Origin: Thermodesulfobacteriota bacterium
Lineage (GTDB): Bacteria; Desulfobacterota_D; UBA1144; Nemesobacterales; CSP1-2
DNA length: 36,795 bases
Direction of reading: 5' to 3'
NCBI GenBank assembly: GCA_035559815.1
Contig: DATMAT010000005.1
Coordinates: forward strand, 1 to 36,795
Part shown: positions 1 to 36,795 of the stretch, piece after piece
Layout: the number at the start of each line of letters is the position of its first letter
Position numbering within the stretch: position 1 is the first letter of the stretch
Translations under genes and position numbers: made by a program
The notes under the pieces: model-generated
What the model was told of the DNA's origin: nothing
Databases searched by the model: none
What the model saw: the letters and a program-made list of their open reading frames with translations, nothing else

Positions 1-45
1 GGTTACTCTTGATTTCTCTGCCTTCTTCTCGGTATGCTTTCCCAT
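1..45 (-). CDS. Start of an unidentified gene running off the left edge
   Basis: Reading the minus strand from an ATG at 45-43 gives 15 lysine-rich codons (M-G-K-H-T-E-K-K-A-E-K-S-R-V-T) before the window ends. An AAGGAG Shine-Dalgarno sequence lies nine bases upstream (60-55), which is the main support. The stretch is too short to assign to a family. It is divergent from the radC remnant at 139. Confidence 0.4.
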   Translation of the reverse strand, partial: MGKHTEKKAEKSRVT

Positions 46-138
46 GGGTGGCGTCTCCTTTCTTTTTTCTTTTCTCAGCTAAAAAGATATAAAAGGATTC
101 GCCGCCTGCAAATACTTTTACACACTTTTTGATATTAT

Positions 139-258
139 CCCGACATTGCACTGACCCGCAGATTAGTGGAAGCAGGAAAGTTAGTCGGTATAGAGGTAGT
201 TGACCATGTCATTGTTGGTAAAAACGGATGTTTCAGCTTTCAGGCAGAGGGTTTCTTG
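139..258 (+). pseudogene. 3' remnant of a radC (JAB-domain) gene
   Basis: In the frame of codon 139-141 the translation begins P-D-I-A-L-T-R-R-L-V-E-A-G-K and continues with G-I-E-V-V-D-H-V-I-V-G, then S-F-Q-A-E-G-F-L. This matches the C-terminal end of RadC-family proteins (DIxLTRRL, GIxxLDHxxxG, SFxExG). The upstream part with the catalytic HxHxSGDxxPS motif is absent: the codons before 139 are unrelated and contain stops. The frame runs on without recognisable homology to a TAG at 331, inside the next gene. I read this as a decayed, 5'-truncated gene. RadC genes often sit on mobile or accessory DNA, which fits the toxin-antitoxin genes that follow. No start codon or full domain remains, so it cannot be functional. 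Confidence 0.8.
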
Positions 259-301
259 AAAGTAGAAGATAGCGATATAAATAATCAGAGGGAGGGTTTA
301 A

Positions 302-511
302 ATGTCAAGAAAAGTAGAGGACAAACTGACTAGCTTGATTCATGAAATAAAAGAAATTAAAAAAGAGTTAATTCTTCAAAGGGTTGAAAAGGCAGAGATA
401 ACAGAACAAAAGACAAGAAAGTGGAATACGTTCTGTAAAAAGGTTTCAGCTAAATGGGATAATATCTCCAGTGTAGAAGAGGTCAGACGACAAAGGGAGA
501 AGTCCTGGTGA
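302..511 (+). CDS. Putative antitoxin of a PIN-domain toxin-antitoxin pair
   Basis: This 69-residue, highly charged protein has a helical, probably coiled-coil N-terminal two-thirds (many K/E/I residues up to about residue 55) and a C-terminal tail ending V-R-R-Q-R-E-K-S-W. I do not recognise a DNA-binding fold with certainty. The antitoxin call rests on size, charge and a GTG/TGA overlap with the PIN-domain gene at 508. GGAGG sits at 290-294, seven bases before the ATG. The start lies just downstream of the radC remnant, so the module may have been inserted into that gene. Antitoxins of PIN toxins usually bind the toxin through their C-terminus. The partner here appears to be broken, so this protein may be a leftover. 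Confidence 0.55.
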   Translation: MSRKVEDKLTSLIHEIKEIKKELILQRVEKAEITEQKTRKWNTFCKKVSAKWDNISSVEEVRRQREKSW

Positions 512-921
512 AAAGGCTTACAATCGACAGTTCCGTCATAATCTGTTCTCTTTTACAAAACGAACCCAAACATAAAGAAGCCTCAGCAATTTGGCAAGAA
601 GTATTAAGTGGAAAGAGCCTTGCAATCATGCCTTATTCCGTTTTTGTTGAAGTTGTTGCTGCTATTAGACGGAGAACTGGTTCTACGAAGCTAGCAATCG
701 AAGTTAAAAATGAATTAGCTAGTATTGAAACAGTTACTTTTGTGGTTTTGGACGATGAATCTGCAATGCGGGCTGCTGAATTGGCAGCGAAGACGGGCGT
801 TCGTGGTATGGATGCGTTGGTGATTTAAGTAGCTGAGGAATTTGGTGCTGATTTAATAAGTTTTGATGAAGAGATGATGAAAAAAGCAAAAAGGGTATTG
901 AGCGGAGCAATAAAACGATGA
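508..921 (+). pseudogene. PIN-domain ribonuclease toxin interrupted by an in-frame stop
   Basis: The protein starts M-K-R-L-T-I-D-S-S-V-I, with the first PIN acidic residue (D7), and continues with P-Y-S-V-F-V-E-V-V-A (conserved Glu) and G-V-R-G-M-D-A-L-V-I (third acidic residue). A TAA stop follows at 826-828. The same frame then continues for 30 codons as V-A-E-E-F-G-A-D-L-I-S-F-D-E-E-M to a TGA at 919-921, which is exactly the expected end of a PIN domain including its fourth acidic site. A single C-to-T change (CAA glutamine to TAA) explains the break. As it stands the product is 106 residues, lacks the last strand and helix, and is likely inactive. PIN toxins are Mg-dependent RNases that cleave tRNA, rRNA or mRNA. 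The GTG start overlaps the antitoxin stop. Confidence 0.8.
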
Positions 922-1011
922 GCAGATTTACCGACTCCGCAATTCATTTTTTGATAGAGGGATCGGGAATTAATCTAAGAAGGGAGTGATGTTATAAACC
1001 TTATTACTACC

Positions 1012-1656
1012 CTAAACCATCATCGGCTTTACTCTAACTCTAGGCTTTACTTCCTTCTTGTATAGCTTGGGGTCCTTTTGCCAGGACAAGAATTTATCGA
1101 ATATGAGCTTTAGTCTTTCCCTTACCGAGTTCCAGTGGAAGTCCCAATCGTAATCGACCCTTTTCCCTTTGAAGAACATCTGAAAAAAAAGCTCCCTCTC
1201 TACCGGAAGCCCCTTTTCGGCAATCCAGCCGGTGCGGACGTTGGCATACCCGGCTCCGAAACCCATGCTGAACGTCCCGACGAGTCCGAGCCTTTCGGAG
1301 GCCTTTGTAGCCAATTCGATATAGGCGTAAAGGGCTTCGGTGGTCTTGTACCCATGTTGGGCAAACTTCTCCTCCATGGCTAAAAGATTTTTCACAAAGT
1401 ACATTGGATAAAACGTAGGGGCATAACCGGAGACGGACTTGGTAGGACTGATGAGTGGCTCTCGTATTATCACGTCTTCTTCTATAGTGCCAATCATGAA
1501 ATCCTTCTCCTGAAATTCCCCTATATCGCCGCAAAGTTCGAGTGATACTTTCACGTTCTCCCATTCCCTTCCGGCGATTTGAATCGCTTTTTCCAGGGTC
1601 CTTTTTTTCTCCTCGTACTCTTTATCCAGTAGTGCTTCCAGGTCCAAGGCAATCAT
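1012..1656 (-). CDS. Conserved-looking protein of unknown function
   Basis: This 214-residue soluble protein has no signal peptide or membrane segment. I do not recognise the family. Visible features are a helical, charged N-terminus (about residues 1-40), a central part with S-G-Y-A-P-T-F-Y-P-M-Y-F, a glycine-rich stretch G-F-G-A-G-Y-A-N-V-R-T-G-W around residues 130-145, an aromatic stretch D-Y-D-W-D-F-H-W-N-S near 170, and a basic tail (K-P-R-V-R-V-K-P-M-M-V). Codon use is like that of the housekeeping genes around it, and the frame is clean over its whole length, so it is very likely real. It stands alone between the toxin-antitoxin remnant and a repeat-filled gap. A GAGG sequence abuts the ATG, which is too close for an ideal ribosome binding site, so the start is uncertain by a few codons. 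Confidence 0.7.
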   Translation of the reverse strand: MIALDLEALLDKEYEEKKRTLEKAIQIAGREWENVKVSLELCGDIGEFQEKDFMIGTIEEDVIIREPLISPTKSVSGYAPTFYPMYFVKNLLAMEEKFAQHGYKTTEALYAYIELATKASERLGLVGTFSMGFGAGYANVRTGWIAEKGLPVERELFFQMFFKGKRVDYDWDFHWNSVRERLKLIFDKFLSWQKDPKLYKKEVKPRVRVKPMMV

Positions 1657-1882
1657 CCTCGCTTGATTTTATGCGGGTGTAAATATACATAGACAAATGG
1701 GGATTATCAAAGTGTTTTACGTCTTATCGCCACTGTCCAAAACAATCAGAAATCAAAAAATCCATCCTTGTAAAACAAGGCTTTTAGACGGATAAAAATG
1801 ACTTTTTGAAATCAAGTTGTTCCCTTTTATGTTTCTCACGCATGCACCGTGCTAACCCTATTTGTTGAAATAGCTTTTTAAT

Positions 1883-2014
1883 CCTACTCACCCTTCGCCG
1901 TAGTTTATCCTGAGCCTTTCGGCTACGCTCAAGATAAACTCCTTCGAACCATGGACCCTTCGTCAAGAACCCAGGACAGGCTTTCCCGTAAAGGGGAAGG
2001 GATAATTGCTTTTA
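1883..2014. repeat. Dispersed repeat family 1, copy A, with a hairpin
   Basis: This copy shares several blocks in the same order with 8535-8706: CCTACTCACCCTTCG (1883-1897), AGTTTATCCTGAG (1902-1914), CTCAAGATAAACT (1928-1940), TCGAACCATG (1944-1953), and GGGATAATTGCTTTTAT near 2000-2014. The second and third blocks are inverted repeats of each other with one mismatch, forming a 13-bp stem around a 13-base loop (1902-1940). The loop sequences differ between the copies but the stem is kept. Confidence 0.7.
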
Positions 2015-2017
2015 TGC

Positions 2018-2100
2018 CGTCATTGCGCGCGGTTCCCTAACTGCCCTCCCTCATTGATCGCTACCTCAGGTTCCCGCGAAGCAATCTCTTATATTTTGGG
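2018..2100. repeat. Dispersed repeat family 2, copy A
   Basis: This region contains CGTCATTGCG (about 2019-2028) and GCGAAGCAATCTCTTAT (2076-2092). The 17-base second block recurs exactly, in inverse orientation, at 22915-22931, followed in both cases by a TTGGG stretch. The pairing of CATTGCG with GCGAAGCAATCTC is typical of palindromic intergenic repeats seen in many environmental bacterial genomes. Confidence 0.65.
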
Positions 2101-2139
2101 CTAGTTTCAAAAATCCTACAACCAAAAATAAGATTAAAT

Positions 2140-3015
2140 TTACCAGTCACTTCCACCAGACTTCAGGTGGTTGTATCTATGGAATACTTCCGTAATCCTT
2201 CCGAATTCCTCTAAGGAGAGTGTTTCGGCGCGCCTTCTTCCGTCTATCCCCGATGATTTTAGGATTTCTTCCACCTGCTCTTTGGACAGCAGGGAGGAAA
2301 GGGAATTGGCCAGTATCTTTCTTCTGGACGAGAAGGCGGCCCTGACAACGGTCCTGAAAAGTTTTTCGTCCCGGATTTGAATTCTTGGTCTCAGAAGGGG
2401 AATTAGCTTAATTACGACGGAATCGACTTTCGGCCGGGGCCAGAAGGCCTCGGGCGGGACATTAAGCTCTAAGCTTACATCCATGTATGTCTGAACCAGC
2501 ACGGATAAGGAGCCGTATTCTTTTCCTCCAGGCGGGGCGGCAATCCTTTCGCCCACTTCCCGTTGAAGCATAAGAACCAGAAGAGAAAATAGTTCTCTTT
2601 CCTCAAGGAGCTTGAATAGAACGGGGGAAGAAATACTGTATGGCAGGTTAGAGACCACTTTCAGTTTATTTCCACGAAAGAATCTTTTAAACTCGGTCTC
2701 GAGGATGTCCTCTTCGATTATCTCGATGTTCTTCAGAGGAGAGACATTTTCACGGAGTTTTTCCACAAGCCTCCTGTCCTTCTCGACGGCGATAACCCTT
2801 CTCACCCTTTCTCCTAAAAAAAAGGTAAGCGCTCCTAGCCCCGCTCCGATCTCCAGTAATTCATCTTCTTCTGAAAGATCGGCTATTTTCCCCATGCGCT
2901 CTAGCACGCTCTGGTCTCTTATGAAGTTCTGTCCCAATACTCTACTCGGGCGTGTTTTTTTGGAGAAGAAGAATTCCCTGGAAGAGGGTTTTTTTTCTGT
3001 CTTTTTCTTATGCAT
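2140..3015 (-). CDS. rsmA: 16S rRNA dimethyladenosine transferase RsmA (KsgA)
   Basis: RsmA uses S-adenosylmethionine to dimethylate two adjacent adenines in the 3' hairpin (helix 45) of 16S rRNA during 30S maturation. The sequence shows the family's Q-N-F-I-R-D N-terminal box, the SAM motif L-L-E-I-G-A-G-L-G-A-L-T, the acidic V-E-K-D residues, and the catalytic S-N-L-P-Y-S-I-S-S motif. P-R-P-K-V-D-S and the C-terminal helical domain (A-F-S-S-R-R-K-I-L) follow. The frame opens as far as a GTG at 3081, but that adds 22 residues outside the family and has no ribosome site. The ATG at 3015 (M-H-K-K-K) is preferred, giving about 291 residues, still slightly long because of a basic N-terminal tail. 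It is the last gene of the minus-strand series after the diguanylate cyclase gene, 130 bases downstream of it. Confidence 0.93.
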   Translation of the reverse strand: MHKKKTEKKPSSREFFFSKKTRPSRVLGQNFIRDQSVLERMGKIADLSEEDELLEIGAGLGALTFFLGERVRRVIAVEKDRRLVEKLRENVSPLKNIEIIEEDILETEFKRFFRGNKLKVVSNLPYSISSPVLFKLLEERELFSLLVLMLQREVGERIAAPPGGKEYGSLSVLVQTYMDVSLELNVPPEAFWPRPKVDSVVIKLIPLLRPRIQIRDEKLFRTVVRAAFSSRRKILANSLSSLLSKEQVEEILKSSGIDGRRRAETLSLEEFGRITEVFHRYNHLKSGGSDW

Positions 3016-3145
3016 TATCAGAAAGTAGCAAGACTGTCTTGTGCAATCCGAGACCAGTACAGGCAGCGAGATGATGAGCACTTAATCTCAAGGGAGTCGG
3101 TACCCTACGGGCTATCTCGGACGATTGTTTCCTGTGGAGAAGGAA

Positions 3146-5308
3146 TTATTCCACTTCAACCGAACTAGCTAATTTGCCTGTAGATAAATCCTCATAGTGA
3201 ACGATTCTTTTCTTACCCAGGTGTTTTGCTTCATATAGCGCACAATCTGCCTTCTCCACCAGGGAATCTTTGGTGGAGGCGTTCTGGGGATAGGTAGCAA
3301 TGCCGATGCTCAGGCTGATACAGATGTCCGCTCCTTTGAATTTTATGCTGGCTCTCTCCACCCTCTGCTTCAATTTTTCTGCCGCTACTATCGCTCCTTT
3401 TTTCCCGGTATTGGGAAGGACGATGGCGAATTCATCCCCTCCGTATCTTGCGGATATGTCTATTTTCCGGAACGATTCGGATATAGTCCGGCCTAGTGTG
3501 GCCAGGACCGCATCGCCTGCCTGATGACCATGGGTGTCGTTAATCTGCTTTAGGTTATCCAAATCCACCAGGATGAGCGAAACCTTTTCCGGGAATCTGT
3601 CGGAGCGGGCGATGATGTGGGATAGGATTTCCTGAAAATGTCTATGGTTGTAAAGCCCGGTGAGGCCGTCTCTTATGGCTAGCTCTTTTATTTTTAGGTA
3701 GTTAAGAGAGTTCGCTATGGCCTTGGCCGATTCCTGGCTCATGATTTTTGCCAGGCTTCTTTCGGCCTCGTTGAATGAGCTTTTGGTGTTTCTTCCTATC
3801 ACCATACATCCTAAAGTGTTTTCAACCTCTTGGTCTCTGTAGGTCTCGGGCTCTTTGAGAGGGTAGATCAAAATTGATTTTATGTCCTTTGTCCTGATGG
3901 CAAAGTCTATCTCCTTTCCGAACACCACGGTGTGTTTTTTCCGGGTAGAGAGGTCCTCGAAGTAAAAGTAATTCCTGCTCTGAGTCACTAGTCCTATGAG
4001 TGTGTCTTCATGGGTGACCGTTTTACCCTCTATATCTTCTCTCCTTACCTTTCCGATACGCTTTAAGATGCTAGAGTTAGTTTGTTTGTCTAATAGCGTT
4101 ATACCTAAGATATCTGCTTCCAGAATGTCACTTATAGTGTTTACTATATGGTCCAAGACTAAATCGAGTTCGAGGGTGGAGCTCAACTTCTTCGTGAAAT
4201 CATAAAAGGAGGTAATCTCCTGCGAGCTAAGTTGAATCTTTTGAAAAAGGTCGAACTTGTTGATAATCTCGGCGATTCTGTCGGATACAAGAGAGGCAAT
4301 AAGCTTTTCCCTCTCACCGAAAGCACCCGGCTCTAAACTGTCGGCGATTAAAATGCCCATCGGTTCCTGCCTGGACAAGGGTTTGTTTTCATCGTCCTCT
4401 ATAACTACCGGGACGGCGAGGAAGGATTTTATCGGTATATCCTTGTTGTAGTAGATCAGGTTCTCCTTGTAATTTTTAATTTCATCCACCAGGATAGGGG
4501 TCTTGGTCTTTGTTACCCATCCTAGGTATCCGCCGAGTAAATGTAGTTTTTGGCCGCTATCGATGTGTTTTGGGCTGCTGGATATAAAATCATCGATTTC
4601 ATAAAAGCCCTCTTTGCTCTTCATGTAGAGCACGATGCTGTGCGGGGATAAGATATCGTTAAGCATCTCTAGGGATTTTCGGGTTGCATTTCTGAGCTTT
4701 TTGATATCTCTAGGTATGGACCGGTCAGGGTGCTTCTCTCCCCTTTCTTCGGCCACGGAAGTGGCCAGGGATGTTCGTTTTTCGTTTTCCTTTCTGTAGG
4801 TATGGTATCGGCCCCGCCCCGCCCTCCTTTTTAACAGGTATCCGAGACCGAAGGTCGAGACCGGCAGTGGGAGCAGTTTGTAGAGAATTTGTATCCCACT
4901 GGGGTAAAGAGTTAGCTCGAGCACCGAGATTAAGACCAACGAGAGCGTAGCCGGCTGCCAACCCAGGTAAATGAATATGACCGGGGTAACCAGATACAAG
5001 AACGGAAACCACTCTCTTCCCAGTATTTCTAGCAGCACCTCGGACGCTACGGTTGTCAAGAGTGCTATTTCCAACCCCTCTTTCGGCGATAGGGAAGAGG
5101 ATTTAGCCTTCTTTCTTATTCTTAGCAATTCATAGGGAAGTAGGACCAGGAGGAGAAGTCCCACTAAAATCGAATAGGAGGTAAAGGTCTCAAAACTCCT
5201 AAAGTAAATTAAGAGCAAGACCAAAGCGGATAGCAATGGGACGTATATCTTACTCAAAGAGTCCAGCAAAGAGACAATTTTATTCCGCGAACCTGTAAAC
5301 TTTTTCAC
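3146..5308 (-). CDS. Membrane GAF-GAF-GGDEF diguanylate cyclase
   Basis: This 720-residue protein is predicted to make cyclic di-GMP from two GTP. Residues about 20-160 hold several hydrophobic segments (a membrane sensor region), ending in basic L-K-R-R-A-G-R-G-R. Two GAF-like domains follow, at about 205-355 and 370-540. A standard GGDEF domain begins at R-D-G-L-T-G-L-Y-N-H-R, with L-V-D-L-D-N-L-K-Q-I-N-D-T-H-G-H and the active-site loop R-Y-G-G-D-E-F (GGDEF at 623-627). An RxxD inhibitory site (R-K-I-D, 614-617) lies exactly five residues upstream, so product feedback inhibition is expected. There is no EAL or HD-GYP domain. The GTG start overlaps the end of the ftsB-like gene by 29 bases, indicating co-transcription with the division and MBL-fold genes. 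The true start may be slightly further in. Confidence 0.9.
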   Translation of the reverse strand: MKKFTGSRNKIVSLLDSLSKIYVPLLSALVLLLIYFRSFETFTSYSILVGLLLLVLLPYELLRIRKKAKSSSLSPKEGLEIALLTTVASEVLLEILGREWFPFLYLVTPVIFIYLGWQPATLSLVLISVLELTLYPSGIQILYKLLPLPVSTFGLGYLLKRRAGRGRYHTYRKENEKRTSLATSVAEERGEKHPDRSIPRDIKKLRNATRKSLEMLNDILSPHSIVLYMKSKEGFYEIDDFISSSPKHIDSGQKLHLLGGYLGWVTKTKTPILVDEIKNYKENLIYYNKDIPIKSFLAVPVVIEDDENKPLSRQEPMGILIADSLEPGAFGEREKLIASLVSDRIAEIINKFDLFQKIQLSSQEITSFYDFTKKLSSTLELDLVLDHIVNTISDILEADILGITLLDKQTNSSILKRIGKVRREDIEGKTVTHEDTLIGLVTQSRNYFYFEDLSTRKKHTVVFGKEIDFAIRTKDIKSILIYPLKEPETYRDQEVENTLGCMVIGRNTKSSFNEAERSLAKIMSQESAKAIANSLNYLKIKELAIRDGLTGLYNHRHFQEILSHIIARSDRFPEKVSLILVDLDNLKQINDTHGHQAGDAVLATLGRTISESFRKIDISARYGGDEFAIVLPNTGKKGAIVAAEKLKQRVERASIKFKGADICISLSIGIATYPQNASTKDSLVEKADCALYEAKHLGKKRIVHYEDLSTGKLASSVEVE

Positions 5309-5549
5309 CTTCTTTTATCATCCCCAGTTCTTCTCTTGCTAACTTTTCTATATAACGCTCGTCGTTTTTTATAGCCTCTATTTTTTTCCTAAGCTCCTTA
5401 TTTGCAACTTCCAATTGGTCGATCTTTATTCTTATCCTTTCATTCTCTTTTCGGAGAATGCTTAACTGAGATATCTCACTGGCAAACATATAGCCCACGG
5501 CCAGAATTAATGCCACTATCAGGATATTTTTTATGATAGTTTTTTTCAT
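5280..5549 (-). CDS. ftsB: FtsB/DivIC-like septum formation initiator
   Basis: This 89-residue bitopic membrane protein has a short cytoplasmic N-terminus (M-K-K-T-I-I-K-N), one transmembrane helix (about residues 7-24) and a periplasmic coiled coil (about 28-65). It ends with the family signature Y-I-E-K-L-A-R-E-E-L-G-M-I-K-E-G-E-K. FtsB/DivIC binds FtsL and FtsQ/DivIB and helps activate septal peptidoglycan synthesis. The length is normal for the family. The ATG lies one base after the stop of the MBL-fold gene, and its 3' end overlaps the diguanylate cyclase gene, so the three genes look like one transcript. FtsB is often next to enolase in other bacteria; here it is not. I use ftsB as a family-level symbol. 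Confidence 0.88.
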   Translation of the reverse strand: MKKTIIKNILIVALILAVGYMFASEISQLSILRKENERIRIKIDQLEVANKELRKKIEAIKNDERYIEKLAREELGMIKEGEKVYRFAE

Positions 5550-5550
5550 C

Positions 5551-6195
5551 CTAAAAGAGCAGCATTTCGCCGGCTATGAAAGGATTTGTTCGTTTTTCTG
5601 TCTCGATCGTGGTAAAAGGGCCGTGTCCAGGATAGACCTTGTTGGATGGGGGTAGTACCATGAGCTTTGTCTTTATGGAATGGACCAATTGACGCATCGA
5701 CGTCCCGCCGGTTAAATCAACCCTTCCCACACTGCCGGCGAAAAGGGTATCTCCGGAGAACAGGTGATTATTGACCAGGAGGCAGATACTTCCCCAGGTA
5801 TGGCCGGGAGTATGTATTACCTTAGCTTTATACCTTCCGATTCGAATCTCGTCTCCTTCCCGGATATAACGGTCTATTTTGGGGACCTTAACTCCGCGGA
5901 ATTCGGGGAATCTCATCGCCGACTCGGGTAGAGCCTGAAGAACCGGCTCCTCCTCGGGGTGTAGGTAGAATTCAGCACCGAGGGCCTTCTTCGCATCCTC
6001 TACACCGGCGGCATGGTCGATGTGGGCGTGGGTGTTTACGATTTTATCGACTGTGAGTCCCAAGCACTCTATCTCTTCGATGACCTCCTCTACCTGGCTC
6101 CCTGGGTCAACCAGAATTCCCTCTTTTGTTTCCTCGTCTGCAATGATATAGGAATTGGTCAAAAAGGATCCACCAGGTATGCACTTTATTATCAT
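5551..6195 (-). CDS. Metallo-beta-lactamase-fold hydrolase, glyoxalase II-like
   Basis: This 214-residue cytoplasmic protein carries the complete metal-binding set: T-H-A-H-I-D-H (H56, H58, D60, H61), the H-T-P-G-H-T-W-G-S histidine, S-G-D-T-L-F and the final G-H-G-P-F motif. It is of the short, single-domain type (YcbL-like) without the C-terminal helical domain of classical glyoxalase II. The likely activity is hydrolysis of a glutathione or other thioester such as S-lactoylglutathione. Some relatives act on other thioesters or on persulfides, so the substrate is open. It follows acyP by 18 bases and precedes the ftsB-like gene by one base, in an apparent operon. Confidence 0.87.
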   Translation of the reverse strand: MIIKCIPGGSFLTNSYIIADEETKEGILVDPGSQVEEVIEEIECLGLTVDKIVNTHAHIDHAAGVEDAKKALGAEFYLHPEEEPVLQALPESAMRFPEFRGVKVPKIDRYIREGDEIRIGRYKAKVIHTPGHTWGSICLLVNNHLFSGDTLFAGSVGRVDLTGGTSMRQLVHSIKTKLMVLPPSNKVYPGHGPFTTIETEKRTNPFIAGEMLLF

Positions 6196-6213
6196 CTATG
6201 TTTCCCCGAATCA

Positions 6214-6498
6214 TCAATCTCTGTAATTAATTATAAATTCATTATATTGACCGGTATAAGGCTCCCATCTCGTCTCCACGTCCGTGACCTGGGCATGCTT
6301 GGGGCCAATGCGGCACCACTCGATTAGCTTTTCCAGTTTTTCTTTTTCTCCCTCAGCTAAGAGCTCTACCTTCCCATCGGCTCTATTTCTTACCCAGCCG
6401 GTAAGCCCTAATTCTATTGCTTTTTCCTGTGTCGAAGCCCGGAAAAAGACCCCCTGGACCTTGCCGTGAATAATAGCATGAACCCTCTCCTTGGACAT
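6214..6498 (-). CDS. acyP: Acylphosphatase
   Basis: This is a small 94-residue enzyme that hydrolyses carboxyl-phosphate bonds (acyl phosphates such as 1,3-bisphosphoglycerate). The signature G-K-V-Q-G-V-F-F-R carries the catalytic arginine (R20). G-W-V-R-N-R-A-D-G-K-V-E carries the catalytic asparagine (N38). The length is normal. It is the first gene of the minus-strand acyP, MBL-fold hydrolase, ftsB, diguanylate cyclase series. It diverges from the HTH/zinc-ribbon gene at 6620, leaving about 120 bases for two promoters. Confidence 0.93.
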   Translation of the reverse strand: MSKERVHAIIHGKVQGVFFRASTQEKAIELGLTGWVRNRADGKVELLAEGEKEKLEKLIEWCRIGPKHAQVTDVETRWEPYTGQYNEFIINYRD

Positions 6499-6619
6499 TC
6501 CACAAGCTCAGGTTACCAAAAGCGCAGTTTGCTGTCAACATTGGGATTTTTGGTTTTGTCTCGAAACCGGTTTAGAAATCGGATAAAATTAAGTCGGAAA
6601 GCTAACCGGAATTTCATGA

Positions 6620-6937
6620 GTGAAAACGGCAAAAGAAGAGTTTAAGACCGTCAGACGGGCTATTATTGAGGAGCTTATAGACGGGATAAAAACGGCCAGG
6701 GAGTTGTCGCAGTCGCTACGCATCTCCGAAAAAGAAGTCTTAACTCATCTTGGCCATATTGAGCAATCGGCAAAGCAGAAAGGATATAAGTTCGTAATAA
6801 AGCCCTCGGAATGTATGAGCTGCGGTTTTGTCTTTCAAAAAAGAGAACGCACAAGGAAACCCGGCCGGTGTCCGAAATGTAAAAAAGAGTTTATTACCAG
6901 CCCCGGATTTGGACTGCAAAGACTGATAGATAGTTAA
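6620..6937 (+). CDS. Small HTH plus zinc-ribbon transcriptional regulator
   Basis: This 105-residue protein has an N-terminal winged-helix-like HTH (about residues 8-60, with T-A-R-E-L-S-Q-S-L-R-I-S-E-K-E-V as helix-turn-helix). A C-terminal four-cysteine zinc ribbon follows (C65-x2-C68 and C84-x2-C87). The arrangement matches the small family of predicted regulators best known from archaea and scattered bacteria (COG3357 type, from memory). The start is GTG at 6620 with no good ribosome site; an ATG four bases upstream is in another frame that stops early. It is divergent from acyP and convergent with the DUF35 gene, whose repaired frame ends seven bases beyond this gene's stop. The regulated target is unknown. 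Confidence 0.75.
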   Translation: MKTAKEEFKTVRRAIIEELIDGIKTARELSQSLRISEKEVLTHLGHIEQSAKQKGYKFVIKPSECMSCGFVFQKRERTRKPGRCPKCKKEFITSPGFGLQRLIDS

Positions 6938-6943
6938 TCGCAT

Positions 6944-7277
6944 TTACGTAGAGTTCCCGTCGCAAAAATCGAAAAAGCAAACCCCGTCCTTTATCTCTTT
7001 TATTTCTACTGGAGCATCTGGCCAGTTTTTCCGGGTGCGCGCTTATCATACGTCCGGTTACCCTGCAACCCTCGGCAAGTTCAACTATGGCTAACGTGTA
7101 AGGGGCTTCCTTTTCCAGCATCGGCACCGGCACGTGTACGGTCGAATAGGTGTAAAGAACCCCTCTTCCGGAAATCTCTCTTTCTTCCAGTTCTCCCGAA
7201 CGGCAAGATGGACAAAAATAAGCCGGCGGGAGATGAAGCTTTTTACAGGAGGAACATTCAAGAACCTTTAGGTTCAT
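6944..7277 (-). pseudogene. DUF35 (zinc ribbon and OB-fold) acyl-CoA-binding protein, frameshifted
   Basis: The N-terminus has the rubredoxin-like zinc ribbon of DUF35 proteins (C8-x2-C11, L-P-P-A, C22-x2-C25). The first part of the OB fold follows (G-R-G-V-L-Y-T-Y-S-T-V-H-V-P through C-R-V-T-G-R-M-I-S-A-H-P-E-K-L-A). After that the open frame turns into basic nonsense and runs to 6894, overlapping the convergent gene. Skipping one base (position 7019) gives D-A-P-V-E-I-K-E-I-K-D-G-V-C-F-F-D-F and a stop at 6944-6946. That is the expected OB-fold end and leaves no overlap. The start is the ATG at 7277, five bases after the thiolase stop, rather than the ATG at 7313. Such proteins form complexes with SCP-x-type thiolases. 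Either the gene is broken or the assembly has a one-base error. Confidence 0.82.
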
Positions 7278-7282
7278 CGTCT

Positions 7283-8449
7283 TCAGCCTCTTGCCAAAAT
7301 ATGAACCACACATGTTGCACCGGAGCCGCCTATGTTGTGGGTAAGCCCTACCTCCGCTCCTTTAACCTGCCTTTCCTGAGCTTCTCCCCGGAGTTGAAGG
7401 GCAATCTCGACGACCTGGTCCACTCCGGTTGCTCCCACCGGATGTCCCTTTGCCTTAAGACCCCCGCTCGGATTCACCGCAAATTTGCCGTTTAGCGATG
7501 TAACGCCGTCTAACGTAGCAGGGCCACCCTCACCTTTAGGAACAAACCCCAAGTCCTCGATGGCCATTATCTCCGCAATCGTAAAGCAGTCATGCACCTC
7601 TACCACGTCCACATCTTCAGGATTGATGCCGGCCATAGTAAATGCCATCCTGGCCGATTCTATCGTCGAATCAAATCTGGTCAGGTCATCTTTTTGATAA
7701 AGGGCAAAGGAATCATTTGCCTGCCCGTAGCCGATTATTTCAACAGGTCTTTTAGAGAAACCCTTTGCCAAGCTCCTTTCTCCGAGAACAACGGCCGATG
7801 CGCCATCGGTTATGAGGGAACAGTCATAGAGACGGAGAGGGTCGGCAACGATCCTAGTGTCATCCAAAACCTGTTCCATGGTCAGGGGCTTTTGCATATG
7901 TGCATCGGGATTCCGGAGGCCGTTACCGTGATTCTTTACCGCTACCGCCGCCAGATGCTCTCTCGTCGTGCCATACTGATGCATGTGCCTTCTTGCCATC
8001 ATAGCAAAAGCGCTTGGAAAGGTGTAACCGACTTTTACTTCACGCTCCCAGTCCCCGGCCTTGGCCAGAAACTCAGTAACCTTCGGCGTGGGAACTGTGT
8101 TCATTTTTTCGACCCCGACTACCAAAACCCTGCTGGCTGCCCCGGCGGATATGGCCAGAATTCCTTCTCTTACCGCGGATCCGCCGGAAGCGCAAGCGTT
8201 CTCGATGTGTGTGCAGGGAACATTACCCCTAAGCCCCAATGCTGCCCCCACATAAGGAGCCAGATGATTCTGGTTGATAAAATCGCTACCGGCGTAGTTT
8301 CCGAGGTAAAAAGCGTCTACCTCTCCCGGAGTGATTCCGGCATCGTCCATCGCCTTTTTACCGGCCTCTACAGCCAGGTCTAGAAGGGTTTTTTCTTTTA
8401 AAACTCCATATTTGGTTTTTCCTACTCCAATTACCGATACCTTTTTCAT
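7283..8449 (-). CDS. SCP-x-type thiolase, catalytically intact
   Basis: This 388-residue thiolase-fold protein belongs to the SCP-x/lipid-transfer group. The nucleophilic cysteine is present in E-N-A-C-A-S-G-G (C86). H286 is in V-H-D-C-F-T, and G-H-P-V-G-A-T-G and T-H-N-I-G-G-S-G-A-T-C are also present. It should therefore cleave 3-oxoacyl-CoA with CoA, or condense acyl-CoAs. The length is normal and there is no SCP2 domain. The DUF35 gene follows after five bases, so the two would form a thiolase/DUF35 complex as in archaeal acetoacetyl-CoA thiolase and BbsAB. That partner is frameshifted here. The preferred substrate cannot be read from the sequence; the neighbours suggest products of amino-acid-derived acyl-CoA oxidation. 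Confidence 0.9.
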   Translation of the reverse strand: MKKVSVIGVGKTKYGVLKEKTLLDLAVEAGKKAMDDAGITPGEVDAFYLGNYAGSDFINQNHLAPYVGAALGLRGNVPCTHIENACASGGSAVREGILAISAGAASRVLVVGVEKMNTVPTPKVTEFLAKAGDWEREVKVGYTFPSAFAMMARRHMHQYGTTREHLAAVAVKNHGNGLRNPDAHMQKPLTMEQVLDDTRIVADPLRLYDCSLITDGASAVVLGERSLAKGFSKRPVEIIGYGQANDSFALYQKDDLTRFDSTIESARMAFTMAGINPEDVDVVEVHDCFTIAEIMAIEDLGFVPKGEGGPATLDGVTSLNGKFAVNPSGGLKAKGHPVGATGVDQVVEIALQLRGEAQERQVKGAEVGLTHNIGGSGATCVVHILARG

Positions 8450-8534
8450 GGTTCCCTCTTTTCTTTGCCATAATTATAAACAGGAAAACCGTTCATTCCC
8501 TATTTTGTGTTTGTTAGGCGAGCGTCATCCTAAC

Positions 8535-8706
8535 CCTACTCACCCTTCGTCTCCGCTCAGGGTGAAGGGTGGGGTATTGCTGTCAGCTTATACCCGCCTT
8601 CATGGTGGGCCTTTCGGCGTAGTTTATGCTGAGGAATCGAAGCACTCAAGATAAACTCCGTCGAACCATGAGCGCCCTTTGAGGGAGAGGGGATAAATGC
8701 TTTTAT
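8535..8706. repeat. Dispersed repeat family 1, copy B, with hairpins
   Basis: This is the second copy of the family at 1883-2014. CCTACTCACCCTTCG is at 8535-8549, AGTTTATGCTGAG at 8621-8633, CTCAAGATAAACT at 8645-8657, TCGAACCATG at 8661-8670, and GGGATAAATGCTTTTAT at the end. The blocks at 8621 and 8645 form a stem with one mismatch. A second perfect 8-bp stem, CACCCTTC/GAAGGGTG, lies at 8541-8548 and 8564-8571. The repeat occupies most of the 303-base gap between the dehydrogenase and thiolase genes. Confidence 0.7.
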
Positions 8707-8752
8707 CCTTCTCCTCCATTCGCATCAAATACAAAACCTGAATAACTCGAGG

Positions 8753-9715
8753 TCATGAGGTTTTCACCAACAGCAACCTCCTCCGGCATTGATCCTTCGC
8801 CAGGGATAAAAGAAACTTATCAAATGACTTAGATTTAAGAAGAAGTAGTTCCAGTTTCTTGGACACTGAATCAAGGGAATGGGAAGAGGCGACTCCCTCG
8901 TCGATCGCGACCTTAAGCAGCCCGCCGGAATTTGCTATAAAATCCGGTATATACAAGATTCCTCGGTCGTTGAGCAACTCGGCTAATTCGTCATTTTCCA
9001 ATTGGTTGTTGGCAGCACCGCAAATCACCGAAGCTTTTATACCTGAAACATTGTTCCTTGTTACTACGGGGCCAATAGAGCAAGGCACAAAATAGTCAAC
9101 CTCTGTATCTATCCCATCTGGAGGAATCACCTGAAACACATTGGGATCGAGTCTCCGGAGGTTTTCACAACGACTCTTATCTATATCGCAGACAAATATA
9201 CGAGAGGGAGAGGCTTTATGAAGCATCTCTGCAACAAGGCTTCCTACCTTTCCCACTCCTTGTACGAGCGCAGAGTCTATCGGGATATTCCTCGACCGGG
9301 CCACCGCTTTTATACACTCTACGACCACATAAGCCGTAGCATAGGCAGTATCGATCGTAGACACGTAAGAAGTCATAGTCTTAAGATACTCCAGGTCTTT
9401 AATAGATGTTCCTACATCGGTAGCCGTAAGAAATGAACCCTCAAGCCCATTTAATATTTTTGCATAAGCATCCCAATCCGCTTTCGTCAGGTCGGAGGGA
9501 CTAGCATCTATAACCGCCTTCGCCCCGTACCAGGGCAGTCCGGCCCAGGCACATTTGTAAGCCATAGTCTCGCACAAGCGCTCACAGTCGGAAAATGCAT
9601 CTTCAGATGACCGGTATTTGTACACCCTGGTGCCCCCTACACATACCTGGCCCGATTTCTCCATACATATGTGAATGGCGTGTCCGCCGGGGAGGCTCTC
9701 ACAGATGTATCTCAT
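8753..9715 (-). CDS. Divergent Glu/Leu/Phe/Val dehydrogenase
   Basis: Members of this family oxidatively deaminate an L-amino acid to a 2-oxoacid with NAD(P). The 320-residue protein shows the dehydrogenase N-domain (V-G-G-T-R-V-Y, L-C-E-T-M-A-Y-K-C-A-W-A-G-L-P) and the catalytic lysine region Y-G-A-K-A-V-I. It also has T-A-T-D-V-G-T-S, the Rossmann motif V-Q-G-V-G-K-V-G, C-G-A-A-N-N-Q-L and D-F-I-A-N-S-G-G-L. It is closer in size to leucine/phenylalanine dehydrogenases (about 350 residues) than to GDH. The usual L-P-x-G-G-G-K loop reads L-P-W-Y-G-A-K, and the glycine-rich segment before the Rossmann domain (normally G-G-x-P-S) is replaced by Y-V-S-T-I-D-T, so the substrate may be unusual. 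It lies in the minus-strand series after the ferredoxin oxidoreductase genes, which could take its 2-oxoacid product. Confidence 0.82.
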   Translation of the reverse strand: MRYICESLPGGHAIHICMEKSGQVCVGGTRVYKYRSSEDAFSDCERLCETMAYKCAWAGLPWYGAKAVIDASPSDLTKADWDAYAKILNGLEGSFLTATDVGTSIKDLEYLKTMTSYVSTIDTAYATAYVVVECIKAVARSRNIPIDSALVQGVGKVGSLVAEMLHKASPSRIFVCDIDKSRCENLRRLDPNVFQVIPPDGIDTEVDYFVPCSIGPVVTRNNVSGIKASVICGAANNQLENDELAELLNDRGILYIPDFIANSGGLLKVAIDEGVASSHSLDSVSKKLELLLLKSKSFDKFLLSLAKDQCRRRLLLVKTS

Positions 9716-9743
9716 TTTATATCACCCCTTGCCATTTTTATTG

Positions 9744-9759
9744 CCACGAAGACACAAAG
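9744..9759. repeat. Short copy of a CCACGA-GACACAA dispersed repeat
   Basis: CCACGAAGACACAAAG here resembles CCACGACGACACAACG at 17795-17810 (13 of 16 identical). It lies in the 171-base gap between the oxidoreductase and dehydrogenase genes, followed by a related GACACGAAATTAG stretch. It is probably a decayed half of the inverted repeat seen intact at 17793-17864. Confidence 0.45.
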
Positions 9760-9886
9760 CCTGTGCTGAGCAACATCCAGGCGACACGAAATTAGAATTC
9801 TGAAGTCAGGTGTCAGAATTTAAAAAAATACTTTTACCCTATTCTGCCTTCTTCTTTAATCGTATTCTCTCTTAGTCTCTTTGTAT

Positions 9887-11293
9887 CTAACTTTCAAGCC
9901 TCCTTTCGGAGAAAAAGTTATCCAAAAACGAAGCCATAAAACGTGGATTCGTCAAGTTAGAGAATTCATCCCATTTTTTTATCATTTCTCTACGGACGCC
10001 TCCATATCCTCTAACAATCGCCCCACCCTTTGCCGCCAGCATTGCGGAATCTAAGCCATGGGTCAAAGAGCGTTTCACATGTTCTACGTATTTTTCTACA
10101 AGAGAATTTTCTTTCGAGTATCTGAAGGAACTCCTTCTCATGAATCGCAGTTTAGACATCGCTTTAAGCAACAGAAATCCGGATAGGTGATTGGTATATA
10201 ACTCCGTTTTCCAGGAAATCTTGTACTTTGATAGCATCCGGTCTAATAACCTTCCCAATGGCTTGGGGAGAACACCGTAAAGTTCATCAGCCTCCGGCCT
10301 GAAGAAATCCTTGACCCAGAAAACCTCTCCATCTTGAATTGTATAGAGCTTTTTTATTCGCTCGAATCTGCCTTTGCTGATTTTCTTTTCAGCGATCCTT
10401 ATAACGTCTTCGTACATCATCCTCACTGCCAAAACCCGGGCAAACTCCTTCATTAGCTCTCCACATTTATCATTCTTCCCGAACATCTCTAGGGCATACC
10501 GATGAAGGTCGTTAAGCCTGCTCATGTAAAGCTCGGCATAATCTTTATCCTGATACTCGATGATCTGTCTTACCGCCTCAACCACAACGTCCTTGATGCC
10601 GTTTCCATAAACCGACCGAAGCTTTTCTATTGAATCTTTGATGTATCCATCGGGAAGACTATAAAATCCGTTTACCTTGAACCCTTCTTCGAGCAAGTCC
10701 CCTTTTGTTTTCTTGAAAAGTTCATATCCAGCGGTAAAATCCCTAAGATTTCTCTCCGGGTCTATTCCTACTGTTTTTATCGCTTTCTCATAACTCTCTC
10801 TTTTAATGCCTGGCAGATAGCCGGAAGCACATAACCCCCCGACTAGGTGGGCATTACTAAAGTCCGATAAGCCCATTCTATGAATATCCACCACAATATG
10901 ATCTCTGGAATTCTCCTCTATGAGGCCGCGAAAATTTTCGTATGTATAAATGTCCTTCTTTAAAGAGAGCTTTTCATAAGTGGTATAGTACCGGAAGGTC
11001 GTTCCGAGAATGTTACAATTTTTTCCCCCATATCCCTCTTTGAGTATCCGGAGAAGTTCCATAAATTCCTGCGAGATTATAAGATCTAGTTTTCCCTTTT
11101 CCGGGAATGGTGAAAAAAGAAAGTCATTATTGGGCACAATCTCCATGTAGGAAAGAGTGCGCCCGGCACGCTGGCTCACTCCGGGAAGACTTAGAACATG
11201 GGGTTGTAATCCTTCGGAGATAGCTGCAGCCGCAAGCCATTCTACAAAAACCCCTACCCCCAAACCGCCTACCGATGTGATGAGTATTTTCAT
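9887..11293 (-). CDS. iorB: Indolepyruvate-type ferredoxin oxidoreductase, beta (IorB-like) subunit
   Basis: This 468-residue protein begins M-K-I-L-I-T-S-V-G-G-L-G-V-G, the gamma-type domain of 2-oxoacid:acceptor oxidoreductases (residues about 1-190). L-P-G-V-S-Q-R-A-G-R-T follows, as in the IorB group. A long helical C-terminal extension (about 200-468) is typical of the large bacterial IorB form rather than the 200-residue archaeal one. It would pair with the TPP subunit at 12097 and the iron-sulfur protein at 11427 to convert an aryl or branched 2-oxoacid, CoA and oxidised ferredoxin into acyl-CoA, CO2 and reduced ferredoxin. The exact substrate is not visible. It is the third gene of the series, 133 bases after the iron-sulfur gene. 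Confidence 0.85.
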   Translation of the reverse strand: MKILITSVGGLGVGVFVEWLAAAAISEGLQPHVLSLPGVSQRAGRTLSYMEIVPNNDFLFSPFPEKGKLDLIISQEFMELLRILKEGYGGKNCNILGTTFRYYTTYEKLSLKKDIYTYENFRGLIEENSRDHIVVDIHRMGLSDFSNAHLVGGLCASGYLPGIKRESYEKAIKTVGIDPERNLRDFTAGYELFKKTKGDLLEEGFKVNGFYSLPDGYIKDSIEKLRSVYGNGIKDVVVEAVRQIIEYQDKDYAELYMSRLNDLHRYALEMFGKNDKCGELMKEFARVLAVRMMYEDVIRIAEKKISKGRFERIKKLYTIQDGEVFWVKDFFRPEADELYGVLPKPLGRLLDRMLSKYKISWKTELYTNHLSGFLLLKAMSKLRFMRRSSFRYSKENSLVEKYVEHVKRSLTHGLDSAMLAAKGGAIVRGYGGVRREMIKKWDEFSNLTNPRFMASFLDNFFSERRLES

Positions 11294-11355
11294 ATCACTT
11301 GCTCACGTCACGTATATTTATGTTCTATCGTACTCGGACATATTACCCACTTACA

Positions 11356-11384
11356 GTAGAGACGGCCCGCCGGGTCGTCTCTAC
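11356..11384. repeat. Palindromic dispersed repeat family 3, intergenic copy
   Basis: The arms GTAGAGACG (11356-11364) and CGTCTCTAC (11376-11384) form a perfect 9-bp stem around an 11-base GC-rich loop. It lies between the iron-sulfur gene and iorB. The arms GTAGAGAC/GTCTCTAC recur inside a coding region at 16076-16101. There is no T-run after it, so it is a repeat rather than a classical terminator, though it could affect transcript stability. Confidence 0.7.
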
Positions 11385-11426
11385 ATATATTAGATTCCCG
11401 TCTTACCGGTGCGAGAATGATAACCC

Positions 11427-11978
11427 TTAGCCTAAACTTTCTATAACAAAATTCCTTAATTTGAACATGAATCTTTCGTAACGAGACGGATTGATAACCC
11501 TGTCCACCTGGTAGAATGACGGGCATAGCTTTGCCAAATGGGCAATCTCACTGCAAAGACCGCATCCTATGCAGGAATAATCGATCCAGGCGATTTTATC
11601 GTCCTTGAGCGGATTAGGATTGTTTCGCACGGTAAGTGAAGGACAACCATTATAGGAGATGCAAGAATGATCACCGGTACATACGTCCTCATCCACGCCT
11701 AATTTTCGTTCAACCCATCTTCCGCCATCGCTTAGCGTCCGGGACTTAATATTTTTTATCTTTCTTCCTGCTTCGAGCGCGCACTCCGCATCCGAGATTA
11801 TCACCTTCAAGCCTTTATAGCTTGATTTGTACGCCTCTCTTATTGTTTCGAGCGATTCCCCCACGTCGTAAGGGTTGACCACCTTTATCCACTTTACACC
11901 CATGCCTTTTAGAGTTTTTTGTATATCCGTCTCCGCCTTTTGATAAAATTTCTTAAGCTGTGGATAAGGGCCTTTCAT
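11427..11978 (-). CDS. Iron-sulfur (C-terminal IorA-like) subunit of indolepyruvate-type oxidoreductase
   Basis: This 183-residue protein corresponds to the last part of large IorA proteins. Residues about 1-70 resemble the end of the TPP-binding half (V-K-W-I-K-V-V-N-P-Y-D and K-V-I-I-S-D-A-E-C). A two-cluster ferredoxin-like region follows: C100-T-G-D-H-S-C106 to G-C112-P, then C136-x2-C139-x2-C142 with C152-P. The C-T-G-D-H-S-C form is characteristic of the fused bacterial IorA. Here it is a separate gene with its own AAGGAG site nine bases before the ATG at 11978, so I prefer that start over the longer frame to 12002. It should carry electrons from the TPP centre to soluble ferredoxin. 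IorA is thus split in two in this genome. Confidence 0.83.
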   Translation of the reverse strand: MKGPYPQLKKFYQKAETDIQKTLKGMGVKWIKVVNPYDVGESLETIREAYKSSYKGLKVIISDAECALEAGRKIKNIKSRTLSDGGRWVERKLGVDEDVCTGDHSCISYNGCPSLTVRNNPNPLKDDKIAWIDYSCIGCGLCSEIAHLAKLCPSFYQVDRVINPSRYERFMFKLRNFVIESLG

Positions 11979-12096
11979 TGTTTTTAACTCCTTTTTTAAC
12001 ACAAGGGCATGAGTGTCAACGACTTCGGTAGTTTGCTTGTCTACGGGTTTAAAAAATGCGGCAACACGTTAACCCGCTAACCCTTGAACATTGTCA

Positions 12097-13644
12097 CTAA
12101 TTCTCCTTAACTTTCTTTAGCTTTATAACCTCCCTCGGGGTGGAGAGGTTCCTTTGATGCCCGGTCATTGCCGTATGATAGTTATAAAAGACCACGAGCA
12201 CGGCGTCCTGGTCGTTTCTGAGAGCATTTGCCACACTGGTGGTGAGTCCGCTATGCCAGAACGTACCGTCTCCCATGAATGAGATCACTCTTTCTTCGTT
12301 TTTTCCCGCCCTGGAGAGTGCGCCGGAACTGGCCATTCCCGTTCCCATTCCGGTGACTGAAGCCTTAAAATCAAAAGGAGGCAGTCCACCCAAGGCATAA
12401 CACCCGATATCGCTGCTGAAGAGAAGCCTCGCTTCCGGGTTTTGCTTCTTAAGTATCTTGATTGCCGAGAAGATCGGCCTCTCCGGACAGCCGGTGCAGA
12501 ACGTTGGACGCCTTTCCGGAATTTCCAGAGCGGAAATTTCGCCTTTTACTTCCACTTGTACCTGGAAAAATTTAGACAGCCCGCCAAGCACGGTTTCGTA
12601 GGAAACTTCACCCGCTTTTGGAATAATCTCTTTCCCCAAAATCTTTGTGCTGATTCCGTTTGCTTGGGCTACTGCCCTAATCTCCTTCTCCAGGATGTTA
12701 GGCATTCCTTCCTCGACAATAAGCACCTCTTCTTTATCGGCGAGAAACTCAGCCACCTCGTTTTCTACAATCGGATATAGGCAGTGAAGGGAATAAACGG
12801 GACAGTCTTCATCGATCGAGTTAAGTGCCCTCAGCACCATGTTCATCAATACCCCGTGAGTGATAATGCCTATGCTTTTATTTGAGCTGTGGTTATACAC
12901 TCTGTTTATCCCTGCTTCCTTTATGAATTCAGTGGCCTTGGGCAGTCTTAGGGTATATTTTTCTGCCTCCTGTATCTGGGTATAAGGAGGGAAAGTCAAC
13001 TTCTCCAGTATCTCTTCTTTTACCTGAACCTTTTCCGGTCTTTTATTATCTCTAGCCTTGACCACTTCGGACATATACCCGACCCGGCTCCTAACAAGCA
13101 CGATCACCAGCGAGCCGGAGTATTCGGAAAGCGCAAACCCGTCGTGTATTAAATCCGAAAGATGCTGGAGCGATGCGCTCGCATCCAGTATGGGAAGCCC
13201 GGATTTATAAGCATAGGGAAGGGTTTTTTCGGCGACTATCGTGTTGTTGCAACCGTAATCCTCTCCCACCAGGATTAGCGCTCCGCCTGTAACTCCGGAC
13301 GACGCTATATGTGCAATCGCATCCGCCGCAACGTTAAATCCAACTACTTTAAAAGCAACCGCGCCGCGTATAGGGTTACTTATCGATGACCGGAGTGCCG
13401 CTGCCGCTGCCGCTTCGTTTGTCGATTCCTCGGCGTAAATGCCAATGTCCCGAAGTACGGTATGTTTTACCTTATCCACCAGGCTGGTAACTGTTGCGGT
13501 AGGAGAGCCCGGATAGCTGGCAAAATAGGAAATGCCGCTCTCCAGCAAGGATTTAAGAATTACAACTGCTCCGCTCCCAAAGTACTCATTTCCACCATCA
13601 AGAAGCAGTTGATTTTCGACTTTTTTATCGTAAGAGATAGCCAT
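12097..13644 (-). CDS. iorA: Indolepyruvate-type ferredoxin oxidoreductase, TPP (IorA-like) subunit without ferredoxin domain
   Basis: This 515-residue protein has the pyrimidine-binding half (G-S-G-A-V-V-I-L-K-S-L-L-E-S-G and Y-P-G-S-P-T-A-T) and a middle transketolase-C-like part. The TPP half has F-C-T-G-C-P-E-R-P, S-S-D-I-G-C-Y-A-L-G and F-M-G-D-G-T-F-W-H-S-G. The TPP/Mg motif finishes with F-Y-N-Y-H-T-A-M-T-G-H-Q. Full-length bacterial IorA continues into a ferredoxin domain; this one ends soon after T-G-H-Q with K-L-K-K-V-K-E-N and a stop. The missing part is encoded by the next gene (11427-11978). The 118-base gap contains stops and a separate ribosome site, so this is a real split rather than a single frameshift. 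It is the first gene of the minus-strand series and diverges from the acyl-CoA dehydrogenase gene. Confidence 0.87.
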   Translation of the reverse strand: MAISYDKKVENQLLLDGGNEYFGSGAVVILKSLLESGISYFASYPGSPTATVTSLVDKVKHTVLRDIGIYAEESTNEAAAAAALRSSISNPIRGAVAFKVVGFNVAADAIAHIASSGVTGGALILVGEDYGCNNTIVAEKTLPYAYKSGLPILDASASLQHLSDLIHDGFALSEYSGSLVIVLVRSRVGYMSEVVKARDNKRPEKVQVKEEILEKLTFPPYTQIQEAEKYTLRLPKATEFIKEAGINRVYNHSSNKSIGIITHGVLMNMVLRALNSIDEDCPVYSLHCLYPIVENEVAEFLADKEEVLIVEEGMPNILEKEIRAVAQANGISTKILGKEIIPKAGEVSYETVLGGLSKFFQVQVEVKGEISALEIPERRPTFCTGCPERPIFSAIKILKKQNPEARLLFSSDIGCYALGGLPPFDFKASVTGMGTGMASSGALSRAGKNEERVISFMGDGTFWHSGLTTSVANALRNDQDAVLVVFYNYHTAMTGHQRNLSTPREVIKLKKVKEN

Positions 13645-14038
13645 GTCTACCCCCTAAAGACACAAATTCTATATTAAACAGACCTTGCCTTTTATTAAGA
13701 CAAGCGTTTAACCAGAATTGCCACTTCCCCAAACTGCTACCCTACATATAAAAGTATACAAATCGGGCTATACGAAGTCAAAATAAAACACCGTGATTAT
13801 ACCAATTACATTTTTGTAAAATGCATGATAAAGTATAATGAGATGTAACGATAGACCTGCTCAATCTATCTCTTTAATTCATTTTTCAGACAAATAAATC
13901 TTCTAAGCTCATTCAATTACTGATATACTTAAATTGTGGTAGGCGTCTGAAGGGGTGGTGTAATTTATAATTTTTAGGAAGTTATTAGGCATTGAGTCTA
14001 TCATTAGTTTTTTAATTGCAGTCATAAAAGGAATTACC
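13645..14038. promoter_or_regulatory. AT-rich divergent promoter region
   Basis: This 394-base, visibly AT-rich gap separates the divergent iorA-like and acyl-CoA dehydrogenase genes and must hold promoters for both. A perfect TATAAT lies at 13834-13839 on the plus strand, but only a poor -35 (T-rich) sits 17 bases upstream. Another TATAAT at 13966-13971 has no -35. I see no clear operator palindrome. AAAGGA before 14039 is a good ribosome binding site for the acyl-CoA dehydrogenase. Confidence 0.4.
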
Positions 14039-15184
14039 ATGTGGCTTTTTAGGGAAGAACACGAAATCTTTAGACGGAGCGTTCGTCAGTTCGTGGAAAA
14101 AGAGGTGGTCCCCTATACCGAGGAGTGGGAAGAAAAGGGGGAGATTCCCCGCTCTATATGGAGACGAATGGGCGAGCTTGGTTTCCTGGGAATAGAATAT
14201 CCCGAAGAATACGGAGGAGCGGGAGCGGATTTTATCTACACCTTAGTTTTCATGGAGGAAATCTCAAGATGTGGGGCAATGGGATTCCCTATAAGCGTAA
14301 GCGTGCATACGGATATGGCTTCTCCCTATCTTCACCTGGGGACAGAGGAGCAAAAGAAAAAATACCTTGCCAAAATAATCAAAGGTGAGAATGTATGTGC
14401 CGTCGCAGTCACAGAGCCGAGCGGAGGGTCAGATGTGGCCGGTATTCACACCTATGCAAAGCGCGACGGCAGGCACTACATTTTAAACGGAAGCAAGATT
14501 TTTATCACCAACGGTGTTAACGCCGACATCTATTTCGTGATGGCCAGGGTGGGTGAGATAAACGAAAAAGTTCGCCATAAAGGGATTTCCATTTTCATCG
14601 TGGAGAAAGAAACCCCCGGTTTAAAGGTCGGAAGGAAACTAAACAAGATGGGATGGCTCTGTTCTGATACAGCGGAGCTTTTCTTTGAAGACTGCCGGGT
14701 ACCCGGTGAAAATCTACTTGGAGAGGAAGGCGAGGGATTTCGTGAGATTATGAAGAATTTTCAGCGGGAGAGACTGGTACTATCTATAACAGCGGTTTCC
14801 GCCTCACAAAGAGCGGTTGAAGACACGATTGCTTATGCACGGGAAAGGGTCGCTTTCGCTCATCCCCTATCAAAATTACAGGCAATCCGACACAAGATTG
14901 CCGACATGCTTACCCAGGTGGAAGCTGCGCGTCAGCTTACGTACTATATCTCTTGGCGTTTTAACCAAGGAAAAGCAACAGATATGGAAGTCTCCATGAC
15001 TAAGCTTTTTACCACTGAAATGGCAAACCGTATTGCTTATGAGGCGCTCCAGATTCATGGTGGATACGGGTACATGCGGGAGTTCCCCATAGAGCGATTC
15101 TACAGGGATGCAAGAGCCCTCACCATCGGGGCCGGCACCTCGGAAATAATGAAGGAGATTATAGCAAAAAGGCTCGACCTTTGA
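14039..15184 (+). CDS. Acyl-CoA dehydrogenase, isovaleryl-CoA-dehydrogenase-like
   Basis: This 381-residue FAD enzyme introduces a trans-2 double bond into an acyl-CoA and passes electrons to ETF. Visible signatures are V-T-E-P-S-G-G-S-D-V-A (FAD/substrate loop), M-G-W-L-C-S-D-T-A-E and Q-I-H-G-G-Y-G-Y-M-R-E-F-P-I-E-R. The usual C-terminal catalytic glutamate (Y-E-G-T in short- and medium-chain enzymes) is replaced by G-A-G-T. An E-R-L-V-L motif in helix G (E244 in Q-R-E-R-L-V-L) matches the place where isovaleryl-CoA dehydrogenase carries its base. This points to a branched or bulky acyl-CoA substrate. AAAGGA lies six bases before the ATG. It is the first gene of the plus-strand series that continues with two thiolase-fold genes and DUF35, and it is divergent from the oxidoreductase genes. 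Confidence 0.92.
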   Translation: MWLFREEHEIFRRSVRQFVEKEVVPYTEEWEEKGEIPRSIWRRMGELGFLGIEYPEEYGGAGADFIYTLVFMEEISRCGAMGFPISVSVHTDMASPYLHLGTEEQKKKYLAKIIKGENVCAVAVTEPSGGSDVAGIHTYAKRDGRHYILNGSKIFITNGVNADIYFVMARVGEINEKVRHKGISIFIVEKETPGLKVGRKLNKMGWLCSDTAELFFEDCRVPGENLLGEEGEGFREIMKNFQRERLVLSITAVSASQRAVEDTIAYARERVAFAHPLSKLQAIRHKIADMLTQVEAARQLTYYISWRFNQGKATDMEVSMTKLFTTEMANRIAYEALQIHGGYGYMREFPIERFYRDARALTIGAGTSEIMKEIIAKRLDL

Positions 15185-15346
15185 TTTAGTTTAGAACGTA
15201 AGGGGCCACTAGCGGGCTCATCCTCAATAACCAAAGAAACATTATCTTAGCAATCATAGAATGTTAAAGGTGGATAGTCCACCTCTCTTCACTTGTGGGT
15301 TTAGCCGAAGGATTGAGCTTAAATTGCGGTAATAAGGAGGTTAATC

Positions 15347-16495
15347 TTGAAGGTTGCAATAATCGGCGTTGGCCAAACCGCGTATGGAGAAAAGAAAAAC
15401 CAATCGATTGATGAGATGGTATTTGAAGCCACAAAGAATGCTCTAGAAGATTCCGGACTGGAGAGGGAAGAAGTAGAAAGCGTCGTCACTGCCGGCTCAG
15501 ACGGTCTCGATGGATGCGCTATATCCAATATGCTGACTGCGGGCTCTTCCGGCGCTTACTTGAAGGATGAAGTCAAAGTGTCGGGCGGCGGCATTTACGG
15601 GCTTGTTCTGGGGTATCTGAGAGTGGCTTCCGGTGCTTTTGATAACTCACTCATTGTGAGCTGGACTAAATCATCTGGAGTCTCGGTAGAGTTAATAAGT
15701 AATCTAGCCTATGATCCATTTTATCTGAGAGACTGCGGTTTCAATCTTGTAACCTCACTCGCCTTTGAAGCTTCCATCTACATGCATAAAACCAAGACTA
15801 AAGATAAAGACGCGGCGGAGATAGTCCTTAAGAACAGAGAAAACGCCTCTAGAAATCCACTCGCTCATCTAATTGACAAGCCCTTGATGAGGAAAACAAG
15901 TTTGAGCAAGTACATTTCCTACCCACTTCGGGAATGCCATCTTCCGCCGAGCTCAGACGGAGCGTGTGCACTAGTAATCGCTTCAGAAAGGAGAGCCAGG
16001 TCGCTCAAGAAGAATTGTGCTTGGGTAACGGGGCTTGGATGGGCAATAGATGGTTATTATGCCGATGATAGATTGGTAGAGACACGCCATGGCGTCTCTC
16101 TACATTCCTTGAAAAAATCCTCCGAAATGGCCTTTACCATGGCACGGATCAAAAATCCACTGGAGGAGATTGACGTCGCCGAGGTGAGCGATGTTACTCC
16201 CTTTCATGAGATGATGTTATACGAAACCCTTGGTTTTTGCACTGATGGAAATGGAAAGGAACTGATAAGAGAGGGGATTACAAAACTCGACGGAAAGCTT
16301 CCGGTGAATCCTTCCGGTGGAATTCTCTCTTCAAACCCGATTTTTGCGTCGAGTCTGGTGAGGGTGGCTGAAGCAGCACTTCAAGTAATGGGAAAGGCAG
16401 CCGGAAGGCAAGTGAAAAATGTAGATATAGCTTTGGCGCAAGGATTTACCTGGCACTCTACCCAAGGCAGTTGCACGGTGATTCTTAGGAATTAG
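15347..16495 (+). CDS. Thiolase-fold protein lacking catalytic residues (paralogue A)
   Basis: This 382-residue protein is clearly of the SCP-x-type thiolase fold: I-I-G-V-G-Q-T-A-Y-G start, R-N-P-L-A-H-L, S-D-G-A-C-A-L-V-I-A, and L-P-V-N-P-S-G-G-I. The nucleophile position reads K-V-S-G-G-G, with Gly80 where the intact thiolase at 7283 has Cys86. The H-D-C-F histidine becomes S-D-V-T, and G-H-P-x-G-A-T-G becomes S-N-P-I-F-A-S-S. It therefore cannot work as a Claisen thiolase. Related cysteine-less thiolase folds act as aldolases or as structural subunits with DUF35 partners. TTG start at 15347 with AAGGAGG at 15334-15340. It is followed by a second cysteine-less paralogue. A palindromic repeat is embedded at 16076-16101. 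Confidence 0.85.
   Translation: MKVAIIGVGQTAYGEKKNQSIDEMVFEATKNALEDSGLEREEVESVVTAGSDGLDGCAISNMLTAGSSGAYLKDEVKVSGGGIYGLVLGYLRVASGAFDNSLIVSWTKSSGVSVELISNLAYDPFYLRDCGFNLVTSLAFEASIYMHKTKTKDKDAAEIVLKNRENASRNPLAHLIDKPLMRKTSLSKYISYPLRECHLPPSSDGACALVIASERRARSLKKNCAWVTGLGWAIDGYYADDRLVETRHGVSLHSLKKSSEMAFTMARIKNPLEEIDVAEVSDVTPFHEMMLYETLGFCTDGNGKELIREGITKLDGKLPVNPSGGILSSNPIFASSLVRVAEAALQVMGKAAGRQVKNVDIALAQGFTWHSTQGSCTVILRN
16076..16101. repeat. Palindromic dispersed repeat family 3, copy inside a coding region
   Basis: The arms GTAGAGAC (16076-16083) and GTCTCTAC (16094-16101), with an inner GCCATGGC, lie in frame inside thiolase-fold paralogue A and encode about V-E-T-R-H-G-V-S-L. The same arms form the intergenic hairpin at 11356-11384. 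The encoded segment is in a poorly conserved surface region between Y-Y-A-D-D-R and the S-E-M-A-F-T helix. Confidence 0.6.
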
Positions 16496-16505
16496 GCGTA
16501 TTCGC

Positions 16506-16588
16506 CACAAATGTACACGAATAGGACTCGAATTATTTTTGATTTATTTTGGATAAATTTTATTCGCAAAAATTTGTGTTAATTCGTG
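16506..16588. repeat. Imperfect inverted repeat in the intergenic gap
   Basis: CACAAATGTACACGAAT (16506-16522) and AATTTGTGTTAATTCGTG (16571-16588) are imperfect inverted copies flanking an AT-rich centre. They fill the gap between the two thiolase-fold genes. It is probably another decayed intergenic repeat rather than a terminator; the gene that follows starts only 15 bases later. Confidence 0.4.
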
Positions 16589-16603
16589 ACTAAATTTTAA
16601 ATC

Positions 16604-17791
16604 ATGAAACCACGTAACATCGGGATCATAGGAGTAGGACAGACGAAGTACGTTACCAGAAGGGATGACGTGACTTTGCCCGAACTGGCCAGGGAAGCGG
16701 CAGTCCTAGCTTTGGAAGATGCAGGAATAGCTTTCAACGATTTAGATGGAATGGTCTTTTCATTGGCACTGGATGCGTTAGAGGGAACGGAAGGAGCGGA
16801 AAGATGGTGTGCAGATGCGGTTGGTGGCCGGAGGATACCGTTTATCAGGGTTCACACCGGAGGTGCTACCGGGGGTTCCGCAACACATGCCGGGTTTCTT
16901 CATATTGCATCCGGTCTTTTCGATTGCATTCTTGTCATAGGGGCTGAAAAGATGGGCGAGACGCCGGATGCACAAAAGGTGCTTAATCAAATCTTCGACC
17001 CCGTATATGAAAGATCTGTCGCTATCAATGCGGTAAATATGTGCTCATTTCAGGCGGCGAGGCATATGAAAAAATACGGAACTACCGAATACCAGATGGC
17101 TCTCGTGGCAGTGAGAAGTAGAAAAAACGCGCTAAGAAACCCGCATGCTCACATCAGAAAAGAAATCAAGGTGGAAGACGTTTTAACTTCGAGGGTGATT
17201 TGTTATCCGCTAAAACTATATGATTGCTGTCCAAGGTCGACCGGGGCATGTGCTGTGGTCATTGCTTCTGAAAAGTTTATAAAGAAACTCGGCAAAAAGA
17301 ATATAGCCTGGATAAAGGGTATTGCCGCTTGCACGGGTACCTACTATATGGGAGACAGGATGGATGGGTCATCAGCTAACGACCATGCCGATGCGGACGG
17401 TTTATTCTTGGCCGCAAAAAGGGCTTATCAGATGGCCGGGATAGATAATCCCAGGAAGGAAATTGACGTCGCAGAAATTTACGCTCCTTTTACCTCCACG
17501 GAGCTTGCCGCTGTCGAGGCCCTTGGATTCTGTGGGAAAGGTGAGTCAGGGAAATATAACGAAAAGGGATTGTTTGATATGGAAGGAGGGATACCGGTAA
17601 ATCCATCCGGAGGAGTGCTTACGGCAAACCCGATAAGCGTTACCGCTTTGGCCCGGGTTGCAGAAGCCTCACTTCAGGTAACCGGAAAAGCCGGAGAAAG
17701 ACAGGTTAGCAAATCGAAAACGGCAGTTGCTACGGGTGAAGGCGGGTCCCTTCAGTTTTATACGGTGACGGTTTTGTCGAACAAAACTTAA
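16604..17791 (+). CDS. Thiolase-fold protein lacking the nucleophilic cysteine (paralogue B)
   Basis: This 395-residue SCP-x-type thiolase-fold protein (I-I-G-V-G-Q-T-K-Y, R-N-P-H-A-H-I, S-T-G-A-C-A-V-V-I-A, V-N-P-S-G-G-V) has T-G-G-A-T-G-G-S-A at the nucleophile region. Gly87 replaces cysteine. The H-D-C-F-T motif reads I-Y-A-P-F-T, with tyrosine in place of histidine, and G-H-P-x-G-A-T-G reads A-N-P-I-S-V-T-A. Tyrosine at that position is seen in Ltp2-like retro-aldolases of steroid side-chain degradation (from memory), so an aldolase activity is plausible. It probably forms a complex with paralogue A and with the DUF35 protein at 17881. No Shine-Dalgarno sequence is visible before the ATG, so translation may depend on the upstream gene or use a weak site. 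Confidence 0.85.
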   Translation: MKPRNIGIIGVGQTKYVTRRDDVTLPELAREAAVLALEDAGIAFNDLDGMVFSLALDALEGTEGAERWCADAVGGRRIPFIRVHTGGATGGSATHAGFLHIASGLFDCILVIGAEKMGETPDAQKVLNQIFDPVYERSVAINAVNMCSFQAARHMKKYGTTEYQMALVAVRSRKNALRNPHAHIRKEIKVEDVLTSRVICYPLKLYDCCPRSTGACAVVIASEKFIKKLGKKNIAWIKGIAACTGTYYMGDRMDGSSANDHADADGLFLAAKRAYQMAGIDNPRKEIDVAEIYAPFTSTELAAVEALGFCGKGESGKYNEKGLFDMEGGIPVNPSGGVLTANPISVTALARVAEASLQVTGKAGERQVSKSKTAVATGEGGSLQFYTVTVLSNKT

Positions 17792-17792
17792 T

Positions 17793-17864
17793 AACCACGA
17801 CGACACAACGGCACGAAGTGAAGAATTATTTTATTATCCGTTGTATCGTCGTGCCGTCGTGGTT
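17793..17864. repeat. Long imperfect inverted repeat between thiolase-fold B and DUF35
   Basis: The left arm (17793-17811, beginning AACCACGACGACACAACGG) pairs with parts of the right arm (17838-17864), which contains both CCGTTGTATCGTCGTG and a second CCGTCGTGGTT. The gap consists almost entirely of this element. It resembles the shorter block at 9744-9759. It sits between co-directional genes, so it is likely a mobile-type palindromic repeat. It could still form an RNA hairpin affecting relative expression of DUF35. Confidence 0.6.
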
Positions 17865-17880
17865 GAATGGAGATAAATAA

Positions 17881-18342
17881 ATGAATGAAGAGGACCTAAT
17901 ATTCATTCCCCAGCGCTGGGACCTAAAGTTTCATCATGCTGCCGGAGAGACGGGAACTAGGTTCTTTAAAGCCATCATGGAGCAAAAGGAAATTTTGGGG
18001 AAGAAGTGTCCAAAGTGTAAAAGGGTACTTCTTCCTCCCCGCTCATTTTGCGAAAGGTGTTTTGTCGAAACGACCGAGTGGATGAAGATCGGCAGCGAGG
18101 GCACGATTCAAGCCTTTACCATAGTCTATGAAAAATTTGAAGGACTTCCCGACCCACCATATGCCATTGCTTACGTTTTGTTAGATGGAGCAAACACGGC
18201 GATGGCCAACTTCGTAAAGGGAATAGACTTGAGCGACATAAAGAAGGCATTTAAGCGCATAAAAATCGGGGCAAAGGTGCAGGTAGCCTTCAGGAAAAAG
18301 AGACAGGGAAGAATTACAGATTTCTGGTACGAGCTAAAATAG
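17881..18342 (+). CDS. DUF35 protein (zinc ribbon plus OB fold), intact
   Basis: This 153-residue protein has an N-terminal helical stretch (about 1-40) and then the DUF35 zinc ribbon (C43-x2-C46, L-P-P-R, C57-x2-C60). An OB fold follows (S-E-G-T-I-Q-A-F-T-I-V-Y, P-P-Y-A-I-A-Y-V, G-A-K-V-Q-V-A-F). These proteins bind the acyl-CoA or bridge subunits in complexes with SCP-x-type thiolases, HMG-CoA synthases and Ltp-type aldolases. The position right after the two cysteine-less thiolase-fold genes marks it as their partner. Unlike the DUF35 gene at 6944, this one is intact, and it has the extra N-terminal helix. GGAG lies about nine bases before the ATG. Its stop is two bases from the end of the convergent deoxyhypusine-synthase-like gene. 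Confidence 0.9.
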   Translation: MNEEDLIFIPQRWDLKFHHAAGETGTRFFKAIMEQKEILGKKCPKCKRVLLPPRSFCERCFVETTEWMKIGSEGTIQAFTIVYEKFEGLPDPPYAIAYVLLDGANTAMANFVKGIDLSDIKKAFKRIKIGAKVQVAFRKKRQGRITDFWYELK

Positions 18343-18344
18343 CG

Positions 18345-19430
18345 TCAGCCGATATTAAATGAACGGGAGAAATCTATCCCCTTTCTCCTCGACTTTACCC
18401 TTTCCGCCAAGGCATGAGCAACTATGGGCAGGGCTATAGTCGCTTCACAATAGCATTGGATGAACCTCCCGGTGGGTGACTCTTTTCCCCAGGAAACCGC
18501 CTCCTCAAACGTACATCCGGAAAGCCCTCCCCACTGGGGCGAGTCGGTGGTTATCTGGACGGCGTATTTGTGCGGATAATATGTTTCATTCGTACTGCTT
18601 CGCTTAAGACCATCTTTCCTGTTGGGAATTTCCCTATTCTTGTAGAGCAGGTCCCCGGTTACAGCAAAAAGCTGGATGAAGTCCTTGGGTACGCCTCCTC
18701 CTATGTATATAACTCCGGTGTTTTTAACCTTCTCTCCTAGTGTCATAAACTCGACATAATCCTTTATAGCATCAATGGTCAGGTTAAAACCCCGGCTCTT
18801 AGCAATCAGGGCGGCATCGCCGTAAGGGCTGTCCGCTATGGCCGGGCAGAAGATGGGAACGCCCTTTTCCGCGGCTACCGTGACGATACTTCTTATCTTT
18901 CTTTGTCCGAGCCATCTTCCGAAAAGATAAAGAAATTCTCTCGAGGAATATTTATACTCCTGGTCGAGTGTCATTATGAATTCTGCTATCAGTTCGGTCA
19001 TCTCCAGGTAATCGCTTTCTTTCCCGTAAACATCGTAGTATCTATTAAAACCCTCTCTGAATAGCTCTTCGTTATCAACCAGGTGGTTTCCCTGCCAATA
19101 ACCAAAGCCCATGGCATCCACGATATCCTCAGAAATATTTGCCCCGGTCGGGACTAAAATATCAATAAACCTGTTTTCTATTAACCAGTTAATTATCTTC
19201 CACTGTCCGGTCGTTGATAAGGAACCGGCATAACCGAAAAGTATGGTAGTATTCTTATCGCTGATCATCTCCTCCATGACGTCAACCACCTGGGCCAGGT
19301 TTCTACCCTGAAACCCGGTGCGGGACATCTCTGCCAGGAGTTTAGAGACGGTCTTCGGTGCCTCTACTTCTATTGCCTTAACCTTCCGGGTAAATACCTC
19401 TTTTTTTTCTGCCTTTTTCTGTTTATACAA
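18345..19430 (-). CDS. Deoxyhypusine-synthase-like protein
   Basis: This 361-residue protein has the fold signatures of deoxyhypusine synthase: F-G-Y-A-G-S-L-S-T-T-G near the NAD site, V-P-T-G-A-N-I-S-E-D, Y-I-G-G-G-V-P-K-D and the active-site block E-E-A-V-S-W-G-K. K316 is equivalent to the enamine-forming lysine. Deoxyhypusine synthase moves an aminobutyl group from spermidine to eIF5A, but bacteria have no eIF5A. Bacterial homologues are thought to act on small polyamines, for example in homospermidine or spermidine formation; the substrate here is unknown. A TTG start at 19430 is supported by GGAGG nine bases upstream. It is transcribed alone, convergent with the DUF35 gene (two-base gap). 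Confidence 0.88.
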   Translation of the reverse strand: MYKQKKAEKKEVFTRKVKAIEVEAPKTVSKLLAEMSRTGFQGRNLAQVVDVMEEMISDKNTTILFGYAGSLSTTGQWKIINWLIENRFIDILVPTGANISEDIVDAMGFGYWQGNHLVDNEELFREGFNRYYDVYGKESDYLEMTELIAEFIMTLDQEYKYSSREFLYLFGRWLGQRKIRSIVTVAAEKGVPIFCPAIADSPYGDAALIAKSRGFNLTIDAIKDYVEFMTLGEKVKNTGVIYIGGGVPKDFIQLFAVTGDLLYKNREIPNRKDGLKRSSTNETYYPHKYAVQITTDSPQWGGLSGCTFEEAVSWGKESPTGRFIQCYCEATIALPIVAHALAERVKSRRKGIDFSRSFNIG

Positions 19431-19583
19431 CCTGACTTACCTCCATTCAGCTTAAATTGGATTCCAGGATATTAGCCCCTGATTAATCAAGACGCTACCA
19501 AGGATTTTTTGAGCAGAGTGAAGATACCATACGAGACCAAAAGGTCAATAAAATTATCATTCAAAACTCGCCTCTTACCGAAT

Positions 19584-19880
19584 TTATGACTTCTCTCGCC
19601 GCTCCTTCCTTATGAGTCTAAGCGTCTCTTCATAAATCGTGCGCCTTGGCCCGATCGCAATTACCTCTATGATATCGGGAACCGGGCGATAAATGATTCG
19701 AAATTTGCTCACCCGTAGGCTCCTCATTCCTTGTAACTCTCCGCGAAGGCCTTTTCCACTTAGAGGGTCTTTTATTATTTTTGAAAGCGCCGTACGAACC
19801 TTCCGTTTGATCTCTGGATGGAGGTGGCTAACTAGGTCTCGAACATCGTCGGACAATTTCAGCTTGTAGGAGGAGGCCAT
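19584..19880 (-). CDS. RelE/ParE-superfamily toxin
   Basis: This 98-residue basic protein has the RelE-type pattern: Y-K-L-K-L-S-D-D-V near the N-terminus, a helical pair, and G-K-G-L-R-G-E-L. Then come the core strand motif S-L-R-V-S-K-F-R-I-I-Y-R and a C-terminal V-I-A-I-G-P-R-R-T-I-Y. RelE members cleave mRNA on the ribosome; ParE members inhibit gyrase. The basic residues and terminal tyrosine fit RelE better, but this is not decisive. It follows the Phd/YefM-type antitoxin gene by 23 bases. The length is normal and the frame intact. Confidence 0.85.
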   Translation of the reverse strand: MASSYKLKLSDDVRDLVSHLHPEIKRKVRTALSKIIKDPLSGKGLRGELQGMRSLRVSKFRIIYRPVPDIIEVIAIGPRRTIYEETLRLIRKERREKS

Positions 19881-19903
19881 GAGTAAGATTAAAGAAGAGA
19901 GCT

Positions 19904-20164
19904 TTAGTCCTCGAACAATTCCTCTAATGTATAGAGCTTTCTTTTTTTCTTGAGGTCTTTCAAGCCTCTTCGGATCTCGGACATTAGTTCTTCATCAGCG
20001 CGAATAGCCAGGGTCTCCTTCCAGCTATCGAATTCATCCGGGCTGACCAGTATGGCCACAGGTTTACCATTTTTAGTAATAGTAATCTCCTCGTCTCTGG
20101 ATGAGACCTCTTCTACCAGCTCACTTAACTTCATCTTAACTTCGGATAAGGGCAGGACTTTCAT
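19904..20164 (-). CDS. Phd/YefM-family antitoxin
   Basis: This 86-residue protein starts M-K-V-L-P-L-S-E-V-K-M-K-L-S-E-L-V, with I-T-K-N-G-K-P-V-A-I-L-V-S-P, the DNA-binding fold of Phd/YefM antitoxins. An acidic and basic C-terminal tail (about residues 55-86) would wrap the toxin. It is the first gene of the pair with the RelE-like toxin. Such antitoxins repress their own promoter, probably in the 80 bases between this gene and leuS. Confidence 0.88.
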   Translation of the reverse strand: MKVLPLSEVKMKLSELVEEVSSRDEEITITKNGKPVAILVSPDEFDSWKETLAIRADEELMSEIRRGLKDLKKKRKLYTLEELFED

Positions 20165-20243
20165 TCTATTTAGACTAAATTTTGGTTGACCAGAATACTG
20201 ACTATAGAATAAGAGCTTAAAATAAGGTTGTCAATAGATTGGG

Positions 20244-22745
20244 TTACACCACTATATTCACCAGTTTTTTGGGTACGACGATGACCTTCTTGATTTCTTT
20301 TCCAGCGATATAGTTTTTCACCTTTTCATCAGAGAATGCCGCCTCCTTCATCTCTTCCTGGCCCGAGTCCGAGTCCATCAGCACCTGGCTTCTTACCTTT
20401 CCATTAACCTGGAGCACCACCGTTATCGCCGCACTCTCTACTAACTCTTTATTCCATTCTATCCAAGGCTTGTCCACTAGTGTTTCTTCAAATCCCAAGG
20501 CTTGCCACAGTTCTTCGGATATATGGGGGGCCATAGGGTAGAGCAAGCGCACTATGGCTTCGACTGCTTCCCTGAGCACGGCGAAGTCGTCGTTCCCCTC
20601 TGGCTCGAATCGGGATATGGAGTTGTAAAGCTCCATCACTGCGGCAATCGCCGTGTTAAACTGAAATCTTTCTAAATCATCGGTGACCTTTTTTATGGTC
20701 TTGTGAACCTTGACCAGAAGCTCCTTCGATTGCGGACCTGCCGATTTCGGATTTGGAAAATCCTTTATTCCGCATTCTGCAATCCGCATTCTAAAATCAT
20801 AAACCAAGCGCCACACCCGGTTTAGAAACCGGTATGCGCCTTCGATTCCCTCATCGCTCCAATCTAAATCCTTCTGGACGGGAGCGGCAAAAAGCATGAA
20901 GACCCGAACCGTATCCGCTCCGTATTTCTCTATCATGTCATCCGGGTCCACTATGTTCCCGATAGACTTAGACATCTTGGCTCCGTCTTTGATGACCATC
21001 CCTTGGGTGAGGAGGTTGGAAAAGGGTTCGTCCAAGCTGCCCATGTCCAGGTCCCTCAATACCTTGGTGTAGAATCTGGCGTAGAGTAAATGAAGGATGG
21101 CGTGCTCGATGCCGCCTATATATTGGTCAACCGGAAGCCAGTATCGAACCTTCTCCTCGTCGAACATGCCTTTGTCATAATTCGGGGAAGGATATCTCAG
21201 GAAATACCAGGACGACTCCACAAAGGTGTCCATCGTGTCCGTCTCTCTCCTGGCATCCTCTCCGCACTTGGGACACTTGGTTTTTATGAAACCCTCCAAT
21301 TTAGCGAGGGGAGAACCGCCCTTGCCGGTGAACTCTACGTCCAGAGGAAGCTCTACCGGAAGCTCCTCATCGGGAACGGGCACGGCGCCGCAGTTATCAC
21401 AATAGACGACCGGTATAGGCGCTCCCCAGTATCTCTGACGGGATATGCCCCAATCCCTCAACCGGTAATTTACCTGCCTTTTCCCAAATCCCTTAGACTC
21501 GACATGCTGGATGACTTTTTCTTTCCCCGCCTCGGACGGAAGCCCGGAGAATTCACCGGAGTTGACCATTATGCCCGGCTCCTCATAGGCATGTTCCATG
21601 TCCTCTACATTCAAGGGCGATTCATGAATCGCCCCTCCAGGCCGAATTACAATTTTAATCGGCAAACCGTATTCCTTGGCAAATTCAAAGTCCCTCTGGT
21701 CATGGGCGGGAACACACATTATTATTCCGGTCCCATATCCCATGAGGACGAAGTTGGCTATGTATATGGGCACGCGTTCGTCGTTAAAGGGATTTATGCA
21801 ATAAGAGCCGGTGAAGACACCCTCTTTCCTGGCGCCTTCCGCTACCCTTTCCACATCGCTCTGTTTTTTAATCCTGTTAATAAATAAAAGGGCTTCTTTT
21901 TCCTGGGGCTTCCCCCTAACCAGTTTCTCTGAAATCGGGTGCTCAGGCGCAATACACATGAAGGTTACTCCGAAAACCGTATCCGGCCGTGTAGTAAAGA
22001 TCCTAAGACTAATCTCTCCATTTATCGCTTCTTCGAGGGGAAAATCTATTTCCGCCCCGGTGCTCTTTCCAATCCAGTTCCTCTGCATGGCCAGCACCCG
22101 GTCCGGCCAGCCCTCCTTCAGTTTATCTGCCCACTCCAAGAGTTCTTCCGTATACTCGGTGATCTTGAAGAACCATCCCTCCATCTCCTTAGCCTGAACT
22201 TCGGATTTACATCTCCAGCACCTTCCATCTTCCACCTGTTCGTTTGCTAAGACCGTCTCGCAGGAGGGGCACCAGTTCACTATCGAGGATTTTCTGTAGG
22301 CAAGCCCGCGCTCAAACATCCGAGTAAAGACCATCTGCTCCCACTTGTAATAAGAGGGGTCGCAGGTGGCAATCTCCCTGGTCCAGTCGTAGCTGAAGCC
22401 CAGCCGCTTTAACTGCTGTTTCATCTGAGAAATATTCTCGTAGGTCCACTTAGCTGGATGGACGCCATGCTGAATAGCGGCGTTTTCTGCGGGAAGGCCG
22501 AAAGCATCCCAGCCTATGGGGTGGAGTACGTTAAATCCTCTAGTCCTCTTGTACCGGGCAATGACATCCCCTATGGTGTAGTTTCTCACGTGTCCCATGT
22601 GGATTCTTCCCGATGGGTAGGGAAACATTTCTAGGACATAATATTTTTTCTTTTCCGGGTCCTCGGATACCTCGTATAGCTTCTTCTCCTCCCAGATTCT
22701 ATGCCACTTCTCTTCTATCTTTTGCGGGTCGTAGCTCTCTTTCAT
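20244..22745 (-). CDS. leuS: Leucyl-tRNA synthetase
   Basis: This 833-residue class I synthetase charges tRNA-Leu. The HIGH motif is H-M-G-H (49-52) and KMSKS is at 590-594. The zinc-ribbon W-C-P-S-C with C-W-R-C, the CP1 editing domain (T-T-R-P-D-T-V-F-G and [12 protein letters not shown]-x-R-D) and the C-terminal anticodon-binding and V-N-G-K-V-R domains are all present. Size and architecture are bacterial. Between Y-D-F and E-L-L-V-K-V-H-K-T (residues about 650-673) there is an extra segment encoded by repeat-like DNA (20727-20798). AGGAGA lies too far from the ATG to be an ideal ribosome site. Upstream is a 457-base gap with repeats; I see no T-box. Confidence 0.97.
20727..20798 (-). repeat. 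Palindromic repeat embedded in frame in leuS
   Basis: Read on the minus strand, this segment contains GAATGCGGA twice, a GGATTT-TCC-AAATCC hairpin, and TCCGCAATCG near its end, which is nearly inverse to GCGGATTGC at its start. Such GCGGATTGC-type sequences are usual in intergenic repeats. Here the element is translated as about 24 residues (650-673, including [17 protein letters not shown]) between the catalytic core and the anticodon-binding domain of LeuRS, where most bacterial LeuRS have a shorter variable linker. Confidence 0.65.
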
Positions 22746-22914
22746 TTTTCTATAATGTATCTCCTAACTTACAGGATAGCTGGAATATATGATTATTTTA
22801 GCCGTCTAGGCGGTTAATCATTTTAAATTACCACCCTACTGGTTTCAAATTCCTATTATTTGAATTTGACCGTATCGTAGGGGCGCACTTGTATCGCACT
22901 CAAACTTGTCCCAA

Positions 22915-22931
22915 ATAAGAGATTGCTTCGC
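22915..22931. repeat. Dispersed repeat family 2, copy B (inverse orientation)
   Basis: ATAAGAGATTGCTTCGC is the exact reverse complement of 2076-2092. In both copies a CCCAA/TTGGG stretch lies on the same flank, so the similarity extends beyond the 17 bases. A GCTCGCGACGAAAGAGG stretch further on (22974-22990) may be the other end of the element. Confidence 0.65.
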
Positions 22932-23028
22932 CGCCAAAAGAAGATGATGACCCTCCATGAGACCTCTGGCTGAGCTCGCGACGAAAGAGGTTATCGAATG
23001 GGTATACTAAAGAATGGATTTTTGAGGT

Positions 23029-23058
23029 GTTCATTCTTCGACTGAGTTCAGAATGAAC
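23029..23058. repeat. Hairpin with 9-bp perfect stem
   Basis: GTTCATTCT (23029-23037) pairs perfectly with AGAATGAAC (23050-23058) around a 12-base loop, TCGACTGAGTTC. No T-run follows. It belongs to the repeat-rich leuS/UDG gap and is probably a decayed intergenic repeat. Confidence 0.6.
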
Positions 23059-23202
23059 GGGTCTATTATCTCTTATTACTTCCACGACCGAAGCAATCCA
23101 TCTTTAAAAACTAACGTTATCAGGACTTACATAGCTTATTTAAACAATGAAACTTTGCTTTTAGTATCGGTTATATTAAAATCATAGAAACTCACCAATC
23201 AA

Positions 23203-24009
23203 ATGAACTTGCAGTCAGAGTTAAAAGAAATATTAGATGAACTAAGAAGATGCTTTGAGTTTCAGAGGATTCTCGGACTCGAATCCGTGGTGTTGTCGTA
23301 TCCCAGAGAGGAAGAAAAACCTAAAGCTCCGATGAAGCAACCAACCCGCATTCACGATGACAAGGAGAAGTCGGTCATAAAAATAGAGGAGCAGCTAAGC
23401 ATCTTTGACCGGAGCGCAAAAAAACTCACCCTCGAAGAAATTCGGGAGGAAATCGGCGACTGCACCAGATGTAAGCTCCATCAGGGGAGGACGAACATAG
23501 TATTCGGGGAGGGAAATCCAAAAGCGAGGCTTGTGTTTGTGGGAGAGGGACCGGGAGAAGAAGAAGACAAGCAGGCGAGACCCTTCGTGGGAAGAGCCGG
23601 GCAATTACTGACAAAAATAATCGCCGCAATGGGGTTTAAACGGTCTGATGTTTATATATGCAACGTGGTTAAATGCCGTCCCCCCGGAAATAGGACTCCG
23701 GAGCCCGATGAAACCGGAACCTGCGAGCAGTTTCTTTTCAAACAGCTTCGCGCTATAAACCCGGAGGTGATTGTCTGCCTGGGGAGCGTCGCCGCCCAGT
23801 CTGTCTTAAAAACCAAGGAAAAGCTTGGAAACCTGAGAGGGAAATTTCATTCCTACGGAAGGTCGAAGGTTATGGTCACATACCATCCGGCGGCCCTCTT
23901 GAGAAACCCGGGATTCAAGAAACCCCTCTGGGAGGACATGCAGGTTGTGATGAAGGAGATGGGGGTTTCCAAGGGAGTCGATGTGTCTAAAAGTAGAGAG
24001 CAATTTTAG
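23203..24009 (+). CDS. Type-4 uracil-DNA glycosylase with iron-sulfur cluster
   Basis: This enzyme removes uracil from DNA to start base excision repair. The catalytic domain (about residues 85-258) has the cluster-binding C-T-R-C-K-L pair, V-G-E-G-P-G-E-E-E-D, and G-R-A-G-Q-L-L. It also has N-V-V-K-C-R-P-P-G-N-R with the third cysteine, T-C-E-Q-F-L with the fourth, and V-T-Y-H-P-A-A-L-L. All four 4Fe-4S ligands are present. An N-terminal extension of about 85 residues, helical then charged and low in complexity, precedes the domain; such extensions are common in this family but their role is unclear. The gene ends 15 bases before tRNA-Arg. Confidence 0.92.
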   Translation: MNLQSELKEILDELRRCFEFQRILGLESVVLSYPREEEKPKAPMKQPTRIHDDKEKSVIKIEEQLSIFDRSAKKLTLEEIREEIGDCTRCKLHQGRTNIVFGEGNPKARLVFVGEGPGEEEDKQARPFVGRAGQLLTKIIAAMGFKRSDVYICNVVKCRPPGNRTPEPDETGTCEQFLFKQLRAINPEVIVCLGSVAAQSVLKTKEKLGNLRGKFHSYGRSKVMVTYHPAALLRNPGFKKPLWEDMQVVMKEMGVSKGVDVSKSREQF

Positions 24010-24024
24010 ACAATTAAAGTAGCC

Positions 24025-24100
24025 GGGCGATTAGCTCAGGGGATAGAGTGCTGGCCTCCGAAGCCAGAGGTCGCGGGTTCGAATCCCGCATCGCCCGCCA
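24025..24100 (+). tRNA. tRNA-Arg (anticodon CCG)
   Basis: A 76-base cloverleaf: the acceptor stem GGGCGAT pairs with ATCGCCC, the D arm is GCTC...GAGT, and the anticodon stem CTGGC/GCCAG encloses loop CTCCGAA with anticodon CCG at 24058-24060. The T arm is GCGGG-TTCGAAT-CCCGC, the discriminator base is G, and CCA is encoded. It reads CGG arginine codons. An accessory three-gene module begins just downstream; tRNA 3' ends are common integration sites. I did not find a second copy of the tRNA 3' end downstream. Confidence 0.96.
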
Positions 24101-24272
24101 TTAAATCCAGTAGTTACGACTAACTTTCCGCACTTTTAAGTGACCTTAGTGTCCTAATAAGTGTCCACTCCTAACGGAGTCCATAATTTCCTTACATTTT
24201 CAACAACGCATGGACTACAAGGTTAAATAATTATGTAGGTTCCCGCCAGTAATTTTAATGAAGGGCTATTTT

Positions 24273-24659
24273 CTAAGGTGCTAATTTTAGAATTGCCTTT
24301 CTTTCTAGTTCTATGGCGATTAATTTGCGTTCAGGTTTGTCCTCTGGCCAACCAGATATGTTTGCATGTCTATAGGGAGGCTCTTTCGGGATTACTTCTA
24401 ACTTACTGTTCACGAGATCATCAGAGTTAATATCCGCCCTCCCTTTAATGGTATTTGTCTGTGTAGGGGTCACGTCGCAATCTGCTATGTTCCAAATTTG
24501 GCCCTCGGATAAACCAGATACTCTAAAAACGGACGTTTGATTGTCTTTTGGACTTGGTAGGAAGGCTGCATACCTTACCGTGTTATTTGAGCTTCTAATA
24601 AATTTGCTAAAGTATATGAACCTAGTAAGTATTTCTAAACTGGTTGGAACTAAGGGCAT
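24273..24659 (-). CDS. Unknown third gene of the TIGR04255-associated module
   Basis: This 128-residue soluble protein has V-R-Y-A-A-F-L-P-S-P near residue 30, S-V-F-R-V-S-G-L-S near 45, R-A-D-I-N-S-D-D near 75, and a distinctive C-terminal block Y-R-H-A-N-I-S-G-W-P with R-K-L-I-A-I-E-L-E-R-K-A. I recall the H-A-N-I-x-G-W-P block from uncharacterised small proteins in accessory regions, but I cannot assign a function. It starts 10 bases after the 167-residue gene and is surely co-transcribed. The whole module looks more AT-rich by eye than the flanking leuS and UDG genes. Confidence 0.72.
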   Translation of the reverse strand: MPLVPTSLEILTRFIYFSKFIRSSNNTVRYAAFLPSPKDNQTSVFRVSGLSEGQIWNIADCDVTPTQTNTIKGRADINSDDLVNSKLEVIPKEPPYRHANISGWPEDKPERKLIAIELERKAILKLAP

Positions 24660-24669
24660 CGAAGGACGA

Positions 24670-25173
24670 TCACTTGGGAAATAACCTTTTTAGATTATAA
24701 ATTACAACGCCTGGCAAGAAGTCACCTAATATCTCGAAGCCATGTGTTTTTCCCGCCCCAAAGATTCCTGCATAGGTTAACGTTTGATTATCATCAATGC
24801 TAAACAAAAAGGTTCTCCCATGACCATCATTCCACTCAAAAGCTATATCCCCATCCGGCTCAGGTGTAATCTCCGGCATAGGAACATTCAAGAACGCAGA
24901 ATTTAGCATATGAATAACTTCTCTAGCACCCAAATAGGTCTCATACGAAATAGCATTAGCTCCGTATCCATCCCAGTTATCTTGATGGCAGCTAATTCTG
25001 ATTTCTTCAAGTTCATTCAATATTTCTGAATTGCAACCAATAGACTCTGGTACCTTGAACTGTTCTATAAATTCTTCATATTTTTTCTCTATGCCTTGAG
25101 ATTCTGAAGCAAAACCCCTACCTGATTGTCTGGGGAACCCAATTAGATATTCATTAATTGCAACTGTGCTCAT
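24670..25173 (-). CDS. Unknown second gene of the TIGR04255-associated module
   Basis: This 167-residue soluble protein has a charged N-terminal half and the motif D-N-W-D-G-Y-G-A-N-A-I-S (about residues 65-76). P-E-P-D-G-D-I-A-F-E-W-N-D-G follows near 105, with later aromatic strands. The pairing of N-W-D-G-Y-G-A with P-x-P-D-G-x-I-x-x-E-W is a recurrent pattern in uncharacterised accessory proteins. No enzymatic motif is obvious. Its ATG overlaps the TGA stop of the TIGR04255-like gene (ATGA), so the two are translationally coupled and probably interact. Confidence 0.75.
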   Translation of the reverse strand: MSTVAINEYLIGFPRQSGRGFASESQGIEKKYEEFIEQFKVPESIGCNSEILNELEEIRISCHQDNWDGYGANAISYETYLGAREVIHMLNSAFLNVPMPEITPEPDGDIAFEWNDGHGRTFLFSIDDNQTLTYAGIFGAGKTHGFEILGDFLPGVVIYNLKRLFPK

Positions 25174-25916
25174 CTGTAGACCTCCAGTAATTTTGGAGTA
25201 ATGCTCTTAAAAAATATCTGATTTTTGAAGTTTCTTAGTTTCTCTAAAATTGCGAAAATGTCCTCTTCTAAAAAGCCATCCGGTGTGAATTTGATAACAT
25301 CTATATCTAATATTATGGGTAGATAATCTTTAACATCAACCTTTTGTTCTAGAGCTTGAGTAATTATAGCCGTTATTCTAGAATCGTCTGCAGGAACAAC
25401 TACTCTATAGAAGAAGCTACTAATTCCTTGCGGTAGTCCCTCTGGAACTTCAGGGGGGCAGGTTAAATAGTCTCCAAAGTCCTCTATCGGCATAGGTATA
25501 TTTAGATTGTTTATGTAACGTAAAGCAATTCTGTTAATGAATTCAGGCTTTACTAAATCTCTATACAAATTCCATAGTCGTAATGCCTCATCTCTAACCT
25601 CTGCCCAATTATTATAAGGCTTAAGTCTGTTAAAAGTAAATCCATCAAGCCTTAACTGAACAATCTTGGTTCTATTAGATGACTCGTATCTATAACCATT
25701 AATTTTGCCATGGGTTGTCACTTCCTGCTCGTCGCCCTTGTAATGAATCTTTGCTTCGTGAACCCTAATTACTTTCTCAAGAGGATAATCTTTTAATATG
25801 TTAGCTCCGATTGTTTTGAATTGATCCACATTAAATCCTTTCGGCAATAAACACCTTATATCTACAAGTGCTTCCGTAATTGGAGCTTTACTTAGCGTCG
25901 GATATCGTTCTGACAT
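25170..25916 (-). CDS. TIGR04255-family protein
   Basis: This 248-residue protein opens with P-T-L-S-K-A-P-I-T-E-A-L-V-D-I-R, then V-Q-L-R-L-D-G-F-T-F-N-R-L-K-P-Y and I-N-R-I-A-L-R-Y-I-N-N-L. D-I-D-V near 218 and a C-terminal helix (I-L-E-K-L-R-N-F-K-N-Q-I-F-F) follow. These match the sporadically distributed TIGR04255 family, whose function is not established. It is the first gene of a three-gene operon next to tRNA-Arg. The sporadic family distribution and tRNA location suggest a mobile accessory, possibly defensive, function (inference). The 254-base upstream gap contains a CGTGAA/TTCACG inverted repeat (about 25961-25995) that could be an operator. Confidence 0.8.
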   Translation of the reverse strand: MSERYPTLSKAPITEALVDIRCLLPKGFNVDQFKTIGANILKDYPLEKVIRVHEAKIHYKGDEQEVTTHGKINGYRYESSNRTKIVQLRLDGFTFNRLKPYNNWAEVRDEALRLWNLYRDLVKPEFINRIALRYINNLNIPMPIEDFGDYLTCPPEVPEGLPQGISSFFYRVVVPADDSRITAIITQALEQKVDVKDYLPIILDIDVIKFTPDGFLEEDIFAILEKLRNFKNQIFFKSITPKLLEVYR

Positions 25917-26170
25917 CGAATTAACATTGATGAAGGTTATTGCTTGAAAGTATATACGTGAAATTCATCAGCACGAAAAGGGGTAAAATTCACGACTGAT
26001 TATAGATAAATGCTCTGTTCATGTCTATATTTTACGAAATTTTTCCTGATTCTCATTATTAAAAGGGGGTGTGACAAATCTTCTCATCTGGAAAAAAGTA
26101 ATCCATGTCCCTGTGTCTGGCTTTTATGCAACCATGATCGTTTCCCTCCGCCCCAGGCCCCGCCTAATCT

Positions 26171-27034
26171 TTATGAGCTGGCGCTGATGGCCAGCCAGTT
26201 GCGGGGAATGTAGGGAATTCCCAGTTCATCCTTCTTTCCGTATTGCTCCAGTACAGGAGAAACCGCATTTTTCATAGCTATTGACGCCTCTTCGACCGGA
26301 TAGCCGTGTAAAGCCCCTGCCGCATATTGATGAAAACCACTGATATGCTCCCAGGCCTTTTTATAGAGATTAGCGGTAACCTCTTTTACTTCTTCAAGCT
26401 TGAAGCTAGCTTCGATTACCAATTGTTCATAGTAAGATTTGGACAGGAACTTTGACGCTTCCGGCCGCGACTCGTTCTGAGTCTTCTGGACACCTGACGC
26501 ACGAAGAAGCTCTACCGCCTTCTTTACCTGAGCTCGATAAAACGCTAAAGTCTCTAACGGGCGTGCTCCGTCGTAGAATGATGTGTTAAAAAAGAATAAG
26601 CCTCCCGGTTTCAAGGCCTGCTTAATTCGCATGACACTTCTTTTTTGCGCCTCCTCGGATAAATAATGTATGCCGTTACCCCAAACGGCTATGTCTATGC
26701 TTCTTTCGGGAATGGCCATCTCTTCAGCCGGTGAATGGATTAAAAGAAGCTTCACTACCCTCTTTGCCAATCTTTCCTGGACCGAGCATAAAGCCTCCAT
26801 AGACTGATCCAGGCACTTAACGATTGGGGGATTCCAGTGTGCCGGTAATTGTTCGATGAATAGCTCCACCATCGTCCCCGCTCCGGTGGCTATATCTAAG
26901 ATGCTATCTACGCCGTTTACCCCCCTTCCCACTATTATCTCGATCCAACTGCGTACAATTTCGCTGTTTACCCGGAGATATTCGGGTGTGTCGGCGAATG
27001 GCTCATAATCATACGTGTGCTTAATACTCTCCAT
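26171..27034 (-). CDS. Class I SAM-dependent methyltransferase
   Basis: This 287-residue protein carries SAM motif I, I-L-D-I-A-T-G-A-G (about 45-53). An acidic motif II region follows (K-C-L-D-Q-S), then S-P-A-E-E-M-A-I-P-E-R-S-I-D and a post-II motif with A-L-K-P-G-G-L-F-F-F. It is of the UbiE/Methyltransf_11 type. The C-terminal third (about 180-287) is helical with a Y-D-G, H-Q-Y-A-A-G-A-L-H-G pattern and gives no substrate clue. AAGGAG lies about eight bases before the ATG. It is transcribed alone, with a long divergent region to the LuxR-type regulator at 27652, which may regulate it. Confidence 0.85.
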   Translation of the reverse strand: MESIKHTYDYEPFADTPEYLRVNSEIVRSWIEIIVGRGVNGVDSILDIATGAGTMVELFIEQLPAHWNPPIVKCLDQSMEALCSVQERLAKRVVKLLLIHSPAEEMAIPERSIDIAVWGNGIHYLSEEAQKRSVMRIKQALKPGGLFFFNTSFYDGARPLETLAFYRAQVKKAVELLRASGVQKTQNESRPEASKFLSKSYYEQLVIEASFKLEEVKEVTANLYKKAWEHISGFHQYAAGALHGYPVEEASIAMKNAVSPVLEQYGKKDELGIPYIPRNWLAISASS

Positions 27035-27304
27035 TTAATCTCTCCTTCATGAGAAACTTAAAGACTAAAACTATCTCGTCGGTATATAAACTGTACTAAC
27101 TCGCTTTCCCCAGATTTCCTACCGCTATCATCTTTTCTTGTGCACGCCAAAAGAGGTGCCCAAAGACAATAAGAACCGTGGAGATTATAGTTAGGACTGA
27201 TTATATTGTCAAAATTGCAAAATAAATAATATGAAGAAATCGGAAGTAATGTATTGAAAATACTGTAATATTAGCATCTTACGATACCACAAAATCGCTT
27301 AACT

Positions 27305-27341
27305 CTGACTTTAGGTTGAAACGTCTCCTAACTAAAGTCAG
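27305..27341. promoter_or_regulatory. Perfect inverted repeat, possible operator
   Basis: CTGACTTTAG (27305-27314) and CTAAAGTCAG (27332-27341) are perfect inverted copies separated by 17 bases. The centre-to-centre distance is 27 bases, close to 2.5 helical turns. The right half abuts a promoter-like -35. The repeat could bind a dimeric regulator such as the LuxR-type protein encoded downstream, or form a hairpin. Confidence 0.5.
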
Positions 27342-27370
27342 TTGACTTTTATGACAATTTAATGTGTAAT
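27342..27370 (+). promoter_or_regulatory. Predicted sigma70-type promoter
   Basis: TTGACT (27342-27347) and TGTAAT (27365-27370) are separated by 17 bases, one and two changes from consensus-like hexamers. Transcription would start near 27377, leaving a leader of about 275 bases before the regulator gene. The -35 directly follows the right half of the inverted repeat, so bound protein could block or recruit polymerase. Confidence 0.4.
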
Positions 27371-27651
27371 TAATACTTAAGTTTTATATTGTTTGCGAAT
27401 ATTATACCGATGCAGCAAAAAAGCAATGTCTATCCTAAATGTGACTCCAAGTCTACTGAAACAAGCCCAGGTAAAAATCCGGCTATTAAAATCACTCTCC
27501 TCTCTGAATTACTCGACCTCGGTTGAACGGTAAGAATGAAGTATTAATATTGCTCTATATGCTTTTGTGTCTTTTCTAACGTTGGGGAGAAAGTCAGATA
27601 TAACCTGTGAATATAAACTGGTGAGCAAATCAGAGACAGAGGAGGTCTATC

Positions 27652-28335
27652 ATGGCTGTGGCAAAAGAAATTAATGTCGGGAAAAACGGTACCCCCATCA
27701 GGGTTACGGTAGCCTGTAATTACTCGCTATTGAGGGAGGGGCTGAGCAAGATATTGGAGGAAGACGAATGTATAGAGATAGTGGCTAAGGCCTCTAATTT
27801 GCCGGATCTGGTTAAGTCATGGAAAGACCTTAAATTCGACATTCTGCTTGTCGACCTTGACCTCTTGGGATTAAACCTGGCCAAGTTGCTAGACTTGCTC
27901 AAAAAGAACAAGGATACCAAGGTAATTCTAATAGTGGCCGATAACTACGATGAAGATATGCTACTAAGTGCCATTCGCCATGGAGTAAGAGGGTACATAT
28001 CACAAAATATAGACTCAAACCAGCTTACCAAAGCGATTAAAGTCGTGAGCAACGGAGAGCTTTGGGTGGAAAGAAAGGTGATAGCGAAGGTCCTGGAATC
28101 CTTCTCCTCCTCCCCCCCTAAAGGGAAGGGTAAATCTCTATATAGCCTCACCGAAGCCGAGACAAAGATCGTGAAATTGGTTTTTAGCGGTTTAAACAAC
28201 AAGGACATAGCCAGGGATATATTTTTAAGCGAAAAAACAGTGAAGTTTCATCTTTACAAGATTTACCGGAAGCTTTCCGTTAAAAGCAGGTCTCAGCTCA
28301 TACTCTATGGCTTAAAGAAAGGATTTAATAACTGA
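27652..28335 (+). CDS. LuxR/NarL-type regulator with degenerate receiver domain
   Basis: This 227-residue protein has a receiver-like domain (about 16-135) and a LuxR-type HTH (about 160-225, L-T-E-A-E-T-K-I-V-K-L-V and the recognition region S-E-K-T-V-K-F-H-L). The phospho-acceptor aspartate is present (D68 in L-L-V-D-L-D). The acidic pair is C22-N23, the switch Thr/Ser is V95, and the conserved lysine is Q118. Without these, Mg-dependent phosphorylation and switching are unlikely, so it is probably controlled by ligand, partner or expression. There is no adjacent kinase. It is preceded by a 617-base gap with an inverted repeat and a promoter-like site, which suggests complex or auto-regulation. 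GAGG lies about eight bases before the ATG. Confidence 0.88.
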   Translation: MAVAKEINVGKNGTPIRVTVACNYSLLREGLSKILEEDECIEIVAKASNLPDLVKSWKDLKFDILLVDLDLLGLNLAKLLDLLKKNKDTKVILIVADNYDEDMLLSAIRHGVRGYISQNIDSNQLTKAIKVVSNGELWVERKVIAKVLESFSSSPPKGKGKSLYSLTEAETKIVKLVFSGLNNKDIARDIFLSEKTVKFHLYKIYRKLSVKSRSQLILYGLKKGFNN

Positions 28336-28417
28336 CCGTACAAGGCCGTTCTAATGCCATCGCCTGATTAAGTTCCGCATATCGCCGTATAGCGTATACC
28401 ACAATCGTTCCGACACC

Positions 28418-28439
28418 GCCTGAATTCTCCGATTCAGGC
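28418..28439. repeat. Hairpin between regulator and hydrolase genes
   Basis: GCCTGAAT (28418-28425) pairs perfectly with ATTCAGGC (28432-28439) around a 6-base loop. No T-run follows, so it is not a textbook terminator, but it is the only strong hairpin in the 270-base gap after the regulator gene. A minus-strand frame of 84 codons across this gap looks non-coding. Confidence 0.45.
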
Positions 28440-28605
28440 AGTAGCGGATTATTTCTCTCCTTCTTATGAATCTCGATATACGCAACAAAAGGCTCAGTCC
28501 CGGAGCCTACGGAGCCTGAAATCTGCCAGAAAAACAGGGAATAGATAGGGAAAAAGAGGCAGGTTATCATAGTATACATATTAAAACAGGCTAAAGGAGC
28601 ATGAT

Positions 28606-29493
28606 GTGTCTGAAGAGAAATGGGAACATAATTTTGTCGAGGTAAACGGCATTCGCATGCATTATGTAAGCGCCGGGTCAGGGCCGCTCGTTTTGCTGCT
28701 CCACGGGTTTCCCGAGTTTTGGTACTCCTGGCGCCATCAAATTCCAGTCCTGTCTGAAAATTTCCATGTAGTTGCGCCGGACATGCGGGGATACAATAAA
28801 ACGGACAAACCGTCCAGGATAGAAGACTATTCCGCTACCAACCTCATCGGTGATGTTGCCGGTCTAATCCAAAAACTATCTCCCGATGACAAAAAGGCTA
28901 TACTCGTTGGACACGATTGGGGCGGGGCGATTGCTTGGATGGTGGCGATGTTCGAGCCCCAGCTAATAGAAAAGCTAATTATATTGAATGTGGGACACCC
29001 GGGCGCACGCAACCGGAAGGGCTTTCTTGACTTCGACCAGATGAAAAGGAGCTGGTACATGTTTTTCTTTCTGTTACCCGAGGTCCCGGAGGAGGTTCTG
29101 TCACGAGATGATTTTGAGGTCTTGAAGAAGATGGTTTTTGACATCGCTTCGAGAAAGGAAGCATTCTCCGAAGAGGATGTCGAAAAATACGTTTCCAGTT
29201 GGAAGGAGCCGGGGGCTCTAACCGGAGCGATAAACTATTATAGGGCCATTCCCAATGCTTCATACTGGAAAGAACTGGGGAAACCCCGGAATTTCCCGCC
29301 AATCAAGGCCCCGACGCTCCTTATTTGGGGAGAGGATGACCCCTTCCTCGGCAAGCAGCTCACCGAGAATACGGAAGAATTCATCGATGCCCCGTTTCGT
29401 CTTGAATTCATCCAAAACTGTAGCCATTGGGTGCAGCAGGAAGCCCCCGATGAGGTTAGCAGATTGATACTGGATTTTTTGGGTGTTGGTTAG
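28606..29493 (+). CDS. Alpha/beta hydrolase, epoxide-hydrolase-like
   Basis: This 295-residue cytoplasmic enzyme has the oxyanion motif H-G-F-P-E-F-W, nucleophile D104 in V-G-H-D-W-G-G, an acid in W-G-E-D-D-P-F, and base H274 in C-S-H-W-V-Q-Q. An aspartate nucleophile means epoxide hydrolase or haloalkane/fluoroacetate dehalogenase rather than esterase. The cap-domain N-Y-Y-R-A segment provides the tyrosine expected of epoxide hydrolases. The GTG start at 28606 is chosen because AAAGGAG lies six bases upstream. It is a monocistronic gene with no pathway neighbours. Confidence 0.88.
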   Translation: MSEEKWEHNFVEVNGIRMHYVSAGSGPLVLLLHGFPEFWYSWRHQIPVLSENFHVVAPDMRGYNKTDKPSRIEDYSATNLIGDVAGLIQKLSPDDKKAILVGHDWGGAIAWMVAMFEPQLIEKLIILNVGHPGARNRKGFLDFDQMKRSWYMFFFLLPEVPEEVLSRDDFEVLKKMVFDIASRKEAFSEEDVEKYVSSWKEPGALTGAINYYRAIPNASYWKELGKPRNFPPIKAPTLLIWGEDDPFLGKQLTENTEEFIDAPFRLEFIQNCSHWVQQEAPDEVSRLILDFLGVG

Positions 29494-29569
29494 TGTGGGT
29501 TAGCCTATACAGGGTTTTCAACTTTTGAGGCTCCACCCTTTTATATCTTCTAATCAAAGAACGTGTCTC

Positions 29570-30742
29570 TTAATGTCTATTATTTTCTGAGCCTGATAGC
29601 ACTCGCATCAGCTCAGAGGCCAAGAAAAGTTTGTTTCTTTTCCTGCCCTTTACCTCTTCGAGGAATCCTATTTCCATAAGCCTCGAAACTCCCCTTTTCA
29701 CGGAAATAAATGGTATATTCCATTTTTTACTAAGACCAGAAATTGAAATAACCGGATTAAGAAAAATCTCGTCAACCAACCTATGCGCAGATTCGGGGAT
29801 TTTTTTGGTTCTTTCAAGCTTCTTCTGATACTTGGCATGTAAATCAAGTATCTTTTTAGCATCCGATATAGCACCTCTTGACTGAATTGTTACACCACGT
29901 AGGAAAAATTCTATCCATCTTCTCCACTCTCCTTTCTGACTAACATCAAGCAATCTGGAATAATACTCATTCCTGAATCGTTCAAAGAATGCCGATAGAT
30001 AAAGGAGCGGTTGAGTTAAGTATCCTCTTTCACAGAGAAAGAAAGTGATTAAGAGTCTTCCAATACGGCCATTGCCGTCAAGAAATGGATGAATAGCCTC
30101 AAACTGGTAATGCATAAGAGCACATTGGATTAAAGGAGCCTCGTCCTGGTCTAAATTTAGGTATTCTTCCCACTCACCTAGTGCTTGATTCATCTCTTCC
30201 ACAGGTGGCGGCACATATATAGCCTCGTTGAGCAAGCACCCCGGTGGGCCTATCCAGTTCTGACTCTGGCGTAGCTCTCCAGGTGTAAGCTGTTCACCTC
30301 GAACACCTTTCATTAAAATCTTATGAATCTCCTTTATTAACCTAGTAGAAATAGGCAAGTCTTTTAGACGCGTAAGTCCATATTCCATTGCCTGGACATA
30401 ATTGTGGACCTCACGAACATCAGGGACTTTTGGTTCCTCTGTTTCAGCGGCCTCAAAGAAAAATAGATCGCTTAGCGCAGCTTGAGTGCCCTCGATTCGT
30501 GAACTTGAAACCGCCTCACGCCTGATATAAGGCGCGATGAGGAGATATGGGTTTGCCAGTAACCTCCCAGTACCTGACAATTCCCCTAGCAGCCTATCGG
30601 CCTCGGAAAGAAGACGTATTAACTCTTTATCATATTTTATTTCTGGCGGTAACGGATTTGGCACGAATGCCCAATAGTCTTTTAAAGTGTTTATACACCT
30701 TCCGGCAGAAGAATTTTTAAAGTTTGTAGGATCCACTATCAA
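29570..30742 (-). CDS. Fic-family protein with N-terminal inhibitory motif and C-terminal winged helix
   Basis: Fic proteins usually transfer AMP from ATP to a target hydroxyl. The 390-residue protein has a Fic_N region and the inhibitory S-x-x-x-E-G motif (S80 to E84-G85, S-S-R-I-E-G-T). The catalytic loop H-P-F-L-D-G-N-G-R-I-G-R starts at H218. A C-terminal winged-helix domain (about 320-385, I-S-G-L-S-K-K-W-N-I) completes it. The inhibitory glutamate on the same chain means self-restraint. The start is TTG at 30742; a GTG two codons in is an alternative. Three palindromic sites lie directly upstream (30770-30863) and could be bound by its winged helix for autoregulation. The target protein is unknown. 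It stands alone, so it is probably an accessory gene. Confidence 0.92.
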   Translation of the reverse strand: MIVDPTNFKNSSAGRCINTLKDYWAFVPNPLPPEIKYDKELIRLLSEADRLLGELSGTGRLLANPYLLIAPYIRREAVSSSRIEGTQAALSDLFFFEAAETEEPKVPDVREVHNYVQAMEYGLTRLKDLPISTRLIKEIHKILMKGVRGEQLTPGELRQSQNWIGPPGCLLNEAIYVPPPVEEMNQALGEWEEYLNLDQDEAPLIQCALMHYQFEAIHPFLDGNGRIGRLLITFFLCERGYLTQPLLYLSAFFERFRNEYYSRLLDVSQKGEWRRWIEFFLRGVTIQSRGAISDAKKILDLHAKYQKKLERTKKIPESAHRLVDEIFLNPVISISGLSKKWNIPFISVKRGVSRLMEIGFLEEVKGRKRNKLFLASELMRVLSGSENNRH

Positions 30743-30769
30743 ACACCCTTATAATACATAGACTTCCGC

Positions 30770-30863
30770 TTATTGACGGATATGTTAATAACCAACAGTC
30801 ATATTAACGGATAAGGCCGAAAGCGTCAATAAGACAGGTTATTATTGACGGATACAGCAATAA
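30770..30863. promoter_or_regulatory. Cluster of three palindromic operator-like sites upstream of fic
   Basis: Site 1 (30770-30791) has half-sites TTATTGAC and GTTAATAA six bases apart. Site 3 (30842-30863) has TTATTG and CAATAA in the same 22-base layout. Site 2 has ATATTAAC (30801-30808) and GTCAATAA (30825-30832) separated by 16 bases, one helical turn more. All three left halves continue into the same ACGGATA sequence. The position just before the fic start suggests an autoregulatory operator. Confidence 0.65.
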
Positions 30864-30949
30864 CGCGCAAAGAATTAATAATCTAAAAGCTGAATCCAAA
30901 TCATATAAGATTTTTGCGTGATTACAATGTATTACAACAACTTTCCCTT

Positions 30950-31618
30950 TCAATCCAAAAACACACTAACCCCCAGCAGGAAAAGGTTGGTGTTTATGCT
31001 TCGGTTGGGCATGTTTGTGCCGGAGTTGGACATATGATGTACTCGCCAGGAGGCATCTACCGCTACCTGATTGGTCAGAAAATAATGAAGACCTAACCCG
31101 GTTTGAGGATAAAATATAAGACCGTCCTCCTGACTCTCAAGATTGAAATCGAGATAGCCGATACCTGCACCTAATCCAGCGTATGGTATCAATCGTTCCC
31201 GGGCGAGGAAATTGTATCTCATCATGAAGTTTGCACCTACTGATGCTCCTCTCTCTGGCTCGAAGTTGGTGATGAATTGCCCCTCGACCAGGAGGTCAAA
31301 ATTTCCTCTGTACCACTTGTTTACCGCCTTCATATCGGAGAGGCCAAAGCCAATGCTTGGAAAGATGGCCAGAAGCTCCACTTTACGTCCGTCCTGGTCG
31401 CCGACAAAGCCGATAGAGAAGCCATCTCCATAACCGGATATCAAACTCACGTAGTTTTTACCTTTACCGAAACGGTTCCGAGGGGAGTCCTCGGACCTTG
31501 CCGGGAAAAAGAGAAAGAGAAGACTGAAAGAGTACACCAGCAGGATTAGCCACAGTCCGAATCTTTTGCCGATGAGCCTTCGCATTTCATTGTCGGTGAA
31601 TAGCACGAGAAGTGGCAA
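30950..31618 (-). CDS. PagL-like lipid A deacylase / acyloxyacyl hydrolase
   Basis: This 222-residue protein has a signal-peptide-like hydrophobic stretch (about residues 19-39) after positive residues, then alternating amphipathic strands rich in G, Y and F, as in a small outer-membrane beta-barrel. Near the end is W-R-V-H-H-M-S-N-S-G, which matches the H-x-S-N catalytic motif of PagL (H195 and S197). PagL removes the 3-O-acyl chain from lipid A in the outer leaflet. The third catalytic glutamate of Pseudomonas PagL is not obvious here, as in many distant members. The TTG at 31618 has AAAGG upstream; the ATG at 31585 (M-R-R-L-I-G-K-R) gives a more usual signal peptide. Both starts are possible. 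Confidence 0.8.
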   Translation of the reverse strand: MPLLVLFTDNEMRRLIGKRFGLWLILLVYSFSLLFLFFPARSEDSPRNRFGKGKNYVSLISGYGDGFSIGFVGDQDGRKVELLAIFPSIGFGLSDMKAVNKWYRGNFDLLVEGQFITNFEPERGASVGANFMMRYNFLARERLIPYAGLGAGIGYLDFNLESQEDGLIFYPQTGLGLHYFLTNQVAVDASWRVHHMSNSGTNMPNRSINTNLFLLGVSVFLD

Positions 31619-31702
31619 CGGATTACCTTTCTTTTGATAAACAGTTCCCGTAGAAATAAAAGGGGGTAAGGTAGTATCAAAAAAAGTAGTCCACCAAGCG
31701 GC

Positions 31703-33409
31703 TCAAGATACCTTATTCTTTATCTCCACGAATTTACTCTCAATCTCCTCCACCTTTTTCTTCGACTCAGTCAGTTTTTTCTGCTGGGTTTTGTAGAAGT
31801 TCTTGAGGGGTACGAGAGAATCAAGAATCTGCATCTTCACACCCTCCAGGTCGCGTTCAAACTGAGAGCTTACACTGGTGGTAAGCTCTTCGATCAATGT
31901 ATCAACCTTGGTGCTGAATTCCTTCATGGCGTCCCTTCTTTTCTTGGGAAGTATGGCAAATGCCGTAGCCATGATGGCGATCGTGGTCAGTATTCCGGTC
32001 ACATCCACTATAAGCGAGGAGAAGGCGGAGATGACCGCTGCACCGAGTGCCAGCGAGCCCACCTGAACACCTAAAACCGAAGCCACCGCACCTCTTGCCG
32101 AATCGACAATGTTGCCGCCTAACATGGCTGGGTCGATCTGCTTTCGCCTCATCTCCAGCTCAGACCTCACCGTATCTATGAGCTGCATCCGGTTGAATGA
32201 GAAGCCGGTGCCGTCTTTGAGTGATTCCGGCTGAATGGATTTACGGTAAAAATCTATGGCGCTGTCCATGAGGGTCCTGGAAGAGCGTTCCGCCCAGGCT
32301 ACCATGGCCTCCAGGTCTTTTTCCAATTCCTTGACCGTCTGGTGGGAAACCTTGTATTCAAATTCCTTGGCGATTTTCTCCTTTCTGACCAGTTTAAACA
32401 CGTTTTCAAATCGGATGAGGTCATCGATAAATTCTATCCCCCTTGTCTTGAATTCCAGGAGCCGGCTCCTTATCCTCTCGGTGAACTGTCTGGAGTTTTC
32501 CAATACTTCTCCCTTCATACCTTCGAGCCCGGCTTCAAACTCCTTCAATCTTTCCGTGTCTAAGGATATTTTATCGAGATGATTGGAGAGAGCCTTTTCC
32601 GTCTCTCTGCAGAGATTAAGGGCAAGCTCAGACGAGCCTTTAATCTTGAGCTTGATACGCTCCTCTTCTCCCAGGGTTTTGAATATATACTCCTCAAGCC
32701 GGGCCATCCCGCTTCTTGAATAAAGTTCCGGATAGTGCCCCTTTTTCGCTTGCAGGGCCAGCTTTGCCGATATTGGTATGAGGAAAGGTTTTATCTTGAA
32801 TATGCGCTCTATTTCAGTCTCAGAATAATGAATCAAATTCTTAAGCTCGTCATCGCTCTCCACAATATCAATCTTATTCAAAAGAAACACTATATTCTTA
32901 ACCCAATCTTCTTTGATGAATCTTATGAGCTTAGCCTCGCTTCCGGTCACCGCCCGCTCAGCACCTATCACAAAGAAAACAATGTCCGCCTTGGGGATAA
33001 ACTCTTGAGTTATCTGCTCGTGCTGCTCGATGGTAACGTTTGTCCCCGGCGTATCCACTATGAAAAATCCCTTGAGCCTGCTCTCGGGAATGGATATAAA
33101 ATAATTTCCGTTTTCCAACTGTTCTTCCTTTGCCTGGCCGTACCTTAGAATCGTAATCTTGTCCGTGGTCGGCGTGATCCCTTCGGGAAGAATTTTCTCT
33201 CCGAGGAGTGCATTTATTATGGACGATTTCCCGGTGCTGAATTCACCTATGAACACGATAGAGAATAAATTCTCCAGGTTTTCTTTGACCGCATTGAGCT
33301 TATTCTCGAAATCCTGGTAGGATAGTGCTTTTATTTCTGAAGAAAGCGACTCTAGAAGGGCCTTTTCCTCAAGAATAAGCTTCGAGTATTTCTCCTCTAT
33401 TATCTGCAT
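31703..33409 (-). CDS. Bacterial dynamin-like GTPase
   Basis: This 568-residue protein has an N-terminal helix and then a dynamin-type GTPase domain. The P-loop is G-E-F-S-T-G-K-S (55-62), the switch threonine lies in T-P-T-T-D (80-83), D-T-P-G is at 119-122 and N-K-I-D at 178-181. Long helical coiled-coil regions form a stalk. A hydrophobic paddle-like stretch (about 440-492, two membrane-inserting segments separated by V-D-V-T-G) follows, and then a C-terminal coiled coil. Such proteins remodel or repair membranes and take part in fission, stress protection or phage resistance. AGGAGG lies three bases before the ATG. No second dynamin gene lies beside it, although such proteins often come in pairs. 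Confidence 0.9.
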   Translation of the reverse strand: MQIIEEKYSKLILEEKALLESLSSEIKALSYQDFENKLNAVKENLENLFSIVFIGEFSTGKSSIINALLGEKILPEGITPTTDKITILRYGQAKEEQLENGNYFISIPESRLKGFFIVDTPGTNVTIEQHEQITQEFIPKADIVFFVIGAERAVTGSEAKLIRFIKEDWVKNIVFLLNKIDIVESDDELKNLIHYSETEIERIFKIKPFLIPISAKLALQAKKGHYPELYSRSGMARLEEYIFKTLGEEERIKLKIKGSSELALNLCRETEKALSNHLDKISLDTERLKEFEAGLEGMKGEVLENSRQFTERIRSRLLEFKTRGIEFIDDLIRFENVFKLVRKEKIAKEFEYKVSHQTVKELEKDLEAMVAWAERSSRTLMDSAIDFYRKSIQPESLKDGTGFSFNRMQLIDTVRSELEMRRKQIDPAMLGGNIVDSARGAVASVLGVQVGSLALGAAVISAFSSLIVDVTGILTTIAIMATAFAILPKKRRDAMKEFSTKVDTLIEELTTSVSSQFERDLEGVKMQILDSLVPLKNFYKTQQKKLTESKKKVEEIESKFVEIKNKVS

Positions 33410-33562
33410 GGGCCTCCTAGTATAACGTGATTCTGGGGGAAGAGTATAATAGTAACGGAATTCTTACAATTTTTGAAAACTTGGTCTTGGAGTGGCTATA
33501 TTCATGGGACGCATACATGCGCTCCATAAAAAGATTGCCAGGATAAAAAGAAAGAAAGTTTT

Positions 33563-34390
33563 TTACCTTTTTGCCAACTTTTGCAGCTCTTTTTCTGCCA
33601 CCTCTTTTATCTCTTTATCTTGATGGTCGGTTATGGGGAGGTGAATAATTTCCTTGAGCTGTTCTGTTGCTTTAACTTCCTTACCCATGGCCAGGTATGT
33701 TTTAGCCAACTCAAAGCGGGTATGGATGACCTCGGGATTTAACTCAAGCGCCTTAAGAAGGGTTTTCTCCGAATCCTCGTCGGTTCCGTTTGGCAAGCCG
33801 CCGAATAGCGTCTTGGCGAACGCTTTGAGCGCCCAATTTAAATTAGCGACCTCCCGATAATAAACCCCCAGGACGATATAAGCGGGGATAAATTGCGGGT
33901 CTAAATCAATAGCCTTTTTTGAATTCTCTTCCACATTCCTGGCCAGTTTAACCTTCTCCTTTCCACCCTTGAAGAGTGCCAGATGCCCGTAAGTGGCCGC
34001 CAGGTAAAAATATGATTCAGCTTTATCTGGAAATTTCTGGTGGAGCTGCTCGGCATATTGGGCAGCCTGGCTGAAATATTCTTCCACCTCTTTCGAGTTT
34101 GTCTCCTGGTCCGGTTTGAACTTGATCCCTTTTACATCCTCTCCCACATCGTTGTAGGCGCGGGTGAGCCTCACCAATACTTCAAAACTATCCGGTGCGA
34201 GCTCGTAGGCCCTTTTGTACGCTTCCAAAGCCTTAAGATTATCGAACTGAGCGTAATATTGGTCGCCTTCTTGTATGTAAGTATTATAGTCTTCAGCCAT
34301 AATCGGGGTAGTATACACCAATACCATTATTGCTATAATTATTGCTATTACTCCGTTTAAACCGCAAAATTGAAATCTTTTTCCCGGCAT
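33563..34390 (-). CDS. Secreted or membrane-anchored TPR protein
   Basis: This 275-residue protein has a positively charged start, one hydrophobic segment (about 14-31, ending T-T-P-I-M-A-E-D, a plausible signal peptidase I site) and then tetratricopeptide-like helical repeats. These include Y-I-Q-E-G-D-Q-Y-Y and L-K-A-L-E-A-Y-K-R-A-Y-E-L-A-P, P-D-K-A-E-S-Y-F-Y-L-A-A-T-Y-G-H-L-A, I-D-L-D-P-Q-F-I-P-A-Y and L-E-L-N-P-E-V-I-H-T-R-F-E-L-A-K-T-Y. It would act as a periplasmic protein-interaction scaffold. The partner is unknown. It lies between the dynamin-like and hybrid kinase genes, with its own intergenic gaps. Confidence 0.8.
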   Translation of the reverse strand: MPGKRFQFCGLNGVIAIIIAIMVLVYTTPIMAEDYNTYIQEGDQYYAQFDNLKALEAYKRAYELAPDSFEVLVRLTRAYNDVGEDVKGIKFKPDQETNSKEVEEYFSQAAQYAEQLHQKFPDKAESYFYLAATYGHLALFKGGKEKVKLARNVEENSKKAIDLDPQFIPAYIVLGVYYREVANLNWALKAFAKTLFGGLPNGTDEDSEKTLLKALELNPEVIHTRFELAKTYLAMGKEVKATEQLKEIIHLPITDHQDKEIKEVAEKELQKLAKR

Positions 34391-34582
34391 TTAATCACCT
34401 TATTCCTTGAATAAATTCCCTAGAATATATCTGATAATCCCCTTGTGAACAATTACCATCACAAAAAATATACAGCCAATATTTATTAACAGCGCATCCA
34501 ACGAGAAGGTTTCAGGCCAAAGTCCACAGAACGGTTATGAGCAATTTGTGCTGGCAACTGGCATTCAGAATTTTAATTTTAG

Positions 34583-36517
34583 CTAATTTGTATTGAGGGC
34601 TTTATGCAGAGTTCTTAAAAGTGCTTCGGCGGTGAAAGGCTTGGACAGGAAAGCATGCACATCGGTGCTGGCAACCTCGCCAAACCGGCCATGCTCCTTC
34701 AGTCCACTTACTGCAATGATTCTTGCATCTGGGTCTAGCTTTCTCAGTGCCTTGATGCAGGACGGACCATCCATTATCGGCATCATCATATCCAAAACCA
34801 CTGCTTTAACATCCGGGAGGTATTGAGCATAAAGCGCTATTGCTTCCGCACCGTCGCCAGCAGTCATAACTCTATAACCATAGGTCTCTAAAGTCACCCT
34901 GGCAATTTCCTGAACCGACGGTTCATCGTCAACTACCAGTATAAGTTCTCCATGCCCCAGTAAGATGTCATCAATTTGTTTCTCTCCTATCTTTTTCGTT
35001 TCGTCAGTTTCGGCCGCCGGCAAATAAACCTTAAACCGGGTGCCCTTTCCGATCTCACTGTACACGTTTATGAATCCTCCATGCCCCTTGACTATTCCGT
35101 AGGCAGTGGAGAGCCCCAATCCGGTGCCCTCCTCCAGCTCTTTGGTGGTGAAGAAGGGCTCAAATATCCTATCTTTTAACTCCGGGGGGATTCCGGTTCC
35201 CGTATCCGAGACCGTGATTACAACGTGAGGGCCAACTTTAGCGTCCATATGCACCTGGGCATAGTTTTCATCCACGTAAAAGTTCTCTGCGGATATGCTC
35301 AAAACACCCCCGTTCTTCATTGCATCTCGAGCGTTTACCAACATATTCATCAAAACCTGGTGGAGCTGAGTTACGTCTCCTTGGATTGTCCAAAGGTCTT
35401 TGGGTATGTCGGTTTTTATTTCTATATTTTTTGGAAAAGTTTCTTTGGCAATCTTCTCCACTTCGGCTATTACATATCTTGTTTGAATAATCGTCCTCTC
35501 GACCTCTACACCCCTTGCAAAGGACAGGACTTGTTTCACTAAATTGGCTCCGCGTACGGCGCTTGATTCCAGAGTATCTATCCAAACCTGACTTTTCTCG
35601 TCCTTGTAGGTATTTCTTAAAAGCTGCAAGGCCATCATTATCGGCTGAAGCACATTATTCAAATCATGGGCGATCCCTCCGGCAAGCGTGCCGATGCTCT
35701 CCATTCTCTGGGCACGGAGAAACTGGGCTTCCAGTTTTTTCCTGTCGGTAACGTCCCGAAGAATAACGGTAAATATCTTTTGGCCCAAGGCTTCTACCTG
35801 CGAGATAGAGGCTTCTATGGGGAATTCCTCCCCATTGGAGCGTAAACCGCTGATTCCTCCCGTACTCCCCATAGTCCGATTGGTTGCGCCATAATCTCCA
35901 AATGTCTTTATATGCTCACGGTGCGCTGCACGAAATCTCTCCGGAATAAGGATGTCGACCGGCTGGCCGATTACATCACTAGACGAGTAGCCGAACATTT
36001 TCTCCGCAGCCCTGTTGAAATGAATGATATGCTGTTGAGAGTCCAGGCTTATAATCGCATCCATTGCCGAGTCAACGATCCCGGCGAGAAGAGCCCGGCT
36101 ATCTTTCAGGGCTTCCAGGGCCCTCTTATGCTCTTTTCTCTCCTCCGCCTCTCTTAACGCTCGACGTACTGAGGGTGCGAGGCGGGATAGGTTATCTTTA
36201 AGGACGTAATCGGTAGCCCCACTCTTCAGGGTTTCAATGGCCCCCTCTTCACCGAGCGAGCCGGTAACGAATATAAAAGGCACGTCGGGAAATTTTTCCT
36301 TCGCAATCTTCAGTGCCTCCATTCCGTCGAATGAAGGCAGTGTGTGATCAGAGAGAATAAGGTCTGGTGCATGCTCCTCAAGTGCTTTAATAAAATCTTC
36401 TCTCGTCTCCACGCGCTTTGAAGAAAAAGAAATTTCTGCTTTGCGTAGTTCGTATTCGACTAGCTCTGTGTCCGTAGGAACGTCTTCCAGAATGAGTATT
36501 CGAAGCTCTTTATTCAT
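34583..36517 (-). CDS. Hybrid histidine kinase: REC-PAS-HisKA-HATPase-REC
   Basis: This 644-residue cytoplasmic protein starts with a receiver domain (E11-D12 acidic pair, phospho-acceptor D57 in L-S-D-H). A PAS domain follows (about 140-260, I-V-D-S-A-M-D-A-I-I, with N-R-A-A-E-K-M-F-G-Y). The HisKA domain has phospho-accepting H284 in G-G-I-A-H-D-L-N-N. The HATPase has N-A-R-D-A-M, D-T-G-T-G-I-P and G-T-G-L-G-L-S-T. The C-terminal receiver has the D-D-E acidic residues and D576 in V-L-D-M-M-M-P. With no membrane segment it must receive its signal from an upstream kinase through the first receiver, or through the PAS domain. A response-regulator gene lies 49 bases upstream on the same strand, so the pair probably forms a phosphorelay. 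Confidence 0.93.
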   Translation of the reverse strand: MNKELRILILEDVPTDTELVEYELRKAEISFSSKRVETREDFIKALEEHAPDLILSDHTLPSFDGMEALKIAKEKFPDVPFIFVTGSLGEEGAIETLKSGATDYVLKDNLSRLAPSVRRALREAEERKEHKRALEALKDSRALLAGIVDSAMDAIISLDSQQHIIHFNRAAEKMFGYSSSDVIGQPVDILIPERFRAAHREHIKTFGDYGATNRTMGSTGGISGLRSNGEEFPIEASISQVEALGQKIFTVILRDVTDRKKLEAQFLRAQRMESIGTLAGGIAHDLNNVLQPIMMALQLLRNTYKDEKSQVWIDTLESSAVRGANLVKQVLSFARGVEVERTIIQTRYVIAEVEKIAKETFPKNIEIKTDIPKDLWTIQGDVTQLHQVLMNMLVNARDAMKNGGVLSISAENFYVDENYAQVHMDAKVGPHVVITVSDTGTGIPPELKDRIFEPFFTTKELEEGTGLGLSTAYGIVKGHGGFINVYSEIGKGTRFKVYLPAAETDETKKIGEKQIDDILLGHGELILVVDDEPSVQEIARVTLETYGYRVMTAGDGAEAIALYAQYLPDVKAVVLDMMMPIMDGPSCIKALRKLDPDARIIAVSGLKEHGRFGEVASTDVHAFLSKPFTAEALLRTLHKALNTN

Positions 36518-36566
36518 TTCCCGCTCCCATGGAATGAAGAAGATACTATTAAGGATAAGCCCTATT

Positions 36567-36795
36567 TCAGCCGGGTCTGTGGTTTAGGAGCATCCAGTAC
36601 ATCCCCAGTTGTGTGACTGCCTGGATAAACTGGTCAAAATCTACCGGCTTAACTATGTAGCTGTTCACCCCGAGCTTGTAACTCTCCACCACGTCCCTCT
36701 CCTCCCTAGACGAGGTCAACACCACCACCGGCGTCGCCTTTGTCCTCTCGTCTGATTTAACCCTCCTCAATACCTCAAGCCCGTCCACCTTCGGT
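36567..36795 (-). CDS. Response regulator receiver, cut by the right edge
   Basis: The visible part is the second half of a receiver domain: [22 protein letters not shown] (switch threonine), Y-I-V-K-P-V-D (conserved lysine) and a final helix ending L-N-H-R-P-G. The frame continues through the edge (codons before 36788 read P-K), so the GTG at 36788 is not the start. The phospho-acceptor aspartate lies outside the window. The domain ends without an output domain, like the small Rcp1-type regulators that accompany hybrid kinases. The kinase gene follows after 49 bases. Confidence 0.88.

Follow-up and report, generated by a model that had tools for sequence, protein, structure and literature searches.

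A tandem pair of cysteine-less thiolase-fold proteins with a DUF35 partner as a candidate retro-aldolase complex of the Ltp3/Ltp4 type

Among the thiolase-fold proteins that lack the nucleophilic cysteine, Ltp2 and Sal are characterised aldolases with the base tyrosines Y294 and Y302, respectively, and Sal has a glycine in place of the cysteine (PMC12329534). Genetic work, known to us as cited second-hand, found Ltp3 and Ltp4 to be essential for sterol side chains branched at C24 and is the basis for calling them aldol-lyases; no enzymology of Ltp3/Ltp4 was found in the open-access literature searched. We analyzed a locus from a Thermodesulfobacteriota bacterium in which two tandem thiolase-fold genes, A and B, precede a DUF35 gene; the window is the whole stretch of 36,795 nucleotides (contig DATMAT010000005.1).

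Gene order and active-site residues

The order of acyl-CoA dehydrogenase (ACAD), A, B, and an intact DUF35 gene, as read in the first-pass annotation, was confirmed by the open reading frames and Pfam. The features are as follows:

8753..9715, minus strand: Glu/Leu/Phe/Val dehydrogenase family protein, in the IOR cluster (family search)
9887..12002, minus strand: IOR beta-like gene (9887-11293) and Fer4 protein (11427-12002), in the cluster of IOR alpha (family search)
12097..13644, minus strand: divergent 2-oxoacid:ferredoxin oxidoreductase (IOR) alpha (family search)
14039..15184, plus strand: ACAD, with Glu244 in QRERLVL and Ala365 at the usual base position (ORF, Pfam)
15347..16495, plus strand: thiolase-fold protein A, putative degenerate partner; TTG start (Pfam Thiolase_C_1)
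15500..15502, plus strand: Asp52 of A, in 92/92 A sequences (alignment)
16187..16189, plus strand: Ser281 of A at the position of the thiolase HDxF His, variable in A (alignment)
16604..17791, plus strand: thiolase-fold protein B, predicted catalytic subunit (Pfam Thiolase_C_1 and Thiolase_N)
16862..16864, plus strand: Gly87 of B, replacing the thiolase nucleophile Cys, 92/92 (alignment)
17480..17482, plus strand: Tyr293 of B, aligned with TcLtp2 Y294 and CtSal Y302, predicted general base, 92/92 (alignment; PMC12329534)
17627..17629, plus strand: Asn342 of B, replacing the GHP His and TcLtp2 Tyr344, 92/92 (alignment)
17881..18342, plus strand: DUF35 protein (Pfam zf-ChsH2 and OB_ChsH2_C)

The DUF35 protein carries an intact zinc ribbon (C43-x2-C46-x10-C57-x2-C60) and an OB fold. 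Glu244 and Ala365 of the ACAD form what we take, from the residue roles of IVD and LCAD, to be an arrangement like that of these two enzymes. The window contains no hydratase gene, the MaoC genes being located on other contigs, and no sterol-pathway genes were recognised in its annotation. Among seven genomes of the family, the IOR alpha paralogue was confined to the three that carry the A-B cassette (3/3 vs 0/4 without it); the Glu/Leu/Phe/Val dehydrogenase gene was also present in genome G003 and was not found in the G001 stretch.

The thiolase at 7283-8449 (minus strand), used as a control, has all of C86, H286-D-C-F, and G-H-P-V-G-A-T-G. All three residues of SCP-x-type thiolases (the nucleophilic Cys, the HDxF His, and the GHP His) are absent from A and B of the window, and the alignment bore out the replacement of the GHP motif by NPI in both proteins. 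The glycine that had been assigned to the nucleophile position of both proteins holds for B (Gly87); however, A is not simply a glycine variant, because its loop is shortened there by a three-residue deletion (SGG---GIYG). Similarly, the catalytic histidine is indeed absent from A (S281-D-V-T) and B (Y293-A-P-F), but in B the change is not merely a loss, because tyrosine is the catalytic base of Ltp2 and Sal at that position. TcLtp2 Y294 and Y344 align with Tyr293 and Asn342 of B, respectively. B thus lacks a counterpart of the second catalytic residue, which is Tyr344 in Ltp2 and Cys304 in Sal, and has Asn342 and Pro295 at these positions.

At the old active-site columns, Gly, Tyr, Asn, and Ile were each found in 92/92 B sequences and Pro in 88/92, with the Tyr and Asn invariant across bacteria and archaea. 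In A, nothing was conserved at the four invariant Gly/Tyr/Asn/Ile positions of B, and the Tyr column varied (Ser 32, His 18, Asp 14, Tyr 12, Cys 7). This invariance in B against variability in A ruled out that the two proteins are equivalent; judged by these columns, B looks catalytic and A looks degenerate.

Selection, distribution, and co-descent

Orthologues in two related genomes were 77-80% identical for B and 65-71% identical for A, without stops, and pN/pS against the window was 0.17-0.19 for B and 0.25-0.26 for A. Because the orthologues are conserved, pN/pS is low, stops are absent, and the B motif is invariant, the changes in A and B are not due to chance or decay. A pseudogene state or relaxed selection was thus ruled out (pN/pS 0.17-0.28, no stops, deep conservation), and the independent recent pseudogenes that the first-pass annotation had named as evidence against its proposal were excluded by pN/pS together with the co-descent tree. 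As that annotation had also stated, both proteins keep the thiolase fold: the single-chain AlphaFold2 models were confident (pLDDT 93.3 and pTM 0.94 for B; pLDDT 92.5 and pTM 0.94 for A) and matched solved thiolases.

In total, 91 tandem A-B pairs were found, always in the order A then B, in Dehalococcoidia, relatives of Archaeoglobus, Elusimicrobiota, Mycobacteriales, and the family of the window; four sampled pairs were present within one genome both in Dehalococcoidia and in an archaeon. In two cases (the second copy of L216, and L282) a B-type gene had no A beside it. Three Thermoplasmata matches (L040, L043, and L049), first taken for B orthologues, were assigned to another Cys-less group because they retain HDAF and GHA, and three extra B-type matches (G106:C96, G203:C124, and G100:C13) were thiolases of the HDCF/GHP kind.

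The trees of A and B mirrored each other, with a distance correlation of 0.70, compared with 0.33 ± 0.06 when the paralogues of each genome were shuffled (0/2000 shuffles reached 0.70). The two genes have been inherited together; the genes of any operon would be expected to do the same, which counts against the complex reading. Among the 31 pairs with enough flanking sequence, DUF35 adjoined 31, an ACAD 17, and a MaoC hydratase 8; further neighbours were CoA ligases, CoA transferases, and enoyl-CoA hydratases, and BKACE genes lay near some pairs. On a Rhodococcus plasmid the operon reads ACADx2-MaoCx2-A-B-DUF35-CoA ligase; the titles and abstract openings of the papers on this strain gave no substrate for it, and a full-text literature search found no terpene-linked operons.

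In the tree, A and B formed one clade (99*), each half of which contained its Rhodococcus homologue. The Rhodococcus proteins taken for Ltp4 (PRK07937) and Ltp3 (PRK08313) are homologues of A and B, respectively, as are PRK06066 for A and PRK06065 for B; the identities of the two Rhodococcus proteins come from synteny and NCBIfam rather than from a named record. The Rhodococcus sterol-cluster pair (L147) matched PRK07937 and PRK08313 above the cut-off; PRK08313 was the best NCBIfam match of both B and A of the window, below the cut-off.

Proposed function and alternative explanations

From the observed sequences, motif invariance, co-descent, neighbourhood, and predicted fold, we infer that A, B, and DUF35 probably form a heteromer of the Ltp3/Ltp4 type in which B would act as a retro-aldolase on a 3-hydroxyacyl-CoA. 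The enoyl-CoA would come from the upstream ACAD and would be converted to the 3-hydroxyacyl-CoA by a hydratase whose gene lies elsewhere. Tyr293 of B may then take a proton from the beta-hydroxyl, for which Gly87, in place of Cys, would provide space and binding, and the C-alpha/C-beta bond would be cleaved to yield an acyl-CoA together with a ketone or, less probably, an aldehyde; A would be a catalytically dead paralogue completing the thiolase-type assembly, with DUF35 as the putative clamp. An aldolase is likely to be needed because the tertiary alcohol of a beta-branched substrate cannot be oxidised to a beta-ketone. Points that speak against this reading are the missing second catalytic residue of B, the lack of a hydratase gene in the window, the two B-type genes with no neighbouring A, and the second-hand genetic basis of the aldol-lyase label for Ltp3/Ltp4. 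The functional A+B+DUF35 unit of aldolase type in the first-pass annotation is backed by co-descent, by the constant DUF35 and the ACAD and hydratase neighbours, and by the Tyr of B. Its other proposal, hydration by the pair, found no support, because separate MaoC-family hydratase genes adjoin several pairs.

It is possible, though unlikely, that the complex works in the synthetic direction or performs another carbon-carbon reaction on an acyl-CoA, such as decarboxylation, cleavage of a beta-keto acid, or aldol addition. An aldol reaction can run both ways, B is without the second catalytic residue known from Ltp2 and Sal, BKACE genes are close to some pairs, and the thiolase-like TbSLP has weak malonyl-CoA decarboxylase activity (PMC12329534); however, the neighbours (acyl-CoA dehydrogenases, MaoC hydratases, CoA ligases, and CoA transferases) look catabolic, and the Rhodococcus relatives sit in a degradation cluster. 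The loss of every thiolase catalytic residue from A and B, the dead appearance of A itself, and a literature proposal of DUF35 as an acyl-CoA-binding protein would also suit non-catalytic scaffolds or acyl-CoA carriers that serve, with DUF35, the adjoining dehydrogenase or a hydratase. We consider this decidedly improbable, since a scaffold would not need the Tyr and Asn that are invariant at the old active site of B in bacteria and archaea, and related Cys-less proteins with the same Tyr are characterised aldolases. Homology to the Rhodococcus sterol-cluster pair raises the possibility that the substrate is the side chain of a sterol or another steroid, as it is for Ltp2, Ltp3, and Ltp4, and not a small branched acyl-CoA; this is very improbable for the window, where sterol-pathway genes were not recognised and the cassette is linked in its family to the IOR-type oxidoreductase cluster, and archaea also carry pairs.

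Under the retro-aldolase reading, a more general proposal, which is speculative and rather unlikely to hold in full, is that bacteria and archaea split tertiary, beta-branched 3-hydroxyacyl-CoAs with a Tyr/Asn-dependent thiolase-fold aldolase that requires its pseudo-thiolase partner, and that they need neither biotin carboxylation nor HMG-CoA lyase for this step. In the present organism the route might run from leucine through isovaleryl-CoA, 3-methylcrotonyl-CoA, and 3-hydroxyisovaleryl-CoA to acetone and acetyl-CoA. HMG-CoA lyase had no match above the cut-off, and a branched acyl-CoA derived from amino acids would fit both this result and the co-occurrence of the IOR cluster.

The recurrence of the A-B pair as a unit in widely differing bacteria and archaea makes it probable that this is a common complex for cutting carbon-carbon bonds that has hardly been studied. 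Annotations label A and B thiolases or lipid-transfer proteins, and the sequences contradict both labels. If the proposal is true, a large family would consist of carbon-carbon lyases for branched acyl-CoAs, and the beta-oxidation of branched compounds would have been misread in many uncultured microbes. With the invariant Gly/Tyr/Asn signature of B and the degeneration of A, the claim is open to direct tests, for Ltp3/Ltp4 as well.

Comparison with known systems

Ltp2-ChsH1/ChsH2 (TcLtp2-DUF35, PDB 6OK1) resembles the window in its thiolase fold, DUF35, Gly for Cys, and base Tyr at the HDxF His. However, Pro295 and Asn342 of B stand at the positions of His296 and Tyr344 in Ltp2, a thiolase-fold partner of Ltp2 has not been described, and the DUF35 of Ltp2 belongs to a hydratase subunit (PMC12329534), unlike that of the window. 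The tree placed Ltp2 on a separate branch from B, with a borderline AU test of a joint B+Ltp2 clade (p = 0.053); an Ltp2-type system proper was rejected on the missing second catalytic residue. Sal-Shy (CtSal-DUF35, PDB 9MYR) likewise combines the fold, DUF35, Gly for Cys, and the base Tyr302; yet its acid is Cys304 in YDCY, where B has Pro, and it is described as a homodimer between two DUF35 domains (PMC12329534).

The acyltransferase PhlABC and the HMG-CoA synthase/thiolase/DUF35 complexes also unite two thiolase-superfamily proteins with DUF35, one of the two being inactive in PhlABC; however, the active protein in these complexes retains its cysteine (Cys88 in PhlC) and the second is of the HMG-CoA-synthase type, whereas A and B are both SCP-x-type and Cys-less. 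The benzoylsuccinyl-CoA thiolase BbsAB shares the SCP-x type and the DUF35 partner, with a weak family match, but the deposited BbsB retains Cys, HDAF, and GHP, all lost from A and B. The residues in the window ruled out an ordinary thiolase, PhlABC, and an HMG-CoA synthase complex.

Ltp3/Ltp4 (Rv3521-Rv3523 order and the Rhodococcus pair) share with the window an A-like gene followed in tandem by a B-like gene, the association with DUF35, the B-type Y-x-P-F and NPI motifs, and the absence of the nucleophilic Cys. In contrast, B of the window is only ~34% identical to the Rhodococcus protein, its DUF35 gene is single and downstream where Rhodococcus has a double-domain DUF35 protein upstream, a sterol cluster of the CYP125/fadA5 type is lacking, and the upstream ACAD and divergent IOR cluster are present. 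The complex, called a candidate new one in the first-pass annotation, is thus not new as a type, its pair being homologous to the Rhodococcus pair read as Ltp4/Ltp3. Because A and B share one clade with this DUF35-linked pair, we proposed that they represent a variant of the Ltp3/Ltp4 complex type that is not tied to sterols.

The cassette and selection on A and B

The window spans the whole of contig C5, part of a bacterial genome of 4.0 Mb whose nearest named relative found was "Desulfobacterota bacterium AH_259_B03_O07". The relevant genes are as follows:

7283-8449, control thiolase, Cys, HDCF and GHP motifs kept
8753-13644, reverse strand, genes for an ELFV-type amino-acid dehydrogenase and an IOR-type 2-oxoacid:ferredoxin oxidoreductase, divergent from the cassette
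14039-15184, forward strand, acyl-CoA dehydrogenase (ACAD)
15347-16495, forward strand, thiolase-like protein A
16604-17791, forward strand, thiolase-like protein B
17881-18342, forward strand, DUF35 protein, zinc ribbon intact

Compared with the control thiolase (3/3), neither A nor B retained any of the three motifs (0/3 each). The first-pass annotation described loss of the thiolase Cys to Gly in both proteins, which was borne out for B but not for A, whose Cys loop is three residues shorter. A deoxyhypusine-synthase family gene (18345-19430, reverse strand) was also observed in this bacterium, convergent with the DUF35 gene.

The ACAD-A-B-DUF35 order was the same in G003 and G001, two genomes of the window's family, and their orthologues showed 77-80% (B) and 65-71% (A) identity to the window. 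Over all three comparisons, in which synonymous sites were close to saturation, pN/pS was 0.17-0.19 for B, 0.25-0.28 for A, and 0.13-0.16 for the control thiolase. The kept order, the identity, and the low pN/pS ruled out decay of A and B; the A-B feature is genuine and under selection. AlphaFold2 models, built with 78 B and 71 A sequences, were confident, and their top Protein Data Bank matches were thiolases, with the Cys-less steroid aldolases Ltp2 and Sal also matching lower down.

Distribution and co-descent of the A-B pair

By scanning genome contigs and searching related groups, we obtained 91 distinct tandem pairs, in every case A then B on one strand, from Dehalococcoidia (the class of genome G063), the phylum of an Archaeoglobus genome, Elusimicrobiota, Mycobacteriales, and the window's family; further pairs were present on Rhodococcus and Simplicispira plasmids. 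Four sampled pairs occurred in some single genomes, and Dehalococcoidia (e.g., G117, G192, G191, and G167) showed a marked expansion, with up to four sampled paralogous pairs per genome. A B-type gene lacked an adjoining A in two cases (locus L216, 8299-9483; locus L282, 4791-5975).

The A-A and B-B distances were correlated across the 91 pairs (0.755). In the 59 genome-assigned pairs the correlation was 0.70, compared with 0.33 ± 0.06 when B genes were permuted among paralogous pairs inside each genome, and none of 2000 shuffles was as high. These results showed that A and B were inherited as a unit. Such co-descent fits the A-B heteromer suggested in the first-pass annotation, but an operon alone could also yield the same signal.

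Active-site columns and ancestry

Residues were counted in 92 B sequences, comprising the 91 pairs and the window sequence (also present in one locus). In B, the Cys column was Gly (92/92), the HDxF His column was Tyr (92/92) with Pro two columns on (88/92), the GHP His column was Asn (92/92), and the third GHP position was Ile (92/92). A varied at these columns, with no Cys among the residues listed at its nucleophile column, and its invariant residues (Asp52, Gly56, Glu279, and Asn321) sit elsewhere; the A protein of the Rhodococcus plasmid, annotated as hypothetical, was shortened to 304 residues with motifs beyond recognition. The simplest reading of this asymmetry is that B would be the catalytic protein and A an inactive companion. 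Residue 81 of the window A (15587-15589), directly before the lost nucleophile position, is Gly, and Asp occupies it in 89% of A sequences.

In the tree, A and B formed one clade (99*), separate from the Cys thiolases and from Ltp2, and split into A and B halves that mostly mirror one another. The pair of a Rhodococcus cholesterol cluster nested inside this clade. This cluster encodes a double-DUF35 protein, the A-like and B-like proteins, an LLM oxidoreductase, a P450, and a steroid 3-ketoacyl-CoA thiolase of FadA5 type (PRK07850, 707 bits vs. a cut-off of 515), and its gene order is that of Rv3521 (unnamed, presumably a DUF35 protein), ltp4 (Rv3522), and ltp3 (Rv3523). Synteny and family models, rather than a named record, identify the Rhodococcus pair as putative Ltp3/Ltp4. 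The Archaeoglobus A and B exceeded the cut-offs of PRK06066 and PRK06065, respectively, both titled just "thiolase domain-containing protein". Two papers (PMC6273163, PMC4761994) describe Ltp3 and Ltp4 as aldol-lyases that are essential when the sterol side chain is branched but not when it is straight. Because a forced B+Ltp2 clade cost 35.7 log-likelihood units yet gave a p-AU of 0.053, above the 5% rejection level, we only favour the view that the Tyr of B arose independently of that of Ltp2. We read the A-B pair as a non-sterol version of the Ltp3/Ltp4 type, in which a predicted catalytic member and a non-catalytic one are clearly set apart.

Possible substrate and comparison with known aldolases

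The IOR alpha paralogue of the divergent cluster was present in the three family genomes with the cassette (G000, the window's genome, G001, and G003) and not in the four without it (G002, G004, G005, and G006), and no HMG-CoA lyase above cut-off was found in the seven family genomes. The window ACAD has Ala at the usual position, and its Glu244 lies on the helix that isovaleryl- and long-chain acyl-CoA dehydrogenases use. Taken together, these three observations hint that the substrate here is an amino-acid-derived branched acyl-CoA, with leucine perhaps as its source; this is a guess drawn from few independent genomes.

Alignment of the Rhodococcus Ltp2 to the solved TcLtp2 gave the Tyr294 and Tyr344 columns, which are shared by Tyr293 and Asn342 of B. 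The base and acid are Tyr294 and Tyr344 in TcLtp2, and Tyr302 and Cys304 in CtSal, in which Gly replaces the thiolase Cys (PMC12329534). B thus resembles both enzymes in its predicted base Tyr, and CtSal in having Gly for Cys, but is without either known acid (Tyr344 or Cys304), which is the chief gap in the mechanism.

For 31 pairs, the sequence flanking B extended 3.5 kb or more in both directions. DUF35 was near all 31 (at least two DUF35 in 22), ACAD near 17, and the hydratase MaoC near 8; CoA ligases, enoyl-CoA hydratases, and CoA transferases were further neighbours. Examples of gene order are:

Elusimicrobia: ACAD-DUF35-A-B-DUF35-MaoC
Dehalococcoidia: three ACADs divergent from MaoC-A-B-DUF35
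Rhodococcus plasmid: ACADx2-MaoCx2-A-B-DUF35-CaiB-SDR-CoA ligase

On the Simplicispira suum plasmid (locus L308, 6535-13839), one operon contained an A-B-DUF35 set, a Cys-type thiolase, and an Ltp2-type protein (YDHF, AYIHG; annotated as hypothetical) with its own OB-fold protein. In three Thermoplasmata loci (L040, L043, and L049), a DUF35 gene neighbours a further kind of Cys-less thiolase (TGGATGG) that keeps HDAF and GHA motifs and differs from both A and B. The A-B neighbourhoods follow the logic of dehydrogenation, hydration, and then an aldolase step that is established for Ltp2 and Sal.
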